Assembly (NCBI GenBank): GCA_006218025.1
Contig: VBWA01000003.1
Span: 1 to 64,000, forward strand
DNA length: 64,000 bases
DNA from: Rhodocyclaceae bacterium
Lineage (GTDB): Bacteria; Pseudomonadota; Gammaproteobacteria; Burkholderiales; Rhodocyclaceae
Reading direction: 5' to 3'
Below the pieces are notes generated by a model. That model had not been told where the DNA came from, ran no database searches, and saw only the letters and a list, made by a program, of their open reading frames with translations. Both the position numbers and the translations under genes were made by a program. Within the stretch, counting starts at the first letter, position 1, and the number at the start of each line of letters is the position of its first letter. Positions 1 to 64,000 of the stretch are shown here, piece after piece.

Positions 1-58
1 CGAGGCAGGTGCCGGAAACGAGGCCGACGTAGCCGGTGCCGATGACTGTGATTTTCAT
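1..58 (-). CDS. ugd: UDP-glucose 6-dehydrogenase, N-terminal fragment (cut by window edge)
   Basis: Only the first 19 codons are visible. They read as an ATG followed by an N-terminal Rossmann strand with the motif GTGYVGLVSG, which is the NAD-binding glycine loop typical of the UDP-glucose/GDP-mannose dehydrogenase family. These enzymes oxidise UDP-glucose to UDP-glucuronate for envelope polysaccharides. The start lies 7 bases after the lapB stop on the same strand, so it is probably the last visible gene of the long minus-strand cluster. The exact substrate cannot be decided from this fragment. Confidence 0.75.
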   Translation of the reverse strand, partial: MKITVIGTGYVGLVSGTCL

Positions 59-65
59 GGTGTTA

Positions 66-1256
66 TCAAAGGATGATGTCGAATTCTTCGGTACGCCGGG
101 GCGGATAGGTTTCCCAGCCGCCGCAGCCCGGACAGCGCCAGTAGAACTGGCGCGCCTTGAAGCCGCAGGCGTCGCAGCGATAGCGCGCGACGCGGCGGGT
201 GTGATTGTGGATCAGGTTCTTGATCAGTTCCAGATCGGGGCGGCGCTCGGGTGGGACCACCATGATCTGCGCCTCGAGCAGCTTGTCAAGGCCGAGCAGC
301 GTCGGATTGCGGCGCAGCTCGTCGCGCACCAGCGTGTAGGCGGCCTCCGGGCCGTCGTTCTCGAGTTCGGCGCGAAACACCGCGTCGAGCAGGTCCAGCG
401 AGGGATGACGTTCCAGCCAGCCGCGCAGGAGCGCGATGCCTTGCTCCATGCGACCCAGCTGCACATGCACCGTCATCAGCTTTTCGGCGACGAGTGCGAG
501 ATAGACCGGGTTCTGCTGTTCGATGCGCTTCCAGTAATCGATCGCCGCGTTTAGGTCACCCCGGCCAGCGCCGACTTTTGCCGCCAGGTCGCCGAGAAGC
601 AGCGTGGCGCGCACGCATTTCCTGTTGGCGACCAGCGCCTCGTCGAGCAGGCGCTGCGCCTCGTCATGGCGGTCATGCAGCATTTCATTGGCCGCCATCT
701 CGCAGCGAAACTCGGCGATTTCCTTTTGCCAGAGATGATCGGCATGGTTCGGCATGGCGTCGCAGGTGGCAATCGCCTTGGCCCATTCCTTTTCCTGCTG
801 GTAGATCTCGAGCAGGTTCTTCAGCGCCTCTTCATCGCGGTCGGTGCCGCGCAGCTTGATGAATATATCCTCGGCGCGATCGAGCAGGCCGGCCTTGAGG
901 TAGTCCTGGCCGAGCTCGGACAGGGCGTGCAGCCGCTGTGAGGCCGACAGGCCGTCGCGCTCGATGAGGTTCTGATGGACGCGGATCGCGCGATCGGTCT
1001 CGCCGCGACGGCGAAAGAGGCTGCCCAGCGCGAAATGCAGTTCGATGGTTTCCGGATCGATCCGCGCGGCTTCGATGAAGGCCTCGATGGCCTGATCCGG
1101 CTGCTCGTTGAGCAGGAAATTCAGACCCTTGAAATACGAGCGCGGCAAGGCGCGCGACTCCTTGAGGATCTGCCTGATGTCGATCCGCGCGGCAATCCAG
1201 CCAAGGCCGAAAAAGATCGGCAGGACCAGCAGCCACCAGAGTTCAATTTCCATCAT
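66..1256 (-). CDS. lapB: LapB (YciM), lipopolysaccharide assembly regulator with TPR repeats
   Basis: This 396-residue protein begins with one hydrophobic anchor (about residues 5-22). Tandem tetratricopeptide repeats follow, and the C-terminus is a rubredoxin-like zinc site with CDAC and CPGC near residues 360-378. That order is the hallmark of LapB, an inner-membrane protein with its TPR and metal domains in the cytoplasm. In Enterobacteria it works with FtsH to control LpxC turnover and so balances LPS and phospholipid synthesis. The start overlaps the end of lapA by 14 bases, indicating coupled translation. Two adjacent ATG codons are possible starts. Confidence 0.93.
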   Translation of the reverse strand: MMEIELWWLLVLPIFFGLGWIAARIDIRQILKESRALPRSYFKGLNFLLNEQPDQAIEAFIEAARIDPETIELHFALGSLFRRRGETDRAIRVHQNLIERDGLSASQRLHALSELGQDYLKAGLLDRAEDIFIKLRGTDRDEEALKNLLEIYQQEKEWAKAIATCDAMPNHADHLWQKEIAEFRCEMAANEMLHDRHDEAQRLLDEALVANRKCVRATLLLGDLAAKVGAGRGDLNAAIDYWKRIEQQNPVYLALVAEKLMTVHVQLGRMEQGIALLRGWLERHPSLDLLDAVFRAELENDGPEAAYTLVRDELRRNPTLLGLDKLLEAQIMVVPPERRPDLELIKNLIHNHTRRVARYRCDACGFKARQFYWRCPGCGGWETYPPRRTEEFDIIL

Positions 1257-1500
1257 GTTTGCGTGGCTCGTGATCCGGATCGCGCTGCGGGCGCAGGAAG
1301 ACGCTCAGGGCCGCCGTCAGGCCGACCGCGACGCCAATCGCGAACACGGCGAGGATGACCACCGAGATCGGCGCCGTCCAGGCCTGATCGAGAAAGAAGC
1401 GCAGTTCCATCGGGCCGCTGTTCTTGATCGCCAGGCCGAACAGGCCGACGAAGACCACGATACGCAACAGCCAGACAAGGAGCTTGAGCAGGGTAGTCAC
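1243..1500 (-). CDS. lapA: LapA-domain small membrane protein
   Basis: This 85-residue protein has two predicted membrane segments (about residues 6-25 and 43-68) separated by a short loop, and a charged, basic C-terminal tail. This is the layout of the LapA/YciS (DUF1049) family, whose members are encoded directly upstream of lapB and are linked to lipopolysaccharide assembly. The ORF overlaps lapB by 14 bases and follows ihfB after a terminator-like hairpin, so it may have its own promoter as well as readthrough. The family call rests on topology, size and neighbour. Confidence 0.85.
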   Translation of the reverse strand: MTTLLKLLVWLLRIVVFVGLFGLAIKNSGPMELRFFLDQAWTAPISVVILAVFAIGVAVGLTAALSVFLRPQRDPDHEPRKHDGN

Positions 1501-1528
1501 GGCAAGCTAGTCAAATTTGAGTATTCAC

Positions 1529-1558
1529 GAAAAAAAACGGCACCTGCCTAAGGTGCCG
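1529..1558 (-). terminator. Rho-independent terminator downstream of ihfB
   Basis: An 8-bp perfect stem (CGGCACCT pairing with AGGTGCCG) with a 5-base loop lies at 1538-1558. On the minus strand it is followed by a run of eight T residues. It sits between the ihfB stop and lapA, so it should terminate, or attenuate, transcription coming from rpsA-ihfB. Confidence 0.85.
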
Positions 1559-1584
1559 CTCTGATGCTGAAACAACGGCGCAAT

Positions 1585-1869
1585 TCATGGCCGGTAATCG
1601 ACGCGTTCCCGCAACTCCTTGCCGGCCTTGAAATGGGGCACGTACTTTTCGGGTACCTGCACCTTGTCGCCCGACTTCGGATTGCGACCGACACGCGGTG
1701 GCCGATAGTTCAGCGCAAAACTGCCGAAACCGCGTATCTCGATGCGATCATTGCGGACCAGTGCCGCAGTGAGCGCATCGAGAATCATCTTGACGGCATA
1801 GTCGGCATCCTTCGCCACCAGCTGGGGAAAACGCTCCGCCAGCCGGGCGATGAGCTCCGATTTGGTCAT
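1585..1869 (-). CDS. ihfB: Integration host factor beta subunit
   Basis: This 94-residue protein starts with MTKSELI and shows the HU/IHF fold throughout. It carries the family signature GFGSF near residue 47 and the arm containing GRNPKSG near residues 61-67. The length matches IHF-beta (about 94 residues). IHF is a heterodimeric DNA-bending protein used in recombination, replication and promoter architecture. The gene follows rpsA after 10 bases, as in many Proteobacteria, and this position favours IhfB over a generic HU. A terminator follows it. Confidence 0.95.
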
Positions 1870-1879
1870 GAGATCAGGC

Positions 1880-3604
1880 TTATTGCGGCTGGTTCTGGTT
1901 GAGCTTGGCCTTGAGCAGCGCGCCGAGATTGGTCGTGCCGCTGCTGGCCGAACTGTCGGAAGCCAGCTTTTGCATCGCCTGGCTCTGTTCCACCTGATCC
2001 TTGGCCTTGATCGAAAGGTTGATCGAACGCGTCTTGCGATCCACGTTGATGATCATGGTTTCGATCGTTTCGCCGACCTTCAGATGCTGGGTCAGATCCT
2101 CGATGCGATCGCGCGAGAACTCGGAGACGCGCAGATAGCCTTCGACTTCGGAGCCCAGATCGATCACCGCACCACGCTGATCAACGCTGGTCACCGTACC
2201 GGAAACCAGGCTGTTCTTGTCGTGCGTGGCGACGAAGCTGGTGAAAGGATCGCCATCGAGCTGCTTGACGCCGAGCGAAATGCGTTCTTTCTCGACATCA
2301 ATGGAAAGCACCACGGCCTCGACTTCATCGCCCTTCTTGAAGTTCTGCTTGGCTTCTTCGCCGGTGGCAGACCAGGACAGATCGGACAGATGCACCAGGC
2401 CGTCGATACCGCCGGGCAGGCCGATGAAGATGCCGAAGTCGGTAATCGACTTGATGGCGCCGCGGACCTTGTCGCCCTTCTTGTGGTTCATCGCAAAATC
2501 GTCCCACGGGTTCGCCATGCACTGCTTCATGCCGAGCGAAATGCGGCGACGGTCTTCGTCGATTTCGAGGATCATCACTTCGACTTCATCGCCCAGCTGG
2601 ACAACCTTGGTCGGATGAATGTTCTTGTTGGTCCAGTCCATTTCCGAAACGTGCACCAGGCCTTCGATGCCCTGCTCGATCTCGACGAACGAACCGTAAT
2701 CGGTCAGGTTGGTGACCTTGCCGAACAGGCGTGTGCCCTGCGGATAACGGCGGGCGATTCCCACCCACGGATCTTCGCCCAGCTGCTTCATGCCGAGGCT
2801 GACGCGATTCTTTTCCTGGTCGAACTTGAGCACCTTGGCGGTGACTTCGTCGCCGACGTTGAGCACTTCCGACGGGTGACGCACGCGGCGCCAGGCCAGG
2901 TCGGTGATGTGCAGCAAACCGTCGATGCCGCCGAGGTCGACGAATGCGCCGTAGTCGGTGATGTTCTTGACGATGCCCTTGATGACGGTGCCTTCCTGCA
3001 GGTTTTCCAGCAGCTTCTGGCGCTCCTCACCCATGCTGGCCTCGAGCACGGCGCGGCGCGAAACCACCACGTTGTTGCGCTTGCGGTCGAGCTTGATGAC
3101 CTTGAATTCGTATTCCTTGCCTTCGAAAGGCGTGGTGTCCTTGACCGGGCGGGTATCGACCAGCGAACCGGGGAGGAAGGCGCGAATGCCATTGACCATG
3201 ACGGTCAGGCCGCCCTTGACCTTGCCGGTGATCAGACCCTTGACCAGGGCGCTGTCGACCATGGCCTTGTCGAGATCGTTCCAGGCGGCGATCCGCTTGG
3301 CCTTTTCACGCGAGAGGCGCGTTGCGCCGTAACCGTCTTCGAGCATTTCGATCGCGACCAGGACGAAATCGCCCGGCTTGGCTTCGAGTTCGCCACGTTC
3401 ATTGTGGAATTCCTCGACGGGGATCATGCTTTCGGACTTGAGACCGGCATTGACGACCACGAAGTTCTGGTCGATGCGGACAACTTCGGCCGTGATGACT
3501 TCACCGGCACGCATTTCCTGGCGCTGGAGGCTTTCCTCGAACAGGGCGGCAAAGCTCTCCATGGGTGAAGCTTGTGAAGCTTCGGCAATAGCAGCAGTAG
3601 ACAT
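1880..3604 (-). CDS. rpsA: 30S ribosomal protein S1
   Basis: This 574-residue protein is built from six S1 (OB-fold) repeats, with the recurrent pattern [20 protein letters not shown] and VxxxVLxxDxExxRISLGxKQL. S1 binds mRNA and brings it to the 30S subunit. I placed the start at [10 protein letters not shown] because upstream in-frame codons are low-complexity and run into the 126-base gap after aroA-cmk. The length fits S1 of Betaproteobacteria. Its position between cmk and ihfB is the conserved one. Confidence 0.97.
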
Positions 3605-3730
3605 TGAGTTAGGGACCTTACGGATGTTTGTCACCGGGGTGACGGGTTGGTTGCTGTTCGCCGCAGCAGCCGGGCGGCCGCTGCGACACCTTTGTTGCAA
3701 TGCTTCCTTGAAACTTTCCTTATTTCCGAT

Positions 3731-5668
3731 TCACAGTCGCTGCCTCTCGACGATGCTCATCACGGCCGCCACTGCTGCTTCGATGTTCATCTCGGTGGTA
3801 TCCACCAGGTCTGCATCGTCGCAATGCCGGAGGGGTGCCACGCTGCGCTGGGCGTCGCGTGCATCCCGTTCCTGCAAATCCTGTAAAAGGGCGTGCATGT
3901 TAGCAGGCATCCCCTTTCCGATCAACTGTTTATAGCGTCTTTCTGCACGCGCGGCGGCGGAAGCCGTGAGGAACACCTTGGCCGTCGCGGCGGGAAAGAC
4001 CACCGAGCCCATATCGCGCCCGTCCGCCACCAGCCCGGGAAAACGGCGATAGGCGCGCTGGCGGGCCAGCAGCGCGGCGCGCACCGCCGGCAATGCCGCC
4101 ACTTTCGAGGCGCCGGCCGAGACTTCTTCGCTGCGGATGGCGTCGGTGACATCGTCGCCCGCGAGCAGGATGCGGCCGCCCTCGAAACTCGCCGGCAGAC
4201 CGGCGGCCAGCGCCGACACGCCGGTTTCGTCATCCAGCGCCACGCCGGCCCGCAGCGCCGCCAGCGCGGTCAGGCGATACAGCGAGCCGCTGTCAAGATA
4301 GTGGTAACCGAGGGCCGCGGCGACACGCTCGGCCACGGTGCCCTTGCCCGAGGCAGAGGGGCCGTCGATGGCGATCACCGGCGCGGTGATTTCAGCGAAA
4401 GCGTCGAAGTAGTCGGGAAAGGTCTTGTTCACGCATTGCGGATCGTTGATCGTGACCGGCACTCCACCGAGCGCCGCCAGCGAGAAGCACATCGCCATGC
4501 GGTGATCGTCGTAGGTGTCGATCGCAGCGCCCGCCTTGAAAGTCGGCGCTGGTGTGACGGCGATGAAATCAGCGCCCTCCTCCACCACCGCGCCGAGCTT
4601 CCTCAGTTCGGTCGCCATCGCCGCAATGCGATCGGTTTCCTTGACGCGCCACGAGGCAATATTGCGCAGGACGCAGCGGCCATCGGCGAACAGAGCGGCC
4701 ACCGCCAGCGTCATCGCCGCATCGGGAATGTGATTGAGGTCGAGATCGAAAGCCTTGAGCCTGCCCGTTGCCGGCGCGCGCGCCTCGATGTGCTGCTCGC
4801 CCCATTCGATGCGCGCACCCATCGCTTGCAGTGCATTGGCGAAACGTACATCCCCCTGAATGCTGTCGCGGCCGACGCCTTCGACTCGCACCGGACCCCC
4901 GCCAATCGCGCCGGCAGCAAGGAAATAGGACGCCGCCGAAGCATCGCCTTCTACATGCAGCACGCCGGGGCTGCGATAGCGCTGGCCTGCGGCTATCGTG
5001 AAACGCTGCCAGCCTTCGCGCTCGACCGTGACGCCGAAGCGCGCCATCAGGTTCAGCGTGATCTCGATGTAAGGCCGCGAGATGAGTTCGGTCGTCATCT
5101 CGATCACTGCCGCTGCACCCGTGAGAGGCAAGGCCATCAGCAGCGCGGTGAGGAACTGCGAAGACACGTCGCCCCGCAGCCTGATCGGAGCCGTAAGGTT
5201 CACCTCCGCCGGATGAATGGCCAGCGGCGGAAAGCCGGGATTGCCCGTGTAGCGCACATCGGCACCGATCTGCAGCAGGCCATCGACCAGATCGCCGATG
5301 GGCCGCTCGTGCATGCGCGGCACGCCGGACAGGCGATAGTGCCCTCCCGACAAGGCCAGCGCCGCCGTCAGCGGCCGGATCGCCGTGCCGGCATTGCCCA
5401 TGAAAAGATCGGCGTCCTTGACCGGGAAAACGCCGCCGCAGCCTTCGACACGCCAGCAATTGCCGCCAAGCGCCGTAAGGCCAACGCCGACTCCTTGCAG
5501 CGCCGCCAGCATCACCTGTGTGTCATCGGAATCCAGCAGATCGCGGATTTCGGTCGTTCCTTCCGCCAGCGTCGCCAACAGCAACATGCGGTTGGAAATG
5601 CTTTTCGATCCGGGCAGACGCACGCTGCCGGAGGCATACGTCAGGGGCGGGAGGTCAAGATGGTTCAT
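3731..5668 (-). CDS. aroA-cmk: Fused EPSP synthase / cytidylate kinase
   Basis: One uninterrupted 645-residue frame encodes two enzymes. Residues 1 to about 430 are 3-phosphoshikimate 1-carboxyvinyltransferase, with [10 protein letters not shown] near residues 18-27 and the NAGTAIRPL motif. It makes EPSP in the shikimate pathway. From about residue 433 a cytidylate kinase begins, with the P-loop [11 protein letters not shown] and the DSGSLYR and DGRDMG motifs; it phosphorylates CMP/dCMP. Separate aroA and cmk genes are usual, but this fusion is known in some Betaproteobacteria. The start at MNHLDLPP was chosen because upstream codons do not resemble the family. Confidence 0.95.
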
Positions 5669-5709
5669 ACCGTATGTTGGAAGATTGTGGATTATTCGAA
5701 CAGCGCCCA

Positions 5710-5889
5710 CTAATCATGAAACTGATCGCTCAGATTCACTTCGCCTTCCATTCTCTGGGGCCACTTGCTGATGTCCCTAAAACACGCTAGCTGCCGCTGA
5801 GCCTGAAGAAAACTCATGGTCGCGTAGCAGTCGATAGATACGCCAACCACCTCAATCTTCTGCAACCAGAATATTGTTCCTTCAGTCAT
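5710..5889 (-). CDS. Possible small protein, 59 residues, unknown
   Basis: An ATG-initiated frame of 59 codons fills the gap between the HEPN gene and aroA-cmk on the same strand. Its composition is protein-like and rather acidic near the C-terminus ([18 protein letters not shown]). I recognise no family and see no strong Shine-Dalgarno sequence, so it could be a remnant of an older gene delivered with the MNT/HEPN module. The stretch 5,890 to 6,018 holds nothing else I can name. Confidence 0.3.
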
Positions 5890-6018
5890 TCAACTGAAAA
5901 CCGGGGAGCAAACCGTGTTTCTGTTGAATCGCCGTCTCGCTGGCGCCGACTCTTGTCGAAACCGGTAAAAGGAACTTCACCTTGAGACGTTCAGCGCAAA
6001 CCAAAGGACAACCCATTC

Positions 6019-6411
6019 TCACCCCCTGCTCCTGCTCGATTCGACCAGTTGAATCATCGCTGTGACGAAAGTGTCCGCCTGGTCGACAGCCCAGTCTGCA
6101 CTTTCTCGTGAAACAGCCTGCTCCGTGTAGTCGGCCGCCTGACGAATTTCGAACACCCGATTGAGTGCCTTGCCCAAGTCCACACGGACATGGCCGGGTT
6201 TCACGAGACGCAGGCCGAAGGCCGCTATAAGACCGCTGTGTGTTCTCGCCTCGGACGCGTCACCCGCCGATGCAAGCAACGCTGCTCGTGCTGCGTCGAA
6301 CATCGCGTAGTAGGCGCGATTGCACGCACCATCGACGTCGCCCGCATTCAGCAGAAGCCGGGCCGACGCTGCGGCGCGCGCCGCCTTGTCTAGAAAATCG
6401 GCGGCCTTCAC
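6019..6411 (-). CDS. HEPN-domain protein, partner of MNT nucleotidyltransferase
   Basis: This 130-residue alpha-helical protein has the HEPN-family helix NRAYYAMFDAARAAL (about residues 31-45) followed by an RTHSGLI segment, as in HEPN partners of minimal nucleotidyltransferases. In HEPN/MNT modules the HEPN protein is typically an RNase toxin or nucleotide-binding subunit, and the nucleotidyltransferase neutralises it. It overlaps the upstream MNT gene by 4 bases (ATGA), which implies translational coupling and a stable complex. No other insertion hallmarks such as IS ends are visible. Toxicity is inferred from the family. Confidence 0.85.
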   Translation of the reverse strand: MKAADFLDKAARAAASARLLLNAGDVDGACNRAYYAMFDAARAALLASAGDASEARTHSGLIAAFGLRLVKPGHVRVDLGKALNRVFEIRQAADYTEQAVSRESADWAVDQADTFVTAMIQLVESSRSRG

Positions 6412-6737
6412 AGGGTGATGCCCTCGCGTTGAATGTTCTCAAGCAGACGCGGATTTGAGTAAGCCTCCGGATGACTCCACTCTTCCTGCCAGATCGGTAG
6501 CGGCTGGATAAGGACGCCTGTTTCCAGCAGGACATCGAAGGCCATGTCAGCCATTTCCAGCTTGGTTTGCATGAAATCACCATGCGCTTCGCTGAGCACT
6601 ACCGCAACATCGGCATCGCTATCTGGACGCCCATCGCCACGCGCACGGCTACCGAACAAGATCAGTTTCGCCAAGGCGTGGCGAAGCGCTACCTTCTTGC
6701 TGAATGCATTGATAGCGCGATCCATAGCTGAACTCAT
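6408..6737 (-). CDS. MNT-type nucleotidyltransferase (antitoxin of HEPN/MNT pair)
   Basis: The product has the DNA polymerase beta-like nucleotidyltransferase signature LFGSRARGD followed by DSDADVAVVL, giving the GS and DxD catalytic residues. Characterised MntA antitoxins AMPylate or polyadenylate the HEPN toxin. The chosen start gives 109 residues. In-frame alternatives lie upstream at an ATG (6,776) and a TTG (6,800), and none has a convincing ribosome-binding site. The pair sits between tyrA and aroA-cmk on the same strand, an unusual place inside a conserved housekeeping cluster. Confidence 0.85.
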   Translation of the reverse strand: MSSAMDRAINAFSKKVALRHALAKLILFGSRARGDGRPDSDADVAVVLSEAHGDFMQTKLEMADMAFDVLLETGVLIQPLPIWQEEWSHPEAYSNPRLLENIQREGITL

Positions 6738-6932
6738 GACTGCTCTACCAGTTGTTGTCGCGGCAACAATATCCATCCTGTTATCCGATAATTTCGGCAA
6801 GCCGAACGGCCACCTGAGAAACTGCTTCTGCCGCCGTCGACTTGCCGATTAGACGATACTGGCCAACAGCACGGTTGCGACCTTCAGGCACGGCGGGCTC
6901 CCGAGGTGATGACAGACGCAATGATAGTCCTG

Positions 6933-7814
6933 CTACTCGCCCGGCGGCAACAGGGAATCCAGCCACGCGTCGCGTCGCGCGCGGGCTGTCGAAAACAGGG
7001 CTTCGAGGCCATCCGCATCGCCTCCGGCGAGCAGCACGCGGGTGCGCATCAGCTCGACCATGTAGGCATCGAGTTCCTGCAGCAGGGCATGGCGATTGGC
7101 GACGCAGATGTCGCGCCACATCTCCGGATGGCTGCTGGCGATGCGCGTGAAATCGCGAAAGCCGCCGGCAGCGAAACTGAACAGTTGATCGGCATTGTGG
7201 CGGCTGGAGAGGTCATGCACCAGGGCAAACGCCAGCAGATGCGGCAGGTGGCTCACCGCCGCAAAAACGCGATCGTGCTCGTCCGGCGCGAGTTGCGACA
7301 CCTTCGCGCCGCTGGCTTCCCAGGCTGCACGCACGCGAGCCACGGACTCCTGGGTGTTTTCCGGCAGGGGCGTGAGCACCACGCGCTTGTCGCGATAGAG
7401 GTCGGCCGTCGCCGCGCCCACACCGCTTTTCTCGGCGCCAGCAATCGGATGGCCGGGGACGAACTGGGCAATCTTCCCACCCAAGGCCGCACGCGCCGCC
7501 GCAACCACGTCGGACTTGGTGCTGCCGCCGTCGGTCACCAGCGTTTTCGGACCGAGATGCGGCGCCAGCGCTGCCATCACCGCCGGCATCTGCCCAACTG
7601 GCATGCCCAGCAGCACGAGATCGGCACCATCGAGGGCATCGGCCCAGTCGGTGGCAATCTGATCGATCACCCCTAGCTTCAGCGCCTCTTCCAGCGGTGC
7701 GCGGGTGCGGCCCATGCCGACCACTCGCCGTGCCGCCAGCGCCGACTTCTGCGCCAGTGCAAACGAGCCGCCGATCAGGCCGACGCCGCAGACGACTATC
7801 TTTTCAAATTGCAT
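6933..7814 (-). CDS. tyrA: Prephenate dehydrogenase (TyrA)
   Basis: This 293-residue enzyme has the N-terminal NAD(P)-binding motif GVGLIGGS (about residues 10-17), and GHPIAGAEKSG and SHLPHLLA further on. It oxidatively decarboxylates prephenate, or arogenate in some lineages, for tyrosine synthesis. No C-terminal ACT or chorismate mutase domain is present, so it is the short monofunctional form. It follows hisC after 3 bases. The 195 bases between its stop and the MNT start hold nothing I can identify and are where the foreign module joins the operon. Confidence 0.95.
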   Translation of the reverse strand: MQFEKIVVCGVGLIGGSFALAQKSALAARRVVGMGRTRAPLEEALKLGVIDQIATDWADALDGADLVLLGMPVGQMPAVMAALAPHLGPKTLVTDGGSTKSDVVAAARAALGGKIAQFVPGHPIAGAEKSGVGAATADLYRDKRVVLTPLPENTQESVARVRAAWEASGAKVSQLAPDEHDRVFAAVSHLPHLLAFALVHDLSSRHNADQLFSFAAGGFRDFTRIASSHPEMWRDICVANRHALLQELDAYMVELMRTRVLLAGGDADGLEALFSTARARRDAWLDSLLPPGE

Positions 7815-7817
7815 CGA

Positions 7818-8921
7818 TCAGGCCAGCGCCTTCTCGAGCGCTTCGAGGAAACGGTCATTCTCGCGTTCCAGACCGATGGTGACGCGCAAGTGCTCCGGCA
7901 TCCCGTAATTGGCTACGGGCCTGACGATCACGCCCTGCTTCAACATGCGCTGGTTGACGCCGGCCGCATCGCCGGCCTTGAACGTAACGAAGTTGCCATG
8001 CGAAGGAATGTGCGACAGCCCCAGCCGCTTCAATCCGGCGAGTATCTGTTCCATGCCGCGACGATTGGACTCGTAGCTCTCGGCAAGAAAGAGGTGGTCA
8101 TCGAGTGCCGCAACGGCCGCGGCAAGCGCCAGATTATTCGCGTTGAACGGCTGGCGCACGCGATTCAGCAGGTCGGCAACTTCAGCGGAGGCGAGCCCAT
8201 AGCCGATGCGCAGACCGGCCAGGCCATACACTTTGGAGAAGGTGCGGGTGATCAGCAGATTGGGAAAATCCTTGAGCCAGGCCACGGTATCGGCGCGATC
8301 CGCCGGCGGCAGGTATTCGTTGTAGGCCTCGTCCAGCACCACGACCACATCCGGCGACAGGGATTGCAGGAAAGCCTTGATCTGCGGATAGGGCAGGAAG
8401 TTGCCGGTCGGATTGTTCGGGTTGGCGATCCAGACGATGCGCGTATCCGGACGGATCGCCGCGCGCATGGCGTCGAGATCGTGGCCGAACTCCCTGGCCG
8501 GAACCGCTATGCATTCGGCGCCCGCCGACATGGTTGCCAGCGGATAGACGGCGAAGGCATGGCGCGAAAACACCGACGAGCGCCCGGGCGAGAGAAACAC
8601 CCGCGCGGCGAGGTCGAGCACGTCGTTGGAGCCGTTGCCGATCACGATCTGGTTCATGCCCAGGCCATAGCGCTCGGCCAGCGCCCGGGTCAAATCGAAG
8701 TTGTCCGGGTAGCGCTCGATCCCGCCACTGACTCCAATGAGCGCCTTTTCCACCGCGGCACGCGCCAGCGGACTCATGCCCAGCGGATTTTCGTTGGACG
8801 CGAGCTTGACGATGCTCTCGACCGGAATGCCCATTTCGCGGGCCAGTTCGGTGATCGGCTTGCCCGGCAGGTAGGGCGAGATGGCGCGGATATAGGCGGG
8901 TGCGAGATCGGCTGTGCTCAT
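7818..8921 (-). CDS. hisC: Histidinol-phosphate / aromatic aminotransferase
   Basis: This 367-residue class I/II aminotransferase has the substrate-region motif KLASNENPLG near the N-terminus and the PLP-lysine motif RTFSKVYGLAGLRIGY. HisC converts imidazole-acetol phosphate to histidinol phosphate. The copy in this pheA-tyrA context (HisHb in the supraoperon literature) has broad specificity and also transaminates aromatic keto acids. I chose the ATG at 8,921 because it gives the canonical MSTADLAPAYIR N-terminus, and the longer frame overlaps pheA. Only 7 bases separate it from pheA. Confidence 0.93.
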   Translation of the reverse strand: MSTADLAPAYIRAISPYLPGKPITELAREMGIPVESIVKLASNENPLGMSPLARAAVEKALIGVSGGIERYPDNFDLTRALAERYGLGMNQIVIGNGSNDVLDLAARVFLSPGRSSVFSRHAFAVYPLATMSAGAECIAVPAREFGHDLDAMRAAIRPDTRIVWIANPNNPTGNFLPYPQIKAFLQSLSPDVVVVLDEAYNEYLPPADRADTVAWLKDFPNLLITRTFSKVYGLAGLRIGYGLASAEVADLLNRVRQPFNANNLALAAAVAALDDHLFLAESYESNRRGMEQILAGLKRLGLSHIPSHGNFVTFKAGDAAGVNQRMLKQGVIVRPVANYGMPEHLRVTIGLERENDRFLEALEKALA

Positions 8922-8928
8922 GGCTTCC

Positions 8929-10011
8929 TCATGGCGTAGCGTGCGGGTAGGAGCCGAGTTCCTTGACGAAGCCGGCCCTGCCGCGAAGATCGTCGAGCGC
9001 AGCGGCGACGGCGGCATCCTGCCGGTGTCCCTCGACATCGATGAAAAACACGTATTCCCAGCGGCTGCCGCCAAAACCGCGTGCCGGCCTCGATTCGAAT
9101 TTGCTCATCGAGACGCCATGATCGGCCAGCGGCGTCAGCAGATCGTGCACCGCGCCCGGCTTGTTCTGTGCCGAACAAACGAAGGACGTCTTGTCCTGCC
9201 CGGAAGGCCCGGCATCGTGCTGCGCCAGCACCAGGAAGCGCGTGGTGTTGTTCGAGTCGTCTTCGATGTTCGACGCCAGTTGCTTGAGGCCGTACAGCAC
9301 GCCGGCGCCCTCCCCCGCGATCGCGCATGATTCCGGATCTTCGGCAGCCATCCGAGCCGCCTCGGCATTGCTGGCCACCGGCACCCGCGGCAAGCCCGCC
9401 AGATTCCGGTTGAGCCATTCATGGCACTGCGCCAGGGACTGGGCGTGGGAATAGAGACGCTTCACGCCGTCCATGGACTCCGCCTTGGACAGCAGATTCT
9501 GGTGGATGCGCAGCATCACTTCGCCGCAAATCATCAGCGGCGAGGTCAGCAGCAAATCGAGGCTGCGGCTCACGGCGCCTTCGGTGGAATTTTCCACCGG
9601 CACCACGCCGTAATCGGCGTTGCCCGACTCGACGGCGCGGAACACATCGTCAATCGCGCCGAAGGGAGAAAATGTCGGCGCGGAGCCGAAGTGCTTCTTG
9701 GCTGCGCTTTCGGTAAAGGTGCCGGCCGGCCCGAAATAGGCAATGCGCAGGGGCTGCTCCAGCGCCAGGCAGGCCGACATCACTTCGCGGAATATCCGCT
9801 GCACGGCCGCGTCCGGCAGGGGACCGGGATTGTCGGCCACCAGACGACGCAATACCTGGGCCTCGCGCTCCGGCCGGTAGATATTGCCCTTCTTGATTTC
9901 GCCGATGCGATGCGCATACTGCGCCCGCTCGGAGAGCAGGCGCAACATCTCGTTGTCTGCGCGATCGATGCCTTCGCGCAGTCGGTTGAGTTCTTCCTTG
10001 TCGTCGGCCAT
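8929..10011 (-). CDS. pheA: Bifunctional chorismate mutase / prephenate dehydratase (P-protein)
   Basis: This 360-residue protein has an N-terminal AroQ chorismate mutase domain (about residues 5-85), a prephenate dehydratase domain opening with GPAGTFTESA near residue 95, and a C-terminal ACT domain with the phenylalanine-sensing ESRPARG segment. It converts chorismate to phenylpyruvate and is normally feedback-inhibited by phenylalanine. Its ATG overlaps the serA stop by one base. The longer frame reported upstream is antisense-like noise from serA, so the start MADDKEELN was chosen. Confidence 0.96.
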   Translation of the reverse strand: MADDKEELNRLREGIDRADNEMLRLLSERAQYAHRIGEIKKGNIYRPEREAQVLRRLVADNPGPLPDAAVQRIFREVMSACLALEQPLRIAYFGPAGTFTESAAKKHFGSAPTFSPFGAIDDVFRAVESGNADYGVVPVENSTEGAVSRSLDLLLTSPLMICGEVMLRIHQNLLSKAESMDGVKRLYSHAQSLAQCHEWLNRNLAGLPRVPVASNAEAARMAAEDPESCAIAGEGAGVLYGLKQLASNIEDDSNNTTRFLVLAQHDAGPSGQDKTSFVCSAQNKPGAVHDLLTPLADHGVSMSKFESRPARGFGGSRWEYVFFIDVEGHRQDAAVAAALDDLRGRAGFVKELGSYPHATP

Positions 10012-11201
10012 CAGCCTTCGAGCGGCAGGTAACGCACCGCCAGCACGCCCTCGATCCCGGCAATCGAGTCGATCACCTCTTTCGGCACCTTGCTCTCCAC
10101 ATCGACCAGGGTGTAGGCAACCTCGCCTTTCGACTTGTTCATCATGTTGTGGATGTTCAGGCCGGCCTTGGCCATGGCCGTGGAGATCTGTCCCAGCATG
10201 TTGGGCACGTTCGAATTGGCGACGGCGACGCGGAATTTCGACTCGCGCGGCATGACCATGTTGGGGAAGTTCACCGCGTTCTGCACGTTGCCGTCCTCCA
10301 GATACTCGCGCAGCTGGTCGGCGACCATGATCGCGCAATTCTCTTCCGCCTCGCCGGTGGAGGCGCCCAGATGCGGCAGGGCGATGACGTGCGGATGGTT
10401 GTTGGCGTGCGGGCTGGGGAAATCGCAAACATAGGCGCCGAGCTTCCTGGCATCGAGCGCGGCAAGCACGGCCGCCTCATCCACCACGCCATCGCGGGAA
10501 AAGTTCAGCAGCACGGCATTATGTTTGGTGTGCGCCAGCATTTCCGCGTTGATCATCTTGCGCGTTGCATTGACCAGAGGCACATGCAGCGAGATGAAGT
10601 TGGCGTTCTTCAGCACCTCGCTCACGCTGTTGGCCTTCTTCACCTGCGACGGCAGGCTCCAGGCCGCGTCGACGGTGATCTCGGGATCGTAGCCGAGCAC
10701 GTTCATGCCCAGCTTGATCGCCACGTCGGCCACCAGACAACCGATCTTGCCCAGGCCGATCACGCCCAGCGTGTGCCCCGCCAGTTCGAAGCCGGCGAAG
10801 TTCTTCTTGCCGTCCTCGACCTTCTTCTCCATGGCCGGATCGGCGGGATCGAGCGCGGCGACGAACTTCATCGCGCCGCCGATGTTGCGCGCCGACAGCA
10901 ACATGCCGGCGACCACCAGTTCCTTGACCGCATTGGCGTTGGCGCCCGGCGCGTTGAATACCGGCACGCCGCGCGCCGACATCGCCGGCACCGGAATGTT
11001 GTTGGTACCGGCGCCGGCGCGGCCGATGGCCAGCACCGATTGCGGGATCTCCACCGAGTGCATGTCGGCCGAGCGCACCAGGATGGCGTCCGGCTGGGCG
11101 ACGTCCTTGCCGACCTGGTAGCGCTCCGCCGGCAGGCGTTTCAGGCCGTTCTGGGATATCTGGTTGAGCACCATGACCTTGAAGGGATCAGCCATGCTCA
11201 T
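10011..11201 (-). CDS. serA: D-3-phosphoglycerate dehydrogenase with ACT domain
   Basis: This 396-residue D-isomer-specific 2-hydroxyacid dehydrogenase has the NAD motif GVIGLGKIG near residue 150, the catalytic region NFSRDGVVDE, and the histidine of ALPHLGAST. A C-terminal ACT domain (about residues 320-396) suggests serine-type allosteric control. It starts the phosphorylated serine pathway, and serC lies directly upstream with a 4-base overlap. This order (serC-serA-pheA) is common in Betaproteobacteria. Confidence 0.93.
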   Translation of the reverse strand: MSMADPFKVMVLNQISQNGLKRLPAERYQVGKDVAQPDAILVRSADMHSVEIPQSVLAIGRAGAGTNNIPVPAMSARGVPVFNAPGANANAVKELVVAGMLLSARNIGGAMKFVAALDPADPAMEKKVEDGKKNFAGFELAGHTLGVIGLGKIGCLVADVAIKLGMNVLGYDPEITVDAAWSLPSQVKKANSVSEVLKNANFISLHVPLVNATRKMINAEMLAHTKHNAVLLNFSRDGVVDEAAVLAALDARKLGAYVCDFPSPHANNHPHVIALPHLGASTGEAEENCAIMVADQLREYLEDGNVQNAVNFPNMVMPRESKFRVAVANSNVPNMLGQISTAMAKAGLNIHNMMNKSKGEVAYTLVDVESKVPKEVIDSIAGIEGVLAVRYLPLEG

Positions 11202-12283
11202 TTACCGAACCTCGCCTCGAATTCCTTCATGTACGCGACCAGCGCCGCGACGCCGGCGACGGACATGGCGTTGTAGATGGAAGCGCGCATGCCGCCGACG
11301 GAGCGGTGCCCCTTGAGCTGCACCATGCCTTTGGCCTTGGCGCCCTTGAGGAATTCTTCGTCCAGCGCGGCGTCCTTGAGCGTGAAGGGCACGTTCATGC
11401 GCGAGCGGTCTTCCTTGCGCACCGGATTGGCGTAGAAGCTCGACGCATCGATGCAGTCATAAAGCATCTTGGCCTTGGCGACGTTCTGCTTTTCCATGGC
11501 CGCCAGGCCGCCCTGCTGCTTGAGCCACTGGAACACCAGGCCGGCGATGTAGATGCCATAGGTGGGCGGCGTGTTGTACATCGAATCGTTTTCGGAGTGG
11601 GTCTTGTAGTCCAGCATGGTTTGCGGCGTGGGAACGCCCTTGCCGATCAGATCGTCGCGGATGATGACGATGGTCAGCCCGGCCGGGCCGATGTTCTTCT
11701 GCGCCCCGGCGTAGATCAGGCCGTACTTGCTGACATCGACCGGCTTCGACAGGATGTTCGACGACATGTCGCATACGAGCGGAACATTGCCGGTTTCCGG
11801 CGTCCAGTGGAATTCGACGCCGCCGATGGTCTCGTTGCCCGTGTAATGGACGTAGGCCGCATCCTTGTCGAGCTTCCAGTCCTTCTGCGCCGGGGCGTAG
11901 GTGAACTTGCCGTCCTCGCTGCTGGCGACGACATTCACCATGCCAAATGCCTTGGCCGCCTTGATGGCCTTTTTCGCCCATTCGCCGGTATGCACGTAGT
12001 CGGCACTGGCCTTGCCGGCCAGCAGGTTCATCGGGATCATCTCGAACTGCAGCGTCGCGCCGCCTTGCAGGAACAGCACCTTGTAATTGGCGGGAATTGC
12101 CATCAGTTCGCGCAAGTCGGCTTCGGCCTGGGCATGGATTCCCATGTATTCCTTGCCGCGATGACTCATTTCCATCACCGACTGGCCGCTGCCGTGCCAG
12201 TCGAGCAATTCATCGGCGGCCTGCTTGAGAACGGCCTCGGGCAAGGCTGCGGGTCCTGCGCTGAAATTGAAAATGCGTGCCAT
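11198..12283 (-). CDS. serC: Phosphoserine aminotransferase
   Basis: This 361-residue protein starts MARIFNFSAGPAALP, the diagnostic N-terminus of SerC. It carries the PLP-lysine region YAGAQKNIGPAG near residue 197 and the late SVGGMRASIYNA motif. It transaminates 3-phosphohydroxypyruvate to phosphoserine and also acts in pyridoxine synthesis. A GAGGAG ribosome-binding sequence lies at the gyrA stop, 11 bases before the chosen ATG. An in-frame GTG four codons earlier touches that site and is unlikely. The gap to gyrA is 8 bases. Confidence 0.96.
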   Translation of the reverse strand: MARIFNFSAGPAALPEAVLKQAADELLDWHGSGQSVMEMSHRGKEYMGIHAQAEADLRELMAIPANYKVLFLQGGATLQFEMIPMNLLAGKASADYVHTGEWAKKAIKAAKAFGMVNVVASSEDGKFTYAPAQKDWKLDKDAAYVHYTGNETIGGVEFHWTPETGNVPLVCDMSSNILSKPVDVSKYGLIYAGAQKNIGPAGLTIVIIRDDLIGKGVPTPQTMLDYKTHSENDSMYNTPPTYGIYIAGLVFQWLKQQGGLAAMEKQNVAKAKMLYDCIDASSFYANPVRKEDRSRMNVPFTLKDAALDEEFLKGAKAKGMVQLKGHRSVGGMRASIYNAMSVAGVAALVAYMKEFEARFGK

Positions 12284-12291
12284 GATTTGTC

Positions 12292-14871
12292 TCACTCCTC
12301 GATATCAGGTTCTTCGGATTCTTCGATTTCTTCGGTTTCAATCACTTTTTCGACGCCGGCGAGATAGGTGCCGTCGTCGAGATTGATCAGTGTCACGCCC
12401 TGGGTCGAGCGGCTCATGACGCGAATGTCCGTCACCCGGGTGCGAATCAGCACGCCGCCGGTCGAGATCAGCATGATTTCCTCGCGGGTTTCACCCAGGC
12501 TGGCGAGGACTGCCGCAACGACCTTGCCGTTGCGCTCGGACGTCTGGATCGCGATCATGCCCTTGGTGCCACGGCCATGGCGGGTGTACTCGGCGATCGG
12601 CGTGCGTTTGCCGAAGCCGTTCTCGGTCGCCGTCAGCACGGAATAATCCTCGCTGTCCGCCACCAGCATCGAAATCACCTTCTGCCCGTCTTCCAGCATC
12701 ATGCCGCGCACGCCGCGTGCTTCGCGGCCCATCGGCCGCACGTCATCCTCGGCAAAGCGCACGGCCTTGCCGGCATCGGAGAACAGCATCACGTCGCACT
12801 GGCCGTTGGTGATGGCGACACCGATCAGGCGATCCCCTTCGTCCAGCCCGACGGCAATGATGCCCGCCTTGCGCGGATTGGCGAAGCTGGTCAGCGGCGT
12901 CTTTTTTACCGTGCCCATGCCGGTGGACATGAAGACGAAGTGCTCCTCGTCGAATTCCTTGACCGGCAGGATGGCGGTGATCTTCTCGCCTTCCTCGAGC
13001 GGGAACAGATTGACGATCGGCTTGCCGCGCGAGGCGCGCTGCCCTTCAGGCGCTTCGTAGACCTTGAGCCAATAAACGCGGCCGCGGCTGGAAAAGCACA
13101 GGATGTAGTCGTGGGTGTTGGCGACGAACAGGCGATCGACGAAATCATCTTCCTTGATCGCCGCTGCCTGCTTGCCGCGCCCGCCACGCCGCTGGGCCCG
13201 ATAGTCGGCCAGGGGCTGACGCTTGATGTAGCCGGTATGCGACAACGTGACCACCATGTCTTCACGGACGATCAGGTCTTCCAGATTGATGTCGGCGGTA
13301 CTGAGCACGATTTCGGAACGCCGCGCATCGCCGAACTGCGCCCGCACTGCCGCAAGCTCGTCACCGATGATCGTGGTGATGCGCTCGGGGCGGGCCAGGA
13401 TATCCAGAAGGTCGGCGATCTGGTCCATCACCTCCTTGTATTCGGCGACGATCTTGTCCTGCTCCAGCCCGGTCAAACGCTGCAGGCGAAGTTCGAGAAT
13501 TGCCTGGGCCTGTGCATCGGACAGCAAATAGCCGTTGGCAGAAAGGCCGAACTCCGCACCGAGACCATCGGGGCGCGAGGACTCTGCCGCGACGCGGGCC
13601 AGCATGCCTTCCACCAGGGTCGAGCGCCAGGTGCGCGCCATCAAGCCGCGCTTGGCTTCCGCCGGAGTCTGAGCCGCCTTGATCAAGGCGATGATTTCAT
13701 CGACGTTCGACAGCGCGACGGCCAGGCCTTCGAGGATGTGGCCGCGCTCGCGCGCCTTGCGCAGTTCGAACACCGTGCGCCGCGTGATGACCTCGCGCCG
13801 GTGGGCGAGGAAGCACTGCAGCATGTCCTTCAGATTCAGCAGCTTCGGGCGGCCATCGACCAGGGCCACCATGTTCATGCCGAAGGTGTCCTGCAACTGG
13901 GTCTGCTTGTAAAGGTGATTCAGCACCACCTCCGGCATCTGACCCTTCTTCAATTCGATCACCAGGCGCATGCCCGATTTATCGGACTCGTCCTGGATAT
14001 GGGCGATGCCCTCGATCTTCTTCTCGTGCACCAGCTCGGCGATCTTTTCCTGCAGCGTCCTCTTGTTGACCTGGTAGGGCAATTCGTCGACCACGATGGC
14101 CTGCCGCCCGCTGCGCTGCAAATCCTCGATATGGGTGCGTGCCCGCATGATGACGCGACCGCGGCCCGTGAGGTAGCCGTCGCGGACGCCGGAAACACCG
14201 TAGATCAGCCCGGCCGTGGGAAAGTCGGGCGCGGGAATGATATTGATCAGTTCGTCGATGGTCGTTTCCGGCTTGGCCAGCAGGAGCAGGCAGGCATCCA
14301 CCACCTCGTTGAGGTTGTGCGGCGGAATATTCGTCGCCATGCCCACGGCGATACCCGCGGAACCGTTGATCAGCAGATTGGGGATGCGCGCGGGGAGCAC
14401 CAGCGGTTCGTGCTCCGAACCGTCGTAGTTGGGGCCGAAATCGACGGTTTCCTTGTCGATGTCGATCAACAGCTCATGGCCGATGCGCGCCATGCGTATT
14501 TCCGTATAGCGCATCGCCGCTGCGTTGTCGCCGTCGACCGAGCCGAAGTTGCCTTGTCCATCGACCAGCATGTAGCGCAGGGAGAAATCCTGCGCCATGC
14601 GCACAATCGTGTCGTAGACCGCCGTGTCGCCGTGGGGATGGTATTTACCAATGACGTCGCCGACGATGCGCGCAGACTTCTTGTAGGCCTTGTTCCAGTC
14701 GTTGGAGAGCTCGTGCATGGCAAAAAGCACGCGGCGATGGACGGGTTTCAGACCGTCCCGCACATCCGGCAGTGCCCGCCCGACGATCACGCTCATGGCG
14801 TAATCGAGGTAAGAGTGACGCATTTCCTCTTCGAGGCTGATCGGCAGGGTTTCTTTGGCGAACGAGGTCAT
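12292..14871 (-). CDS. gyrA: DNA gyrase subunit A
   Basis: This 859-residue subunit has the catalytic tyrosine at residue 122 in RYTEIRMA and the quinolone-resistance region [16 protein letters not shown]. Residue 83 is threonine and residue 87 aspartate by E. coli numbering. The C-terminal beta-pinwheel includes the QRRGGRGK-type GyrA box, and the last 15 residues are strongly acidic. GyrA breaks and rejoins DNA for ATP-driven negative supercoiling. It is the first gene of the minus-strand supraoperon, with the divergent mtaD start 114 bases away, so the shared promoters lie in 14,872 to 14,985. Confidence 0.98.
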
Positions 14872-14985
14872 TTAGGCTGCCTTAGCCGACTTGCGGCGGA
14901 CGATGGCGTAAAAAGAGGCAATTTTAGCATGCAGAGATAGCCCCGGCAGGTTGTCCCCGACCACCAAATCTGGTTGAATCAGCGC

Positions 14986-16329
14986 ATGAATACGCCCTCT
15001 GCTCCGGCCGTCACGCCAGAAGATATCGACCTCCTGATCCGGCCGGAGTGGATCATTCCCATCGAACCGGCCGGCGTCACTCTTTCCGGACACGCCCTGG
15101 CGGTTCGCGACGGGCGGATTCTGGCCCTGCTGCCCGATGAAGAAGCCATGCAGCGCTTCCGTCCGCAGCAAACCCTCGATTTGCCGGGTCAGGTTTTGCT
15201 GCCGGGTCTGGTCAACCTCCACACCCACGCCGCCATGAGCCTGCTGCGCGGCTACGCCGACGACCTGCCTCTGATGCGCTGGCTTGGCGAGCGCATCTGG
15301 CCCGCCGAATCGCGTCACGCCGGGCCGGATTTCGTGCGGGCCGGCACCCTGCTGGCGTGTGCCGAAATGGTGCGCGGCGGAATCACCACCTTCAACGACA
15401 TGTATTTCTTTCCCGATGCCGCCGCCCAGGCGGCCAGGCAGATCGGCATGCGCGCCGTGCTTGGCATCGTCGTGATCGAGTTTCCCACCCGCTACGCCGC
15501 CGACGCCGACGATTATCTGGCCAAGGGGCTGGCCATCCGCGACGCGTCGAACGACGATCCGCTGCTGAGCTTTTGCCTCGCTCCGCACGCGCCCTATACC
15601 GTGGCGGACAAGACCTTCAGGACCATTGCCACCCTCGCGGGGCAGCTGGAAATACCTGTTCATGTGCATCTTCATGAAACCTGCCACGAGATCGAGGAAA
15701 GCCTCAAGCAGCACGGAGTGCGCCCCATCGAGCGGCTGCATCGCCTAGGCCTGCTCGGGCCGCAACTGATCGCCGTACATGCCGTGCATCTCGATGCGGC
15801 GGAAATCGATCTGCTGGCGCGTGAAGCCTGCCATGTCGCCCACTGCCCGACGTCCAACCTGAAACTTGGCAGCGGCATCGCGCCGATGTCGGCGATGCAG
15901 TCGCGCGGCCTGAATTTCGGCCTCGGCACCGATGGCGCCGCCTCGAACAATCGCCTCGACCTGTTTCATGAAATGCGCCATGCCGCGCTGCTGGCCAAGG
16001 GAGCGAGCCAGGATGCCGAAGTGCTCGACGCGCACCGGACATTGGAGGCGGCCACCTTGGGAGGCGCAAGAGCCCTGGGACTGGACCGGCGAATCGGCTC
16101 GCTGCTGCCCGGCAAGGCGGCCGATCTTTGCGCCGTGCGTCTCGATGAATGGCTGATCCAGCCCTGCTTTGACCCGGCCTCTCATCTGGTATATGTTGCC
16201 GGGCGCGAACAGGTCAGCCATACCTGGGTTGAGGGCAAATTGGTAATGAGCAACGGTGTTCCCACGCAAATCGGCATTTCGGAATTGCTTGACGTTGCAG
16301 GTTTGTGGCATACTCGCCTGACGTCCTGA
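14986..16329 (+). CDS. mtaD: TRZ/ATZ-family amidohydrolase (MtaD-like deaminase)
   Basis: This 447-residue cytosolic amidohydrolase has metal-binding HTHAAM near residue 75, HVHLHET near residue 225, a HAVHLD histidine, and GTDGAASNN carrying the catalytic aspartate. The family deaminates 5-methylthioadenosine/S-adenosylhomocysteine or related ring compounds, and genes at this locus are commonly annotated mtaD or TRZ/ATZ hydrolase. The preferred start is ATG at 14,986; a TTG lies four codons upstream. The exact substrate cannot be read from the sequence. Confidence 0.87.
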   Translation: MNTPSAPAVTPEDIDLLIRPEWIIPIEPAGVTLSGHALAVRDGRILALLPDEEAMQRFRPQQTLDLPGQVLLPGLVNLHTHAAMSLLRGYADDLPLMRWLGERIWPAESRHAGPDFVRAGTLLACAEMVRGGITTFNDMYFFPDAAAQAARQIGMRAVLGIVVIEFPTRYAADADDYLAKGLAIRDASNDDPLLSFCLAPHAPYTVADKTFRTIATLAGQLEIPVHVHLHETCHEIEESLKQHGVRPIERLHRLGLLGPQLIAVHAVHLDAAEIDLLAREACHVAHCPTSNLKLGSGIAPMSAMQSRGLNFGLGTDGAASNNRLDLFHEMRHAALLAKGASQDAEVLDAHRTLEAATLGGARALGLDRRIGSLLPGKAADLCAVRLDEWLIQPCFDPASHLVYVAGREQVSHTWVEGKLVMSNGVPTQIGISELLDVAGLWHTRLTS

Positions 16330-16400
16330 CGCCATGTTGCGGTCGGGGAAAATTTGAAACGCCGAATTCCGTCACACTTAAACCCAACAAGGGGGGGAAC

Positions 16401-17078
16401 ATGATCAATAGCGCCAAACATTCTCTGCTGCTCGCCACTCTGCTCGGACTTTCCGTTTCCGCCCTCGCCGAGACGAAGGGGATCGACACCAAAGGTACCG
16501 TCGGCTATGCCATCGACCAACGTGCCGATGTAGTCAAAAGCGGTACCGGCCTGTGCTGGCGTACCGGCTACTGGACCCCGGCCATGGCCATCGAAGCATG
16601 CGATCCGGATCTGGTGAAGAAGCCTGCCCCGATGGCCGCACCTGCCAAGGCCGCCCCGGCGGCCGCTCCTGTTGCCGCCGCGCCCAAGCCCGCTGCCCAG
16701 AAGGTAACGCTCGCCGCCGACGCCCTGTTCGATTTCAACAAGGCAGATCTGCGCCCCGAAGGCAAGGCCAAGCTGGACAAGCTTGCTGGCGACATCAAGG
16801 GCATCAAGCTCGAAGTGATCATCGCCGTCGGCCACGCTGACCGTTTTGGCACCGACGCCTACAACCAGAAGCTCTCCGAGAAGCGCGCTGAATCGGTCAA
16901 GGCCTATCTGGTCGGCAAGGGAATCGAGCCGAACCGCGTCTACACCGAAGGAAAGGGCGAGAAGCAGCCGATCACCAAGGCCGATCAGTGCAAGGGCCCG
17001 AAGAGCAAGAAGGTTATCGAGTGCCTGCAACCTGATCGTCGCGTCGAAATCGAAGTCATTGGTACCAAGGCTCAGTAA
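16401..17078 (+). CDS. OmpA-family outer-membrane protein
   Basis: This 225-residue precursor has a signal peptide of about 22 residues ending SALA. A central Ala/Pro-rich linker (about residues 70-100) follows. The C-terminal OmpA-like peptidoglycan-binding domain (about residues 108-222) has [12 protein letters not shown], the [20 protein letters not shown] core and RRVEIEV. A GGGGGGG ribosome-binding run precedes the ATG. The N-terminal part is short and lacks the usual eight-strand barrel, so it may be a periplasmic peptidoglycan anchor. It is followed by a clear terminator. Confidence 0.93.
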
Positions 17079-17093
17079 TACCGCCTGACTCCG

Positions 17094-17124
17094 GAAAAAG
17101 CCCTGCCCCGCAGGGCTTTTTTTA
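17094..17124 (+). terminator. Rho-independent terminator after the OmpA-family gene
   Basis: A 7-bp stem (AGCCCTG with CAGGGCT) and a 5-base loop at 17,099-17,117 are flanked by A residues upstream and a run of seven T residues downstream. It separates the OmpA gene from ubiG-gph and, with flanking A/T runs, may work in both directions. Confidence 0.92.
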
Positions 17125-17127
17125 TTG

Positions 17128-17196
17128 TGTCCCCGCCCTTGCGCGGGGACGGTATCCTAAGATATGCCCCTGCCCCTTTGGGCGGGGACAGTATCC
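17128..17196. repeat. Two tandem REP-like hairpins sharing GGGGAC-R-GTATCC
   Basis: Two short GC-rich hairpins lie side by side between the terminator and ubiG. The first is a perfect 8-bp stem GTCCCCGC/GCGGGGAC with a 6-base loop (17,129-17,150). The second is an imperfect stem of CCCCTGCCC with GGGCGGGG (about 17,167-17,188). Each is followed by the same tail, GGGGAC-G/A-GTATCC. The shared tail and stem indicate a dispersed palindromic repeat unit present twice. What it does is unknown. Confidence 0.6.
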
Positions 17197-17218
17197 AAGG
17201 ATCACCCGGAACGCCAAC

Positions 17219-17926
17219 ATGAATACAAGCAGCAACGCCGATCCGCGCGAACTCGACAAATTCGGGGAACTCGCCCATCGCTGGTGGGACCCGAACTCGG
17301 AATTCCGCCCCCTGCACGACATCAACCCTGCCCGGCTGGCATGGATCGACGCTCACGCCGGGCTCGAAGGCAAGCGCGCGATCGACATCGGCTGCGGTGG
17401 CGGGCTGCTCAGCGAGGGCATGGCAGCCCTCGGCGCGCAGGTCACCGGCATCGACCTCTCGGAAAAAGCACTCAGCATCGCCCGCCTGCACCTCTACGAG
17501 AGCGGCCAGACTGTCGACTATCGCCTGATCTCGGCCGAAGCCATGGCGGCGGAGGCGCCGGCCGGTTTCGACCTCGTCACCTGCCTTGAAATGCTCGAAC
17601 ATGTGCCCGATCCGGCCAGCACGGTGGCGGCCTGCGCCCAACTCGTCAAGCCCGGTGGGCAGGTGTTCCTGTCGACCATCAACCGCAATCCCAAAGCCTA
17701 TCTGCTGGCGGTGGTCGGCGCGGAATATGTATTCAACCTGTTGCCGCGCGGCACCCATGATTACACGCGCTTCCTCAAGCCGGCCGAACTCGCGCGCCTG
17801 TGTCGCGACGCCGGGCTGGAAGTGCTGGAAATCACCGGCTTGCGCTACAACCCGCTCAAGCGCGATGCGTCGATCGGCGCCGACACCGACGTGAACTACC
17901 TGCTCCGGGCCCGGCGCAATGCCTGA
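17219..17926 (+). CDS. ubiG: Ubiquinone biosynthesis O-methyltransferase
   Basis: This 235-residue class I SAM-dependent methyltransferase has motif [15 protein letters not shown] near residue 55, the [12 protein letters not shown]-terminal segment typical of UbiG, and EMLEHVPDP. UbiG carries out both O-methylation steps of ubiquinone synthesis. It overlaps gph by 8 bases, a common pairing in Beta- and Gammaproteobacteria. The ATG follows two hairpin repeats and has a weak upstream purine stretch. Confidence 0.95.
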
Positions 17927-18578
17927 GGCGGTCCTCTTCGACCTCGACGGCACGCTCGCCGATACCGCCCCCGATCTCGGCGGCGCGCTCAACCAGTTGC
18001 TGCTCGAACAGGGGCGCGCCCCCCTGGGCATGGATCAACTCAGGCCGCACGTCTCTTCCGGCGCACGCGGCATGATCGGCGCCGGCCTCGGCATCACCCC
18101 GGCCGATCCCGGCTATCTCGAACTGCAGCAACGGTTTCTGGCCATCTACCAGGAAGCATTGTGCGTCGGCACCCGCCTGTTCGCAGGCATGGCCGAGCAT
18201 CTCGACCAACTCGAAGCCCAAGGGATTCCCTGGGGCATCGTCACCAACAAGTCGCAGCGCTTTGCGATTCCCCTGATGGAAGGCCTCGGCCTGCGCCACC
18301 GCTCTGCCTGCATCGTCTGTGGCGACAGCGCCCAACGCGCCAAACCCCATGGCCACCCCATGCAGCTCGCCAGCGCCGTGATCGGCATCGCGGCGGCCGA
18401 CTGCATCTACGTCGGCGACGACGAGCGCGACGTGATCTCCGGCCGCGTCGCCGGCATGACCACCATCGTTGCCGCCTGGGGCTATCTCGGGGCCGGCAAG
18501 CCTCCCGCCAGTTGGGGGGCCGATGCCATTGCCGACTCGCCGCAGGATATTCTCGGTTTTGCCGCCGCAAACCGGTAA
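17919..18578 (+). CDS. gph: HAD-family phosphoglycolate phosphatase (Gph-like)
   Basis: This 219-residue HAD hydrolase has the nucleophile motif [11 protein letters not shown] at the N-terminus, TNKS as motif II and [11 protein letters not shown] as motif IV. HADs next to ubiG are phosphoglycolate phosphatases, or the related N-acetylmuramic acid 6-phosphate phosphatase MupP. The two cannot be told apart by eye. It starts within the end of ubiG, indicating coupled translation, and ssrA follows after 50 bases. Confidence 0.87.
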
Positions 18579-18628
18579 AATGGTGCTTGCAATCCGCAGA
18601 TCAGGCGCCATCTGATTTGCACCATCTT

Positions 18629-18990
18629 GGGGGCGACATGGCTTCGACATGGGTGACAAAGCATGCAGGGCATACCGAGGATCCGGGTACCTCGTAAATC
18701 CATCTGGAACGCACTAACTGCCAACGACGAGCGTTTCGCTCTAGCCGCTTAACAGCGGCTGGCTTCCGAACTGGTTTGCTTCTGGGCCAGGTAGCGCAAG
18801 CTACATCGGAATCATATACAGGAGATAAGGCTGTGCGGAGTCGCGATGCACAGTTCGAAAATCAAGCGAATCGTCTGCAACCAGCCTGTCCGTCGGCGTA
18901 TTGCGGGTTAAATCAAATGACGCGGCTAAGTATGTAGAACTGTATGTGGCGCACTTATGGACGCGGGTTCAATTCCCGCCGCCTCCACCA
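18629..18990 (+). ncRNA. ssrA: Transfer-messenger RNA (tmRNA)
   Basis: The 362-base RNA has a tRNA-like acceptor: GGGGGCG at the 5' end pairs with CGCCUCC before an encoded ACCA, and a T-arm GCGGGTTCAATTCCCGC lies at 18,964-18,980. The internal reading frame at 18,720-18,752 encodes the proteolysis tag ANDERFALAA and a TAA stop. tmRNA with SmpB rescues stalled ribosomes and tags the truncated product for degradation. The tag sequence is of betaproteobacterial type. The 3' end is a classical integration target, and element genes begin soon after it. Confidence 0.97.
18960..18990 (+). other. Probable attachment site of the ICE (3' end of ssrA)
   Basis: The change from housekeeping genes to accessory and conjugation genes occurs immediately after the ssrA 3' end, and many tyrosine-recombinase elements integrate at this segment and restore it. 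The core sequence and its second copy cannot be seen, because the other end of the element lies outside the window. The position is inferred from the junction only. Confidence 0.45.
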
Positions 18991-19020
18991 TTAACAACTA
19001 ATTAAATCAATTAGTTACGA

Positions 19021-19053
19021 ATAGCCAGCAAGCAATTGCTGGCTATTTTTTTG
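19021..19053 (+). terminator. Rho-independent terminator downstream of ssrA
   Basis: An 11-bp perfect stem (ATAGCCAGCAA with TTGCTGGCTAT) and a 4-base loop at 19,021-19,046 are followed by a run of T residues to 19,052. It should end the ssrA transcript. Confidence 0.93.
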
Positions 19054-19069
19054 GGCTTTTTAGGGTAGG

Positions 19070-19093
19070 TTGGTCAGCATTTTGGTCAGCATT
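19070..19093. repeat. Tandem 12-bp direct repeat at the ssrA-proximal edge of the element
   Basis: The unit TTGGTCAGCATT occurs twice head to tail. On the minus strand the region reads ATG-CTG-ACC-AAA-ATG-CTG-ACC-AAC, that is MLTKMLTN, before a stop. It may be recombinase-binding repeats or scar sequence of an integration event. I cannot assign a function. Confidence 0.5.
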
Positions 19094-19236
19094 TTTTAGA
19101 AGATATTACCGGTGGCGGAATATGGAACTCCGTCGCCATGCCTACGTACGGACAGGGAATACAACGCGTACGGTCCATATTCGAAATCGTCGGCATACCA
19201 TGCTACTTATTGGCATGTTCATGCTATTATTTGGCT

Positions 19237-19827
19237 ATGTCGATCGCCACTTCTCTTTTTACCGACAGCCAATCCCGTGTCTTTCAGTGGCTTTTTGGCC
19301 AGCCTGAACGTGGCTATCACCTGAGCGAATTGCGACGCCTCACAGGCTTGGGCAGTGCCTCCCTGCAAAGAGAATTGAACCGACTGGCTGATGCGGGTCT
19401 GGTCCATTCCGAGCGAGTTGGCAACCTGAGACGATTCCAGGCCAATCCGCAAAGCCCGGTTTTTAGCGAGTTGGTCGGGCTGACGCGAAAAACGCTGGGG
19501 GTGGAGCCCTTGTTGCGCGAAGCGCTGCTGCCCTTGGCTCCCGGCCTGCAAGGGGCATGGGTTTATGGCTCCGTAGCGAAACAAACCGACACGGCGCAGA
19601 GCGACATAGACGTGATGCTTGTCGGCGAGAACCTGTTACTGAGTAGCGTCCTTGAGCTACTGGTCCCGCTGGAAGCGCAATTGGGACGAAAAATCAATCC
19701 AACCTGCTACACCCCGGCCGAATTTGAGCGCCGTCGTGCCGAACCCGATTCATTTGTGAATCGCGTCCTGGCGCAGCCCATTCTTCCATTGATTGGAGAT
19801 GCCCATGAGCCTGCCCGCGCTCGATAA
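19237..19827 (+). CDS. Winged-helix plus nucleotidyltransferase protein (MNT partner of HEPN)
   Basis: This 196-residue protein has an N-terminal winged helix-turn-helix (about residues 10-75, with ELRRLTGLGSASLQRELNRL). A polymerase-beta-type nucleotidyltransferase domain follows, with YGSVAKQTD near residue 110 and DIDVMLVG near 123-130. It probably binds its own promoter and modifies or restrains the HEPN protein encoded downstream. The start was placed at MSIATSLFTD, because the upstream extension is unlike the family. The next gene begins inside its last 23 bases. Confidence 0.85.
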   Translation: MSIATSLFTDSQSRVFQWLFGQPERGYHLSELRRLTGLGSASLQRELNRLADAGLVHSERVGNLRRFQANPQSPVFSELVGLTRKTLGVEPLLREALLPLAPGLQGAWVYGSVAKQTDTAQSDIDVMLVGENLLLSSVLELLVPLEAQLGRKINPTCYTPAEFERRRAEPDSFVNRVLAQPILPLIGDAHEPARAR

Positions 19828-20221
19828 TCTGGTCCGCATCGGCCAACTCAAGGCCGAACCGCGCAACGAGGCCGAGGCCAGGCGGATGTTGGCGATGGCA
19901 AGAACCCGCCTGGACGATGCTCGACTGACAAATCTCTCCATTGAAGGTCGCTTCACCAGCGCCTACAACGCCGCCCACGCTGCTGCCCTGGTAGCCCTTC
20001 GCTGGCATGGCTATCGCAGCGAAAACCGATACACCGTGTTCCAGTGCCTCACGCATACCTTGAATTGGCCTGCGCCCCGCTGGCGAGTGCTGGATGCCGC
20101 TCATCAGAAGCGGAACCAGGCTGAGTACGAGGGATTTCTGGAAGTAGACGAGTCCGCCATCACAGAGCTATGCGATCTGGCAGGCTCCCTGATAGCGGAA
20201 GTATCGAAAATGCTTGAATAG
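19805..20221 (+). CDS. HEPN-like protein, second gene of MNT/HEPN pair
   Basis: This 138-residue helical protein contains GRFTSAYNAAHAAALVALR (about residues 49-67) and a late AHQKRNQAEYEGF segment. This pattern is seen in HEPN-like partners that follow winged-helix nucleotidyltransferases. A TTGGAG ribosome-binding sequence lies 6 bases before the ATG. Together with the preceding gene it forms a probable type VII-like toxin-antitoxin pair at the edge of the ICE, where it could stabilise the element. The strict R-x(4-6)-H motif is not obvious, so RNase activity is uncertain. Confidence 0.75.
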   Translation: MSLPALDNLVRIGQLKAEPRNEAEARRMLAMARTRLDDARLTNLSIEGRFTSAYNAAHAAALVALRWHGYRSENRYTVFQCLTHTLNWPAPRWRVLDAAHQKRNQAEYEGFLEVDESAITELCDLAGSLIAEVSKMLE

Positions 20222-20268
20222 CCAGGCCCAGACTCCGATTGCGCGATTGGTCCGTAGCAATAAAGCCG

Positions 20269-20673
20269 TTAATCAAACTGTCTCTCAAGCACCTTCCCGG
20301 CCTGTTCGAGGTCCATCCCTTCTGTCGGCGGGTTGCCATCCCGACAAAGGTTCAAACCGTAATCCATCCCGAAGTCGGCAGTCCTGCCTTTTGAGGTCGC
20401 AACCCCGCTTTGAGTAAGGCGCACGTTGAGGCGCTTGCAGCCTTCCTGTTTGAAACTCTTGATCGTGGATACCTCGGCCAGGATTGGCGCTGATGATCCG
20501 GTCGTTCTCTTGAATTTTTCGGCGATCTGGCCAAGGATGAAACCACTCGTCCGGCCGTCGGAGGCATCTATCGCTGCGAGAAGCAACTGCTTGATGCTGG
20601 AGTACTCCGCTGCTGAGGTGCTGGCCGAAAGCACCATGACAATCAAGAAGGCTGGGGCTTTGAATATCCTCAT
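20269..20673 (-). CDS. Putative periplasmic protein of the conjugation operon, unknown
   Basis: This 134-residue protein has a signal peptide (MRIFKAPAFLIVMVLSASTSAA, cleavage near residue 22) and a mature part with two cysteines. It is the last gene of the traW-U-trbC-N block and starts 2 bases after the traN distal gene, so it is expressed with the transfer genes. I recognise no domain. Its secretion and position suggest a role in mating-pair formation. Confidence 0.7.
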   Translation of the reverse strand: MRIFKAPAFLIVMVLSASTSAAEYSSIKQLLLAAIDASDGRTSGFILGQIAEKFKRTTGSSAPILAEVSTIKSFKQEGCKRLNVRLTQSGVATSKGRTADFGMDYGLNLCRDGNPPTEGMDLEQAGKVLERQFD

Positions 20674-20675
20674 AC

Positions 20676-22283
20676 TCACCTCTGGTAGTAGTTCTGGACT
20701 TTCTGCTGAACTGAGGTCTGAACTTGTTGGCTTGAGGCGCCGACGTTTGGCATCTTGATGTTCGCCATGATTTCGGCTGTGAATTCGGACAGATCGATAT
20801 TGGAAAAGTCTATGGAAGCAAATTCTGCCTGTGTGAAACCGGAGCAATTCGGGCTTTTCGCGCCACCCCATCCCTTGCCAATCTGCCCTCGCCCCTGTTC
20901 ATTGAGGATTCTCGCCAGCCGACTGTTGTAGCAGCAATATGACTTGGTATGCTCAATGCAAATCTTGATGGACAGGAGCTTGAGTACGCTGGAACAATAC
21001 GTCCCTATTTCGTGGCAGAGATTCTGACCGGAGCGCATGGCGAGGATCTGCTCCTGCTGCTCGCATGACAAGAGTTCCTGAAGAATCATCACCCCAATCT
21101 GAATTGCCAATGTGGTTGGATCAAATCCCGTGAAGATGAATCCCTGGCTGGGTAGAAATTGAAAGGAAAATCCGTAGAAGCTGAAGGATGGATTGAACAG
21201 TCCATCGGCTCCCAACACACCCAGTGCAGCGCCCAACCCCTGCTGCAATGTGGATCCATCGTAGAGGGCGTCATAAACGTAGGATGACCCGACATCCAGC
21301 ACTTGACCGCCGGTACCCAGCGCCGAGCCCAGCAGGTTGAAATTGGAAAACCCTCCCCCCCCACTGCTTTTCTTGCAGCAATTGGCCAGGCCGAACAGTT
21401 TGATCCGGCATCGTGAGTCAAAGCCTTTGAAGATTTCTGTTTCAGCACCATAGACGCCCGCCTCTCGCGCGGCTTCCATCAAGGCCACGGATCGAGCGAA
21501 GTCGGTGTCTCCGGTGTAGCCCTTGTCGAAGCAGTTGCCGTTCTGGCAGAAAAGTTGTCCAGAGCAATCCGTGACGGTGTTGGTCTGGCCAGGTTGAGAC
21601 ATGCAACGGAATGTCTTCTGCTCGAAGGTACATTGCCCATTTATCTTGTCGGCGGGATTGCAGGATGACGATTCCAGAGTGCAGTTCGGGTTTGATGCGT
21701 AGCCGTCACACTCGGAGGTATCCGAACGTCCCGTGAAGCAGGCGTACACGTTCTGCTTCTGATAGCAGCCGTCAGGAGCGACCTGGGACGTGGTTATGCC
21801 TGGTGGCAGAGATGGAGGGGTGGTCGAGATGCACGTGCTCTCGGCAATCTGGCAGTCTGGGTTACTGGCCAGCGACGCGCAGGGCGCTGGGTCGAAATCA
21901 CTCGACAGCAGCGTATAGGTATCGTCAAGCCGGATCGTATTGACTGGCGTTGGCATTGTCTGATCGTTGCATCGCCATGATTGCGTGAATTTCATGCACC
22001 CGGAATTGAAAAGGGTGTCCATCTGCGCGCACTGGGAAAATGTCTGCCAGCACTGAGGCTGTGCGTTGACGAATGGCTGGCAGTAATTGACGGCGTTTGG
22101 TTTGATGCAGGTGTAGGTATCCTCATACTCCCAGCATCCGCCGACTTCCGCCAAGGTGACGGGAACGCCGGAAATGTTCTTGCTTGGCGACGTGTCGACA
22201 CAAACGGATCCCGACAGCCGGCACTCTGCTGCAAAGACGCTATTGATGACGCCCAGGACCAGCAGGAGGGCAAGCGTTTTCAT
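20676..22283 (-). CDS. traN: TraN-type mating-pair stabilisation protein, distal (C-terminal) gene
   Basis: This 535-residue protein has its own signal peptide (MKTLALLLVLGVINSVFA) and is extremely cysteine-rich. It carries the TraN C-terminal signature, with FKGFDSRCRIKLFG, CCYNSRLARILNEQGRGQ and a late FASIDFSNIDLSEF. TraN is an outer-membrane adhesin that stabilises mating pairs in F-type systems. Here the usual single gene is two genes: this frame overlaps the preceding TraN-like gene by 4 bases (ATGA). The long upstream extension of this frame is noise. Confidence 0.85.
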   Translation of the reverse strand: MKTLALLLVLGVINSVFAAECRLSGSVCVDTSPSKNISGVPVTLAEVGGCWEYEDTYTCIKPNAVNYCQPFVNAQPQCWQTFSQCAQMDTLFNSGCMKFTQSWRCNDQTMPTPVNTIRLDDTYTLLSSDFDPAPCASLASNPDCQIAESTCISTTPPSLPPGITTSQVAPDGCYQKQNVYACFTGRSDTSECDGYASNPNCTLESSSCNPADKINGQCTFEQKTFRCMSQPGQTNTVTDCSGQLFCQNGNCFDKGYTGDTDFARSVALMEAAREAGVYGAETEIFKGFDSRCRIKLFGLANCCKKSSGGGGFSNFNLLGSALGTGGQVLDVGSSYVYDALYDGSTLQQGLGAALGVLGADGLFNPSFSFYGFSFQFLPSQGFIFTGFDPTTLAIQIGVMILQELLSCEQQEQILAMRSGQNLCHEIGTYCSSVLKLLSIKICIEHTKSYCCYNSRLARILNEQGRGQIGKGWGGAKSPNCSGFTQAEFASIDFSNIDLSEFTAEIMANIKMPNVGASSQQVQTSVQQKVQNYYQR

Positions 22284-23389
22284 TGAGTGCGCAATTTCAA
22301 TGCGGCGCACTGATCCGATGTCCAGTTGCTGACCGTCCTGGTGATTGGCAGTGCCAGCGGGGAGCCAACACCCGTCCCGCCGGAGGAATTGCAGCCGGAA
22401 CTCACGTTGCGCATGGAAGGAGTGCACGTGGTCCCGCTGCAACTCACGCTGTAGTACACGTACAGGTTGCAGCCGAACCCCAGATTGCTGACGTAGTAAT
22501 CGGTGACCGACTGACCGGGCGCTACAGCAACATGAAACAGCCCGTAGCTCCCGTTCCATGGGTATCCAATCCAGTTGTAGTCGTAACGATTCACCCCGTC
22601 GTAGGATCGGTAGGGCTCCACGTCATAGGAGTGACCATCGCCGCCACAATAGATATTCATGGCCATGTAGGGATCGATGCACCAACTGCAATCCACGTAA
22701 GCGGCCCGACCCAGCCATGCACCCGGCGTACATTGGCCGAAACCGATTGTTACGGTACTTCCGCGGCGACACTGCAAGTTCTCATAGGCGTTCATCGTCT
22801 GATCGCATTGAAAGTTCGCATCTGTGTCGAGGTTGATGACGCGCCCCATGATGCATTGCTCTGTCCCAATTTCTCTCGGAGACGAGCAGGTCTCGGTGGT
22901 GAACTGTGCCGGCGTTGTTTCCGTTCTGGTCTGGCATTGGGTGCTGCTACCCGTGCCTCCAGCAATGCCAAGCGACTGGAATGCGCTCTCCGCATTGGCT
23001 CGGGCATTCTTGGCCCCCAGAATCATGGAGTCGTTTCCGGTGACGGAGAATTGAGGGCGAATATCTGGGTTGCGCGCAAGGAAATTGACGGCTTCGCATT
23101 CCTGGCGCTTGATGGGATCACTGTCAGGCGTCACCGACGAACAGGTTGATACCCTGGCCACTCCAGGCCCTACTGTGTCTCCCCTCCCCCCCTGAAAATA
23201 CGTGGCCTCTGCAACCGACTGCCCATACGCGGGAATCTTGTTCTCGATGTTTCCGGCAGTGATGGCATCTCGATTTTGTTGATTGAGCGAGGCGCCAAGC
23301 GATTTCCCGTCGTTGAACGCACCGTTTTGATCGGCCATTGCCAGCCACGGCGCCAGCAAGAGCACTCCAAGGGTAATTCCCCGTCTCAC
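22280..23389 (-). CDS. TraN-like protein, proximal (N-terminal) gene
   Basis: This 369-residue secreted protein begins at a GTG that overlaps the trbC stop (GTGA), and its signal peptide ends LAMA. The mature N-terminus, with GAFNDGKSLGASLNQQN and the following YGQSVAEATYFQGG, resembles the start of TraN proteins. The C-terminal half is Cys/Tyr/Gly-rich and ends just as the distal TraN gene begins. The two genes together equal one long TraN, so this may be a split adhesin or two subunits exported separately. Confidence 0.75.
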   Translation of the reverse strand: MRRGITLGVLLLAPWLAMADQNGAFNDGKSLGASLNQQNRDAITAGNIENKIPAYGQSVAEATYFQGGRGDTVGPGVARVSTCSSVTPDSDPIKRQECEAVNFLARNPDIRPQFSVTGNDSMILGAKNARANAESAFQSLGIAGGTGSSTQCQTRTETTPAQFTTETCSSPREIGTEQCIMGRVINLDTDANFQCDQTMNAYENLQCRRGSTVTIGFGQCTPGAWLGRAAYVDCSWCIDPYMAMNIYCGGDGHSYDVEPYRSYDGVNRYDYNWIGYPWNGSYGLFHVAVAPGQSVTDYYVSNLGFGCNLYVYYSVSCSGTTCTPSMRNVSSGCNSSGGTGVGSPLALPITRTVSNWTSDQCAALKLRTQ

Positions 23390-24129
23390 TGGAATGCCGC
23401 TCCACCGAGCCGCATCCGGAAGCTTCGTGCTATGGCCGCCCAGTCCGGGCTTTTGCGCTCGATATAGTCCAGGGCGTAATCCAGCGTGACATCCCCGGTG
23501 ACCTTGATGAAGGTGTCCGGTTTTGAGCACCCATCATCCATGACACTGCCGGCTTCCGGCCGGGCGATCACCACCACCGGAACCCGAGTGATGGTGAATT
23601 GCTGAAATGCCGGCGGATGAATGGCGGCGGACACCGCGCGATTGCCGATGAGAGCGCTGATCTCCTCGCCCATCCGGGTCATCGAGTCCCCCTTCAAGCC
23701 GCGAAATACCAGTGTCGCTCCCGTGCGCTCGGACTGATCGATGATACGAGCCAGCGCCTCCCTGGGCATGGATAGCGAGACGAACACCATCAGATCGGGC
23801 GCTGCCCCTTTCTGGGATGCGAGCCCTCGGCCCAAGCTCTTGAATTTCTCGGCAATGCTCGCGATGTCCGGGGCCGGCGTTAACGGACGCGGCATCGCTT
23901 CGACTCTGGGGGTGACACCACCAAACTGCTGCCGGATCACTGGCGCATCGGGCAAGCGATTCAGTGCTTCCTGTGTTTTCTGGCGGGCGAGCTCTATCTC
24001 GCCTGGCGTCGGCAATCGATTCGATTCGTCTCTTTCCAAAAAAGTGCCCTGCGCCAGCGACAGGGATGCCGCCAGCAGCAGGGCCAAGTGGAGGAACGTG
24101 GTGGAAATCGACATCGAGGGACTACGCAT
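23386..24129 (-). CDS. trbC: TrbC, F-type pilus assembly protein
   Basis: This 247-residue precursor has a signal peptide after MRSPSMSIST and a TrbC domain with VFVSLSMPREAL and the ARIIDQSERTGATLVFRGLK segment. TrbC is a periplasmic, thioredoxin-like pilus assembly factor of F-type systems. It lies 2 bases downstream of traU and overlaps the TraN-like gene. The order traW-traU-trbC-traN is exactly that of F and SXT elements. Confidence 0.92.
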   Translation of the reverse strand: MRSPSMSISTTFLHLALLLAASLSLAQGTFLERDESNRLPTPGEIELARQKTQEALNRLPDAPVIRQQFGGVTPRVEAMPRPLTPAPDIASIAEKFKSLGRGLASQKGAAPDLMVFVSLSMPREALARIIDQSERTGATLVFRGLKGDSMTRMGEEISALIGNRAVSAAIHPPAFQQFTITRVPVVVIARPEAGSVMDDGCSKPDTFIKVTGDVTLDYALDYIERKSPDWAAIARSFRMRLGGAAFQ

Positions 24130-24131
24130 CT

Positions 24132-25142
24132 TCAATTCAGCGTCGCTGCCCCCTGACAACAGTTGCGCTTGCGAAAGATCTGATACGAGAAGTCCTCCCC
24201 TTCGTAGGGAAACTCCTTGCCAGCTCCCCACAGAATCGTGCTGCGCCCCAGCGGCTGGCAGCACTTCCCGGCGATCTTCGATGTCTGCGGCACCGGATAC
24301 AGCATGTGATACTTGTAGCCCGTCTTGTCCATCACCGGCTGCGGGTAATAGCCACACAGGCCGTCCTCGCCGGAGGCGGCCCACATCAGCCCCTCGCGGT
24401 GCATCTTGGCGATGATCCGGTAGACCTCCAGACTGGAGGCCTGCACGCCCCCTACATGGGCCTGGACATTGCCGTTCAGCGGATAGAGATTTCCCTGACA
24501 GCCTGCGCACCAGAAGAAGGTGTTGTTGGGAAAACCGGCGGTTGCGGTGACGCAATCGGCCGCGCACGCGGCACGGGCAGGAAGGTTGCCAAACAGATAG
24601 ACATCAGGATTCAGAAGCCGGGTGAGCTCATCGTCCTTCCACAGCGGGTCGAGTTCGGTCAGATAGGCAACATCAAAGCCTTGCTGCTCCAGGCAGCTAT
24701 TGTCCAGAACCGCCTGCAAGTAATAGATGATCGGGTCGACATACCAATGCACCTGATAGAACGAGGACTGGTCCTGCCCGTCACGCCGGTACCGGCTGGC
24801 CACCGGAGCATCGAACCCGGGATCGATATCGACACCGCCGAGACTCACCATGCAAAAAGGTTTCCGGACCACATCGACCCGACGTACTGGCTCCCAGAAA
24901 CTGACCTTCAAGCCAAGCTTGGGGGGATTGCCGCAGAAGCACGCCGGGTTTCCGCCTGGATTGGGGGTGTCTTCCTGATCCAGCGATGCCAGCGTGATAC
25001 CGGCAATTCGCAGGGGGAACATGCAGGACCAGCAGATGTCCGTGATCGGATTGGCAAACTTTCCCTTGCAGGTTGCAGCGTGGGACGGAAGGCTCACTAG
25101 CAGAGTCGCCAGCAGCAAGAGGAAGCTAGGGATGAATTTCAT
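24132..25142 (-). CDS. traU: TraU, conjugal transfer pilus assembly protein
   Basis: This 336-residue secreted protein is rich in conserved cysteines (CKGKFANPITDICWSCMFPL near the mature N-terminus, CFCGNPP, CAGCQG, CCQPLG). It matches the TraU family, needed for DNA transfer and pilus assembly in the periplasm. ATG at 25,142 was chosen over an adjacent TTG and overlaps the end of traW by 17 bases. Its many disulfides fit the presence of DsbC-like and TraF thiol proteins elsewhere in the element. Confidence 0.95.
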   Translation of the reverse strand: MKFIPSFLLLLATLLVSLPSHAATCKGKFANPITDICWSCMFPLRIAGITLASLDQEDTPNPGGNPACFCGNPPKLGLKVSFWEPVRRVDVVRKPFCMVSLGGVDIDPGFDAPVASRYRRDGQDQSSFYQVHWYVDPIIYYLQAVLDNSCLEQQGFDVAYLTELDPLWKDDELTRLLNPDVYLFGNLPARAACAADCVTATAGFPNNTFFWCAGCQGNLYPLNGNVQAHVGGVQASSLEVYRIIAKMHREGLMWAASGEDGLCGYYPQPVMDKTGYKYHMLYPVPQTSKIAGKCCQPLGRSTILWGAGKEFPYEGEDFSYQIFRKRNCCQGAATLN

Positions 25143-25749
25143 CAATGCGCAACCTATTGCCTTCCTGACTGACGATCGCCGGGGATTGCTTCAGCAGGAA
25201 TTTCCGGCTGAGCACCCCGCCCTGGTCGTAGAAAACCTCTCGCTTCCATTGGCGCATCAGCTTGAGCGGCTCGCCCCCGACGAGAATGGGTTTCACCCTT
25301 GCCTTTGACTGTTCGATAAATCGCCTGGCGAAGGCGACCTGAGTCTTTTCCCGCTGATCGAAGAACAGCAGGTATTGGGTGAGCGGTGCATAGTCGAGCG
25401 GATTGACTTTCGTTCCGGCCGGGAACAGGAGCTTGCCCTGCTCATCCACGACATTTCTGTCCAGCGTCCAGGTGGGATCGACGTAGAACGTGCGGGCTGT
25501 TTCCGTGGTGCTGACTCCGTGGACGGGCTTGGGCTTTTCAACGGTCTCGATGACCCGCTGCTTGTAGCTCTCCTGCAGCCTGGCCAGTTCGCCGCTCTTC
25601 TCCATTCGACGAAATTTGTCCTTCATGACTTCAATGAGATCCCGCTCCGCAATCTCGTAGGTCGGGCCGACGACGCCCAGGTCATTCGCCAGGGTGAAAC
25701 CGGGGTTGAGCAGCAGACAAGGCAGGGTCACCAGGAACGCATATCGCAT
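25126..25749 (-). CDS. traW: TraW, conjugal transfer pilus assembly protein
   Basis: This 207-residue precursor has a signal peptide (MRYAFLVTLPCLLL) and the TraW signatures DLGVVGPTYEIAERDL and FYVDPTW followed by FPAGTKVNPLDY. TraW is a periplasmic protein of the F-type outer core assembly pathway that partners with TrbC and TraU. The ATG at 25,749 begins the signal peptide. The relaxase gene lies 68 bases upstream on the same strand, a departure from the F order in which traC-trbI precede traW. Confidence 0.94.
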   Translation of the reverse strand: MRYAFLVTLPCLLLNPGFTLANDLGVVGPTYEIAERDLIEVMKDKFRRMEKSGELARLQESYKQRVIETVEKPKPVHGVSTTETARTFYVDPTWTLDRNVVDEQGKLLFPAGTKVNPLDYAPLTQYLLFFDQREKTQVAFARRFIEQSKARVKPILVGGEPLKLMRQWKREVFYDQGGVLSRKFLLKQSPAIVSQEGNRLRIDEIHP

Positions 25750-25817
25750 CCGTCGATGATGGCAGTTACGTTTTCGGAATCCGCCGCCAAAAGCACACAC
25801 TCCGTGCGCTTTTCAAA

Positions 25818-28019
25818 TCACGGCTTGAATCTGATCTTGTCTTCCATCAGTTCCAGCAGACCCGACTTGAGCTCATCGAATTTCCAGAGCAGGCGGTGAT
25901 TGACTTTCAGGCCGTGACGTTTGCACGCTCTCATGGCCTCCATCTTGGTAATCTGACAAAAGCCATCCTGCTGGGGCGCGATATCAAGGGATCGAAGGAC
26001 GACCAACAGGGCCTCCATCGTCGGGGCGCCCAGCGCGGATTTCGTGGTGTCGCTTACAGGCTGCACCTTCCTGGCACGCTCGGGATGGTCCGCGCCCTCG
26101 GTTGATGGCGCAAGCGCCGGGCTCGGCTTCACGCGCTGTTTCGCCTCTGCTTTCTGGATGTCTGACGATTTCCGCGCCGTTACTGGCCCTGCAGGCGGCG
26201 TAGTCTGCGGATGCGACTGGATTTCTGGCGCTTGGCTGACTTCGCCGCCATCGCGCATCCCCGATGCGTGAAGAAAAACCTTGCTGATCTCAAGGCCCAG
26301 GCGAATGGCGTTATGAGCACCATCCCCGAATTCCTTGGGGATGGTTCGTTTCAACGGACTCATGGGGTCGATTACCAGCCAGCCCCGGTCGGCCAATTGG
26401 TCGAGCACCGTTTTTGGAGTCAGCCCATACCCGGCAAAGGCATCGGGCCATCGGAGATAAACATGTCCATCCTGGCCAGAAATGGCATCAATGCCCCATT
26501 TCTTGTCTCTTGCCTTGATGTCCTGTGCCAGGGCCTTGAGGGCTTCGCCAATGGCGCCATCGAGCTTGATCGCTTCCATTTGCTCGGTACCCGGCCCCGG
26601 CTCAGGTCGAACCTCCTGATTGCGGGTGATTGCCGGTGGTGATTTCGGCGGAGTGACTGGCCGTGAAGAATCTTGAGGTGGATCCGAATCGAGAGAGGTC
26701 GTCGCTGATTCGGTGATAGCGGAGGATGACGTGTTGCTGTGAATCTCCGCGCCAGCGTGCTGCACCTCGACCACCGCCGACGCCGGCAGACTGCTGGCAT
26801 CCGTTTCCGCGTTGATGATGCGCCCTGCAGCAGACGAAAGGGGTACGGAGGACACCATGGCCTCGTCACGCAATCGGATGGCCGTCAGCCCGATGTCCGG
26901 GATTTTCTCCGCGAGAACGGCAGGAGCAATCTTCCAGTAGCGATCCTCGGAAGGAGCATCCATCCGAACCAGTGCCATTCCACGATCGGTCAGCATGTCC
27001 AGAATGCCTTCCGGCGTTCGCGGCATTCCCGGCATGCCATCCTCCTTGATCTGGCGCGCCAACTCTTCACCGGCAGCGGGCCACACCAGATAGACATGTC
27101 CTTCGATGTTCCACAGCCTTGCCCCGGGCTGATTGACAAGCCACACCCCCTCCCGGACAAACCTGCGCATGATGTCGATCAGATGACGCTCTACGGGCAC
27201 ACCCAGGTCGTAGCCGGCCATGGCTACCCCGAGTGTCTTGAGATCGCGTTCCACGCTCGTTTGATCGGCCTTGATGACCAGATCGTAGATGAGGTTGGTC
27301 GGACCGGGATTGCAGGCCAGGGATTCCATCAGCCAGACCACCAGTTCGGTTTCGCCTTCCGCGATCCATGCGAGGGACTCGACCCCGATGATTCGCTCTG
27401 CAATGAGGCTGGAGAGCGCGGTGTGCTGGCGCCCTCGCCCCTCGCGCCACTCCAGGAAGTAGGCGTTGATACCATTCCTGGTTGCCCAAACATGGAGGTC
27501 ATCCGTGATCGGATGCCAGGTCGACGTGCGATCCTTGTTGGTCACCGTCAAATCGGTGACGGGTTTGCCCGCGTCGTGGCACAGGGCGGCGAGAAAGACC
27601 GCCAGCTGCCAGCGCGGCTCCATTTCGCGTCGGTGTTTTGGGGAAATGGCCGATTTCAACAGAACGCGATCCGCGGATTGAAGCGCCCACAAACCCACTT
27701 CGATGGCATGTCGCAGCAAGCCCCCAGCTCCTCGATGATGGTGCGACTGCGACGCCGGCAACAGATGCGAAAACGAAGCGAAGCGCTTTATCGCCGACAG
27801 GTAATGCTTCTGAAAAATCTCCGGCGTGGCGATGGCCGAGTTGGAAATCCTGTCCAGCAGTTCCTTCTGGGTCTCGAGCAGCTTTTCCGGGGAAACGACG
27901 GGCAAGCCTTTCATGAAGGGTGGATAACGGGGAATTTCATCATCGCCCCAGCGGTAGATAGACTCGCCGGCGCGCAGCGGCTCAGGCAGAGGTGCTGATT
28001 TCCTTTTTCGCCAGAACAT
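25818..28019 (-). CDS. traI: MOBH-family relaxase (TraI_2 domain)
   Basis: This 733-residue relaxase has the TraI_2 HD-like fold. It contains LPVVSPEKLLETQKELLDRI near residues 39-58, the metal-binding HHHRGAGGLLRHAIE near residue 93, and LCHDAGKP with HD at 148-149. MOBH enzymes nick the origin of transfer and pilot single-stranded DNA into the recipient. The centre (about residues 390-470) is Ser/Pro/Thr-rich, and two related winged-helix-like modules with HVYLVWP and HVYLRWP repeats flank it. Together with F-type tra genes this defines an SXT/R391-like transfer system. Confidence 0.93.
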   Translation of the reverse strand: MFWRKRKSAPLPEPLRAGESIYRWGDDEIPRYPPFMKGLPVVSPEKLLETQKELLDRISNSAIATPEIFQKHYLSAIKRFASFSHLLPASQSHHHRGAGGLLRHAIEVGLWALQSADRVLLKSAISPKHRREMEPRWQLAVFLAALCHDAGKPVTDLTVTNKDRTSTWHPITDDLHVWATRNGINAYFLEWREGRGRQHTALSSLIAERIIGVESLAWIAEGETELVVWLMESLACNPGPTNLIYDLVIKADQTSVERDLKTLGVAMAGYDLGVPVERHLIDIMRRFVREGVWLVNQPGARLWNIEGHVYLVWPAAGEELARQIKEDGMPGMPRTPEGILDMLTDRGMALVRMDAPSEDRYWKIAPAVLAEKIPDIGLTAIRLRDEAMVSSVPLSSAAGRIINAETDASSLPASAVVEVQHAGAEIHSNTSSSAITESATTSLDSDPPQDSSRPVTPPKSPPAITRNQEVRPEPGPGTEQMEAIKLDGAIGEALKALAQDIKARDKKWGIDAISGQDGHVYLRWPDAFAGYGLTPKTVLDQLADRGWLVIDPMSPLKRTIPKEFGDGAHNAIRLGLEISKVFLHASGMRDGGEVSQAPEIQSHPQTTPPAGPVTARKSSDIQKAEAKQRVKPSPALAPSTEGADHPERARKVQPVSDTTKSALGAPTMEALLVVLRSLDIAPQQDGFCQITKMEAMRACKRHGLKVNHRLLWKFDELKSGLLELMEDKIRFKP

Positions 28020-28091
28020 CAGCAGGCATTCAGGCCAACGCTTCGGCTTCGATTGCTACGGAGGCTTCAGCGCAAGGGCTCGCGGGGAACC

Positions 28092-28589
28092 TCAAAGAAT
28101 CTGGAAAGCGCGGCCGATGACGTGCTCGTCATCGACCCAACCGACGAGCGCATATCTGGAATCCAGGCTATCCGGATGCGGTGCGGCCATGTAGTAGTGC
28201 TTCGGGGGAATTATTCCCGTGGGTCCGGGCATCAGGGAAATGCCAGACTTCGCTTTTGGCTTTGCCCGTCCAACGGATTTTCCGTCAACGAAAAACTCAA
28301 CATATCCCGACCCCAGATCGACACTACTCACGTTCGCCCCGGCGATGCCCGTGACTCGCTTGAGGAACCACGCTCCAGGGGCATACGGACCCCCGCCCTG
28401 GTAACGAAACGCAGCAAGATCTCCCAATTCAGGCTTGACTCCCTTTTGAATGAGATAGACCTTGCCTGACAGGGAGTCCGAGACGTTGATCGATACGGCG
28501 AGGTACCGTCCAGCCAGGACACCTATGGCCAGCAGCCAAAGATAACCGGGTGCGTTTTTGGCAAGGTGCCGATAGATGAGGTTGAGCAT
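28092..28589 (-). CDS. S26-family signal peptidase of the transfer system (TrhF/TraF-like)
   Basis: This 165-residue membrane protein has one N-terminal anchor (about residues 16-33), a serine in NVSDSLSGKVYL (about residue 38) and a lysine in WFLKRVTGI, which form the Ser-Lys dyad of S26 peptidases. A late HPDSLDSRYALVGWV segment matches TraF/TrhF maturation peptidases. It probably processes the pilin or another exported transfer protein. It is encoded 72 bases upstream of the relaxase gene on the same strand. Confidence 0.88.
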   Translation of the reverse strand: MLNLIYRHLAKNAPGYLWLLAIGVLAGRYLAVSINVSDSLSGKVYLIQKGVKPELGDLAAFRYQGGGPYAPGAWFLKRVTGIAGANVSSVDLGSGYVEFFVDGKSVGRAKPKAKSGISLMPGPTGIIPPKHYYMAAPHPDSLDSRYALVGWVDDEHVIGRAFQIL

Positions 28590-28697
28590 CAGAGGATGCT
28601 AGCCATCGCCCCAGCCAATTTCAGCCCGATAAGCGCACTTCTCGGCAGCTTTTCAAAAAATGTCGATCACAGCCTGGCGTCGTTTGCTCCGAGACCC

Positions 28698-29174
28698 TTA
28701 GTCGGCGACAACCACGCTGGTTTCGCAAAACGGGCAGTGATCGGTATGTTTGCTGCCGGCGTCGTAGATGAACGCCGCATTGCACACCTGGCACTGCACG
28801 AGCATGACGATTTTTACCCGCACGTCACGAGCGGCAAAGTAGGCGGCGTTAATGTCCAGGGGACCGCAAATCCGCTGATATTCCCGCCATGTCGTCATCA
28901 GACTGGTCGTCGTCAAGTCTGAGGCAAAGATGCGCTGATGGAGTGCGGCAAATGCCGACAGTCGGGCCGCAGAGTCGCGATCCTTGATGAAGGACAGTAC
29001 GGTCTCCGGCAATTTCCCGTTCGAGGGTTTTACGCCGTGAACATCTTTCCACCATTGCCGCAATGTTCGCGTCCCGATGCGTGTCATGCCTCGAATAATG
29101 GACAGTCTCAGCCCGGCACGAATGAGTTCGTGAGCCTGTTGAAGATTTTCGAGTTCAGCTAAGGCGACCACCAC
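28698..29174 (-). CDS. FlhC-like transcriptional activator (SetC-like)
   Basis: This 158-residue protein has an FlhC-type helical DNA-binding region (ELENLQQAHELIRAGLRLSI, then TRIGTRTLRQWWKDVHG) and the C-terminal cysteine cluster QCQVC and HCPFC that binds zinc. SetC of SXT/R391 is an FlhC homologue that activates excision and transfer genes with SetD. The start is set at GTG 29,174 because AGGGAG lies 4 bases upstream. An in-frame ATG at 29,300 would add 42 residues unlike FlhC. Confidence 0.85.
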   Translation of the reverse strand: MVVALAELENLQQAHELIRAGLRLSIIRGMTRIGTRTLRQWWKDVHGVKPSNGKLPETVLSFIKDRDSAARLSAFAALHQRIFASDLTTTSLMTTWREYQRICGPLDINAAYFAARDVRVKIVMLVQCQVCNAAFIYDAGSKHTDHCPFCETSVVVAD

Positions 29175-29182
29175 CGAACTCC

Positions 29183-29386
29183 CTATCGCCTCGGTTCGAT
29201 AAACGGGAAGACTTGCCGCTTCCGCGGAAATGCTCGTCGTGCTCTGAGCAGTACATCCTGCTTTGATGTGAAAGATACGTTGCCGTTCGGCGTAGTCCAT
29301 GACCGCTGACCGCCAAGGAAGCCATAAAACACGAAGTTCGCCTCTCGTAACAAAGCGTCAGGGGTGTGAGCCTGACAAGTCCTCAC
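29183..29386 (-). CDS. Possible small protein between FlhD-like and FlhC-like genes
   Basis: A GTG-initiated frame of 67 codons occupies the gap between the two activator genes. It starts 16 bases after the FlhD-like stop and ends 8 bases before the FlhC-like start. The sequence has a protein-like middle (FVFYGFLGGQRSWTTPNG) and a basic C-terminus. Tight packing with both neighbours is the main evidence. I recognise no family, and it may be spurious. Confidence 0.4.
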   Translation of the reverse strand: MRTCQAHTPDALLREANFVFYGFLGGQRSWTTPNGNVSFTSKQDVLLRARRAFPRKRQVFPFIEPRR

Positions 29387-29402
29387 GCTGAAATCCCTGG
29401 CC

Positions 29403-29726
29403 TCATGCTTCAGTTGCCTGTCGGGATGTCGGGAAGGAACCTGTCCCTCCCCGTGGTCTGGCAGATGCCGCAATAGAGATCGAGTAGGCCGCTCTCTGCA
29501 AGCCCTGGAGCGACAGAAGACGATCCATTTCGGTTTCCGTCAGCCTGATGCTGATGGCGCTGATGCCTATGTCTCGCGCCATCGCATCGATCTCATCCAG
29601 AGTCATCTGGGCGATGCGGTCCAGAGCGGTTCGGGATAGCCCCGTCATGATCTCTCCGGATCTGGACTTCGACGCTTCTCTGGCCATTATGAGAAACTGG
29701 CGGTTAATCGAAATGATGTCATTCAT
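29403..29726 (-). CDS. FlhD-like transcriptional activator (SetD-like)
   Basis: This 107-residue protein matches FlhD in its core: NDIISINRQFLIMAREAS, GLSRTALDRIAQMTLDEIDA and ISAISIRLTETE. FlhD forms a heteromeric complex with FlhC. The pair here mirrors SetD/SetC, the master activators of SXT-family transfer. It is transcribed divergently from an XRE repressor gene, with a 90-base shared control region carrying an inverted repeat. The C-terminal 25 residues are low-complexity. Confidence 0.85.
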   Translation of the reverse strand: MNDIISINRQFLIMAREASKSRSGEIMTGLSRTALDRIAQMTLDEIDAMARDIGISAISIRLTETEMDRLLSLQGLQRAAYSISIAASARPRGGTGSFPTSRQATEA

Positions 29727-29764
29727 GTCGCTTTTCCAAAATTGGACTACTATCCACGGTGACT

Positions 29765-29780
29765 AACGATATACATCGTT
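29765..29780. promoter_or_regulatory. Inverted repeat, likely operator between activator and repressor genes
   Basis: The 16-base element AACGAT-ATAC-ATCGTT is a perfect 6+6 inverted repeat. It lies midway between the FlhD-like start (29,726) and the XRE gene (29,817), which are divergent. It is a plausible binding site for the XRE protein controlling both directions. No second copy was found in this short interval. Confidence 0.55.
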
Positions 29781-29816
29781 CGGTCTGTTGTCAATTGTAA
29801 AAGAAACCGAAAGAGG

Positions 29817-30257
29817 ATGCTTTTGAATTCGACACCCGAAAACGACATCGCAACTCGGCTTCGACTCTGGCGGAAAGATGTACTGGAAATGACCCAGGTG
29901 AGGTTCGCCGAGGCCACCGGGGTTCATCTCAGCGCGATCCGAAAGTACGAGGGCCGCCATAGCGTGCCCAGCGGTGAATCATTACTCGCCATTGCCAGCA
30001 CGGGGGTCGATCTGCACTGGTTGCTCACCGGTAAAGGGGATATGCGCGCCCCCTCGAATAATGGCGATAGCGACGCCAAGACCGAGGCTGACGCTGAACT
30101 CGTTCGTCGTCTGATGGCGATCGAGGGACTTCTGAGCGGCATCCAGGACGACAAGCGATCTGCCGTCCTGGAAGAGATTTTTTCTCGCGTTCAGGAAGCG
30201 AAACGAGTAGACGACCTGGAGTTGCTGGTAGGAAAGTTGGCGCGGAAACGGGCATAG
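29817..30257 (+). CDS. XRE-family regulator, probable element repressor
   Basis: This 146-residue protein has an N-terminal helix-turn-helix (about residues 13-65, MTQVRFAEATGVHLSAIRKYEG, then LLAIASTGVDLHWLLTGKGD). A C-terminal helical part is probably for oligomerisation, and no LexA-type protease domain is visible. It resembles repressors that keep integrated elements silent, with the divergent activator pair as target. AAGAGG abuts the ATG, so the TTG two codons later, at a 6-base spacing, is an equally good start. Confidence 0.85.
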   Translation: MLLNSTPENDIATRLRLWRKDVLEMTQVRFAEATGVHLSAIRKYEGRHSVPSGESLLAIASTGVDLHWLLTGKGDMRAPSNNGDSDAKTEADAELVRRLMAIEGLLSGIQDDKRSAVLEEIFSRVQEAKRVDDLELLVGKLARKRA

Positions 30258-30339
30258 CTCTTCCGCTTTCATACTACGTTGGTAATGGCAATATCCACTT
30301 GAAGAATGCATATTCCGTGGAAAGGCGACACCGGACCCG

Positions 30340-30684
30340 ATGTCAGATTACTCCCGGCAGCCAGTTCCCCAGATTGCTGTAATGAGCATTCGCACGCTTG
30401 AACCCAATGGCGAAAGCGACCACCAGAGCGAAAATGCGGCGCGACTTATCCGCAGCTATACCGCCAGGCAGGGGCAGTACCTCGCCTTCATCTACTATTA
30501 CTCGAAGATCCACCTATGTTCGCCGTCGGAAGCAGACATGCAGCGGTATTTCAGCGTTTCGCCGTCAGCGGTCCATCAGATGGTCCTGAGTCTGGAGAAG
30601 CTGGGATTCATCGAGAGGACGCCTGGTCAGGGCCGCTCGGTCAAGCTGCTGGTGCCCCGCGATCAGCTGCCGGATTTGATGTGA
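30340..30684 (+). CDS. LexA-like winged-helix DNA-binding protein
   Basis: This 114-residue protein has its C-terminal 70 residues matching the winged-helix DNA-binding domain of LexA-type regulators: RQGQYLAFIYYYSKIH, then SPSEADMQRYFSVSPSAVHQ and LEKLGFIERTPGQGRSVKLLVP. It lacks the LexA peptidase half. Such stand-alone proteins are common on mobile elements and are often annotated MarR-like. It follows the XRE gene by 82 bases and is probably part of the element control circuit. Confidence 0.8.
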   Translation: MSDYSRQPVPQIAVMSIRTLEPNGESDHQSENAARLIRSYTARQGQYLAFIYYYSKIHLCSPSEADMQRYFSVSPSAVHQMVLSLEKLGFIERTPGQGRSVKLLVPRDQLPDLM

Positions 30685-30717
30685 GAGCATGAGCACTTGC
30701 CTCATGCACCAACAACG

Positions 30718-30876
30718 ATGAAACCTGGTTTCACACAGATTGATCTGCATAACTGCGTAATCGAGTTTCCGACGATGACGCTGTCAATTGATCCGCGCAA
30801 CGGTGCTGCCCCCCAGTCATCCCACTGTGTAGGGTGGCAGGTGGGGTTGGTCGGCTCAACTAGGCGTGACACGTGA
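30718..30876 (+). CDS. Possible 52-residue protein overlapping the next gene
   Basis: An ATG-initiated frame of 52 codons (MKPGFTQIDLHN start) ends in a TGA that overlaps the ATG of the next gene by one base (TGATG), a classical coupling arrangement. A 7+7 inverted repeat (TGAAACC-T-GGTTTCA) covers its first codons. No ribosome-binding site or family is evident. Confidence 0.4.
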   Translation: MKPGFTQIDLHNCVIEFPTMTLSIDPRNGAAPQSSHCVGWQVGLVGSTRRDT

Positions 30877-31310
30877 TGGGAGTTTCATGCCGCATATTTT
30901 TGCTCGACCAGGATGACGGTCTGTATCGCCTGCCGAGTACAAAGTTCAACCAGATGCTCCGGGATCCGACGAGTTGTCGCGTAACCCGTTTTGCCGGGGC
31001 TCGACTGCGTATGACTGACGTCGCCGTAGAACTGCTGAACCGCCAGCCAATTCGCGTCATTTGGAACACATTTGGTTTTCTTGCCTTTGATGACGATGGA
31101 TACTTTGACGCTGGCACATTCGACCAACATCAACGGGCCCGTGCCGAACTGGCGTTGGCGCCACTTGCCGCTGAGCCCAAGGGAGCAGCGATCGTCGTCG
31201 ACGCAACCACCCGCTTCGTCGCACAAGGAGGAAGCTGGAAGCCATCGAGGACCTTGCAGCGCCATATCGACGAGGCTGCCCTGGGGAGGGTGAAATGCCC
31301 GCGACTGTAG
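30876..31310 (+). CDS. Conserved-looking hypothetical protein, 144 residues
   Basis: The product has an ordered, globular look: CRIFLLDQDDGLYRLPSTKF near the start, VTRFAGARLRMTDVAVELLN, then RVIWNTFGFLAFDDDGYFD. The C-terminal third is Ala-rich and basic. I cannot name a domain. The start follows a TGATG junction with a small upstream frame, and its end overlaps a 72-residue frame by 16 bases, so it may be the middle gene of a three-gene unit upstream of the ABC-3C system. An antisense ORF here was judged a shadow. Confidence 0.65.
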   Translation: MGVSCRIFLLDQDDGLYRLPSTKFNQMLRDPTSCRVTRFAGARLRMTDVAVELLNRQPIRVIWNTFGFLAFDDDGYFDAGTFDQHQRARAELALAPLAAEPKGAAIVVDATTRFVAQGGSWKPSRTLQRHIDEAALGRVKCPRL

Positions 31311-31513
31311 TTCATTCGTTTCCGATACATCGAGCTGGTCAAGCAGCAACTCTGCGGGCTTCTGTGTGGTCTTTGGTGATCCATGCGAGCGTCGGATTTA
31401 GGGTTGCGTACCAAGCCCTTCCGCAATCGTTGGTGGAGAAATTGGAGGCTTTGAATGGTGGTCGGCGACCGGCCAGGTACCGACATTTGCGGTTCACTGA
31501 ATTAATAAAATGA
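31295..31513 (+). CDS. Possible small basic protein, 72 residues
   Basis: This frame starts at an ATG preceded 4 bases upstream by GGGAGGG and overlaps the preceding gene by 16 bases, so coupled translation is plausible. The product is basic with the segment SVGFRVAYQALPQSLVEKLEAL. No family is recognised. The 258 bases that follow, to 31,771, look non-coding and AT-richer and probably hold the ABC-3C promoter. Confidence 0.4.
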   Translation: MPATVVHSFPIHRAGQAATLRASVWSLVIHASVGFRVAYQALPQSLVEKLEALNGGRRPARYRHLRFTELIK

Positions 31514-31771
31514 ACGGCAGCAGTGCCCCTGACTGCCGGCGCTCACAATATCGCCATCTATGAGTGCTCGTCGGCTTTTGTGGACGTTGATGCGAACGTG
31601 CTACATTGGCCGATTGCAGCAAAAAAGCGGAAGTTCAAGCGTCGACCGTAAATGTACGTTCAAGGCTGACTGCAAACATTGAACGCCCACACTGTTGATG
31701 CGCCGATCTACTGACTCGGCCGCTGCTGCAATTTTTGCTACAGTTTTCAGCAATTAATACTTGAGCCGATC

Positions 31772-33064
31772 ATGTCGTCAGGCAGCAAGATGGGCAGCCG
31801 CGCCAATACTGTGCGGCGGAATAGGAGGAGCGGTTTGAGTTCTGCAGCACACGTCGGCGACGGAGGCCACTCCGCCGTCAATGCGGCATTGGGCTTTTAT
31901 TACCAATCGCTGTACGGGCTTCTGTCCATCGTGAGAGCGTCCCATGATGACTCTGCCGTGTGTCTCGAGCGTCTCGACGACGTGGAGATCCTCACGAACG
32001 GGCAATCGCTTCTATCTCAACTGAAGCACTCACTGAGTAAGAAGCCAGCGGCGGTGACGCTTAGATCTATTGCCCTGTGGAAGACGCTAAAAGCGTGGAT
32101 CGACGTGCTCCCCGCCGTGAGCCTGGACGACACCCGTTTCCAACTCGTGACGGTGGCCCCACTTCCCTCAGGAAGCCCGCTTGAAGTCCTTCTTGACGAA
32201 CTGTCGTCTCGCACCCTCCTTCTGGCGCTCCTTCAGGATGAAGCACAGCGGGTCGTAGACGAACATGCGGCTGGCAAAAAGGCGAAGAAGCAGCCTCGTC
32301 CGCATGCTGATCGCGTCTCCAGTTGTACTGCGTATCTGGAGCTCAACGATACCGTCCGGGAGAAGCTCCTCTCCCGAATTACCGTCCAGCCCGCAGCCAG
32401 CAATATCAACGAGATTCCGAAGGACATCGCGAAGGAGCTGAAGAATTTTCCTCCAGAACGTAGAGAGGCCATCACCCAGAAACTCATCGAGTGGTGGGAC
32501 CTTCAGATCATCTACTCGTTTTGCGACAAGCGAGACCGGGCCATCTCGATGCTAGAGGTTCAGCAGAAGGTGGCAGAGATCTCGGGTGAGTTTGAGCGCG
32601 ACGAGCTCTTGGCCGATTTCCAGTTCGTCACGCCTCCTGGAGATCACAGCCCTCCCTCCATGATCTCTCGGCAGCTTCAGTTGGTGGGCGGCACCATGAG
32701 AGAGATTCAAGCGGCAGAGCGCGAGGAGTGGAGAGCGCGGTCTCAGCGCCACAAATGGCTCAATGAGCGCGTCGACATGGCGGTACGTATCGACTGCTAC
32801 GACCAACTCCTCGTCGAGGCTTGGGGGGACAAGCACTGCGTAATGGTGGAGACGCATGCAAACGCCACCGAAGACGCGAAGCGCGCTTCTGGGCTGGAGA
32901 TATTCAGATGGTCGTTCACCCAGGCACATGCGCAGATTCCACCCTTTGCGCGTAACTGGAACACGTCCTACTACGTACCAGGAAGCTACCAAGTCTTGGC
33001 CGTGGAACAGGAGGTTGGCTGGCACCCAGACTTCAGGGTACTTCTCGCGGAGAAGAAGATATGA
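31772..33064 (+). CDS. ABC-3C system component with N-terminal nuclease-like motif and C-terminal domain
   Basis: This 430-residue protein has an N-terminal pattern of Cap4/Mrr-like nucleases: ALGFYYQSLYGLL near residues 39-51, E66, LDD at 68-70 and QLKH at 83-86, an E/D...QxK arrangement. The rest (about residues 190-430) looks like the C-terminal domain shared by ABC three-component systems, ending with a Trp/Tyr-rich segment. It is predicted to be the effector or substrate-handling subunit. It overlaps the middle component by 4 bases (ATGA). Confidence 0.75.
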   Translation: MSSGSKMGSRANTVRRNRRSGLSSAAHVGDGGHSAVNAALGFYYQSLYGLLSIVRASHDDSAVCLERLDDVEILTNGQSLLSQLKHSLSKKPAAVTLRSIALWKTLKAWIDVLPAVSLDDTRFQLVTVAPLPSGSPLEVLLDELSSRTLLLALLQDEAQRVVDEHAAGKKAKKQPRPHADRVSSCTAYLELNDTVREKLLSRITVQPAASNINEIPKDIAKELKNFPPERREAITQKLIEWWDLQIIYSFCDKRDRAISMLEVQQKVAEISGEFERDELLADFQFVTPPGDHSPPSMISRQLQLVGGTMREIQAAEREEWRARSQRHKWLNERVDMAVRIDCYDQLLVEAWGDKHCVMVETHANATEDAKRASGLEIFRWSFTQAHAQIPPFARNWNTSYYVPGSYQVLAVEQEVGWHPDFRVLLAEKKI

Positions 33065-33543
33065 CTACCGCACGTGATGTTTTCGCTGAGACCAACCCCG
33101 CCTTTTGCTGCGTCGTGTTTGCCCAATTCAGCCTTGCCTATCAGCAGGCGCAACCGGCTGAACGCCCGCCAACAGCAGCGCTAATTTACTTGGTATTACC
33201 CATCGCAATCTCAGAGGATCTGGCCCCGACTTTTGACGGCTGCAACAAAGACACGGGTCTTGCCGTCTGGCTGAGTCGCAATCCGAAGGTGCTTGCCAAG
33301 CTCGCCAAGAAGGTCAACTTGACGCTGGAAATCACTACAGCGGCAGTCAAGTTCGGCTGCGTCACGGGAACACTGCGTCTGTCCGGCGACGGCGAAGTGG
33401 AGTCCGCCCTGAAAAAATTCCCCGCCTCGGTAACGGGTGGCGTTGCTGGCGCAGCCCTCAAACGTGCCCGGCTGTTTGGAGCATGGGCCGCCGCGATGGG
33501 ATCCCCCAGAGCGGTTCTGGAAGCATTAGGAGTTTCGGTATGA
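33061..33543 (+). CDS. ABC-3C system middle component
   Basis: This 160-residue protein is sandwiched between the effector-like and ATPase genes with ATGA overlaps on both sides. It contains the pattern [12 protein letters not shown] followed by [17 protein letters not shown] and a late [10 protein letters not shown]. This resembles the small 'middle component' that bridges the ATPase and the CTD protein in ABC-3C operons. It has no catalytic motif. The assignment relies on size, pattern and gene order. Confidence 0.75.
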
Positions 33544-35570
33544 CGCGGTGGAACATTGCAAGCATCTTCTTCATAGGTGAAGAAGGGACATTCCGCATCA
33601 TCGACTTGGACCCTGGCCGTGTGAACGTCATCACCGGGGCATCGGGCACGGGCAAGTCTGCTGTCATCAAGGCGCTGGACTATTGCCTGGGCTCCTCCAA
33701 GTGTCAGCTGCCTGTATATGTGCGCCGGCGCTGCGTGGCTGTCGGCGTGAAGTGGGTCAAGGGGCAGGACGAGATGATCTCGTGCCGCCAGGTCCCTTTC
33801 GTCGGCAAGGCTCCAAATGCCTACATGTTTGTGACCACTGGCCGCAACCTCAGGATCCCTCGCACCGTCGAGCAATTCGAAGGTCGAGGAACAGTTGAAG
33901 TAAGCAAGGCCAGACTGGGGCAGGCATTCGGAATCGACGGAACAACGAGAGCGGAAGCCGCACCGCATGAACGGGAATCGCGCGATCGGCCATCAGTTCG
34001 CCAATTCACGCCGTACGTCTTTGTCACCAAGGAGGTAATCGACAGCGAGACGGTGCTGCTGCACGGGCTCGATGACAACCGCAAGGCCCCACTCATCATT
34101 TCCACGATGCCCTATTTCTTGGGCGCCGTGGCAGAGTCGACGGTGGCAGCAGAAAGGCGCTTGCGACAAGCTCGCAGAGCGTTGGAAATCGACATCTCTC
34201 GCGAAGAGGCCCGTCGTACGAAGGACAGCCTGGTCAAGCAGCGATCTCGGGTACTACTGAGCGAGGCGCAGCAGCTTGGCCTGGTGGAAGGGCCACCAGA
34301 TGCGGCAGACGAGGTCTTGCTCCTTGATATGCTACGTAGGGCCATATCTCCATCCGCGCACGCCCGGCAGTACCCGAGTGCTGATCAGCTCGATAACCTG
34401 CAGGAGCGACGTCAAATGACGCTGAAGGAGCTGAATCACACGAAGCGGAAGCTGCGGGCAATGACAGTGACTGCGCAAGAGTCGCAGGACTACGAATCTG
34501 CGGTCACCAGCCAGCACGAGAAGCTGCGCATCGCAGAGCATCTCCATCTGCTTGAAGTTCCTACCACCTGCCCGGTTTGCGAATCGCATACAGAGACGGG
34601 CGCTCAGTTCGCCCTTGCGATAAAGCATTCGCTGGAGACCATTCGTTTTGAGACAAGTGCGGTCGGGCGCCTGCGGCCACAGATCAGTGCAGCGATCGAG
34701 CAATTGAGCGAACGCGCGGAGAAACTGAGCGGACTGCTCAGGGAGGTCGATGCAGGTATTGCTTCCAATCTGAATCAAATCGCTGAGGCCAAGCATTTCA
34801 CTGATCTCGCCCAGGTGCATGCCTACTTCCGCGGCAAGGCGTCCTACTTCTTGGAGACGATCGACGACCAACTCCATCGACCTGCGAAAGACCTGACGCA
34901 GCAACAAGCAGAAATAGCCGAACTCGAGGCTCTGGTGGACGCAGACAACCGCCGAATTCGCATGCGCCGAGCTGAGGAAGCAATTTCGAGGTTCGCCTCC
35001 GAGGCGTTCTCGAAGCTGCCCAAAGTCGAGCCTTGCGTAAACGCGGAGCTAGTCTTTTCGACACGAGAGCCCCAGGTGAACCTCATTGAGGCCGGCCCCG
35101 AAGGCGCAGTTCTTTCGATGGCTGACCTTGGTTCGGACCAAAACTGGCTTGCCGTTCATGTTGCGCTAGCTTTTGGCCTACAGAGGCACTTCGAGAAGGA
35201 GTGCCGGCCGGTTCCCGGCGTGATCGTGATGGACCAGTTGAGTCGACCGTACTTCCCGAACCAGCGGGAGGAGATGCACGATTCGGACGACGAAGGCAAT
35301 GACGAAGCTGAAGAGCTTGATGTCAGCGCAGATGACGATCGCCCTGATGAAGTCTCCATCGGGTCCGACGATGACGATTATTTGGCGATGCGCCAGCACA
35401 TTGATTTTCTTTTCGAGGAAGTCGCAGCGCGCAACGACCTTCAAGTGCTCTTGCTGGAGCACGCATACTTCCCGAACGATCAGCGCTATGTCGCGGCAAC
35501 GAAGGAACGTTGGACGCGGGCATCCGGAAAAGGGCTTATTCCGCGTGACTGGAAGCGTAGAGAACGCTGA
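33540..35570 (+). CDS. ABC-3C system ATPase (DUF3732, Rad50/SMC-like)
   Basis: This 676-residue P-loop ATPase has Walker A GASGTGKS at residues 33-40 and the DUF3732 signature [15 protein letters not shown] directly after it. It has long helical coiled-coil regions with a central CPVC zinc-hook-like pair, and a C-terminal Walker B-like [13 protein letters not shown] highly acidic insert (about residues 580-615) precedes the final [10 protein letters not shown] and LLEHAYF segments. In ABC-3C systems this ATPase is thought to sense invading DNA and license the effector. Confidence 0.87.
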
Positions 35571-36125
35571 ACTCCATCGGAGGCAGACCACGTGGCATTC
35601 ATCAAATGCCGCACGGATGTCATGCGACGCAGTTGAATGCCTACTCCCGCTGCATTGCTGCCGGATTCTGGCCAGTGACCCAAGGTCGGCTTTGACCGAT
35701 GTCCCGTCGTCGGCCTTATGTGAAGCTTCACATAAGGCCGACCTTCTGTCGTTGGCCGAGTTACGGTGACAGACAGATCGTCGGCCATGGCCATTCGCTT
35801 GCCAACGCCTGTAGTCAGCAATGCATTGGTTACCTGCCGCTCAGCCGACGCGTACCTTGGACGGCAGCTTCTCCGCGTCGCGGTCGCTAACTTCCGCCCC
35901 TAAGCCGCCGTGAAAACATCACCGAGACGAGGCCAGAATCACGTCCATCTTGCCGATAAACGTACCGAAGCGTTCATGCATCCTTTGTTAGATACTGTTC
36001 TGCCGTTCGCATATAAATGCCAGTATTGTCGGCTGTGAGTGCCTGTTAAGCCCGATCGTTAACGTAGTTAAATGAATGATTTCAGAATACTTGCCTACTC
36101 AAGAAATATTCAATGTGGAAAGGCG
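35571..36125. other. Intergenic stretch between two defence cassettes
   Basis: I see no convincing gene in these 555 bases. They contain a 34-bp perfect palindrome (listed separately), several repeats of the word GTCGGCC or GGCCGAC, and an AT-richer end before the DUF3800 gene that may carry its promoter. Short frames here are low-complexity, arginine/proline-rich shadows. Confidence 0.6.
35709..35742. repeat. 34-bp perfect palindrome
   Basis: GTCGGCCTTATGTGAAG at 35,709-35,725 is followed directly by its reverse complement at 35,726-35,742, centred on AAGCTT. No T-run follows on either strand, so it is not a standard terminator. It could be a protein-binding site, a recombination scar or a cruciform. 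It marks the boundary between the ABC-3C and the DUF3800-OLD-helicase cassettes. Confidence 0.8.
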
Positions 36126-37184
36126 ATGATGGAGTGTTTTTACATCGACGAAAGCGGCTATACAGGGTTCGACCTGCTAAACCCGGAGCAGCGCTTCCAA
36201 GGCGCTGCCGCGGTGGCTATCAGCGATGACGAAGCTGCGCGCCTGATCCAAGACCATTTCCCCAAGCTGCAAGCGCCCGAACTCAAGTACCACGCGCTGG
36301 CGCGTCGACCGGGATACCGGCAGCCACTGATGGACTTGCAGCGCGCCGTACTGTCGCAACACAAGTGCGTGACCTACGTCTGCGACAAACGTTTCCTGCT
36401 GCTCCTCATGTTCCTAGACTACGCAGTCGAGCCGTTCTACTATGATCAAGGCCAGGACTTCTACAGGGACGGACAGAACTACTCCCTGGCTTCGCTGCTG
36501 TACACCGTCGGTCCCACTTTGCTCGGCAAGGCGGCATTCGATGATCTGCTTGTGGCCTTCCAGCGGGCGGTCAAGGAAAAGACCACGCAAGCCTTGGATG
36601 CGTTGGTGAAAACGGCCAGGAAGCTCAACTGGCGTAAACTGCCCGAAGCGCTGGGGCCGCTCGCGCTGGGTTCGCCCGAATGCCTGTCCGCGATCGCCAC
36701 GCCGGGCGTCTCGACCGATGCGGCGATGGTGGTGCTCCAGTCCCTGATCACCCGGATGGAGGTGATGGCCGCAGGACCGTACCGCGTCGAGCACGACGAG
36801 TCCAAGAACCTGCTTGCCTACCACGAGTTGCTGCAGCGCTACATCGAGCATCAGGATGAAGTCGAATTCAGGCAAACGCAGATCGCAGGCATTCGTTTCC
36901 CGCTCAAGTTGTCCTCCGTGACCCAGGTCGACTCGAAGACCAGTCCAGCCGTACAGATCGCCGACGTCATGATCGGTGCCGCCATCGAGGCCGCCAACGG
37001 ACTGACCGGCCTGCGCCCGCCGCTGCTGGACCCGCAGGCCGTGATGTCGCTATACGCCGACGACCAGTTCATCCACCTCGTGCCGTCGATCAATTTCGAT
37101 GAACAGAAGCAGTTCCGTGAGGGGAGTCAGGCGGCGGAAATGATCGACTACTTCGCCAAGCACTTCGGCGCTAAAACCTCGTGA
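36126..37184 (+). CDS. DUF3800 protein (predicted RNase H-fold), cassette with OLD nuclease and helicase
   Basis: This 352-residue protein opens MMECFYIDESGYTG, the DUF3800 signature with two conserved acids, and has a central VEHDESKNL and a late VQIADVMIGA. These acidic residues fit the RNase H-like fold predicted for DUF3800. GGAAAGG lies a few bases before the tandem ATG codons at 36,126/36,129. An in-frame ATG at 36,072 would add 18 residues. It is followed after 36 bases by an OLD nuclease gene and is likely co-transcribed with it. Confidence 0.85.
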   Translation: MMECFYIDESGYTGFDLLNPEQRFQGAAAVAISDDEAARLIQDHFPKLQAPELKYHALARRPGYRQPLMDLQRAVLSQHKCVTYVCDKRFLLLLMFLDYAVEPFYYDQGQDFYRDGQNYSLASLLYTVGPTLLGKAAFDDLLVAFQRAVKEKTTQALDALVKTARKLNWRKLPEALGPLALGSPECLSAIATPGVSTDAAMVVLQSLITRMEVMAAGPYRVEHDESKNLLAYHELLQRYIEHQDEVEFRQTQIAGIRFPLKLSSVTQVDSKTSPAVQIADVMIGAAIEAANGLTGLRPPLLDPQAVMSLYADDQFIHLVPSINFDEQKQFREGSQAAEMIDYFAKHFGAKTS

Positions 37185-37220
37185 AGCGGCAACAGCCGCA
37201 CACCCTTTGAGGGGCAACCC

Positions 37221-38954
37221 ATGGCACGAATCAGAAAAATCGAGATCGCCAACTTTCGCGGCATCCAGCGGCTGGCCTGGTACCCGGCGCCAGGCATCAA
37301 TTGCCTGATCGGACCGGGCGACAGCGGCAAGTCCACGGTGCTGGACGCGATTGACCTGTGCTTGGGGGCCAGGCGCAATGTCCAGTTCTCAGATGCGGAC
37401 TTCTTCGGCCTGGACATCACGAACCCGATCAGTGTCACGCTGACGCTGGGTGACCTGGACGACGCCATGAGGACGCTGGAGAGCTTCGGCGCGTTCCTGC
37501 GGGGCTTTCACCCCACCACCGGCGTCGTCGAAGACGAACCGGTGGTCGGCGCGGAGGTTGTGCTCTGCCTGAACCTGACCGTCGCGAGTGACCTGGAGCC
37601 GTCGTGGACCTTGGTCTCCGAGCGCGCCGCGCAGCAAGGCATCGTCAAGACGCTCGCATGGAAGGATCGCCTCGCGCTGGCGCCTACCCGCATCGGTGCG
37701 CTGGCGGACTTCAACCTGGCGTGGCAGCGCGGCTCCGTGCTGAACCGCATTTCGGAGGAGCGAGCCGACGCTTCAGCAGCTTTGGTCAAGGCGGCCAGAG
37801 ATGCGCGCAGCGCCTTCGGCGACCAAGCCGAGCAACAGTTGGGAGAAGCGTTAGAGGTCGTCACCGCCACCGCCCAGGAGCTGGGCGTCCACATCGGCGC
37901 CAAGGCCAAGGCGCTGCTGGATTCGCATTCGGTGTCGTTCGGTGGCGGCACCATCTCCCTGCACGATCAAAACGGCATCCCGCTTCGCAGCTTGGGCGTC
38001 GGCTCAACGCGCCTGCTCGTCGCCGGCCTGCAGCGCAAAGCGTCTGGCAAGGCGTCGATCGTGCTCTCGGACGAGCTGGAGTACGGTCTGGAGCCGCACC
38101 GCATCGCCCGGTTCCTGGGCTCCCTCGGTGCTAAAGAGGTCGCTGCTCCGATGCAGGTGTTCCTCACCACCCATTCGCCCGTGGCACTGAGAGAACTGTC
38201 GGGCGGCCAGCTCTTCGTGCTGCGCCGAGGTCCTCAAGGCCACGAAGCCCGCCTGGTCGCTGCCGACGATGGCATCCAGAGCGCGATCCGCCTCTATCCC
38301 GAAGCTTTCCTAGCCGGGTCAGTGGTCGTGTGCGAGGGGGCCAGCGAGATCGGTCTGCTGCGCGGCCTGGACCTGTTCGGAGTTGACCATGCAAGCGTTT
38401 CCCTGGCGGCCTTGGGTGTCGCCCTTGTCGACAGCGGTGGCGGGGATCCGGATCGAGCGTTTGCCCGAGCCGTGGCCTTCCTGTCTCTGGGCTATCGGGT
38501 GATGGTGCTGCGCGACGACGACAAGAAGCCCACGCCGGCCACCGAGCAGGCCTTCATCCAGAACGGTGGCACCGTCGTCGCGTACCGCGCGGGCCGGGCG
38601 CTAGAGGACGAGCTGTTCGGCAGTCTCACGCCAGCTGCATGCCAGCAGCTGATCGCCTACGCCGGCGAACTGCACGGCGATCTGATCCACGAACACCTGC
38701 GCACCGTCTCGAACAACACGCTCACCTTCCAGCAGGTCTGGGACGAAATCCAGAATACCGGCGCCCTGGCGCCGGAGCGCAGGGCCGTCCTCGGTCAGGC
38801 GGCGCGCATCCGAAAGGCTGGCTGGTTCAAGTCCATTTCCTGGATGGAGGACGCTGCAAGGACCATCGTTGCGCCGGACCTGCATCTTTGCGATCCGGGC
38901 TTCCGTGCGCTGATGGAGCAGGTATTCGGATGGGCCACTCATGGGCCCCGTTGA
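37221..38954 (+). CDS. OLD-family ATPase-TOPRIM nuclease (GajA-like)
   Basis: This 577-residue protein has an N-terminal ABC-type ATPase with Walker A GPGDSGKS at residues 31-38, a SVGSTRLL-like signature (LGVGSTRLL) and the Walker B region IVLSDELEYGLEP with an H-loop TTHSP. The TOPRIM domain follows, with CEGASEIG near residue 371, VDSGGGDP near 403 and LRDDDKK near 431. The length equals GajA (about 578), the DNA-nicking subunit of Gabija. Its last 14 bases overlap a UvrD-like helicase gene, the Gabija gene order. Confidence 0.9.
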   Translation: MARIRKIEIANFRGIQRLAWYPAPGINCLIGPGDSGKSTVLDAIDLCLGARRNVQFSDADFFGLDITNPISVTLTLGDLDDAMRTLESFGAFLRGFHPTTGVVEDEPVVGAEVVLCLNLTVASDLEPSWTLVSERAAQQGIVKTLAWKDRLALAPTRIGALADFNLAWQRGSVLNRISEERADASAALVKAARDARSAFGDQAEQQLGEALEVVTATAQELGVHIGAKAKALLDSHSVSFGGGTISLHDQNGIPLRSLGVGSTRLLVAGLQRKASGKASIVLSDELEYGLEPHRIARFLGSLGAKEVAAPMQVFLTTHSPVALRELSGGQLFVLRRGPQGHEARLVAADDGIQSAIRLYPEAFLAGSVVVCEGASEIGLLRGLDLFGVDHASVSLAALGVALVDSGGGDPDRAFARAVAFLSLGYRVMVLRDDDKKPTPATEQAFIQNGGTVVAYRAGRALEDELFGSLTPAACQQLIAYAGELHGDLIHEHLRTVSNNTLTFQQVWDEIQNTGALAPERRAVLGQAARIRKAGWFKSISWMEDAARTIVAPDLHLCDPGFRALMEQVFGWATHGPR

Positions 38955-40359
38955 ACTCGACCTTCGTGCGATCACACGCGGCACCGTCACCGCCCCGGCC
39001 GGATGCGGCAAGACGCAGTTGATCGCCCACGCGCTGGTCGGCCATCGGGGATCTAAACCCATTCTCGTGCTGACACACACGAACGCCGGAGTCGCAGCTC
39101 TGCGGGGCCGCTTGGATCGCGCCGGTGTGCCAACCAGCGCCTATCGGTTGGGCACTATCGATGGATGGGCTATCCGGCTTATCTCGACCTTTCCCGGCCG
39201 CAGCGCCCACGATCCAGAAATTCTGCGGCTGGCCTCGCCTGCGCGTGACTACCCGGCGATCCGCGACGCCGCCTGGAAATTGCTGCAAGCCGGGCACGTT
39301 AGCGAGGTCCTAAGAGCCTCGTATGTGCATCTCATCGTGGATGAGTACCAAGACTGTTCGGTGCCTCAGCACCACATCGTCTACTTCCTTTCGCTGATCC
39401 TGCCGACCTGCGTGCTGGGCGACCCGATGCAGGCGATCTTCGGGTTCCGGGGCAATACGTTGGCGGACTGGAACCAGCAGGTGTGCGCACATTTTCCTGT
39501 CGTAGGGGAATTGGCAACACCTTGGCGATGGCGCAACGCCGGCGCGGAAGCGCTTGGCCAATGGCTCCTAGAAGCCCGCCGGCTGTTGGCCGCGGGGCAG
39601 TCGGTGGATCTGCGCAGAGGACCACCGGAGCACGTAACCTGGATGCAGGCCGTGCCGCCCAACGACCATGTCCAGCGCTTGGCCGCGGCGAGAACGGTAC
39701 CACCTACCGCTGACGGGCGCGTGCTCATAATCGCCGACAGCCGCAACCGGGCAGCGCAGCAGCACTTCGCGAGCCAGACGCCGGGCGCTTCGACGGTCGA
39801 GGCCGTCGACCTGCAAGACCTCATTGCCTTCGCCAACGGCTTCTATGTGGGCTCGGCTGATGCTTTGGGGCAATTGCTGGCACTCGCTCAGAGCGTCATG
39901 AACAATGTGGGCGTGCCGGAACTGACGCGGCGCTTGGAGTCGCTACAACGGGGCACCGCGAGGAATCCGCCGAACGAGGCGGAGAGCCGTGCGCTGGCTT
40001 TCCTACGCGCGCCATCTCTCTCCGCAGCCGCCGCATTGTTGTCGGAGCTACGTGCATTGCCGAACGTGCGTGTGTATCGGCCGGCCATTCTCTACGGCGT
40101 ACTCAAAGCGCTCCGGGATGCCTCGGCGGGCACCGTCCCACTGTCGGAAGCGGCCATGCGTGTGCGGGAAGAGAATCGGCTGCAGGGACGCCCGCTCCCC
40201 AAACGTGCGGTAGGAAGCACGTTGCTGCTTAAGGGATTGGAAGCCGAGGTGGCGGTGCTACTGAATACAGAGGGGATGAGCGCACAGCACCTATATGTGG
40301 CTATGACAAGGGGCTCGATGAAGCTCGTCGTGTGTAGCGCGAATCCATCTGTTGGCTAA
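38941..40359 (+). CDS. UvrD/Rep-like superfamily 1 helicase (GajB-like)
   Basis: This 472-residue protein has Walker A TAPAGCGKTQLIAH near residues 17-30, motif Ia LTHTNAG, motif II IVDEYQDC near residue 131, motif III LGDPMQAIFGF, and the C-terminal LLLKGLE and LYVAMTRG motifs of UvrD-type helicases. The size is close to GajB (about 494). In Gabija, GajB responds to DNA ends or nucleotides and works with GajA. It overlaps the nuclease gene by 14 bases. Confidence 0.88.
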   Translation: MGPVELDLRAITRGTVTAPAGCGKTQLIAHALVGHRGSKPILVLTHTNAGVAALRGRLDRAGVPTSAYRLGTIDGWAIRLISTFPGRSAHDPEILRLASPARDYPAIRDAAWKLLQAGHVSEVLRASYVHLIVDEYQDCSVPQHHIVYFLSLILPTCVLGDPMQAIFGFRGNTLADWNQQVCAHFPVVGELATPWRWRNAGAEALGQWLLEARRLLAAGQSVDLRRGPPEHVTWMQAVPPNDHVQRLAAARTVPPTADGRVLIIADSRNRAAQQHFASQTPGASTVEAVDLQDLIAFANGFYVGSADALGQLLALAQSVMNNVGVPELTRRLESLQRGTARNPPNEAESRALAFLRAPSLSAAAALLSELRALPNVRVYRPAILYGVLKALRDASAGTVPLSEAAMRVREENRLQGRPLPKRAVGSTLLLKGLEAEVAVLLNTEGMSAQHLYVAMTRGSMKLVVCSANPSVG

Positions 40360-40808
40360 CCAAACCCCGGGACGCAGTTGACCGGGAAGCGCTTTCGAGC
40401 GGCCGCTTTGGCCGATACGTTGAGTTCGAAGGATCGTTGACCTGCCGCTCGACCGCGCAGAGCACCTTGCGGCAAGTGTCCTCCGCATTGCCGCCGCTCA
40501 TTTTGTGTCGTTTGAACGACCGCTATGGCCGAAGGACACGTATCCGCTGAATGAATCCCACCGGCAGCAATACTCCACATATCTGACCATCCCAGCAACG
40601 AAGCCTGAGCGGCAGCAGTGGATCGAGTGCCGACTACCAGAGGCTCGGCTCAGTTCGCCCCCATCTGAAATCCAGCACAAGAAATCGACGCCGAATAGCT
40701 GCAATTGCTGTTACGGCTTCAGGAGGCACGCTCATTGGAAGGTCTTCGTCGGCTTGGCGGTTATCACCCGACAATCGAACAAAACAACCCCTCTCCGGAG
40801 GAGCTTCA
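40360..40808. other. Intergenic stretch after the helicase gene
   Basis: In these 449 bases I find no gene I can support. The sequence is a mosaic of short words such as GGCCGATACG, GACCTGCCGCTCGACC and CATATCTGACC, of the kind left by decayed mobile DNA. No clear terminator hairpin with a T-run follows the helicase stop. Confidence 0.55.
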
Positions 40809-41036
40809 CTACTTCTTGCTTAGCGCCTTCCGGACATTCTTCAGATCCTGTTCACTGATATTGCCAGCGTCGCAAAGCCACATCAGCGTCTTGAGCGGTT
40901 TTGGGATATTCCTTCCGCTTTCATACCTCGATCCGCCCGACTGGGTTACGCCAAATCGAGACCAGAATTCAGATTGATTTAGACCGGACGCGCGGCGAGC
41001 TGCCGCCACGTCAGCGAGAAGTTTGGATTTCTTCAT
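40809..41036 (-). CDS. Small XRE-like DNA-binding protein
   Basis: This 75-residue protein consists of one helix-turn-helix: LNQSEFWSRFGVTQSGGSRYES with GRNIPKPL after it. A close paralogue is encoded at 61,403-61,621 and shares FW-R-GVTQSGGSRYESGRNIPKPL. Both lie beside accessory cargo. A role in local control of the element is likely, but no target is visible. Confidence 0.8.
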   Translation of the reverse strand: MKKSKLLADVAAARRASGLNQSEFWSRFGVTQSGGSRYESGRNIPKPLKTLMWLCDAGNISEQDLKNVRKALSKK

Positions 41037-41125
41037 ACACGCCGCCGTATTGATCCCAACATTTATTGAGTAGGCACCGATACAAGATGCACCGGCGCCG
41101 CATCGCTCTGGAAGGCAGCAACAAA

Positions 41126-41422
41126 CTACTTTTTCTTCGTCGCTTTCTTTCCAGCCACGGCAGCCTTGAAACCCGCACCCGCTGTGAAACGAGGCACCGT
41201 GGTAGCCGCAATCTTGAGTTCCTTACCTGTCTGCGGATTGCGTCCTGTACGGGCAGCACGCTTTGAAGACTTGAAGGTGCCGAATCCAATAAAGGTGGCG
41301 GTATCGCCCTTGGATACCGCTGTGACGATGGCAGCAATGACTGCATCCAGCGCACTCCCGGCAGCCGCCTTGGACAGGTTCGCTTCCTTGGCGACGATTT
41401 CGATAAGCTCAGATTTATTCAT
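41126..41422 (-). CDS. HU-family nucleoid protein encoded on the element
   Basis: This 98-residue protein starts MNKSELIEIVAKEANLSKAA and has the family core FIGFGTFKSSKRAARTGRNP and a lysine-rich tail ending KKATKKK. The tail is unusual for standard HU. It is a DNA-bending architectural protein, and mobile elements often carry their own copy for integration or transfer complexes. It is distinct from chromosomal ihfB in this window. The chosen start is the ATG at 41,422; longer upstream frame sequence is noise. Confidence 0.9.
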   Translation of the reverse strand: MNKSELIEIVAKEANLSKAAAGSALDAVIAAIVTAVSKGDTATFIGFGTFKSSKRAARTGRNPQTGKELKIAATTVPRFTAGAGFKAAVAGKKATKKK

Positions 41423-41544
41423 GGGATCTCCGTGATCAGGTTTTGGAAAAAAGGATAGTACCGCCGAACAATCCCCATCGATGCATGGAACATGAATGCC
41501 GGTTGCAAATCCATGGAATTCCTTGTTCAGCATCAGCAGGACTA

Positions 41545-41748
41545 CTACTTTGATATGCGCGCATTGAGCAGTGCCTTGATTCGGAAAAGCTCCCAGAAAG
41601 CCGGATGCATCTTTCGATCCCCAGCCTCCCATTGCTGCCATGCTCGGCACGTTGAATAAACCAGTAAAGCCGCTTGCGCTTGAGATACTCCAAGTAGTAT
41701 TCGGGCCGCTCGAATCTCAGTGGGTGTGGGATATCCAGTAGCAGCCAT
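41545..41748 (-). CDS. Small XRE/helix-turn-helix protein
   Basis: This 67-residue protein contains PTEIRAARILLGVSQAQAAL then WQQWEAGDRKMHPAFWELF, a compact helix-turn-helix with a C-terminal helix, as in plasmid-borne antitoxin-like or control proteins. The start at MAATGYPTP gives the natural domain; the long upstream extension is noise. Its promoter region overlaps a large palindrome at 41,773-41,805 shared with the divergent membrane-protein gene, which suggests autoregulation. Confidence 0.75.
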   Translation of the reverse strand: MAATGYPTPTEIRAARILLGVSQAQAALLVYSTCRAWQQWEAGDRKMHPAFWELFRIKALLNARISK

Positions 41749-41772
41749 CGTAGCAATCAGGATTGATAATGC

Positions 41773-41805
41773 TTTTACTATACGCGCATTGCGCGTATAG
41801 TAAAA
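41773..41805. promoter_or_regulatory. 33-bp palindromic operator between divergent genes
   Basis: Two 16-base arms, TTTTACTATACGCGCA and its reverse complement, flank a single central T. The element lies 24 bases before the small HTH gene and 5 bases before the divergent membrane-protein gene at 41,811. The arms contain TACTATA-type promoter-like words. It is a strong candidate operator for the HTH protein, though a bidirectional terminator-like hairpin cannot be excluded. Confidence 0.65.
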
Positions 41806-41810
41806 ACGAG

Positions 41811-42254
41811 ATGGATGACTTGCCGGAGTACCCAATGGAGCGAATGGTTCTTGCATCTGTACTGCTGGTCGTACCAGGGATGACCCTGATCTATCTGGCT
41901 GCCCGATTGATGGCTGTCGCCGTAAATCTGTTTCGAACGGGGCATGTCGTCGAGTCGCTTCTGCTCGTCGTTGCTGCGCTTGTGGCCGCAACGTTGGTAG
42001 CGATGTTCGGCAACGAAAAGTCCATCCTGGTCGCCGCCCTGCTCTCCTGGGTTTTTCTGGCAGCTACATTCATTCGCTTTGTACTGCGCAATGGTGAGAA
42101 TGATCCCAGGCAGCAATCGTATTTCTCTGATCCACCACATGATCAGGATCCGAACTCACTGAACTTCTCTGGCGTGGGTCCCGGTTTCCAGGGCTTTGGC
42201 ATGTATGCTCATGGTGTTCGAGTTGGTAACGAACCGATCGAAGACGACAAGTAA
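41811..42254 (+). CDS. Small membrane protein of the transfer region, unknown
   Basis: This 147-residue protein has three hydrophobic segments (about residues 12-34, 42-60 and 65-84). A hydrophilic C-terminal half is rich in Asp, Pro and Gly and contains GVGPGFQGFGMYAHG. The start is ATG MDDLPEYP just after the palindrome; longer starts would place coding sequence through the palindrome. It converges with traG on the other strand. I recognise no family; entry exclusion would be one guess, given its place next to traG. Confidence 0.65.
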   Translation: MDDLPEYPMERMVLASVLLVVPGMTLIYLAARLMAVAVNLFRTGHVVESLLLVVAALVAATLVAMFGNEKSILVAALLSWVFLAATFIRFVLRNGENDPRQQSYFSDPPHDQDPNSLNFSGVGPGFQGFGMYAHGVRVGNEPIEDDK

Positions 42255-42276
42255 CTTGACAACTAACGTGTTCGGA

Positions 42277-45200
42277 TCATTTTCTCGTGGAGGGTGAGTC
42301 ACTCGGAGAAAAGATGTCCAGCGCCCTACCCGCCTGATCGGCAACCCAACCGGCGCCCTCGGATGCCTTTCCCTCTGCCTGTCGAACCGACTGCATGGCC
42401 TTGGCTTCAAGCCATGCCATGTCGCCCTGGTTTGGTTGAGTCCCTGTTCGATTGTTGAGGGCGATGGTCGCCAGGCCTTTGGCGAGCTCGGGATCCTTCT
42501 GGGCGGCCTCGCGCAATTTTCCGGCGTACTCCTGAACACTGGCGGATCCCGCGCCGAATCCGTAGGCATTCAGGAGTACGGTTCCCGTCCCCTTTTGCCG
42601 ATCCTGATACAACTGGTTTGCCATCATCGTGATGCCGCTCTCAAGCAGGACCTGCGATTCCTTCTGCCTGGTCAGCTCACTCGCAGAATTCAGCGTTTCC
42701 GCATAGTGCTTCGCGGCGGGTGACAGGTCCGGCTGCGATTTTGGATGGGCGTGTTGCTGGCGCTGGACCTCTTTGCTGTTCGCACTGTTCTCGGCTGCGA
42801 CCTGGGCTTTCCCCTTTTCATCGAGCCGAGCAAGATTCGTCTCGCCGCCCTGCCGAACATCCTGCGGCGACGCCGGGGTTTGCACGCCTTCGGAGGCGAG
42901 CCGCGTCTTCGCTATCCGGTCTCGGGTTTCGAGGGCGACATCTTCCCGAAAACCCTGGTTCTGATTCCACTCACGCTGAAACCGGGACAGGCGTTCCGGC
43001 GTGACCTCAGCCCCCTTCCCGAACAGCATCTCGAAGCCGGACTTTGCCATGACGAGCGTTTCATCCACCGAAACACTCGAGCGGTTCTCGTTGCCCGCCT
43101 GGCGTCGGCTTCCGGCCTCCTGTTGCTCCGTCAGGGAAGCGAGTTCCTTGCTGTCGTAGGTCCTGGCCTTGTCCAGCGTCGATGCGGCGCGTTCAGCAGC
43201 CTGCTTCACGCTCTGATCGGAAGTACCGCCGGCAACTCGCAGCAACCCACGTCTGGCCACATCCGCCGCGTGTCGCAGTTCATCCTGTGTGGCCGTCCTG
43301 ATCGTCTGATCGGCGGATTCATCGTAGCGCTGACCGGTTTTCACAGCACCGGCGACTCGTGCTGAAATACCGGAGGCCTTTTCGGCGAGCGCCATGACAA
43401 GCCGCCCTGCCCGACCCGGCTCCTTGGGCGGCTGGCCTTCCTGGGGTTTGCCTTGAGCGCCGCTGCCACCGGCGGTGAGCGCGGAATCAACGGATACACC
43501 CTCCTGATTGGTCAGCCCCTTCTTGCCGGAATAATCCCTCCCGGTGGTGACCACGTTACCCGTGCCAGTAGTTACCCCAGCGCTGGTATCCCCACCCATT
43601 TCGGTAGTCAACGCACTGGACAATTGACGTTGAAATGTGGCGCTTTGATCCCGGGTGAGTTTCGCAGTCTGGGTTTCCCCTACCGATGCGGCACGCCCCG
43701 ACGAGGCCTGGGTGCCTTCACCGGAGTAGCTGACGTCGGAGGCCGTGCGTCCGATGCCCGATTGTGCGACCGCCCCCATGAGCGATGACCCTGCCGCTGA
43801 CACGTTGGTGACCTCGTCGATCGTAAATCGGCCATCACGATTCCTGTCGAACCCGGTCATCGTCATGTTGCCGCTCTTTACGGTCACGGCATCCCCCGTG
43901 CGCTCCATCGAGCCAAAGCTGTCCGCCGAGGCCATTTTGCCCGCGCCTGCCGCGAGCGAGGGCTGGGTGGAATGCTGCAAGGCGGAGTAATTGCCGTGCT
44001 GAACATTGCCAAGCGAGGCATTCCCCATGTTCATGTTGCCCTGCGCCAGGGCGGCGGCAGCCTTTTCTGCATCACGTGGCGCGAAGGATGCGCCGACCGA
44101 TCTCAGCCCGGCATCGCCCCACTTGATGAGTGCTGCGGCAATCGCCGGAATCGACAACACCAGCATTCCGGCAATGGCCTGATCGCTGACCACGGAGTTG
44201 TTGAGATAGCTGTAGGACTCCAGAGACATCCCCCCGCCATTGGTCGCGCTGGTCAGTGCCTTTTGCGCCTGTACATTCATGAGAAAATTCATGATCGCGT
44301 AGAGCGGTGGCCACAACTGGATCCAGAGCAGGCTGCCGGCGTACATCTTGAGCACCGATCCACCATGGTGACCGGCAACGAGCGTCAGCAACAGAATGAT
44401 CGGGAAGACGGCGTATTGAACCAGCTCGATGGCGTTTCGGGCTTTGGGCATGGTGCCCTCGGCCAGCTTTGCCATCGCCTTGTAGGCGTCACCGGTCTGG
44501 CGCACGGCCTGCGCCTGTGCCAGATTGGTCGCAGCACTTGCCGCGTCTCCGATCTGTGCCGGAATCGTGTATTGGGCGTCAATCACGGCGTTTGAGACGA
44601 TGGACTGCTTGATGGTATCGGTCGCCGTCGCCGATAGCCCGAGAAGATAATTGGTGCTCGTCGCGAGCGACCCAGAGATCGCCGTATTGGCCAGGGCGGA
44701 GGGCATTCCCGGATACATCCGATTGCCCAGCAGGCCCAGTTGATTGGCTGCCTCGGCGTTCAGCTGGATGGTGAGCGTCGTATAGGCGGCCGTACATCCC
44801 ACCGTTTGCATGATGGTCGGATCCGCCGTGTCCCGGAGGGTCACCAGCCGGGATGGATTGGTCAAGCCGTTGAGCGTGCCCCAGATGTCGTTCGTCTTCA
44901 TGAGGTCGTTCATACGGATATAGCCCGAGGCCAGCTCTGGCGTGATGCACTCGCGGTAAAACTCGTAGAAATTGCTGGTCAGAATCGGCTGGCCGCTTTT
45001 GATGGCCAGTCGCTCCTGAAGAACCCGATGCCCGAACAGTGTTCCGCTGGTACGAAACTGCAAGTCGCCGGGAAGCGCAAAGACGGTCTCGAATGACCCG
45101 GTCAGCCAGTCGCCAATCTTGCTGGTCGAATGCGCGAAGGCAGCCAGACCAATCGGGACATTGGCCACCACCTGGGCGGGCGTTGTTCCCGTGCGATCGA

Positions 45201-45447
45201 CGACGATGACGTTGGTCTTCGGGACCAGCAGCATGCCGTTGAAGAGCGCCAGCATGATGACCCACTTCCAGAAGTCCTCCATGCGCCCCTTGCCGGCGAG
45301 GACGACCAGCGCCAGCGAGAGAATGCCGACCAGCGCCAGGGTGCGCAGGAGACCCAGGTAGTCGCCGCTCCCCATGAGGGCGGCGACAGCGTTGAACGTG
45401 GCCGTCAGTTCCTCGATATTCCAGTAGGCATAGACCTCGAAATTCAT
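42277..45447 (-). CDS. traG: TraG, mating-pair stabilisation and entry-exclusion protein
   Basis: This 1056-residue protein has an N-terminal TraG domain with several membrane helices (about residues 35-95 and 340-460) and the motif VYAYWNIEELTATFNAVA at its start. A long hydrophilic, Ser/Gln/Ala-rich periplasmic C-terminus completes it. In F and SXT, TraG acts in pilus assembly and mating-pair stabilisation, and its C-terminal region is the entry-exclusion target. It follows traH after 26 bases and ends the F-H-G block. Confidence 0.93.
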   Translation of the reverse strand: MNFEVYAYWNIEELTATFNAVAALMGSGDYLGLLRTLALVGILSLALVVLAGKGRMEDFWKWVIMLALFNGMLLVPKTNVIVVDRTGTTPAQVVANVPIGLAAFAHSTSKIGDWLTGSFETVFALPGDLQFRTSGTLFGHRVLQERLAIKSGQPILTSNFYEFYRECITPELASGYIRMNDLMKTNDIWGTLNGLTNPSRLVTLRDTADPTIMQTVGCTAAYTTLTIQLNAEAANQLGLLGNRMYPGMPSALANTAISGSLATSTNYLLGLSATATDTIKQSIVSNAVIDAQYTIPAQIGDAASAATNLAQAQAVRQTGDAYKAMAKLAEGTMPKARNAIELVQYAVFPIILLLTLVAGHHGGSVLKMYAGSLLWIQLWPPLYAIMNFLMNVQAQKALTSATNGGGMSLESYSYLNNSVVSDQAIAGMLVLSIPAIAAALIKWGDAGLRSVGASFAPRDAEKAAAALAQGNMNMGNASLGNVQHGNYSALQHSTQPSLAAGAGKMASADSFGSMERTGDAVTVKSGNMTMTGFDRNRDGRFTIDEVTNVSAAGSSLMGAVAQSGIGRTASDVSYSGEGTQASSGRAASVGETQTAKLTRDQSATFQRQLSSALTTEMGGDTSAGVTTGTGNVVTTGRDYSGKKGLTNQEGVSVDSALTAGGSGAQGKPQEGQPPKEPGRAGRLVMALAEKASGISARVAGAVKTGQRYDESADQTIRTATQDELRHAADVARRGLLRVAGGTSDQSVKQAAERAASTLDKARTYDSKELASLTEQQEAGSRRQAGNENRSSVSVDETLVMAKSGFEMLFGKGAEVTPERLSRFQREWNQNQGFREDVALETRDRIAKTRLASEGVQTPASPQDVRQGGETNLARLDEKGKAQVAAENSANSKEVQRQQHAHPKSQPDLSPAAKHYAETLNSASELTRQKESQVLLESGITMMANQLYQDRQKGTGTVLLNAYGFGAGSASVQEYAGKLREAAQKDPELAKGLATIALNNRTGTQPNQGDMAWLEAKAMQSVRQAEGKASEGAGWVADQAGRALDIFSPSDSPSTRK

Positions 45448-45473
45448 CGGTGTGAGCGCGTCGTTCTATCGGC

Positions 45474-46895
45474 CTATCGATTGAACGCCATCATCGACTG
45501 AAAGACGTTGGTCGGCAGCCCGGCTTTCAGTGACTGATCGAGCCACTGGATGCTGCGCTGCATCTGGGCCACCTGCACCCCCTTCTGATATTCGGCGACC
45601 AGCATTTCGCGACCTTCCTGCTCGATCTCGGTGACCCGCATCAGAATCGACTTCGCGGCTTCCGCCACGTCCGCGTTCCCCTTGCCCATCTCGTTCTGGA
45701 TCGCTTCCCTCAGCGTCTTGGCCAGGTTGGTGAAATAGGAGTGGGCAATATCGACGGCCACGAGCTGGGTATGGTTTTCCACAACGAAGTCACCGCCGGG
45801 CATGTTGGCGGCGAGCGACAGCATCTTCCAAACCGGCAGGCTGGACGCTCCGATCAGGGCGACATCCAGGGTGCCTTGCCCGCCCGCGCTGCGTGACTCC
45901 ACCTTCTGTTTCATCGCGACGATCTTGTCGCGAACGAACTTGGCGAACGAACTCGCCGTTATGCCGTCTTCGACGTACGAAGGATTCCTGCATTCCGCGT
46001 AGTCATCGCAGATTAGTCCGGATAGCGTCGCCGTCGCCGCGGAGCCATCACCCACAAATTGCCTGAAGGTGATCTTTGCGCCAGGCTTGTACAACCACTT
46101 CGCCTTTTGGTCCGCGCTCGAACCCGATTCGTCGTCACCGGGCGGAACGATGATGATCGTTCCTGTCATGCTCATCATCAGTTGCCGGGTTTCGCTATCC
46201 ACTCCATTGACGCGAAGCAGTGCCCGCCACACGACGTTGCCGGGATCGAAGGTTTCCCTGTTGCGAGAGTCGGCACTGATGGCGGCCTGGCGCGTCTGCC
46301 TGGCCTTTGAGCGGTCCTTCCAGGCATCCCAGGACTCGAACACATCGGAATACAGATTCAATGACGCGCCGGCGACCTTGCCCTCTTTCTCCTGCGTCTT
46401 GTCGGTCAGCGTGCTGCCGATCGCGGCGACCACGCCTTCGGCCGCCTGGCAGGAATTGATATTGAGGTTGTTCACCTTGGAGATCTGATCCTGAAGGTAC
46501 TGGATCAGATCGGCCAGATCGGGCGAGATCGACTTGACGGCCATCATGAAGGCATAGCCGACGGCATTGTTGGCGATGTTGCGCATCAGGGCCGTCAGTT
46601 GCTCCTTGTTGATGAAGGAGAAGGAGCCGGCAAACAGGTCGATCCCGCCACACCCCGCCTTGAAGGCTGGAGGGGCTACGGTGGCAAGCTGATAATTCTT
46701 GACGGGGGTGCGCATGTACAGGCTGCCTCCCGAGTACAGATTCATGGTCTGTCCCTGGTAGGCCGCCACACCGGTCACGTTGCCGTAGGCGCCGATGTCG
46801 TTGAACCATGTCTGCATGCTGGATTGCACGCTGGCCTGTACCGTCAAAGGTATCGTCAGTGCCAAGATTGCGGCGATTATGCGTTTTCTGAGCAT
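45474..46895 (-). CDS. traH: TraH, conjugal pilus assembly protein
   Basis: This 473-residue secreted protein has signal peptide MLRKRIIAAILALTIPLTVQA and TraH signatures YQGQTMNLYSGGSLYMRTPV and GCGGIDLFAGSFSFINKEQL. TraH is an outer-membrane-associated periplasmic factor for pilus extension. GAGGGGG lies 5 bases before the ATG at 46,895 and supports that start over the GTG two codons earlier. It lies between traF and traG, the standard order. Confidence 0.95.
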   Translation of the reverse strand: MLRKRIIAAILALTIPLTVQASVQSSMQTWFNDIGAYGNVTGVAAYQGQTMNLYSGGSLYMRTPVKNYQLATVAPPAFKAGCGGIDLFAGSFSFINKEQLTALMRNIANNAVGYAFMMAVKSISPDLADLIQYLQDQISKVNNLNINSCQAAEGVVAAIGSTLTDKTQEKEGKVAGASLNLYSDVFESWDAWKDRSKARQTRQAAISADSRNRETFDPGNVVWRALLRVNGVDSETRQLMMSMTGTIIIVPPGDDESGSSADQKAKWLYKPGAKITFRQFVGDGSAATATLSGLICDDYAECRNPSYVEDGITASSFAKFVRDKIVAMKQKVESRSAGGQGTLDVALIGASSLPVWKMLSLAANMPGGDFVVENHTQLVAVDIAHSYFTNLAKTLREAIQNEMGKGNADVAEAAKSILMRVTEIEQEGREMLVAEYQKGVQVAQMQRSIQWLDQSLKAGLPTNVFQSMMAFNR

Positions 46896-46905
46896 GGGCA
46901 CCCCC

Positions 46906-47703
46906 TCAATACAACTCGCCTGGCCGGGTCTGGGTCAGGATATAAATTCGCTCGACGATGTCCTGCACGGACAGCACGCCTGAACCCAGCGGAATCAGGC
47001 GATGATCCTTGATGTTGCCGAGCGCAACGTAGGGAACCTGTTTGACATCGAGCACCCTGGCCATGCCGTTATCCCGCGCCGGGCTCGGGAAGTCAGGCAA
47101 GACGCCTCCATCCAGACTGATTGGAAATACGGTGATGCCGTAGGTGTCTGCCAGCAATTTGAGGGCCGGAGCCATTCGGTGGCAGTACGGACAATCCGAC
47201 CGAAACACGAAGAACACGCCCCATTCCCTGGCGATCTCCTTCATGGAGGCGCGTTCCTTTTGCGTCCGCTCCACGTCTCTGACCTGGATGGCCGCGTTAT
47301 TGACGGGATTGCGCAGCTGGTAATTGAGGTCCGGGTTCGCCCAGATGACGCGCCGCCAGACATCCGAGAACACCGACGCCCGATCCATCAGGGCTTCCTG
47401 CGCCGTAATGTAGGCCTTGAGGTTTTCCGGAGAAGGCTGCATCAGGGCCAGTGCCCGTTTGGCTTCCAGCGCCTTGCGCAGGCGCTCAAGCTCCTCAAGC
47501 GCGACTTCTTCCCTGGTTTTGGCCTTTGCACCAAGTTTTGTCGGGTCGGGTGCTAGCTCTGGCTCAACATCGCAATACCAGTGGAACTTGGCCTCCTCAC
47601 AGGCCCAGATCGACGGATAGTCGATGCCACCGCTGATCACGGTGGCCCACGAAGAACTCACCAGAAGGCATCCAGTCATCATGGCCAGCCATTCCTTGCG
47701 CAT
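46906..47703 (-). CDS. traF: TraF, thioredoxin-fold pilus assembly protein
   Basis: This 265-residue periplasmic protein has signal sequence MRKEWLAMMTGCLLVSSSWA and a C-terminal thioredoxin fold. That fold contains FRSDCPYCHRMAP and a cis-Pro region VKQVPYVALG, so the CPYC dithiol is retained. It is a TraF-type assembly factor that may also act as an oxidoreductase for the cysteine-rich TraN and TraU. It starts 10 bases after trbI. Confidence 0.9.
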   Translation of the reverse strand: MRKEWLAMMTGCLLVSSSWATVISGGIDYPSIWACEEAKFHWYCDVEPELAPDPTKLGAKAKTREEVALEELERLRKALEAKRALALMQPSPENLKAYITAQEALMDRASVFSDVWRRVIWANPDLNYQLRNPVNNAAIQVRDVERTQKERASMKEIAREWGVFFVFRSDCPYCHRMAPALKLLADTYGITVFPISLDGGVLPDFPSPARDNGMARVLDVKQVPYVALGNIKDHRLIPLGSGVLSVQDIVERIYILTQTRPGELY

Positions 47704-47713
47704 CTGCACGGAC

Positions 47714-48088
47714 CTAGTTCTGGCCCAGAATCTGTCGAATCCGATCCGTGGCATCGGGAATTCCCGATTCACCGGTATCCGGCAGGCGGACAATGGCGGC
47801 CGTGTTCAGGACCGCACATTGGCATTCCCGTGCAGCACTGCTCAAGGCCTCATCAACACGCGTGCCGTAGTCTGTCGCCGCCTTGAAAATCGCCTTTTGT
47901 TCTTCCTCGCTCATGCCCGGCTTGAGCCGCGCACTGAGCGCCTTCTTCTGTTCTTCGTAGAGACTGCCGACATCGACCCGCACCATGCGTGGAGCGGGAT
48001 GCGAACGAACCCACATCAGTCCGATGGCACACGACACCAGAACGGACAGGAAACCCGTGACGAGCAATCGGACAAGGCTGAGATTCAT
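47714..48088 (-). CDS. trbI: TrbI, F-type transfer system protein
   Basis: This 124-residue inner-membrane protein has one N-terminal anchor (about residues 7-26) and a periplasmic coiled segment with VDVGSLYEEQKKALSARL and a late CQCAVLNTAAIV. F-type TrbI has this size and topology and affects pilus retraction. It overlaps traC by 4 bases, as in F. Confidence 0.85.
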   Translation of the reverse strand: MNLSLVRLLVTGFLSVLVSCAIGLMWVRSHPAPRMVRVDVGSLYEEQKKALSARLKPGMSEEEQKAIFKAATDYGTRVDEALSSAARECQCAVLNTAAIVRLPDTGESGIPDATDRIRQILGQN

Positions 48089-50658
48089 CCGGCACCCCGG
48101 CGTTCGATGATGGTCTCAATGGCCTCCGTGACAGGGATGCCCTGATCGGTGAGCATCTTGATGGCCTGATAGTCCTCGGCTTGCGTCGAGTACAGCAGCA
48201 TGGAGAAGGGATCGAGAATCAGGCGTCCAACTCCGGAGCCCATCGGGCCATGCACGAAGATCTCCGAATAGTGACCATGCTCCGTGCTGACCGAAGACAA
48301 TTGCCGTTTCATCCACTCGTCCACATGGAGCTTGCCCTCCTTTCCGAGCCGATCGATGCTTTCCGGCTTTTGCCGGAGCAGGAACAACCAGTCGGCATTG
48401 GTAATGGCCGCCCGCGTCGCCTCGTTCTTGTAATAGTCATCCACGGATTGCGTGATGGTGCCAAACGCGCCGCCATATTTGCGCGCTCGCCGATAGCCGG
48501 CCTCGATGAAGTTCGCACTGGATCCGCTGCCCATCAAATCCCAGGCCTCATCGATGATGACCAGCTTGCGCTTGGATCGATCGAGATACATCTCCTGGGT
48601 GATCCGGTACATCATCAACTGCATGACGACCGCCTGAAGATCCTTTTTCGCCTTGAGTTCCTCCAGCTCAAGCACGACCAGGTTCTTGCGAAACTGGATG
48701 TTGGCCTCCCCCTCGAAGTAGCTCGCGTAGATGCCGTACTTTGTATAGGGCTCCAGGGCGGTTGCCAGTCGGGACAGGTCGCGCTCGACCTCGCCTTCGT
48801 CACTCAGCCGCCCGGTGCGCAGCAGGTCATAGACATCCGTGATCGTCGCGGCTTTTTCCTTCTGATCCCACACGCGCTTGATCGCTGCCGCCAGGGCGGA
48901 GTAGCTGTAGTTATCCAGCGGGCCGCGAGGACTGGCCATCTGGGCCACCAGGGGCAGCAGCATTTCCATGTCGTTGTTGATATCGACGACCATGGAAAAC
49001 GGATTGAGACAGATCGTGTTGGTTCGCTCATCGGAGAACTCGATGAACTCCCCGTCCAGAAGCTCGGACAGATTGCGGTAGGAGCGACCGACGTCAATGA
49101 TCCAGACCTTGGTCCCGGTACCCAGATAGCGGAAGGCCATTTCGTTCACGAAGACCGACTTGCCGGAACCGGACAGCGCCGCGACGGCGAAGTTGTAGTT
49201 GCCGCCGGTGTTGTCGAAGAGATCGAAGCTCATGATTTGCCCGCGGCGACCGAACAGGGTCATGACCGGGGTCGCGGTGCCCTTCCATTCCGCCATCAGG
49301 GGCGAGGTCATCACCGCGTTGTCGGCGGTCTTGGTGCCGGCACGGCCGAACAACTGGAGGTCCTTCTGCAATGCCGGGGTCAGGGTGCACGGCATCGACG
49401 CCACAAATGCCTGATGCTGCAGATAGACATCCTTGGCCAGGTCGAAACCGCGCGCGCGCCAGACGGCCCGGACGGCATGTTCGGTCCGGGATACGTCCTC
49501 GATTCGCGAGAGCAGGACGATCTGGTGATACATCTGGACCACGTTGCGGCCGTTGTCGAAGGCGCGCAGCACCATGTCCCAGTCCCGCTTGCGATCCTGA
49601 AGGTCCGGCTGGAAATGAGCCATGTAGGATCCGGCGGCCTGCGTCGCTCGCGCCGCCTTCATCAGTGCCTTGCTTCTGGCCGACTCGTAATCCAGGGTGA
49701 TGGCCCCCATGGTGATGAGGAACGGACAGGGTATCGAGAGGGCCATCTGGTAGTAGTCCCCAATCATCGAGCCCATGTTGCCCATCCGGAAATACTTCGG
49801 GTACTGCCGCACGGAAAAGCATTGCATCGCCGTCTCGGCGCCCCCCGCCTTGCGATACTTGATGAAGGAATCGGCAACGGCGGAGGCAATTTCAGGATTC
49901 GACACTTGACTGCGAAGGGAGCGCGAACTGTCGTACTCGATGTGTCTCTCTTCAGGCTGGCCAAGCACCCGCTCGTGGTCAAAGAAGTCCGCGACAAAGT
50001 TCAGCAGGCTTTCCGGCCCCCAGTCCCAGCCAGGCATGTGGGCCGAGCGCAAGGTAGCGTGGGTACTCTCCTTGATCCGGATCGCCTCCTCCACATCGGC
50101 GGGACTTTCCGGATCCAGCGGCGTGCTGATGGCAATGAGGCAGCGGTAGTCGCGAAGCAGATAGACGTGATGCGAGAAGAGCGATTTGGCCACGCCCTTC
50201 AAGTAGTGATCGATACGGCGCCGGCCAAGGACTCGATAGATGTTCCGGTTGCGACGGGACTCCCATTCCGATCCAGCAGGCTCCTCATCCACCGGGAGCA
50301 TGTTGGCCTGCTCTCGCAGCGACGGCAGAATATGCGGACTGGCGTACAGGGAAATCTGGATGCCCGTACCTGGTGGACAGGACATGAACAGACTGGCCAG
50401 CACCCGTTCCATTTCTTCATTGGATCCGGTTTGCGGGACCGTCTCGATGCAAAAGCCCATGGAATGTGTGGGCCTGGCGCCGAATGTGCCCTGGTCGAGC
50501 ACAAACATCCCCTCGTCGGCCATCCACCCCAGGTAAGGCAGGATGCCGGTGAGTCTTGGCAGCGTGGCGATGCGATCCAGCAGGCTGCGCTGAACCGCAT
50601 CGGCGGGCTCGAAGCGCTCGCCATAGAAGACCGATTTGAGGGCTTGCAGTACGCTCAC
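48085..50658 (-). CDS. traC: TraC, VirB4-like ATPase of the type IV secretion system
   Basis: This 857-residue ATPase has the Walker A motif AALSGSGKSVFVNE near residue 497, Walker B LVIIDEAWDLMG, and the TraC N-terminal domain with YLGWMADEGMFVLDQG. It powers pilin assembly and substrate export at the inner-membrane face. Overlaps of 4 bases with traV and with trbI show tight coupling. Confidence 0.96.
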   Translation of the reverse strand: MSVLQALKSVFYGERFEPADAVQRSLLDRIATLPRLTGILPYLGWMADEGMFVLDQGTFGARPTHSMGFCIETVPQTGSNEEMERVLASLFMSCPPGTGIQISLYASPHILPSLREQANMLPVDEEPAGSEWESRRNRNIYRVLGRRRIDHYLKGVAKSLFSHHVYLLRDYRCLIAISTPLDPESPADVEEAIRIKESTHATLRSAHMPGWDWGPESLLNFVADFFDHERVLGQPEERHIEYDSSRSLRSQVSNPEIASAVADSFIKYRKAGGAETAMQCFSVRQYPKYFRMGNMGSMIGDYYQMALSIPCPFLITMGAITLDYESARSKALMKAARATQAAGSYMAHFQPDLQDRKRDWDMVLRAFDNGRNVVQMYHQIVLLSRIEDVSRTEHAVRAVWRARGFDLAKDVYLQHQAFVASMPCTLTPALQKDLQLFGRAGTKTADNAVMTSPLMAEWKGTATPVMTLFGRRGQIMSFDLFDNTGGNYNFAVAALSGSGKSVFVNEMAFRYLGTGTKVWIIDVGRSYRNLSELLDGEFIEFSDERTNTICLNPFSMVVDINNDMEMLLPLVAQMASPRGPLDNYSYSALAAAIKRVWDQKEKAATITDVYDLLRTGRLSDEGEVERDLSRLATALEPYTKYGIYASYFEGEANIQFRKNLVVLELEELKAKKDLQAVVMQLMMYRITQEMYLDRSKRKLVIIDEAWDLMGSGSSANFIEAGYRRARKYGGAFGTITQSVDDYYKNEATRAAITNADWLFLLRQKPESIDRLGKEGKLHVDEWMKRQLSSVSTEHGHYSEIFVHGPMGSGVGRLILDPFSMLLYSTQAEDYQAIKMLTDQGIPVTEAIETIIERRGAG

Positions 50659-51245
50659 TCGCGGTCCTCTGCGGGTGTACCCGTACCGCCCGTGCCGGCC
50701 GGACCGATGCCCTGATTTCCCGGAAGGGAGGGTCCGCCAAACGACCGGGACGGCTTTTGCGATGGCGTGAGCGGCTTTTGCAGGGCTTGTCCGCCAGGAG
50801 TGGCCTTGATGAACGTGGGCCGATAGCGGTCAACGATGTGTCGCTGACTGTGCTCGATCGCCCACCGGCCTGCGTTGGCGACGACGTAAATGTAGGACTG
50901 ATCGTGCAGGTCGCCTTCGGTGTCCTCCCAGGGGGCGATCCAGACGCGCAAGACCCTGGCTTGCGTCCGAAGCGGGTCGCCGGACGACGCCACCTGGCCG
51001 GTAATTGTGCCGTCAGGACTTTCTTTTGACGGCAGCCGAACCGCCGGGTCACCCTTCCCGTCCTTGCGCAGCCCCGGAAGATTGTTGGCAACCGCATTGG
51101 CATAAACCCCGGACAGCGAGGAACAGGTCACGCCATCGGGCGCCTTGCATGAAAACTTGCTCTCGCCATCCATTCCCGTCAGGGTTCCGGCACAGCCGCC
51201 CAGCGCCAGGGCGAGAACGGATGCGATCAGGCAGACCGAACGCAT
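50655..51245 (-). CDS. traV: TraV, outer-membrane core lipoprotein
   Basis: This 196-residue lipoprotein has a lipobox LALALGGC near residue 18, the TraV signature FSCKAPDGVTCSSLSGVYA, and a Gly/Pro/Thr-rich C-terminal tail. With TraK and TraB it forms the F-type outer-membrane core complex (VirB7 analogue). The ATG at 51,245 was preferred to a TTG two codons upstream. Confidence 0.93.
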   Translation of the reverse strand: MRSVCLIASVLALALGGCAGTLTGMDGESKFSCKAPDGVTCSSLSGVYANAVANNLPGLRKDGKGDPAVRLPSKESPDGTITGQVASSGDPLRTQARVLRVWIAPWEDTEGDLHDQSYIYVVANAGRWAIEHSQRHIVDRYRPTFIKATPGGQALQKPLTPSQKPSRSFGGPSLPGNQGIGPAGTGGTGTPAEDRE

Positions 51246-51247
51246 GA

Positions 51248-52018
51248 TCAATCCCCCTTGAGTCTGGGAGTGACAGCGGCTTTTATCGGTGCCGCCTTGC
51301 CCGCCAGTCGACGCTCGATTTCAGCGGCTGAGGCCGCACCCGGTATCAGACTCCCGTCCTGCAGGATGAGCGTGGGTGTGCCATTGATGCCAAGACTGCC
51401 CGCCAGCTGGTTGATGCGCTCGATCGGTGTGACGCACTTGGGGGCATCGGGCAGCTTGCCCGCGGTCATGAACTCCGACCACGCCCTGGCGCGGTTGGAT
51501 GCGCACCAGATTCGTTCAGACTTCTTCCTGGCGTCCGGGTGAAGGCCCTCAAGGGGATACAGGAAGGTATAGAGGGTGACGTTGTCGAGTTTGGCGAGTT
51601 CGCCTTCAAGCCCCTTGCAATAGGGACAGTCCGGATCAGAGAACACCGCCAGCTTGCGGCTGCCATCCCCGCGTACGGTCTTGATCGCGTCCTGCAATGG
51701 CAGTTGGGCAAAATCGATGCGATTGATGTCGCTCAGTCGCTGTGCGGTCAGATCCTTTTGCTCCTTCATGTCGAACAGGTGGCCGAAGACAAAGTAGCGC
51801 CCCGTCGGGTCCGTGAAGGCCACGCTTCTTCCCATGGTGACTTCATAGAGGCCCAAGACCTCCGAGGGACGAACGGCGGTGATCCGGGTCGAGGGGTAAA
51901 GCTCTTTCAGGCGCGCTTCCATTTCAGCCTCGCTGGCAGGACTGGCAGCACTGACTATGCTCGCCGCCGAAACAAGAACCAGGACCATGACCAGGGGGGC
52001 ACGCATCGATTTACGCAT
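51248..52018 (-). CDS. DsbC-like thiol-disulfide isomerase of the transfer operon
   Basis: This 256-residue periplasmic protein has a signal peptide and a DsbC N-terminal dimerisation domain (about residues 28-115). The thioredoxin domain has FSDPDCPYCKG and the cis-Pro motif GINGTPTLIL. It probably shuffles disulfides in TraN, TraU and TraH. SXT-like elements place a dsbC gene between traB and traV, and the same order is seen here. Confidence 0.93.
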   Translation of the reverse strand: MRKSMRAPLVMVLVLVSAASIVSAASPASEAEMEARLKELYPSTRITAVRPSEVLGLYEVTMGRSVAFTDPTGRYFVFGHLFDMKEQKDLTAQRLSDINRIDFAQLPLQDAIKTVRGDGSRKLAVFSDPDCPYCKGLEGELAKLDNVTLYTFLYPLEGLHPDARKKSERIWCASNRARAWSEFMTAGKLPDAPKCVTPIERINQLAGSLGINGTPTLILQDGSLIPGAASAAEIERRLAGKAAPIKAAVTPRLKGD

Positions 52019-52024
52019 TTGTTG

Positions 52025-53311
52025 TTACTCCGAAGGATTCAGGGACTTTTTCATGATCTGGCGCCCTCGCTTCCAGAGTTCCGTGTAGGTGTCTTCATCG
52101 GCGCTCGCGGCCATGCCAAGCGACACGCCCTTGGTCAGGACCACGTCGACAACCCGGCCTGCATCCACTTCGATGATCGGAAACATCTTCTCGGCGAGCG
52201 TGATGTAGTACTGAGAAAGCCGATCCAGTGCCTTGCCGACGCCGGTGCCGATGCCTGCCTGGATCTGCTTTCCGGATTCGATCGTCCCCACCGAGCCCAG
52301 GGCGCTGGTGCTGTAGCTGGTTGCGCTTTGCTGGAATCCCTGGCCGATGCCGGCGATGATTCCGGTCATCAGGGCATTGGCCAGTACCTGTCCTTGCTTG
52401 CTGACCAGCCTCCCCCGCAATCCGGCTTTCCCGTCCTCGCCCACGACGTAGCCCTTGATCGTGGCGTCCACCACTTCGCCGTTGTTGAGCACACAGGAGA
52501 GCGATTCCAGACGCAGATACGCCCGTTCGGAACTGATGTCACCGTATCCCGAGCCGAGCATGAAACACTCCTTGACCCTGGCCCGGTAGCGATTGGGAAG
52601 AAAGGCGTTGTCCTGCACCCGCAGCAGGATCGGCCATGGATTGTTTTGCGCCTGTCCCCCCGTGGGTGCATCCAGTCCGCCCATCAGCGCCACCCGCATG
52701 AAGGAGCCCGAGGGGATGTAGGTCTTGCTCAGTTTTGCGTCGGCCGGCCCTTGCGGTGCTACCGGAATCGCGTCGCTGACTTCGAACGACGCAATACCCG
52801 GCTCCCGGGGAATCACGGGAGGTGGCAACGGCGGGAGGGGTGTTACCGGTGTCCCGGATGGCGATGTTGTAAGGCCTTGGGGTGGCGCCTGAGGAGTACC
52901 GGAAGAGCTGGGGCCCGGCAGCATGGGCGGCAAGGGCGGCAAGGGCGGCAGCACGCTGGCCTGACGGGACGAAGGTTGCGGTACCGACTGCTTTTGCTCG
53001 ACCTCACCCATCTTCTGTTTCAAGCCCTGAATAACGTTGTCCATCTCCTTCATCTGCTGGGACGATTGCGCCATCCAGACATCGCGTGGATCCACCTGCG
53101 CGCCTGGCGTGACAATGTTTCTGCTGGCCTTGTCGAGCCTGGTCGATTGAGGCATCGGGGCGGGCTGGTTGTCCCATATGGCGATGCTGCCAAAGACCAG
53201 GCCGATGAATCCTGCCCCCAGGCCGCCGAGCACCAGATACTGCCGGGCCTTGGGCGACAAGCCTTTCAGATAAGACGTGAGACCGCCGCTGGCGGCAGCC
53301 GGCTCACTCAC
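52025..53311 (-). CDS. traB: TraB, VirB10-like core-complex protein
   Basis: This 428-residue protein has one membrane anchor (about residues 25-45), a coiled-coil then Pro-rich linker (about residues 75-175), and a C-terminal TrbI/VirB10 domain beginning near KTYIPSGSFMRVALMGGLDAP. TraB spans the envelope and links energy at the inner membrane to the outer core. The GTG start overlaps the traK end by 8 bases. Confidence 0.94.
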   Translation of the reverse strand: MSEPAAASGGLTSYLKGLSPKARQYLVLGGLGAGFIGLVFGSIAIWDNQPAPMPQSTRLDKASRNIVTPGAQVDPRDVWMAQSSQQMKEMDNVIQGLKQKMGEVEQKQSVPQPSSRQASVLPPLPPLPPMLPGPSSSGTPQAPPQGLTTSPSGTPVTPLPPLPPPVIPREPGIASFEVSDAIPVAPQGPADAKLSKTYIPSGSFMRVALMGGLDAPTGGQAQNNPWPILLRVQDNAFLPNRYRARVKECFMLGSGYGDISSERAYLRLESLSCVLNNGEVVDATIKGYVVGEDGKAGLRGRLVSKQGQVLANALMTGIIAGIGQGFQQSATSYSTSALGSVGTIESGKQIQAGIGTGVGKALDRLSQYYITLAEKMFPIIEVDAGRVVDVVLTKGVSLGMAASADEDTYTELWKRGRQIMKKSLNPSE

Positions 53312-53987
53312 CGGGGTTCTCCGAGATCACGAAGACCTCAGTGGTTTCCCCAGGCGCCAACTGGGGTTTGGCGATCGAAATGGCGATGACCTGGCGCCGG
53401 TAGAGCTCCCGCTCGTCGATCACCATTGCGTTGGCGGACATGTTGGTGAGAAGGTACTTCTCTCCTTTGAGTGGACCGTCGATGACCCTGGTCAGGACAA
53501 ACAGGGCTTCGGTCCAGAGGGGCACGATCTCGTTGGTCGCCCTCGCCTCCATCTCCGCTTCCGTGTCCGACTGAAGGGACAGCAGGACACGCTTGATCAG
53601 CTGATTTCTGGCGACATCCTTGCCCGGCGCTAGACTGGTACCGGCGACTGAGCGTCCCTTGATTGTGATGGAATCCGACGGGCCGTCCGTCACCGACAAC
53701 AGCAGCTTCCAGGTTCGACCGTTCTCGTCCGACACGAAGATGCTGAGGGTCGGCTTGTCCGTGGTCGGCTTGAGATAGGCGGTACCGGCTTCCTTGTCGG
53801 CCGTGACCGCGAACTCACCTTCCGCCCCGAAGATCCGGCGAACGCGATGTCCATCGATTCGAATCAGGGTCGGTTCGGATCGAGATACCCTGGCGCTCAA
53901 GGTATCGTCCGGTTTCCCGACGAGCACCTGAGCCGCACTGGCGGACAGGCTAGCGGCCAGCAGCGCTGTCAAAAGGATTTTGTTCAC
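53304..53987 (-). CDS. traK: TraK, secretin-like core-complex protein
   Basis: This 227-residue protein has a signal peptide beginning VNKILLTALLAASLSASA. The VirB9-like domain carries ARVSRSEPTLIRIDGHRVR and a late TEVFVISEN. The start is set at GTG 53,987, because AAGGAA lies 6 bases upstream and the signal peptide then begins correctly. In-frame ATG codons at 54,011 and 54,023 would enlarge an already long overlap with traE. Confidence 0.9.
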   Translation of the reverse strand: MNKILLTALLAASLSASAAQVLVGKPDDTLSARVSRSEPTLIRIDGHRVRRIFGAEGEFAVTADKEAGTAYLKPTTDKPTLSIFVSDENGRTWKLLLSVTDGPSDSITIKGRSVAGTSLAPGKDVARNQLIKRVLLSLQSDTEAEMEARATNEIVPLWTEALFVLTRVIDGPLKGEKYLLTNMSANAMVIDERELYRRQVIAISIAKPQLAPGETTEVFVISENPGE

Positions 53988-54537
53988 TGGTTTCCTTGAA
54001 CTCGGATACATAGAGCCTTCCATTCATGTGCTTGAATCCGACGAGATAGGTCGCCTGGCGCTCCCCGGCCTTTTTGTCCGACGCCCAGGTAAACAGCGTC
54101 CCCGACAGCGCGACCCGCAGCGTCTTCTCATCCAGCGTGATGTTGCGAACCGAGAATTGCGTGGCGGTGTTGTTCTTTTTCAGGAAATCCGCGCGAGCGC
54201 CCATTTCCATTTGCAGTCGTCCAAACTCGGACGGCGCCGCATACTTCAGGAACAGGCTGTTCTGGTACGTTGAAACGGCCGGGGTAATGTTGAGGGCGAG
54301 TCCGGCATACCAGTAGGCCATGTCTTCGAGGTACTCCCGGGAGACGGCGTTGCCGGATACCCAGAAGCTGCGCTTGATCTCTGGCGGAACGAGGACGGTT
54401 TTTTCGTTGCCGACCAGTTTCAGCACGACGCCGGCGACGACCAGAATCACCAGGAGCAGTCCCGCCAGGAGAATCCGCATGAACCGGATTTCCTGGGTGG
54501 CATTCGCTTGCTCGGACAGGTAGTTTCGAAAAAGCAT
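53950..54537 (-). CDS. traE: TraE, inner-membrane assembly protein
   Basis: This 195-residue protein has an N-terminal membrane helix (about residues 20-42) and the TraE/VirB8-like periplasmic domain with VPPEIKRSFWVSGNAVSREYLEDMA. It scaffolds assembly of the secretion channel. Its last 38 bases overlap the traK start. Confidence 0.93.
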   Translation of the reverse strand: MLFRNYLSEQANATQEIRFMRILLAGLLLVILVVAGVVLKLVGNEKTVLVPPEIKRSFWVSGNAVSREYLEDMAYWYAGLALNITPAVSTYQNSLFLKYAAPSEFGRLQMEMGARADFLKKNNTATQFSVRNITLDEKTLRVALSGTLFTWASDKKAGERQATYLVGFKHMNGRLYVSEFKETSEQNPFDSAAGR

Positions 54538-54550
54538 CGCGATTCGTCGC

Positions 54551-54847
54551 CTATCCCAGGAAGTAGCGCTGGTCAGACGGTGGAGTGGCTCGCAACTTCA
54601 GGAACAGCCCGCTGGGAAACCACCAGTAGAGAGCATGAGCGGCGAACTTCGGGTGCTTGCCCGCCTTCATGCGACCGTACTGCCATGCCGCCAGTGCGCC
54701 CAGGACAATGCCCATGAGCATGGAGCCGGAGATCACCCCCATGCTGATCAGCATGATGGCGATCACCGCCTGATCCATTTCCCACCACAGGAAGCGCTCC
54801 TGCGCATCCAGGGACTTCGGGATGTAGCCGTTTTCGTCGTTACCCAC
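54551..54847 (-). CDS. traL: TraL, pilus assembly protein
   Basis: This 98-residue inner-membrane protein starts at GTG and has YIPKSLDAQERFLWWEMDQ, which is diagnostic of TraL, followed by two membrane helices (about residues 28-60) and LYWWFPSGLF. It is the VirB3 analogue. It lies between traA and traE as in F and SXT. Confidence 0.93.
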   Translation of the reverse strand: MGNDENGYIPKSLDAQERFLWWEMDQAVIAIMLISMGVISGSMLMGIVLGALAAWQYGRMKAGKHPKFAAHALYWWFPSGLFLKLRATPPSDQRYFLG

Positions 54848-54862
54848 GCGGGATGTCCAGGC

Positions 54863-55150
54863 TCAGACCGTTGCCGTCAGGATGCCGGTGATGATCGTCG
54901 GCGTGTATTGCAGGAAAATCGCAAAGCCGGCGCCTGACAGGATTGGAACCGGATTGACGCGGGCAATCGAAAGGATCGCGCCAAGGCCGACGGCCGCCAC
55001 CGCTACCGCCCGCCCGAAATAGCCGGTGACCACGTCGTTGACCCACGTATAGAGGGCCTGGAATTCAGTTCCCGTGGTGCCGGCGAGGGCACCTCCGGCC
55101 AGCAGGGAGAGGGCAATGGCGACTACGACATAACGCTGATTACGATTCAC
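54863..55150 (-). CDS. traA: TraA, pilin precursor
   Basis: This 95-residue protein has a leader (about residues 1-23, ending GGALA) and two hydrophobic helices in the mature part (about residues 45-62 and 70-90). This is the layout of the F-type pilin TraA. The GTG start has AAAGGAG at a 6-base spacing. The S26 peptidase at 28,092 may process it. Confidence 0.88.
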   Translation of the reverse strand: MNRNQRYVVVAIALSLLAGGALAGTTGTEFQALYTWVNDVVTGYFGRAVAVAAVGLGAILSIARVNPVPILSGAGFAIFLQYTPTIITGILTATV

Positions 55151-55337
55151 TTTTTACTCCTTTGGTATGGTCGATGACAGATTTGATGAGCCAGCCCAGC
55201 CCTATGCCAAGCGCGATGCCGCCGATATGGGCTTCGAATCCCTTATCGAGCAGTGAGCCGGGCAGGAAGGAACCGAGGGCCATGAAGGCACTGGCGATGA
55301 GGTAATCTCGGATGGACTCTTTGGATCGGGGTATCAC
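55140..55337 (-). CDS. Small membrane protein upstream of the pilin gene
   Basis: This 65-residue protein has two hydrophobic segments (about residues 12-28 and 37-54). The GTG start has AAGGAG at 7 bases, inside the end of the OmpA-like gene. It overlaps traA by 11 bases. The position resembles pre-pilin leader genes of related ICEs, but the function is unknown. Confidence 0.75.
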   Translation of the reverse strand: MIPRSKESIRDYLIASAFMALGSFLPGSLLDKGFEAHIGGIALGIGLGWLIKSVIDHTKGVKSES

Positions 55338-55341
55338 TTGC

Positions 55342-55923
55342 TTACTCCTTTTGGGTGGATGAAAAATGTAGATCGACGCGCCGGTTGATCGCCCGCGACT
55401 CGTCCGAGGTGTTGGCGATGGCGTAGCAGCACTTTCCCTGGGACCGAATATCAATCGGGCTCTTGACCCCGAGTCGCTTGAGATACGCGGCGACAACCTC
55501 TGCGCGCTTTCTGGCCAGGCGGTCGTTGAATGCTTGAGATCCGAGGTCGTCAGTTCGCCCCTCGACAAGAATCGAGTCACCCGGTTGAATCAGGGTGACT
55601 GCCTTCCTGATCTTCATTTCGGCCAGATCAGACAAGGTCGCGCTGGCGAACTGGAATGTCACCGAAATCGGAGCGAGCTTTCTCGCCACCTGGACGGGTT
55701 TTGGCGGTTCCCTGAAAACTGGCTCTACGTTGGGAAGTGCCGCGACAAGAAGGACTGTCTTCGATGTTGGCCTGGGACACTCCCCTTGGTCGCAGAGGCG
55801 CCAATTCGAGCGATCCCAAGTCAGCGACAGTCGCTTTGGAACTTCCGTGCTGATGGATCTTTCAACTGCGCAACCAGAAAGGAGCGACAGGACAATCAAG
55901 GAAGCAACGGGAAGCAGGTTCAA
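55342..55923 (-). CDS. OmpA-domain lipoprotein of the transfer operon
   Basis: This 193-residue precursor has a lipobox VLSLLSGC near residue 18 and a C-terminal OmpA-like domain, with TFQFASATLSDLAEMKI, LVEGRTDDLGSQAFNDRLA and NRRVDLHF. It should anchor the conjugation apparatus to peptidoglycan. The start is TTG at 55,923, with GGGAGAG upstream, overlapping the transglycosylase stop. The much longer upstream frame is antisense noise. Confidence 0.83.
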   Translation of the reverse strand: MNLLPVASLIVLSLLSGCAVERSISTEVPKRLSLTWDRSNWRLCDQGECPRPTSKTVLLVAALPNVEPVFREPPKPVQVARKLAPISVTFQFASATLSDLAEMKIRKAVTLIQPGDSILVEGRTDDLGSQAFNDRLARKRAEVVAAYLKRLGVKSPIDIRSQGKCCYAIANTSDESRAINRRVDLHFSSTQKE

Positions 55924-56351
55924 AGAGCGCTCTCCCGTTTCATGGCTTCTGAAACTTTTCTGGCATACCTGTCGCGCTTTTCTGTTGAGGTCGCGTTGTA
56001 GGCGCCGATGGCGCTCCAGGAATAACCGATCCGGTGAACGTTCTGCGCCAGGATCCACGCCCCGACGAAGGTGTTGGTGCAGGGTTCCCACAGGCGCTCG
56101 CGCGAAATTCCGAAATGCGACAGTTTTGGCAGCCAACGGCTATTGATCTGCATGTGCCCAACGTCGAAACTGCCATCCCTGTTCCGATTAAGCGCGTTGG
56201 GATTGCCTCCTGACTCCACTCTGGAAATAGCCTTGAGCAAGGCCGATGGCATCTGATAACGCAAGGCCGCCTCCTCAAAGCAGGCGGCACGACCCGGTGT
56301 TGGGAGGTATGCGAAAAGGGAAAGGAGAGGGAACCACGCAAACTTGTGCAT
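55920..56351 (-). CDS. Lytic transglycosylase of the transfer system
   Basis: This 143-residue secreted SLT-type enzyme has signal peptide MHKFAWFPLLSLFAYLPTPGRA, then LLKAISRVESGGNPNALN with the catalytic glutamate in RVESGG, GHMQINSRW and AIGAYNAT. It opens peptidoglycan for the transfer channel, like F orf169 or VirB1. It is the first gene of the block 2 operon, and the 198 bases upstream should hold its promoter. Confidence 0.93.
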   Translation of the reverse strand: MHKFAWFPLLSLFAYLPTPGRAACFEEAALRYQMPSALLKAISRVESGGNPNALNRNRDGSFDVGHMQINSRWLPKLSHFGISRERLWEPCTNTFVGAWILAQNVHRIGYSWSAIGAYNATSTEKRDRYARKVSEAMKRESAL

Positions 56352-56549
56352 GGCATGGATACTATGAATTCAGATGTGGGAAACCGGCGCCAAAAGCAAA
56401 CAGAAGTGCACCGTTTCAATATTCCGCAACCAGGAGCTGCCCTTCAGACAGTGTTCTGTCGATGAATTCACTGTGTCCGGAGTCCAGAGTCCGCCACACA
56501 GACGTGAGCTTGCGCTATTCTTCGATCCTCACATTTACCTTGATGCGCA

Positions 56550-56960
56550 ATGTCCGGATCTGATTCCAAACCGCGTGACCCGCATCATGCCGTTCTGATT
56601 TCACTGAGATCGACGTTTCCAGTATTTCAGGAGTGCCGTCCCCTTGCGATTGGTATTCACAAGGGCGTATTGGAACGGATTCCCGACATCAATCCGCAGC
56701 AACTTCGTTTGGCGATGCGGATGCATACCGCATCGGCGCGCTACTTGAAGGCGCTCACGAATGGCGAAACGCGGTTCGATCTCGATGGCAATGCCGTAGG
56801 CGCAGTCACCCCGGAGCAGAAGCAACAAGCGCTGGATACCCTGCGTGAGCGCTTCAGGAAGGGTGCCGAGCAACACAAGGCACGGCTGTTGGCTCAGCAG
56901 CAAGAACAGCACCGACAGGAAAATCTCATCAAACTCGCGAAAAAGTTCAATGTGCGATAA
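56550..56960 (+). CDS. ProQ/FinO-family RNA chaperone
   Basis: This 136-residue protein has the ProQ/FinO core: FPVFQECRPLAIGIHKGVLERI, then ALRMHTASARYLKAL as in LRLAMRMHTASARY, and a tail rich in Lys/Gln/Arg (about residues 100-136). The family binds structured RNAs, and FinO controls F transfer through FinP RNA. It is divergent from the tra operon, and no antisense RNA is obvious. Confidence 0.9.
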   Translation: MSGSDSKPRDPHHAVLISLRSTFPVFQECRPLAIGIHKGVLERIPDINPQQLRLAMRMHTASARYLKALTNGETRFDLDGNAVGAVTPEQKQQALDTLRERFRKGAEQHKARLLAQQQEQHRQENLIKLAKKFNVR

Positions 56961-56982
56961 GTCTTGGCGTGTGGAATGCCCA

Positions 56983-57147
56983 ATGACTCAGAGACTATTG
57001 GGGGCCTTTCCGATGCCTGTTGAACGCGATAGCAGCCAATCGGCAGGCGTTACCTGCGATCCACACGATGAATGGATCCACCATGCACGCGAGAACATCG
57101 TGCGCGGTGGCGGAGAGGCTATTGCGCAACAGCACCCATTTCAGTGA
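56983..57147 (+). CDS. Possible 54-residue protein after proQ
   Basis: This ATG frame starts 22 bases after the ProQ-like stop, with GTGGAA nearby as a weak ribosome-binding site. The product is acidic, with DEWIHHARENIVRGGGEAIA. It may be a small gene co-transcribed with the ProQ-like gene. No family is recognised. The 182 bases to 57,329 hold nothing I can name. Confidence 0.35.
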   Translation: MTQRLLGAFPMPVERDSSQSAGVTCDPHDEWIHHARENIVRGGGEAIAQQHPFQ

Positions 57148-57329
57148 TCGCCACGACGGACCGTTGATCGGCCATTGCAGGTGGCCACGGAAATCTAATA
57201 ACGTTTGTCATTGGCCATTATTGAGCCATATCGCCCAGAAGCCACTTCCAGCCCACTGCAGGCACTCTGAGCCGCTGTCCCATTCTCGTTCAAAGGGATT
57301 GCATCGTTGCGGTGTGGGAATGTCCTTAC

Positions 57330-58178
57330 CTAGAATGGTTGTCCTGCAGCAAATCTCGCGCGCTGATACATGAATTGATCATACAACTGCCTGATCTCTG
57401 CCGTCGCCCCGATAGAACTGACCGTGTCTGCAAAGAGCGCGTAGTAAGCCAAAAACAATCGCTTGTCGCTCCTATATTTTCCAGTCCAGCAACTCGGTGG
57501 AAGACGAGAAAGGACCTCATTAAAAAGGAAATTATTAATAGTTTTGACTAATCCCGTAGAAATCCCTATCGCATTTTGTAGAGCGCTGTAGTTGAGTTGC
57601 AGCGGTTTCTCCAGCAACTCCTTATGGTCAGACAATCCGAGAAATATTGCATTTGAAACCCCTAGTTTTCCAAAGCGATGCACGGCGCAGTGCCTGAGTT
57701 GACATACCCGAGCATAATCTTCGATGGCAAGATCCAGTTCGGACGGCACCTTTCCTCTTATCGCTAACAACTCTCTCAATGTCTCCTCAATACTGGAACG
57801 CGTGATGAACGAAATCCGCTCGAGGATGGCTTCTGGCAACATTTCCTTCGAAAGATGAATCGCTGCACCGAAAGACACATCTCGTCTCTGCACGCTTTCC
57901 TGACAGATAAAATCGATCGCAATGAGTCGCCGGAATAGCGTCCTCAGATAACTTTCCACCGCCGCAATGACCCCAAGTAAGACCAATTGTCCCTGAAGCG
58001 GGTCAAAAGTATTCGGATGCGGTGACAGCCTGTTGATGGATTGCAGTCGCGTCAGAAATTCGTCAATAGCTGATTCAGTGGATTCCCGGTACGCGGCATT
58101 GAACAAAAGATGCGTATGCAAAATCGGACTCACTGGTGCGACACAAACCGTCAACTTGCAGCGAAAAATGGCAGCCAT
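57330..58178 (-). CDS. HEPN-motif protein, third gene of a methyltransferase-ATPase operon
   Basis: This 282-residue mainly helical protein has an early helix pair with LLGVIAAVESYLRTLFRRLI (about residues 67-86) and the R-x4-H motif RHCAVH at residues 162-167, the catalytic pattern of HEPN ribonucleases. It is the last gene of the three-gene operon, 5 bases after the ATPase. It probably is the RNase or tRNase effector. I recognise no named family, so the HEPN call rests on the motif and the helical pattern. Confidence 0.65.
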   Translation of the reverse strand: MAAIFRCKLTVCVAPVSPILHTHLLFNAAYRESTESAIDEFLTRLQSINRLSPHPNTFDPLQGQLVLLGVIAAVESYLRTLFRRLIAIDFICQESVQRRDVSFGAAIHLSKEMLPEAILERISFITRSSIEETLRELLAIRGKVPSELDLAIEDYARVCQLRHCAVHRFGKLGVSNAIFLGLSDHKELLEKPLQLNYSALQNAIGISTGLVKTINNFLFNEVLSRLPPSCWTGKYRSDKRLFLAYYALFADTVSSIGATAEIRQLYDQFMYQRARFAAGQPF

Positions 58179-58183
58179 GATTC

Positions 58184-59869
58184 TTAAGACAGAAACTCGT
58201 TGACGGTGAGTGTCACCTTCTTGATGATCCCCTCGGCTCTCACCGGGCCGACGTAGTTCGCTTGCTGAAGATCCCCAGAAGCATTCTGAGAAGCGAACAC
58301 GTGCCCAATGGTCCGAAGCTTCGTATCCGTGTGAATCCTGGTAATCAAAGCCTTACTAATATCTGGGATATCTTCTAACGGAAGCTTCATACACTCTTCA
58401 AACAACGAGGATGCGACAAGTTCCTCTCCGCATTGATGACAAAATTTCTGTGAATCATTGAGCCTTTGAGTTCCACAATTCTGGCATGGAGGAAGGTCAA
58501 GCCTCAGGCTCTGGATTTCCGCTGGAGTTAGCAACGTCGCCAAATCACGTCTAATCGGGTGTTTTGACGGTGGGCGCTGCATCAGTAGCGCCAAACTCCT
58601 CAGTGATGTTCCTTTTCCCTCTCTGAACGCACCTTGTTGATACAGAAAAGCGAGATGCGGAATGAATCGGTCATACTTGCGATTCGCGCCATGCGACACA
58701 GCTTGAAGGGGGAAAAGCAAGCCGACCTCGACAAGAAACCTCAGCATCCTGTCGGCCAATGGCGAGCGGTCGAGCTCCTGCCGCACGCCCAAGGTAATAT
58801 TCCGCGTCCTAACGTCGGTGCTCTGTGCCTCCGCAATATCGGTTACAGCTCTATCGAAAAGCTTCCTGCCGGTCACCACGAGCGAGGAAAATTGCTTGAG
58901 TTTCAGTCCCAAGGAATCGTACTCAGCACCAATCAACGCGGCCTGACGCTCAATGATCTTATTAATCTTTTGTTGAGACGTTCCGGGTTTTGAATCGAAA
59001 TACTCCCTCAAGAGTCGAAGAAAAACCCGAGGAATCCCGAAGGATACATACTTGAAAAGATCCAAGATGTCGGGATTGATCGTTGTCACCTCTTCGGGGG
59101 TCAGTCGGCGATTGGCGATATCGCCCATGATTTGGAGGTACTCGGCGTCCTCGATCGCGAGCCACAATGGCACCTCTTCCACCTCATGAGAGGCATGAAA
59201 TGTCGGACCATACTGCGTTGATCCCGGATACACCGATGCTTTTGGGGCAACATTGTCAGCCTTCAAGAGTCGGAATATTTCGAAAAAAGCGACGAGGTAC
59301 TGATCGGCCAGACTGAGCGCCGCATCGTCGAGCAGAAGTACGGCCCGTCCTCGGGAGAAAGTCTGAGTGAGTATTCGCACGGCCCTCAGAACGTGATCAA
59401 CCGTCAGATTCTGGCCGAACTCCTCGTACACTTCTGTTCCGCTTCCGCGCTCAAGGAGCGATACGAGTTCCCGTAGTTTTGCTTCGTCATACAGGGGGTC
59501 ATGCTTCGACAGACATGTTGAGTCAGCATTCAGGTCAGTCACGCATTCGAATGCGCTCAAGAGCAGCCTAGCGATCACCCACGAGTGAAATCGCTTTAGT
59601 GCGTCAGGGGATTTCTTGAGCAGAGGCTCAAGATTGAGATACCGGCTAAAGCTGGCATAGAGCGCAAGCGGGGCAGAAGGAGTTTTCAGGGCACGAAGGT
59701 AGGTATATCGCATGACGTGCGTTTTGCCCGTCCCGCGGGGTCCCACAAGCAGCTTCGCCCCTGGGGCCAGCAGCTTCTGTCTGGCCCTCTTGAAGATCTG
59801 CCCGTCCGCCAAGGAAGCATCAATTGCCTCAAGTGAAAGTTGATCCGCGCGTTCCTCAAATTCAGGCAT
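58184..59869 (-). CDS. AAA/STAND-like ATPase with zinc ribbon and HhH tail
   Basis: This 561-residue P-loop ATPase has Walker A LVGPRGTGKTHVMRY at residues 41-55 and Walker B AVLLLDDAAL near 180, an ORC/Cdc6-like helical region, a zinc ribbon CQNC...CHQC near residues 462-482, and a C-terminal helix-hairpin-helix-like segment with LRTIGHVFA and YVGPVRAEG. It probably reads DNA or nucleoprotein state and couples it to the HEPN partner. It lies 34 bases downstream of the methyltransferase. Confidence 0.75.
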   Translation of the reverse strand: MPEFEERADQLSLEAIDASLADGQIFKRARQKLLAPGAKLLVGPRGTGKTHVMRYTYLRALKTPSAPLALYASFSRYLNLEPLLKKSPDALKRFHSWVIARLLLSAFECVTDLNADSTCLSKHDPLYDEAKLRELVSLLERGSGTEVYEEFGQNLTVDHVLRAVRILTQTFSRGRAVLLLDDAALSLADQYLVAFFEIFRLLKADNVAPKASVYPGSTQYGPTFHASHEVEEVPLWLAIEDAEYLQIMGDIANRRLTPEEVTTINPDILDLFKYVSFGIPRVFLRLLREYFDSKPGTSQQKINKIIERQAALIGAEYDSLGLKLKQFSSLVVTGRKLFDRAVTDIAEAQSTDVRTRNITLGVRQELDRSPLADRMLRFLVEVGLLFPLQAVSHGANRKYDRFIPHLAFLYQQGAFREGKGTSLRSLALLMQRPPSKHPIRRDLATLLTPAEIQSLRLDLPPCQNCGTQRLNDSQKFCHQCGEELVASSLFEECMKLPLEDIPDISKALITRIHTDTKLRTIGHVFASQNASGDLQQANYVGPVRAEGIIKKVTLTVNEFLS

Positions 59870-59903
59870 ATGCCAGAGTCCTCGAAATGACCTCAGTAAG
59901 ATG

Positions 59904-61157
59904 TCAAAGACAAAGCGGGAAAGTCAGCAGGTCAGCCTTGGTGAGTTGTTTCGCACCGACACCATATGCTCTTGAGGCCAACCAAGCCTGCCCATCGGCA
60001 CAGCTCAACTGAGCCAGGACGCGGTCGCGATAATGTTCTGGCACCTGAATCCTGTATACGCAATCGGTGAGAAAAGGAGACCCCTTAAGGACGCCCAGAA
60101 CCTTTCGTTCAAGGTTTCGGCCAACCCGAGCCACCAAAATGTCCCCTGGCTGAGCTCGAATGACTCCATCCAACTCTCCAGAGACTTGACTGAAACGGCC
60201 TAGATCACACCATTCGCCGGAAAGCGATAGGCTCATGTCCGAAGTGTGGAATATGGGGACGTCTCCCGCCCGAGCTTCCGAACTAGAAACGGAGCCCCGC
60301 TTCAACTCACTGACGATAGATCCAAGGACTGCCGGTTCTCTGCCTAACCGAGATCCTTTCAGTCGTTGCGCATGGTAATCGAAGTCCAGCCGGGTTACTG
60401 CCTCATCAATATCAACGAGCAATTCTGGCTCTAGTTCACGTCCGTCGCGAAGCTTCGACAGCTTAATCGTTGTCTCCGTCGAACTACCCTTGCTAATGAT
60501 GACGATGGACGCCAAGGCATCAGTCCCCGAAAACGATCCGCGTGGTAGTCGAATCGCCTTGTGGACCTTGTAACGCTGCAGTAATTCTTTACGGAATCGC
60601 CGGTACCTCGTGGCTGATATGAGGCTATCCGGCAAAATGATACCCAGCGTTGCCTGATTGCTAAGTAGGCGCAGGTTTTGGGCCAAGAACAACAGGGCAG
60701 CATCTACGTCGCCCACGACAGGGATACACCCACTGAACCCAGTCTCCTCCAAAATTTGAGCGAATCCTTTTCGCCATTTCGGAACAATGAAGGGTGGATT
60801 GCAGACCGCAGTGTCGATTTGATCAACCTTAGCGAAGATCAAGTCCGGCAACCGGTCAGAGAGCGCATCCGCCTGAATGTGTCTGTGCTTGAAACTACCT
60901 TCACCACCGAAACACTTTATCAAGCGTGCCGATACTGCTCGATCGATGTCGACCGTGAGAACTTCAATACCCGACCACCGGTTGATAGCCGCACTCGACA
61001 GAGACCCGCCACCGGCACCAAGGTCAAGCAAGCGGCTCGGCGTATGGTTCGCCATTTGGTCGATCAGCAAGTGCCCAATATCTGCTTTCGTATAGTAGCG
61101 CCCCAGTCTATCTGGACCTATTTGCCTACCGGGATCTGACATTCTGACCTGTACCAT
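59904..61157 (-). CDS. Adenine-N6 DNA methyltransferase with type I-like recognition domain
   Basis: This 417-residue protein has an N-terminal SAM-binding domain (LLDLGAGGGSLS near residue 43) and the catalytic motif NPPF at residues 120-123, typical of N6-adenine methyltransferases. Its C-terminal third has type I specificity-like text QPGDILVARVGRNLERK and LTDCVYRIQVP. No restriction endonuclease is linked; instead an ATPase and a HEPN protein follow in the same operon. The start is MVQVRM, with an alternative ATG five codons in. Confidence 0.85.
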   Translation of the reverse strand: MVQVRMSDPGRQIGPDRLGRYYTKADIGHLLIDQMANHTPSRLLDLGAGGGSLSSAAINRWSGIEVLTVDIDRAVSARLIKCFGGEGSFKHRHIQADALSDRLPDLIFAKVDQIDTAVCNPPFIVPKWRKGFAQILEETGFSGCIPVVGDVDAALLFLAQNLRLLSNQATLGIILPDSLISATRYRRFRKELLQRYKVHKAIRLPRGSFSGTDALASIVIISKGSSTETTIKLSKLRDGRELEPELLVDIDEAVTRLDFDYHAQRLKGSRLGREPAVLGSIVSELKRGSVSSSEARAGDVPIFHTSDMSLSLSGEWCDLGRFSQVSGELDGVIRAQPGDILVARVGRNLERKVLGVLKGSPFLTDCVYRIQVPEHYRDRVLAQLSCADGQAWLASRAYGVGAKQLTKADLLTFPLCL

Positions 61158-61251
61158 TTCGTATATTTCGGACTCTCACCAAGATATGGCAGTTTACATG
61201 CCTCCACAACAAGCACCAAGCCTGGTGCCAGAATCTGTGTCGTCCAATTTC

Positions 61252-61380
61252 TCATGGAGGAAAACCTTCACGGGCGAACCAGTGCAGGTAGTTACCCGGC
61301 AAATCAGCGATCAGACGTCCCTTGTGCTTGCCGAAGGGCATGACGCGTGTGACCAGTAATTCAAGACCTTCATGGCGCAT
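61252..61380 (-). pseudogene. DUF3820-family small protein, apparently cut short
   Basis: A 42-codon frame reads MPFGKHKGRLIADLPGNYLH then WFAREGFPP and stops. This is the core of DUF3820 proteins, which normally continue past GFP with about 25 more residues ending in a helix. The break lies next to the methyltransferase promoter, so the cargo probably inserted here. It starts 22 bases after the small HTH gene on the same strand. It could also be a naturally short member. Confidence 0.55.
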
Positions 61381-61402
61381 GCGGATCAGTGGTTCTGGAT
61401 CC

Positions 61403-61621
61403 TTACTTCACCGCCTCCGCCAGATCCTTGCCTGTCACCTTTCCTGAGCGATGAAGCCACAACAAGATAGCAAGTGGCTTCGGAATATTGCGGCCGGATT
61501 CGTAGCGGGAGCCGCCCGACTGGGTGACGCCGTACCGTTTCCAGAAATCCTTCTGATTGAGGTTCTCTTTCTTGCGAGTAGTCGAGATGTCGGAAAAATC
61601 GAGCTTTTTCTTGCGGGCCAT
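61403..61621 (-). CDS. Small XRE-like DNA-binding protein (paralogue of 40,809 gene)
   Basis: This 72-residue protein has LNQKDFWKRYGVTQSGGSRYES and GRNIPKPL, almost identical in its helix-turn-helix to the protein at 40,809-41,036. It lies immediately upstream of the DUF3820 frame and downstream of a 15-base inverted repeat at 61,663-61,677, a possible operator. It probably regulates nearby element genes. Confidence 0.8.
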   Translation of the reverse strand: MARKKKLDFSDISTTRKKENLNQKDFWKRYGVTQSGGSRYESGRNIPKPLAILLWLHRSGKVTGKDLAEAVK

Positions 61622-61662
61622 GATGAACTCCTTCGATGGTGTTGGTGAAGACGCTATGCTAA

Positions 61663-61677
61663 CCCAATACTATTGGG
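61663..61677. promoter_or_regulatory. Short inverted repeat upstream of the small HTH gene
   Basis: CCCAATA-C-TATTGGG forms a 7+7 perfect inverted repeat 42 bases upstream of the HTH gene start on the minus strand. It is a plausible operator or part of the promoter. The rest of 61,622 to 61,894 contains only weak frames and nothing I would call a gene. Confidence 0.4.
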
Positions 61678-61894
61678 GACGGAATTGTTGACGCTTGTCG
61701 ATCACGAAATCGGAATACTCTACCCATTGGCAGATGCCAGCCAACAGCAGCGTTCATGGCAGAGCATTGTCTTCCTGAGCAACGCGCAGCCGCAGGCCGT
61801 GATTCGAAGCCACAACACCAATACAGGCAAGATCACATTTCATTCAATCCTGCTTTACCGACCGCGCCTGCCCTCGGCCCAGTCGTGAAATCGT

Positions 61895-62491
61895 TCAGAG
61901 CCTCTTCTGCAGGTTGCTCGCCCACAGCCAGAGCGAGAACGCCATGAAGCCAATCACCGCCGGTGCGACAAAGATCGGCGCCGGAACCGGAAGACACAGC
62001 CAGACGACCATCGCCACGGTGATCAGGCGAAAGAAGTGGATGCCGATCTTGTGCCGAATCGGGCTTTGGGAGACGAACGAGTGCTTGCGAATCTCCCGAA
62101 TCAAAAATCCGTCGGCCGCTGCCGCCAGGATCAGCGGAATCCCGATCAGGCCCCACATCAAAAGCGCATAGGCCCGATACACAATCAGACTGGCCCATAA
62201 CAAGGTGACATAGATCCTGCCCGTCAACCAATTATCGATCTGATTGATTCCGAGACCGCTGGTTGCCCGTTCCCCTTGCCTGGCGACTTGATTGAGCACG
62301 TCCCCTGCTTGGGCTCCAATCCAGCGATGGGTGCTGTCCCCAGCCCACAGCGCCATTTTCTCCTGCTCAGTCCGCCAGGACGATTCAAGCACCCTGGCCG
62401 GAATCAACGCCCAGCAGACGAGAACGCCCACCATCAGGATGATGGTCACAAAGGCGCCCCACTCTCCCTGTTTTCTGACTGGTTGCGCCAC
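61895..62491 (-). CDS. DUF4400-like membrane protein next to traD
   Basis: This 198-residue membrane protein has an N-terminal helix (about residues 12-30) and further helices at about residues 95-127 and 160-190. DUF4400 proteins of SXT-like elements have this size and lie directly downstream of traD. The function is unknown; a role with the coupling protein is plausible. It begins 3 bases after the traD stop. Confidence 0.7.
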   Translation of the reverse strand: MAQPVRKQGEWGAFVTIILMVGVLVCWALIPARVLESSWRTEQEKMALWAGDSTHRWIGAQAGDVLNQVARQGERATSGLGINQIDNWLTGRIYVTLLWASLIVYRAYALLMWGLIGIPLILAAAADGFLIREIRKHSFVSQSPIRHKIGIHFFRLITVAMVVWLCLPVPAPIFVAPAVIGFMAFSLWLWASNLQKRL

Positions 62492-62494
62492 GCA

Positions 62495-64000
62495 TCACCT
62501 CAAGATCGGGATACGTCCCTTGATCGTCCGCCCCCCGGACATACGAGCAAAGAAGTGAAGGGGAGGCAACTCACTGAGGATGGCCGGCGGGATGAGATCG
62601 GCTTCTTCTTCAGTCGCCTGCTCCTGATAGGACGCGGTGTATTCATCATGGATTCTGGAATCGACGTTATGGCCATAGCGAATCATCATCACCCTGGCTT
62701 TGATCTTTGGTATCCCATCGGCGATGTACTTCTGTGTTTCGGCATCAAGGACGCGCAGGGCAATCTTGTTGTTGGTGTTGGCAAGCACCTGCCGGGCCTT
62801 GTTCTCGTCGCCCAGGCGGCTGGCAAAGTCGGCAAACGTCTGGGTGGCGATCGTGACTCGAAACAAGGCACCGCCCCCCTTGTTCATCAACTGGATCGTC
62901 GGCTGATTGATGACCTCGGCCGCCTCGTCAATAAACAGGTTCACCGGCTTGAGGGTGTTGATTCCGTAGTTGTAGCGATCACCCGCCACGGCGGCAAGAT
63001 CCGCCAGGAGAACGGAGCCAATGGCGCTACCGACAGTCGCATCGGCCAGTGAATCCAGGCCGACGTAGAGCACCTTTTCAGTCCGGATGGCACGCGCCAT
63101 GTCCGTAACGTGCCGTTCGTGCCCTGAATCAAGATTGGGTGACAGAAGCTCCGTGAGCGGGTCGCTGGTCAGCATGGAGAGGATCGGGATCAGCGAGGCC
63201 ACCATCTTCTGAAAGTGCTCGCGGTTGTGCTCGTAGGTCGAGATCAAGCCATCCAGATCGACTGACTGAGCGTCATGGATGACGATTTGCTTGTAGAAGC
63301 TGATGTAGGCGAGTAGCTGGTTCCCTCTGTATTGCTTGATGAAACTGCTGATCCGGGACTCCCAGTCCGGTACGTGATGCTTGAAGTGGAGACGCAGCGC
63401 CTTGAGTAGAAGGTCGTCCGGCCCACCTTCGATATACCGTCGCAACTGGACGAGGTTCGGCCGGATCCCGGTGGCGATCAGCCCATTCACGATATCGTTG
63501 AGAACCTTCCAGCCGAATGCCGTAAAGGGATCTGCCCCGGTTTCGGAGGGAATCAGGGCGGCGATACGGCTGGCCAGCTCGGTCTTCCGGTTCCAGTTGC
63601 GAAGAGGGTCGATGCAGACAGACTTCTCTGGATGAGCCGGATGGAAATAAATGAAACGATCCGCCTGACCAAGGGCCTCACAGACCCTGCGGGCGTTCTC
63701 GGCAAGGCCGTGGTCGCCTTTGGGGTCAATGATGATGACCGGCTCACCGCGCGCAATGGCTTGAGCGATCAGCAGATCGAGCAGGCGGGTTTTGCCGACA
63801 CGGGTGGTGCCAACGATCAAGGTATGCCCGACCAGGCTATCCAGATCGACATGGATATCCCCTTCCCTGGCCAGACCATGAAGCCAGTACGCGCCATCCT
63901 TGTGAAGCAGTTCCTTCCCCATCTGTGCCGCGATGCCGCGACCAATCAGGGAATGCATGCGACTCGCTTCAATGTCCGTCCAGTGAAACCCGCGTCCCAG
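62495..64000 (-). CDS. traD: TraD type IV coupling protein (N-terminus beyond window)
   Basis: The visible 502 codons have the Walker A motif VGTTRVGKTRLLD near visible residue 68 and Walker B NLFIDEAAEV, with TQTFADFASRLGD after. The frame stays open to the window edge, with GRGFHWTDIEASR before the ATG at 63,958. That segment is characteristic of TraD, so the gene starts outside and the ATG is internal. TraD is the ATPase that brings the relaxosome to the secretion channel. Confidence 0.94.
   Translation of the reverse strand: MGRGFHWTDIEASRMHSLIGRGIAAQMGKELLHKDGAYWLHGLAREGDIHVDLDSLVGHTLIVGTTRVGKTRLLDLLIAQAIARGEPVIIIDPKGDHGLAENARRVCEALGQADRFIYFHPAHPEKSVCIDPLRNWNRKTELASRIAALIPSETGADPFTAFGWKVLNDIVNGLIATGIRPNLVQLRRYIEGGPDDLLLKALRLHFKHHVPDWESRISSFIKQYRGNQLLAYISFYKQIVIHDAQSVDLDGLISTYEHNREHFQKMVASLIPILSMLTSDPLTELLSPNLDSGHERHVTDMARAIRTEKVLYVGLDSLADATVGSAIGSVLLADLAAVAGDRYNYGINTLKPVNLFIDEAAEVINQPTIQLMNKGGGALFRVTIATQTFADFASRLGDENKARQVLANTNNKIALRVLDAETQKYIADGIPKIKARVMMIRYGHNVDSRIHDEYTASYQEQATEEEADLIPPAILSELPPLHFFARMSGGRTIKGRIPILR

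Follow-up and report, generated by a model that had tools for sequence, protein, structure and literature searches.

A conserved adenine methyltransferase, zinc-ribbon ATPase and HEPN-like protein that look like an undescribed defence system

What might an adenine methyltransferase do beside an ATPase and a putative RNase, when no restriction nuclease is encoded with them? The question is raised by three minus-strand ORFs in a 64,000-nucleotide stretch of a Rhodocyclaceae contig (VBWA01000003.1, positions 1 to 64,000; hereafter the window), which encode, in order of transcription, a methyltransferase (MTase, 417 aa), an ATPase (561 aa) and a HEPN-like protein (282 aa). The ORF coordinates leave 34 nt between the MTase and ATPase genes and 5 nt between the ATPase and HEPN genes, as a sequence-only reading of this DNA had reported. 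That reading also described the genes as less GC-rich than the tra genes around them, and their GC content is indeed 0.479 (HEPN), 0.524 (ATPase) and 0.534 (MTase) versus 0.571-0.606 for the TraE, TraD and TraL genes, with third-position values of 0.51-0.58 versus 0.72-0.82; an OmpA-like neighbour is intermediate (GC 0.569, third-position GC 0.615). The window copy sits amid conjugation genes, and the trio is carried by a mobile element. An HTH gene (61403-61621), considered as a controller, was omitted from the cassette because, across the ORFs of all gathered loci, it matched nothing but itself.

The MTase (59904..61157, minus strand) was assigned by Pfam, PADLOC and motifs. It matches Pfam N6_Mtase above cut-off (4e-11) and the PADLOC MTase_II model PDLC03285 with nearly the full length covered (2.2e-72), and possesses both the SAM motif I and the NPP(F/Y/W) motif IV of N6-adenine DNA methyltransferases, the latter as NPPF at residues 120-123. 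Motif I residues G49 and G51 are kept in 64 of 65 MTase relatives and NPPF/Y in as many, the exception to NPPF/Y being the truncated L042. The NPPF methyltransferase named from the letters alone is therefore borne out by profile and motif; as for the type I-like recognition region attributed to it, the C-terminal recognition half is GDILVAR-type, and a profile showed its likeness to a specificity subunit in just one case, that of a Klebsiella relative (NCBIfam MADS5, 3.4e-5, far under cut-off).

The ATPase (58184..59869, minus strand), characterised through Pfam, motifs and an AF2 model, matches Pfam ORC-CDC6-like (9.8e-8) and displays the P-loop motifs and the GxP/sensor-2-type motif of ORC/CDC6-STAND ATPases: a Walker A of GPRGTGKT, LLLDDAA, and a G-x-P-R which we take to be GxP/sensor 2. 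Its zinc-ribbon cysteines are C462, C465, C477 and C480. GPRGxGK, DDAA, G278-P280-R281 and the four cysteines are invariant in 75/75 rows of alignment A7, and the cysteines are nearly invariant in the 80-row alignment A5, which takes in the remote locus L007. When compared with solved structures, the AF2 model (pLDDT 89.7) shows the ORC/CDC6-STAND fold, and the protein is, as modelled, a member of this group with a zinc ribbon. The P-loop ATPase and zinc ribbon noticed earlier thus stand, while the HhH-like tail noticed with them finds a weak match to the RNA polymerase alpha CTD (E 0.28).

The third protein (57330..58178, minus strand) was examined through its motif, an AF2 model and VIA. The R-x4-6-H signature of the HEPN superfamily occurs as RHCAVH at residues 162-167, and R-H-x3-H (R162, H163, H167), together with E75, R79 and N215, is invariant in all 90 third proteins that reach 220 aa, within an alignment of 94 rows; the model is nearly all-helical (pLDDT 96.3), in agreement with the helical R-x4-H protein first described. 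HEPN structures were the top solved matches of this model, at moderate Z, occupying five of the best six VIA rows (HepT, 7.7 and 7.3; YutE, 6.8; Csm6, 6.1; HI0074, 5.8); the remaining row is LGN (6.5). Foldseek returned no match for the model at E<=0.001, and Pfam HEPN_RiboL-PSP matches 12 of 74 family members (best 3.5e-4), the window protein not among them. For the HEPN identity claimed at the outset, the motif is confirmed and the fold is suggestive, not decisive; the protein probably has a HEPN fold, and motif and modelled fold together predict that it is likely an RNase.

Whether these genes belong together was addressed through 99 loci gathered with the ATPase, a set that lies apart from the window's own copy (L001) and L002; the genome scan took in 80 of 83 confirmed relatives, and several virus records nearly duplicate one another or bacterial loci. 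A HEPN gene is present in 93 of the loci and an MTase in 65, and the next commonest neighbour family (439 aa) in 13. This 439-aa family, for which no PDB match was found, looks by eye like a tyrosine integrase. Among the six loci without a HEPN match, L080, L081, L085 and L087 end at a contig edge, L057 has a broken ATPase frame and L007 is remote. Pair and trio recur across phyla and in unrelated genomes, including plasmids and virus records, with gene abutment kept and flanks differing; since gene starts were set at the first ATG/GTG/TTG, some gene overlaps are artefactual. Reverse scans of virus records found the ATPase directly upstream in 11/11 HEPN matches and both partners beside 7/9 MTase matches. 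Against these counts, it is scarcely credible that an orphan MTase came by accident to lie next to an unrelated ATPase and a helical protein, and the trio is a conserved cassette. Within the class, the ATPase was found in 2 of 369 genomes, the window's own and L002, where a 75-residue C-terminal ATPase match adjoins a 92-aa HEPN-profile match; the HEPN profile was found in 3 of 398 genomes of the phylum, one hit being weak and without an ATPase on its 2.6-kb locus, and 5 of 61 relatives matched the ATPase profile, the window's own being the sole full-length member. The trio had no blastn match in E. coli genomes, and the ATPase had no match in phage records by tblastn.

The claim of a conserved three-gene set holds and can be extended. 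In the ATPase tree, which omits the near-copies L001, L011, L088, L090, L092 and L096 as well as eight loci whose ATPase frames fall below 450 aa, the MTase accompanies 55/57 rows of one clade and 0/30 of the remaining rows, so the ATPase-HEPN pair, often without an adjacent MTase, constitutes the wider core. Many of the clade-2 pairs, which lack the MTase, stand alone, and some adjoin other DNA-modification systems (of 148 clade-2 neighbours, 134 were covered by the main model scan and 6 + 1 by separate scans, 7 falling outside). In L086, 30 nt separate the pair from a preceding 1213-aa Eco57I-type MTase, which itself follows BrxC; L071 shows a similar order, as does L081 within the limits of its contig. 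The pair of L060 comes after type III Mod and Res, and that of L079 after type II MTases and an Eco29kI REase. Positions beside BREX-like, type II and type III genes are where a guard would be expected, and these, like the pairs that stand alone, favour a self-sufficient two-gene abortive-infection module, in which the ATPase would restrain the RNase until a phage cue or the disarming of a nearby defence system sets it free, in the manner of PrrC or PARIS, the MTase being a helpful companion in one clade and not the gate. The presence of HEPN in 93/99 loci against the MTase in only 65 agrees with this, as do L023 and L025, which belong to the same clade as the trio yet lack the MTase and argue against its being strictly required; L023 has another gene 5' of the ATPase in the neighbour table and was counted as an exception. 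We nevertheless consider such a module rather unlikely, as a dispensable companion would hardly be kept in 55/57 rows through changes of gene order (5' on the same strand in 55 of the 65 loci, 3' on the same strand in 7, 5' and divergent in 3), and members of the MTase family are also found with another cassette, whose ATPase is related.

Another reading joins MTase and ATPase as one DNA-scanning complex comparable to BREX or type I enzymes, with the MTase lending sequence recognition directly and HEPN acting as effector of the stalled complex. Pairwise distances over 55 loci correlate for ATPase and MTase (r=0.66, against a maximum of 0.13 in 1000 permutations), for HEPN and MTase (0.68) and for ATPase and HEPN (0.90). 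That the MTase tracks the ATPase less closely than HEPN does, along with its absence from clade 2, makes a scanning complex improbable.

No restriction nuclease is encoded by the trio according to Pfam, PADLOC and NCBIfam models, as the sequence-only reading had stated. As part of the wider set, a restriction nuclease was sought and none found: flanks vary from locus to locus, no further neighbour family occurs in more than 13/99 loci, and the model scans covered few neighbours of the MTase-bearing loci, where a nuclease confined to a single locus may exist. We give about an even chance to a restriction-like defence cassette which lacks its own DNA nuclease, its mechanism being drawn from families, motifs and predicted folds. 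In favour of this reading are the recurrence of pair and trio with varying flanks, the retention of the MTase in one ATPase clade despite its shifts of position, the correlated distances, the intact motifs, the clade-2 pairs that adjoin other DNA-modification systems and, as described below, the exchange of modules with a second cassette and a virus record with the MTase alone. The MTase, judging by its family and intact motifs, would methylate a target sequence on resident DNA and thereby mark self. The ATPase, which has the zinc ribbon and a tail that may bind DNA, may sense unmodified or foreign DNA and switch state with ATP; this change would activate the partner HEPN protein, which might cut cellular or phage RNA, perhaps tRNA, stopping the infected cell before phage is made, whereas methylation of self would prevent the switch from being thrown. 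When carried by a mobile element, the cassette would in the same way keep out rival elements and punish its own loss. Compatible with this preferred reading, although very improbable as the main explanation, is selection for element retention over phage defence, with the MTase as epigenetic antitoxin and HEPN as toxin: the window copy lies among conjugation genes, other copies are on plasmids and in virus records, and the family resembling tyrosine integrases by eye adjoins 13/99 loci, but defence is indicated by the clade-2 copies that adjoin R-M and BREX-like genes.

The trio's MTase family also accompanies a second cassette, consisting of PRTase-CE, an ORC-CDC6-like ATPase and a ~310-aa protein (L142, L143, L147, L168), and six loci combine the two cassettes with a single MTase. 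Identity to the nearest HEPN-coupled MTases is 66-68% for the L143 enzyme and 52-58% for that of L142; the two nest among these relatives with supports of 93/99 and 100/97, respectively, in a tree which leaves out rows <330 aa and near-copies and in which L147, L168 and others are long-branched. Profile comparison shows the ATPases of the two cassettes to be related (probability 94.7, E 5.8e-8, 105 columns), and neither the zinc-ribbon ATPase nor HEPN was matched in the four loci at 1e-4. The ~310-aa protein was considered as a hidden HEPN, but its profile reached a probability of only 1 and this candidate was rejected. A 37.9-kb virus record bears an MTase that shares 72% identity with two trio MTases, and neither the ATPase nor HEPN has a match on the same record; in phage records, the L136 MTase found three remote matches (23-24% identity), and a PRTase-CE query by tblastn none. 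MTase and ATPase-effector pair are separable modules. Tentatively, and at somewhat less than an even chance, we propose a general class of immunity, methylation-licensed and free of DNA nucleases, in which one self-marking adenine MTase family would serve interchangeable ORC/CDC6-STAND sensor cassettes with different suicidal effectors (HEPN RNase, PRTase-CE), sometimes two, and phages would answer with the MTase alone.

The trio has the look of a defence system not yet described, one that would detect DNA without the mark and shut the cell down rather than cut the invader's DNA. If this is true, an RNase governed by an NLR-like switch would do the work of restriction and DNA methylation would serve only as the off signal, which would join R-M with STAND and abortive-infection biology. 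Some "orphan" methylases on plasmids and prophages would be explained, and a partner would be named for the PRTase-CE cassette, which, judged by its ATPase, occurs in some 140 enterobacterial plasmid records.

None of the three outcomes named beforehand as adverse (identity with a named system, lack of conservation, lack of a HEPN fold) arose, the fold test being only suggestive. The model libraries and literature searched gave no match to a named system, and in the article text covered (PMC13092281, PMC12839542, PMC10853773, PMC3710099, PMC9122126, PMC7159879; figures, supplements and most preprints outside this scope) neither the trio nor the MTase and PRTase-CE set is described. That the set was not recognised as BREX or MADS is borne out by scans of the trio and six neighbours; as for DISARM, no drmA, drmB, drmC or drmM model occurs among the PADLOC matches listed for the trio and the HTH gene, the best 25 of 40 for the MTase. 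MADS matches are at superfamily level only: PADLOC relates the MTase to mad2 (9.7e-16) and the ATPase to mad8 (1.8e-4), NCBIfam MAD2 gives the MTase 19 bits against 720, and no other model of the mad1-mad8 set is listed for the trio and six neighbours. DS-41, a DefensePredictor system (PMC13092281; NCBIfam NF053860), has remote ATPase similarity to 36/75 members (best 7.8e-7, under the curated cut-off); L101, the sole locus over the DS-41 cut-off, is however unmatched by the trio ATPase, HEPN and MTase profiles at 1e-3, and identity with DS-41 was rejected. A relative could be hidden among the DefensePredictor operons.

Several known systems share parts of this architecture. PARIS, given in PMC9122126 as an AriA ATPase with an AriB DUF4435 effector, likewise pairs an ATPase sensor with a separate toxic effector, but has no MTase, and its ATPase and effector families differ from ours by name. 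PrrC and RloC, ABC ATPase-HEPN fusion nucleases associated with R-M systems (PMC3710099), share an ATPase-controlled HEPN RNase coupled to DNA modification, whereas the trio's ATPase is ORC/CDC6-STAND-like and separately encoded, and the trio has no DNA nuclease. BREX offers an ORC/CDC6-type ATPase, BrxC, with an adenine MTase, and a BREX-like operon can include a clade-2 pair; no NCBIfam BREX model, including BrxC/PglY and PglZ, scored above cut-off in the trio and six window neighbours. The BREX-related Type-1 systems (BR/Hma), which PMC12839542 describes as a DUF499 ORC/CDC6 ATPase, N6-MTase, helicase and HEPN often fused to the ATPase, resemble the trio in combining an N6-MTase, an ORC/CDC6-group ATPase and a HEPN RNase; the trio, by contrast, has no helicase among its three genes, a separate HEPN gene and an ATPase with a zinc ribbon and no DUF499 match at E<=1. 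The PRTase-CE/ORC-CDC6-like cassette (Pfam PF24390, PF24389) has the MTase family in common with the trio, a related ATPase and a similar operon make-up, but carries PRTase-CE and the ~310-aa protein in place of HEPN, and its ATPase is strongly diverged.

The trio lies on the minus strand of the window, where the genes for the methyltransferase (MTase, 61157-59904), the ATPase (59869-58184) and the third, HEPN-like protein (58178-57330) are separated by gaps of 34 and 5 nt, as the sequence-only reading had described. It is flanked on one side by an SXT-type TraD (4.3e-169) and a DUF4400 protein, and on the other by TraL and TraE, at what is probably the s043-traL site, a hotspot for insertions in SXT-type elements. 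The lower GC content previously noticed relative to the tra genes was clearest at third codon positions (0.51-0.58 vs 0.72-0.82). Just upstream, a gene encoding a 72-aa RsaL-like HTH protein (61403-61621; HTH_92, 8.6e-25) had no homologous ORF at any other locus collected. A tmRNA gene (18629-18990, tag ANDERFALAA) was also recorded in the window.

Annotated neighbourhoods presented the order MTase, ATPase and third gene in Cupriavidus necator, Rhizobium phaseoli and R. leguminosarum, and only the latter two genes in Limimaricola, and tblastn located the ATPase on five plasmids of other genera. Genome and virus collections scanned with an alignment of five ATPases yielded at least 80 and at least 13 loci, respectively, and the resulting locus set (n = 99) comprised 80 genome, 13 virus and five plasmid loci together with the window. 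The trio is a conserved set, as had been anticipated: third-protein profile matches occurred in 93 of the 99 loci and MTase profile matches in 65 (75 and 51 of the genome loci, 13 and 10 of the virus loci, 4 and 3 of the plasmid loci), the next commonest neighbour family, an integrase by eye, being found in 13/99. Both proteins were of sufficient length at 89 loci; in 70 of these, the start of the third gene lay between -8 and +9 nt relative to the end of the ATPase gene, with overlaps of 4 nt in 30 and of 1 nt in 10. Reverse scans of virus records, which mostly recover previously found records and hence serve as a test of exceptions rather than fresh sampling, retrieved 11 loci with the third protein, all with the ATPase directly upstream, and 9 with the MTase, 7 of which had both partners. 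Piscirickettsia salmonis plasmids (hits H10-H45 and H51-H75) gave partial matches only, which covered the HEPN query over 42-51% of its length and an ATPase query over 18-26%, and the two Pseudomonas bharatica copies (L068, L083) had broken ATPase and HEPN frames and MTase frames of 441 and 408 aa.

The assignment of the first gene as an N6-adenine MTase with an NPPF motif was borne out by its relatives, motif I and NPPF/Y being intact in 64 of 65, the exception being a truncated protein; in the C-terminal half, most rows carried a GDIL-x-(A/S)R-type motif (D339 in 62/65, R344 in 63/65). The third protein, proposed earlier to be HEPN, is likely to be one, though the fold is not proven, based on motif, predicted fold and partial Pfam matches. 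Residues R162, H163, H167, E75, R79 and N215 were invariant in all 90 third proteins of at least 220 aa, and Pfam HEPN_RiboL-PSP was matched by 12 of 74 members (best 3.5e-4), NCBIfam by none of the 74; the window protein itself had no convincing match in Pfam, PADLOC or NCBIfam. Its structure model was nearly all-helical (pLDDT 96.3), and Foldseek returned no solved match at E<=0.001. Five of the top six VIA rows for the model were HEPN proteins, namely HepT (6m6w 7.7, 6m6u 7.3), YutE (6.8), Csm6 (6.1) and HI0074 (5.8); helical proteins unrelated to them scored 5-6.5, interspersed with these rows and further down.

In the ATPase tree (87 rows), one clade with support 99 united 55 MTase-bearing and two MTase-less rows (L023, L025), and the MTase was absent from the remaining 29 rows and from the remote L007. 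Across 55 loci, pairwise ATPase distances correlated with those of HEPN at 0.90 and with those of the MTase at 0.66, and HEPN with MTase distances at 0.68; 1000 permutations of the ATPase-MTase comparison gave a maximum of 0.13. Tree distribution and distance correlations therefore identify the ATPase-HEPN pair as the wider core and the MTase as the stable partner of one clade, its gene lying upstream in the same orientation in 55 of 65 loci, downstream in seven and divergently in three. Eighteen genomes, 16 of the MTase-less part of the tree (clade 2) and those of L023 and L025, were without a close MTase-family member, the partial matches in four genomes falling within frames of 472-617 aa; the pair can thus occur without an MTase of the trio family.

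Clade-2 contexts were diverse. In a Lachnospiraceae locus (L086, 2487-12417), a gap of 30 nt separates the pair from a preceding 1213-aa Eco57I-type MTase; this MTase comes after BrxC and is read as PglX in a BREX-like operon. Homologues of both proteins occurred in L071, where a stretch holding a 411-aa ORF displaces the HEPN frame by ~1.7 kb, and a homologue of the MTase in L081, whose contig ends inside the ATPase gene. The pair followed type III Mod and Res in an Omnitrophota genome, and two MTases (Eco57I-type and C5) plus an Eco29kI REase on a Puniceicoccaceae contig; 24 other clade-2 loci had mixed neighbours with few MTases (134/148 proteins scanned). Loci of the pair without MTase favour the main rival explanation, namely that the pair is a self-sufficient guard. 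Conservation, correlated divergence, intact motifs, predicted folds and a module swap are what the comparisons show; under the inferred methylation-gated reading, the MTase would mark self, the ATPase would read DNA or infection, and the HEPN protein would cut RNA, arresting the cell; the two readings differ in the effect of MTase loss.

The best argument for methylation as the common input is a module swap. Six loci (L024, L026, L029, L033, L037, L056) combine one MTase and the pair with three further genes, encoding PRTase-CE (PF24390), an ORC-CDC6-like ATPase (PF24389; E-values in L033 of 6e-47 and 2.8e-95) and a ~310-aa protein with no Pfam match. The MTase accompanies this PRTase cassette in Cupriavidus basilensis (L143), Klebsiella pKPHS2 (L147), Diaphorobacter (L168) and a virus record (L142), where neither HEPN nor the zinc-ribbon ATPase was matched at a threshold of 1e-4. 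The L143 and L142 MTases, 66-68% and 52-58% identical to the nearest HEPN-coupled MTases, nest among these (supports 93/99 and 100/97), those of L147 and L168 form long branches of unsure placement, and the PRTase-only group needs two or more label changes, given the well-supported branches. One MTase family therefore accompanies two ATPase-effector cassettes. A profile comparison (E 5.8e-8, 105 columns) relates the ATPases of the two cassettes, which have an RA(E/D) segment and the Walker A region in common. Plasmid searches matched the window MTase in 148 records (129 Klebsiella; 27% identity among the matches listed) and the PRTase-cassette ATPase in 148 (130 Klebsiella); no paper on the cassette was found in the literature searched. 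Elsewhere in the window's own genome, a PRTase-CE domain (contig C12, 1.5e-12) lies on a 3.5-kb locus (L165) with no ORC-CDC6-like or MTase match.

Neither cassette occurred within 13 kb of the MTases of L144 and L145. In the latter, a Bosea plasmid (7228-9034), an MTase of the same family (31% identity) precedes two genes whose 225- and 372-aa products have no Pfam match, perhaps a third effector cassette. On a 37.9-kb virus record, possibly a fragment (L136), an MTase (5971-7188) 72% identical to the trio MTases of L049 and L050 lies near endolysin-like and single-strand binding protein-like genes (by eye); the record holds neither an ATPase nor a HEPN match. Phage self-protection by the mark, possibly as a counter-defence gene, would fit, and a remnant of a lost cassette is equally possible. 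Annotated phage records held three remote MTase relatives only.

Outside the family, the ATPase-HEPN partnership ends: no HEPN match lay near the remote ATPases of L007, L169 (501 aa, 1.2e-37 to the trio ATPase profile) or L170 (2e-11). The odds of the methylation-gated reading are slightly lowered, since remote ATPases have other partners and some neighbours lay outside the scan. In L169 (5075-7509), from another genus of the window's family, the ATPase overlaps an uncharacterised upstream 310-aa gene, perhaps another partner set. The HEPN-less homologue on a Planktothrix plasmid (L007, 5989-7602; 23% identity) neighbours, by annotation, a PAPS reductase, a DUF4007 protein and a DEAD/DEAH helicase, a phosphorothioation-like neighbourhood.

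No name for the trio appeared in the model libraries or literature searched, and its earlier separation from BREX, MADS and standard restriction systems stands, as the defining features of BREX, MADS and classical R-M were absent among the proteins scanned. Its logic resembles that of PrrC/RloC, whose defining ABC ATPase fusion is absent here (PMC3710099), and that of the HEPN-bearing BR type 1 (Hma) systems, which differ from the trio in their DUF499 ATPase with helicase (PMC12839542).
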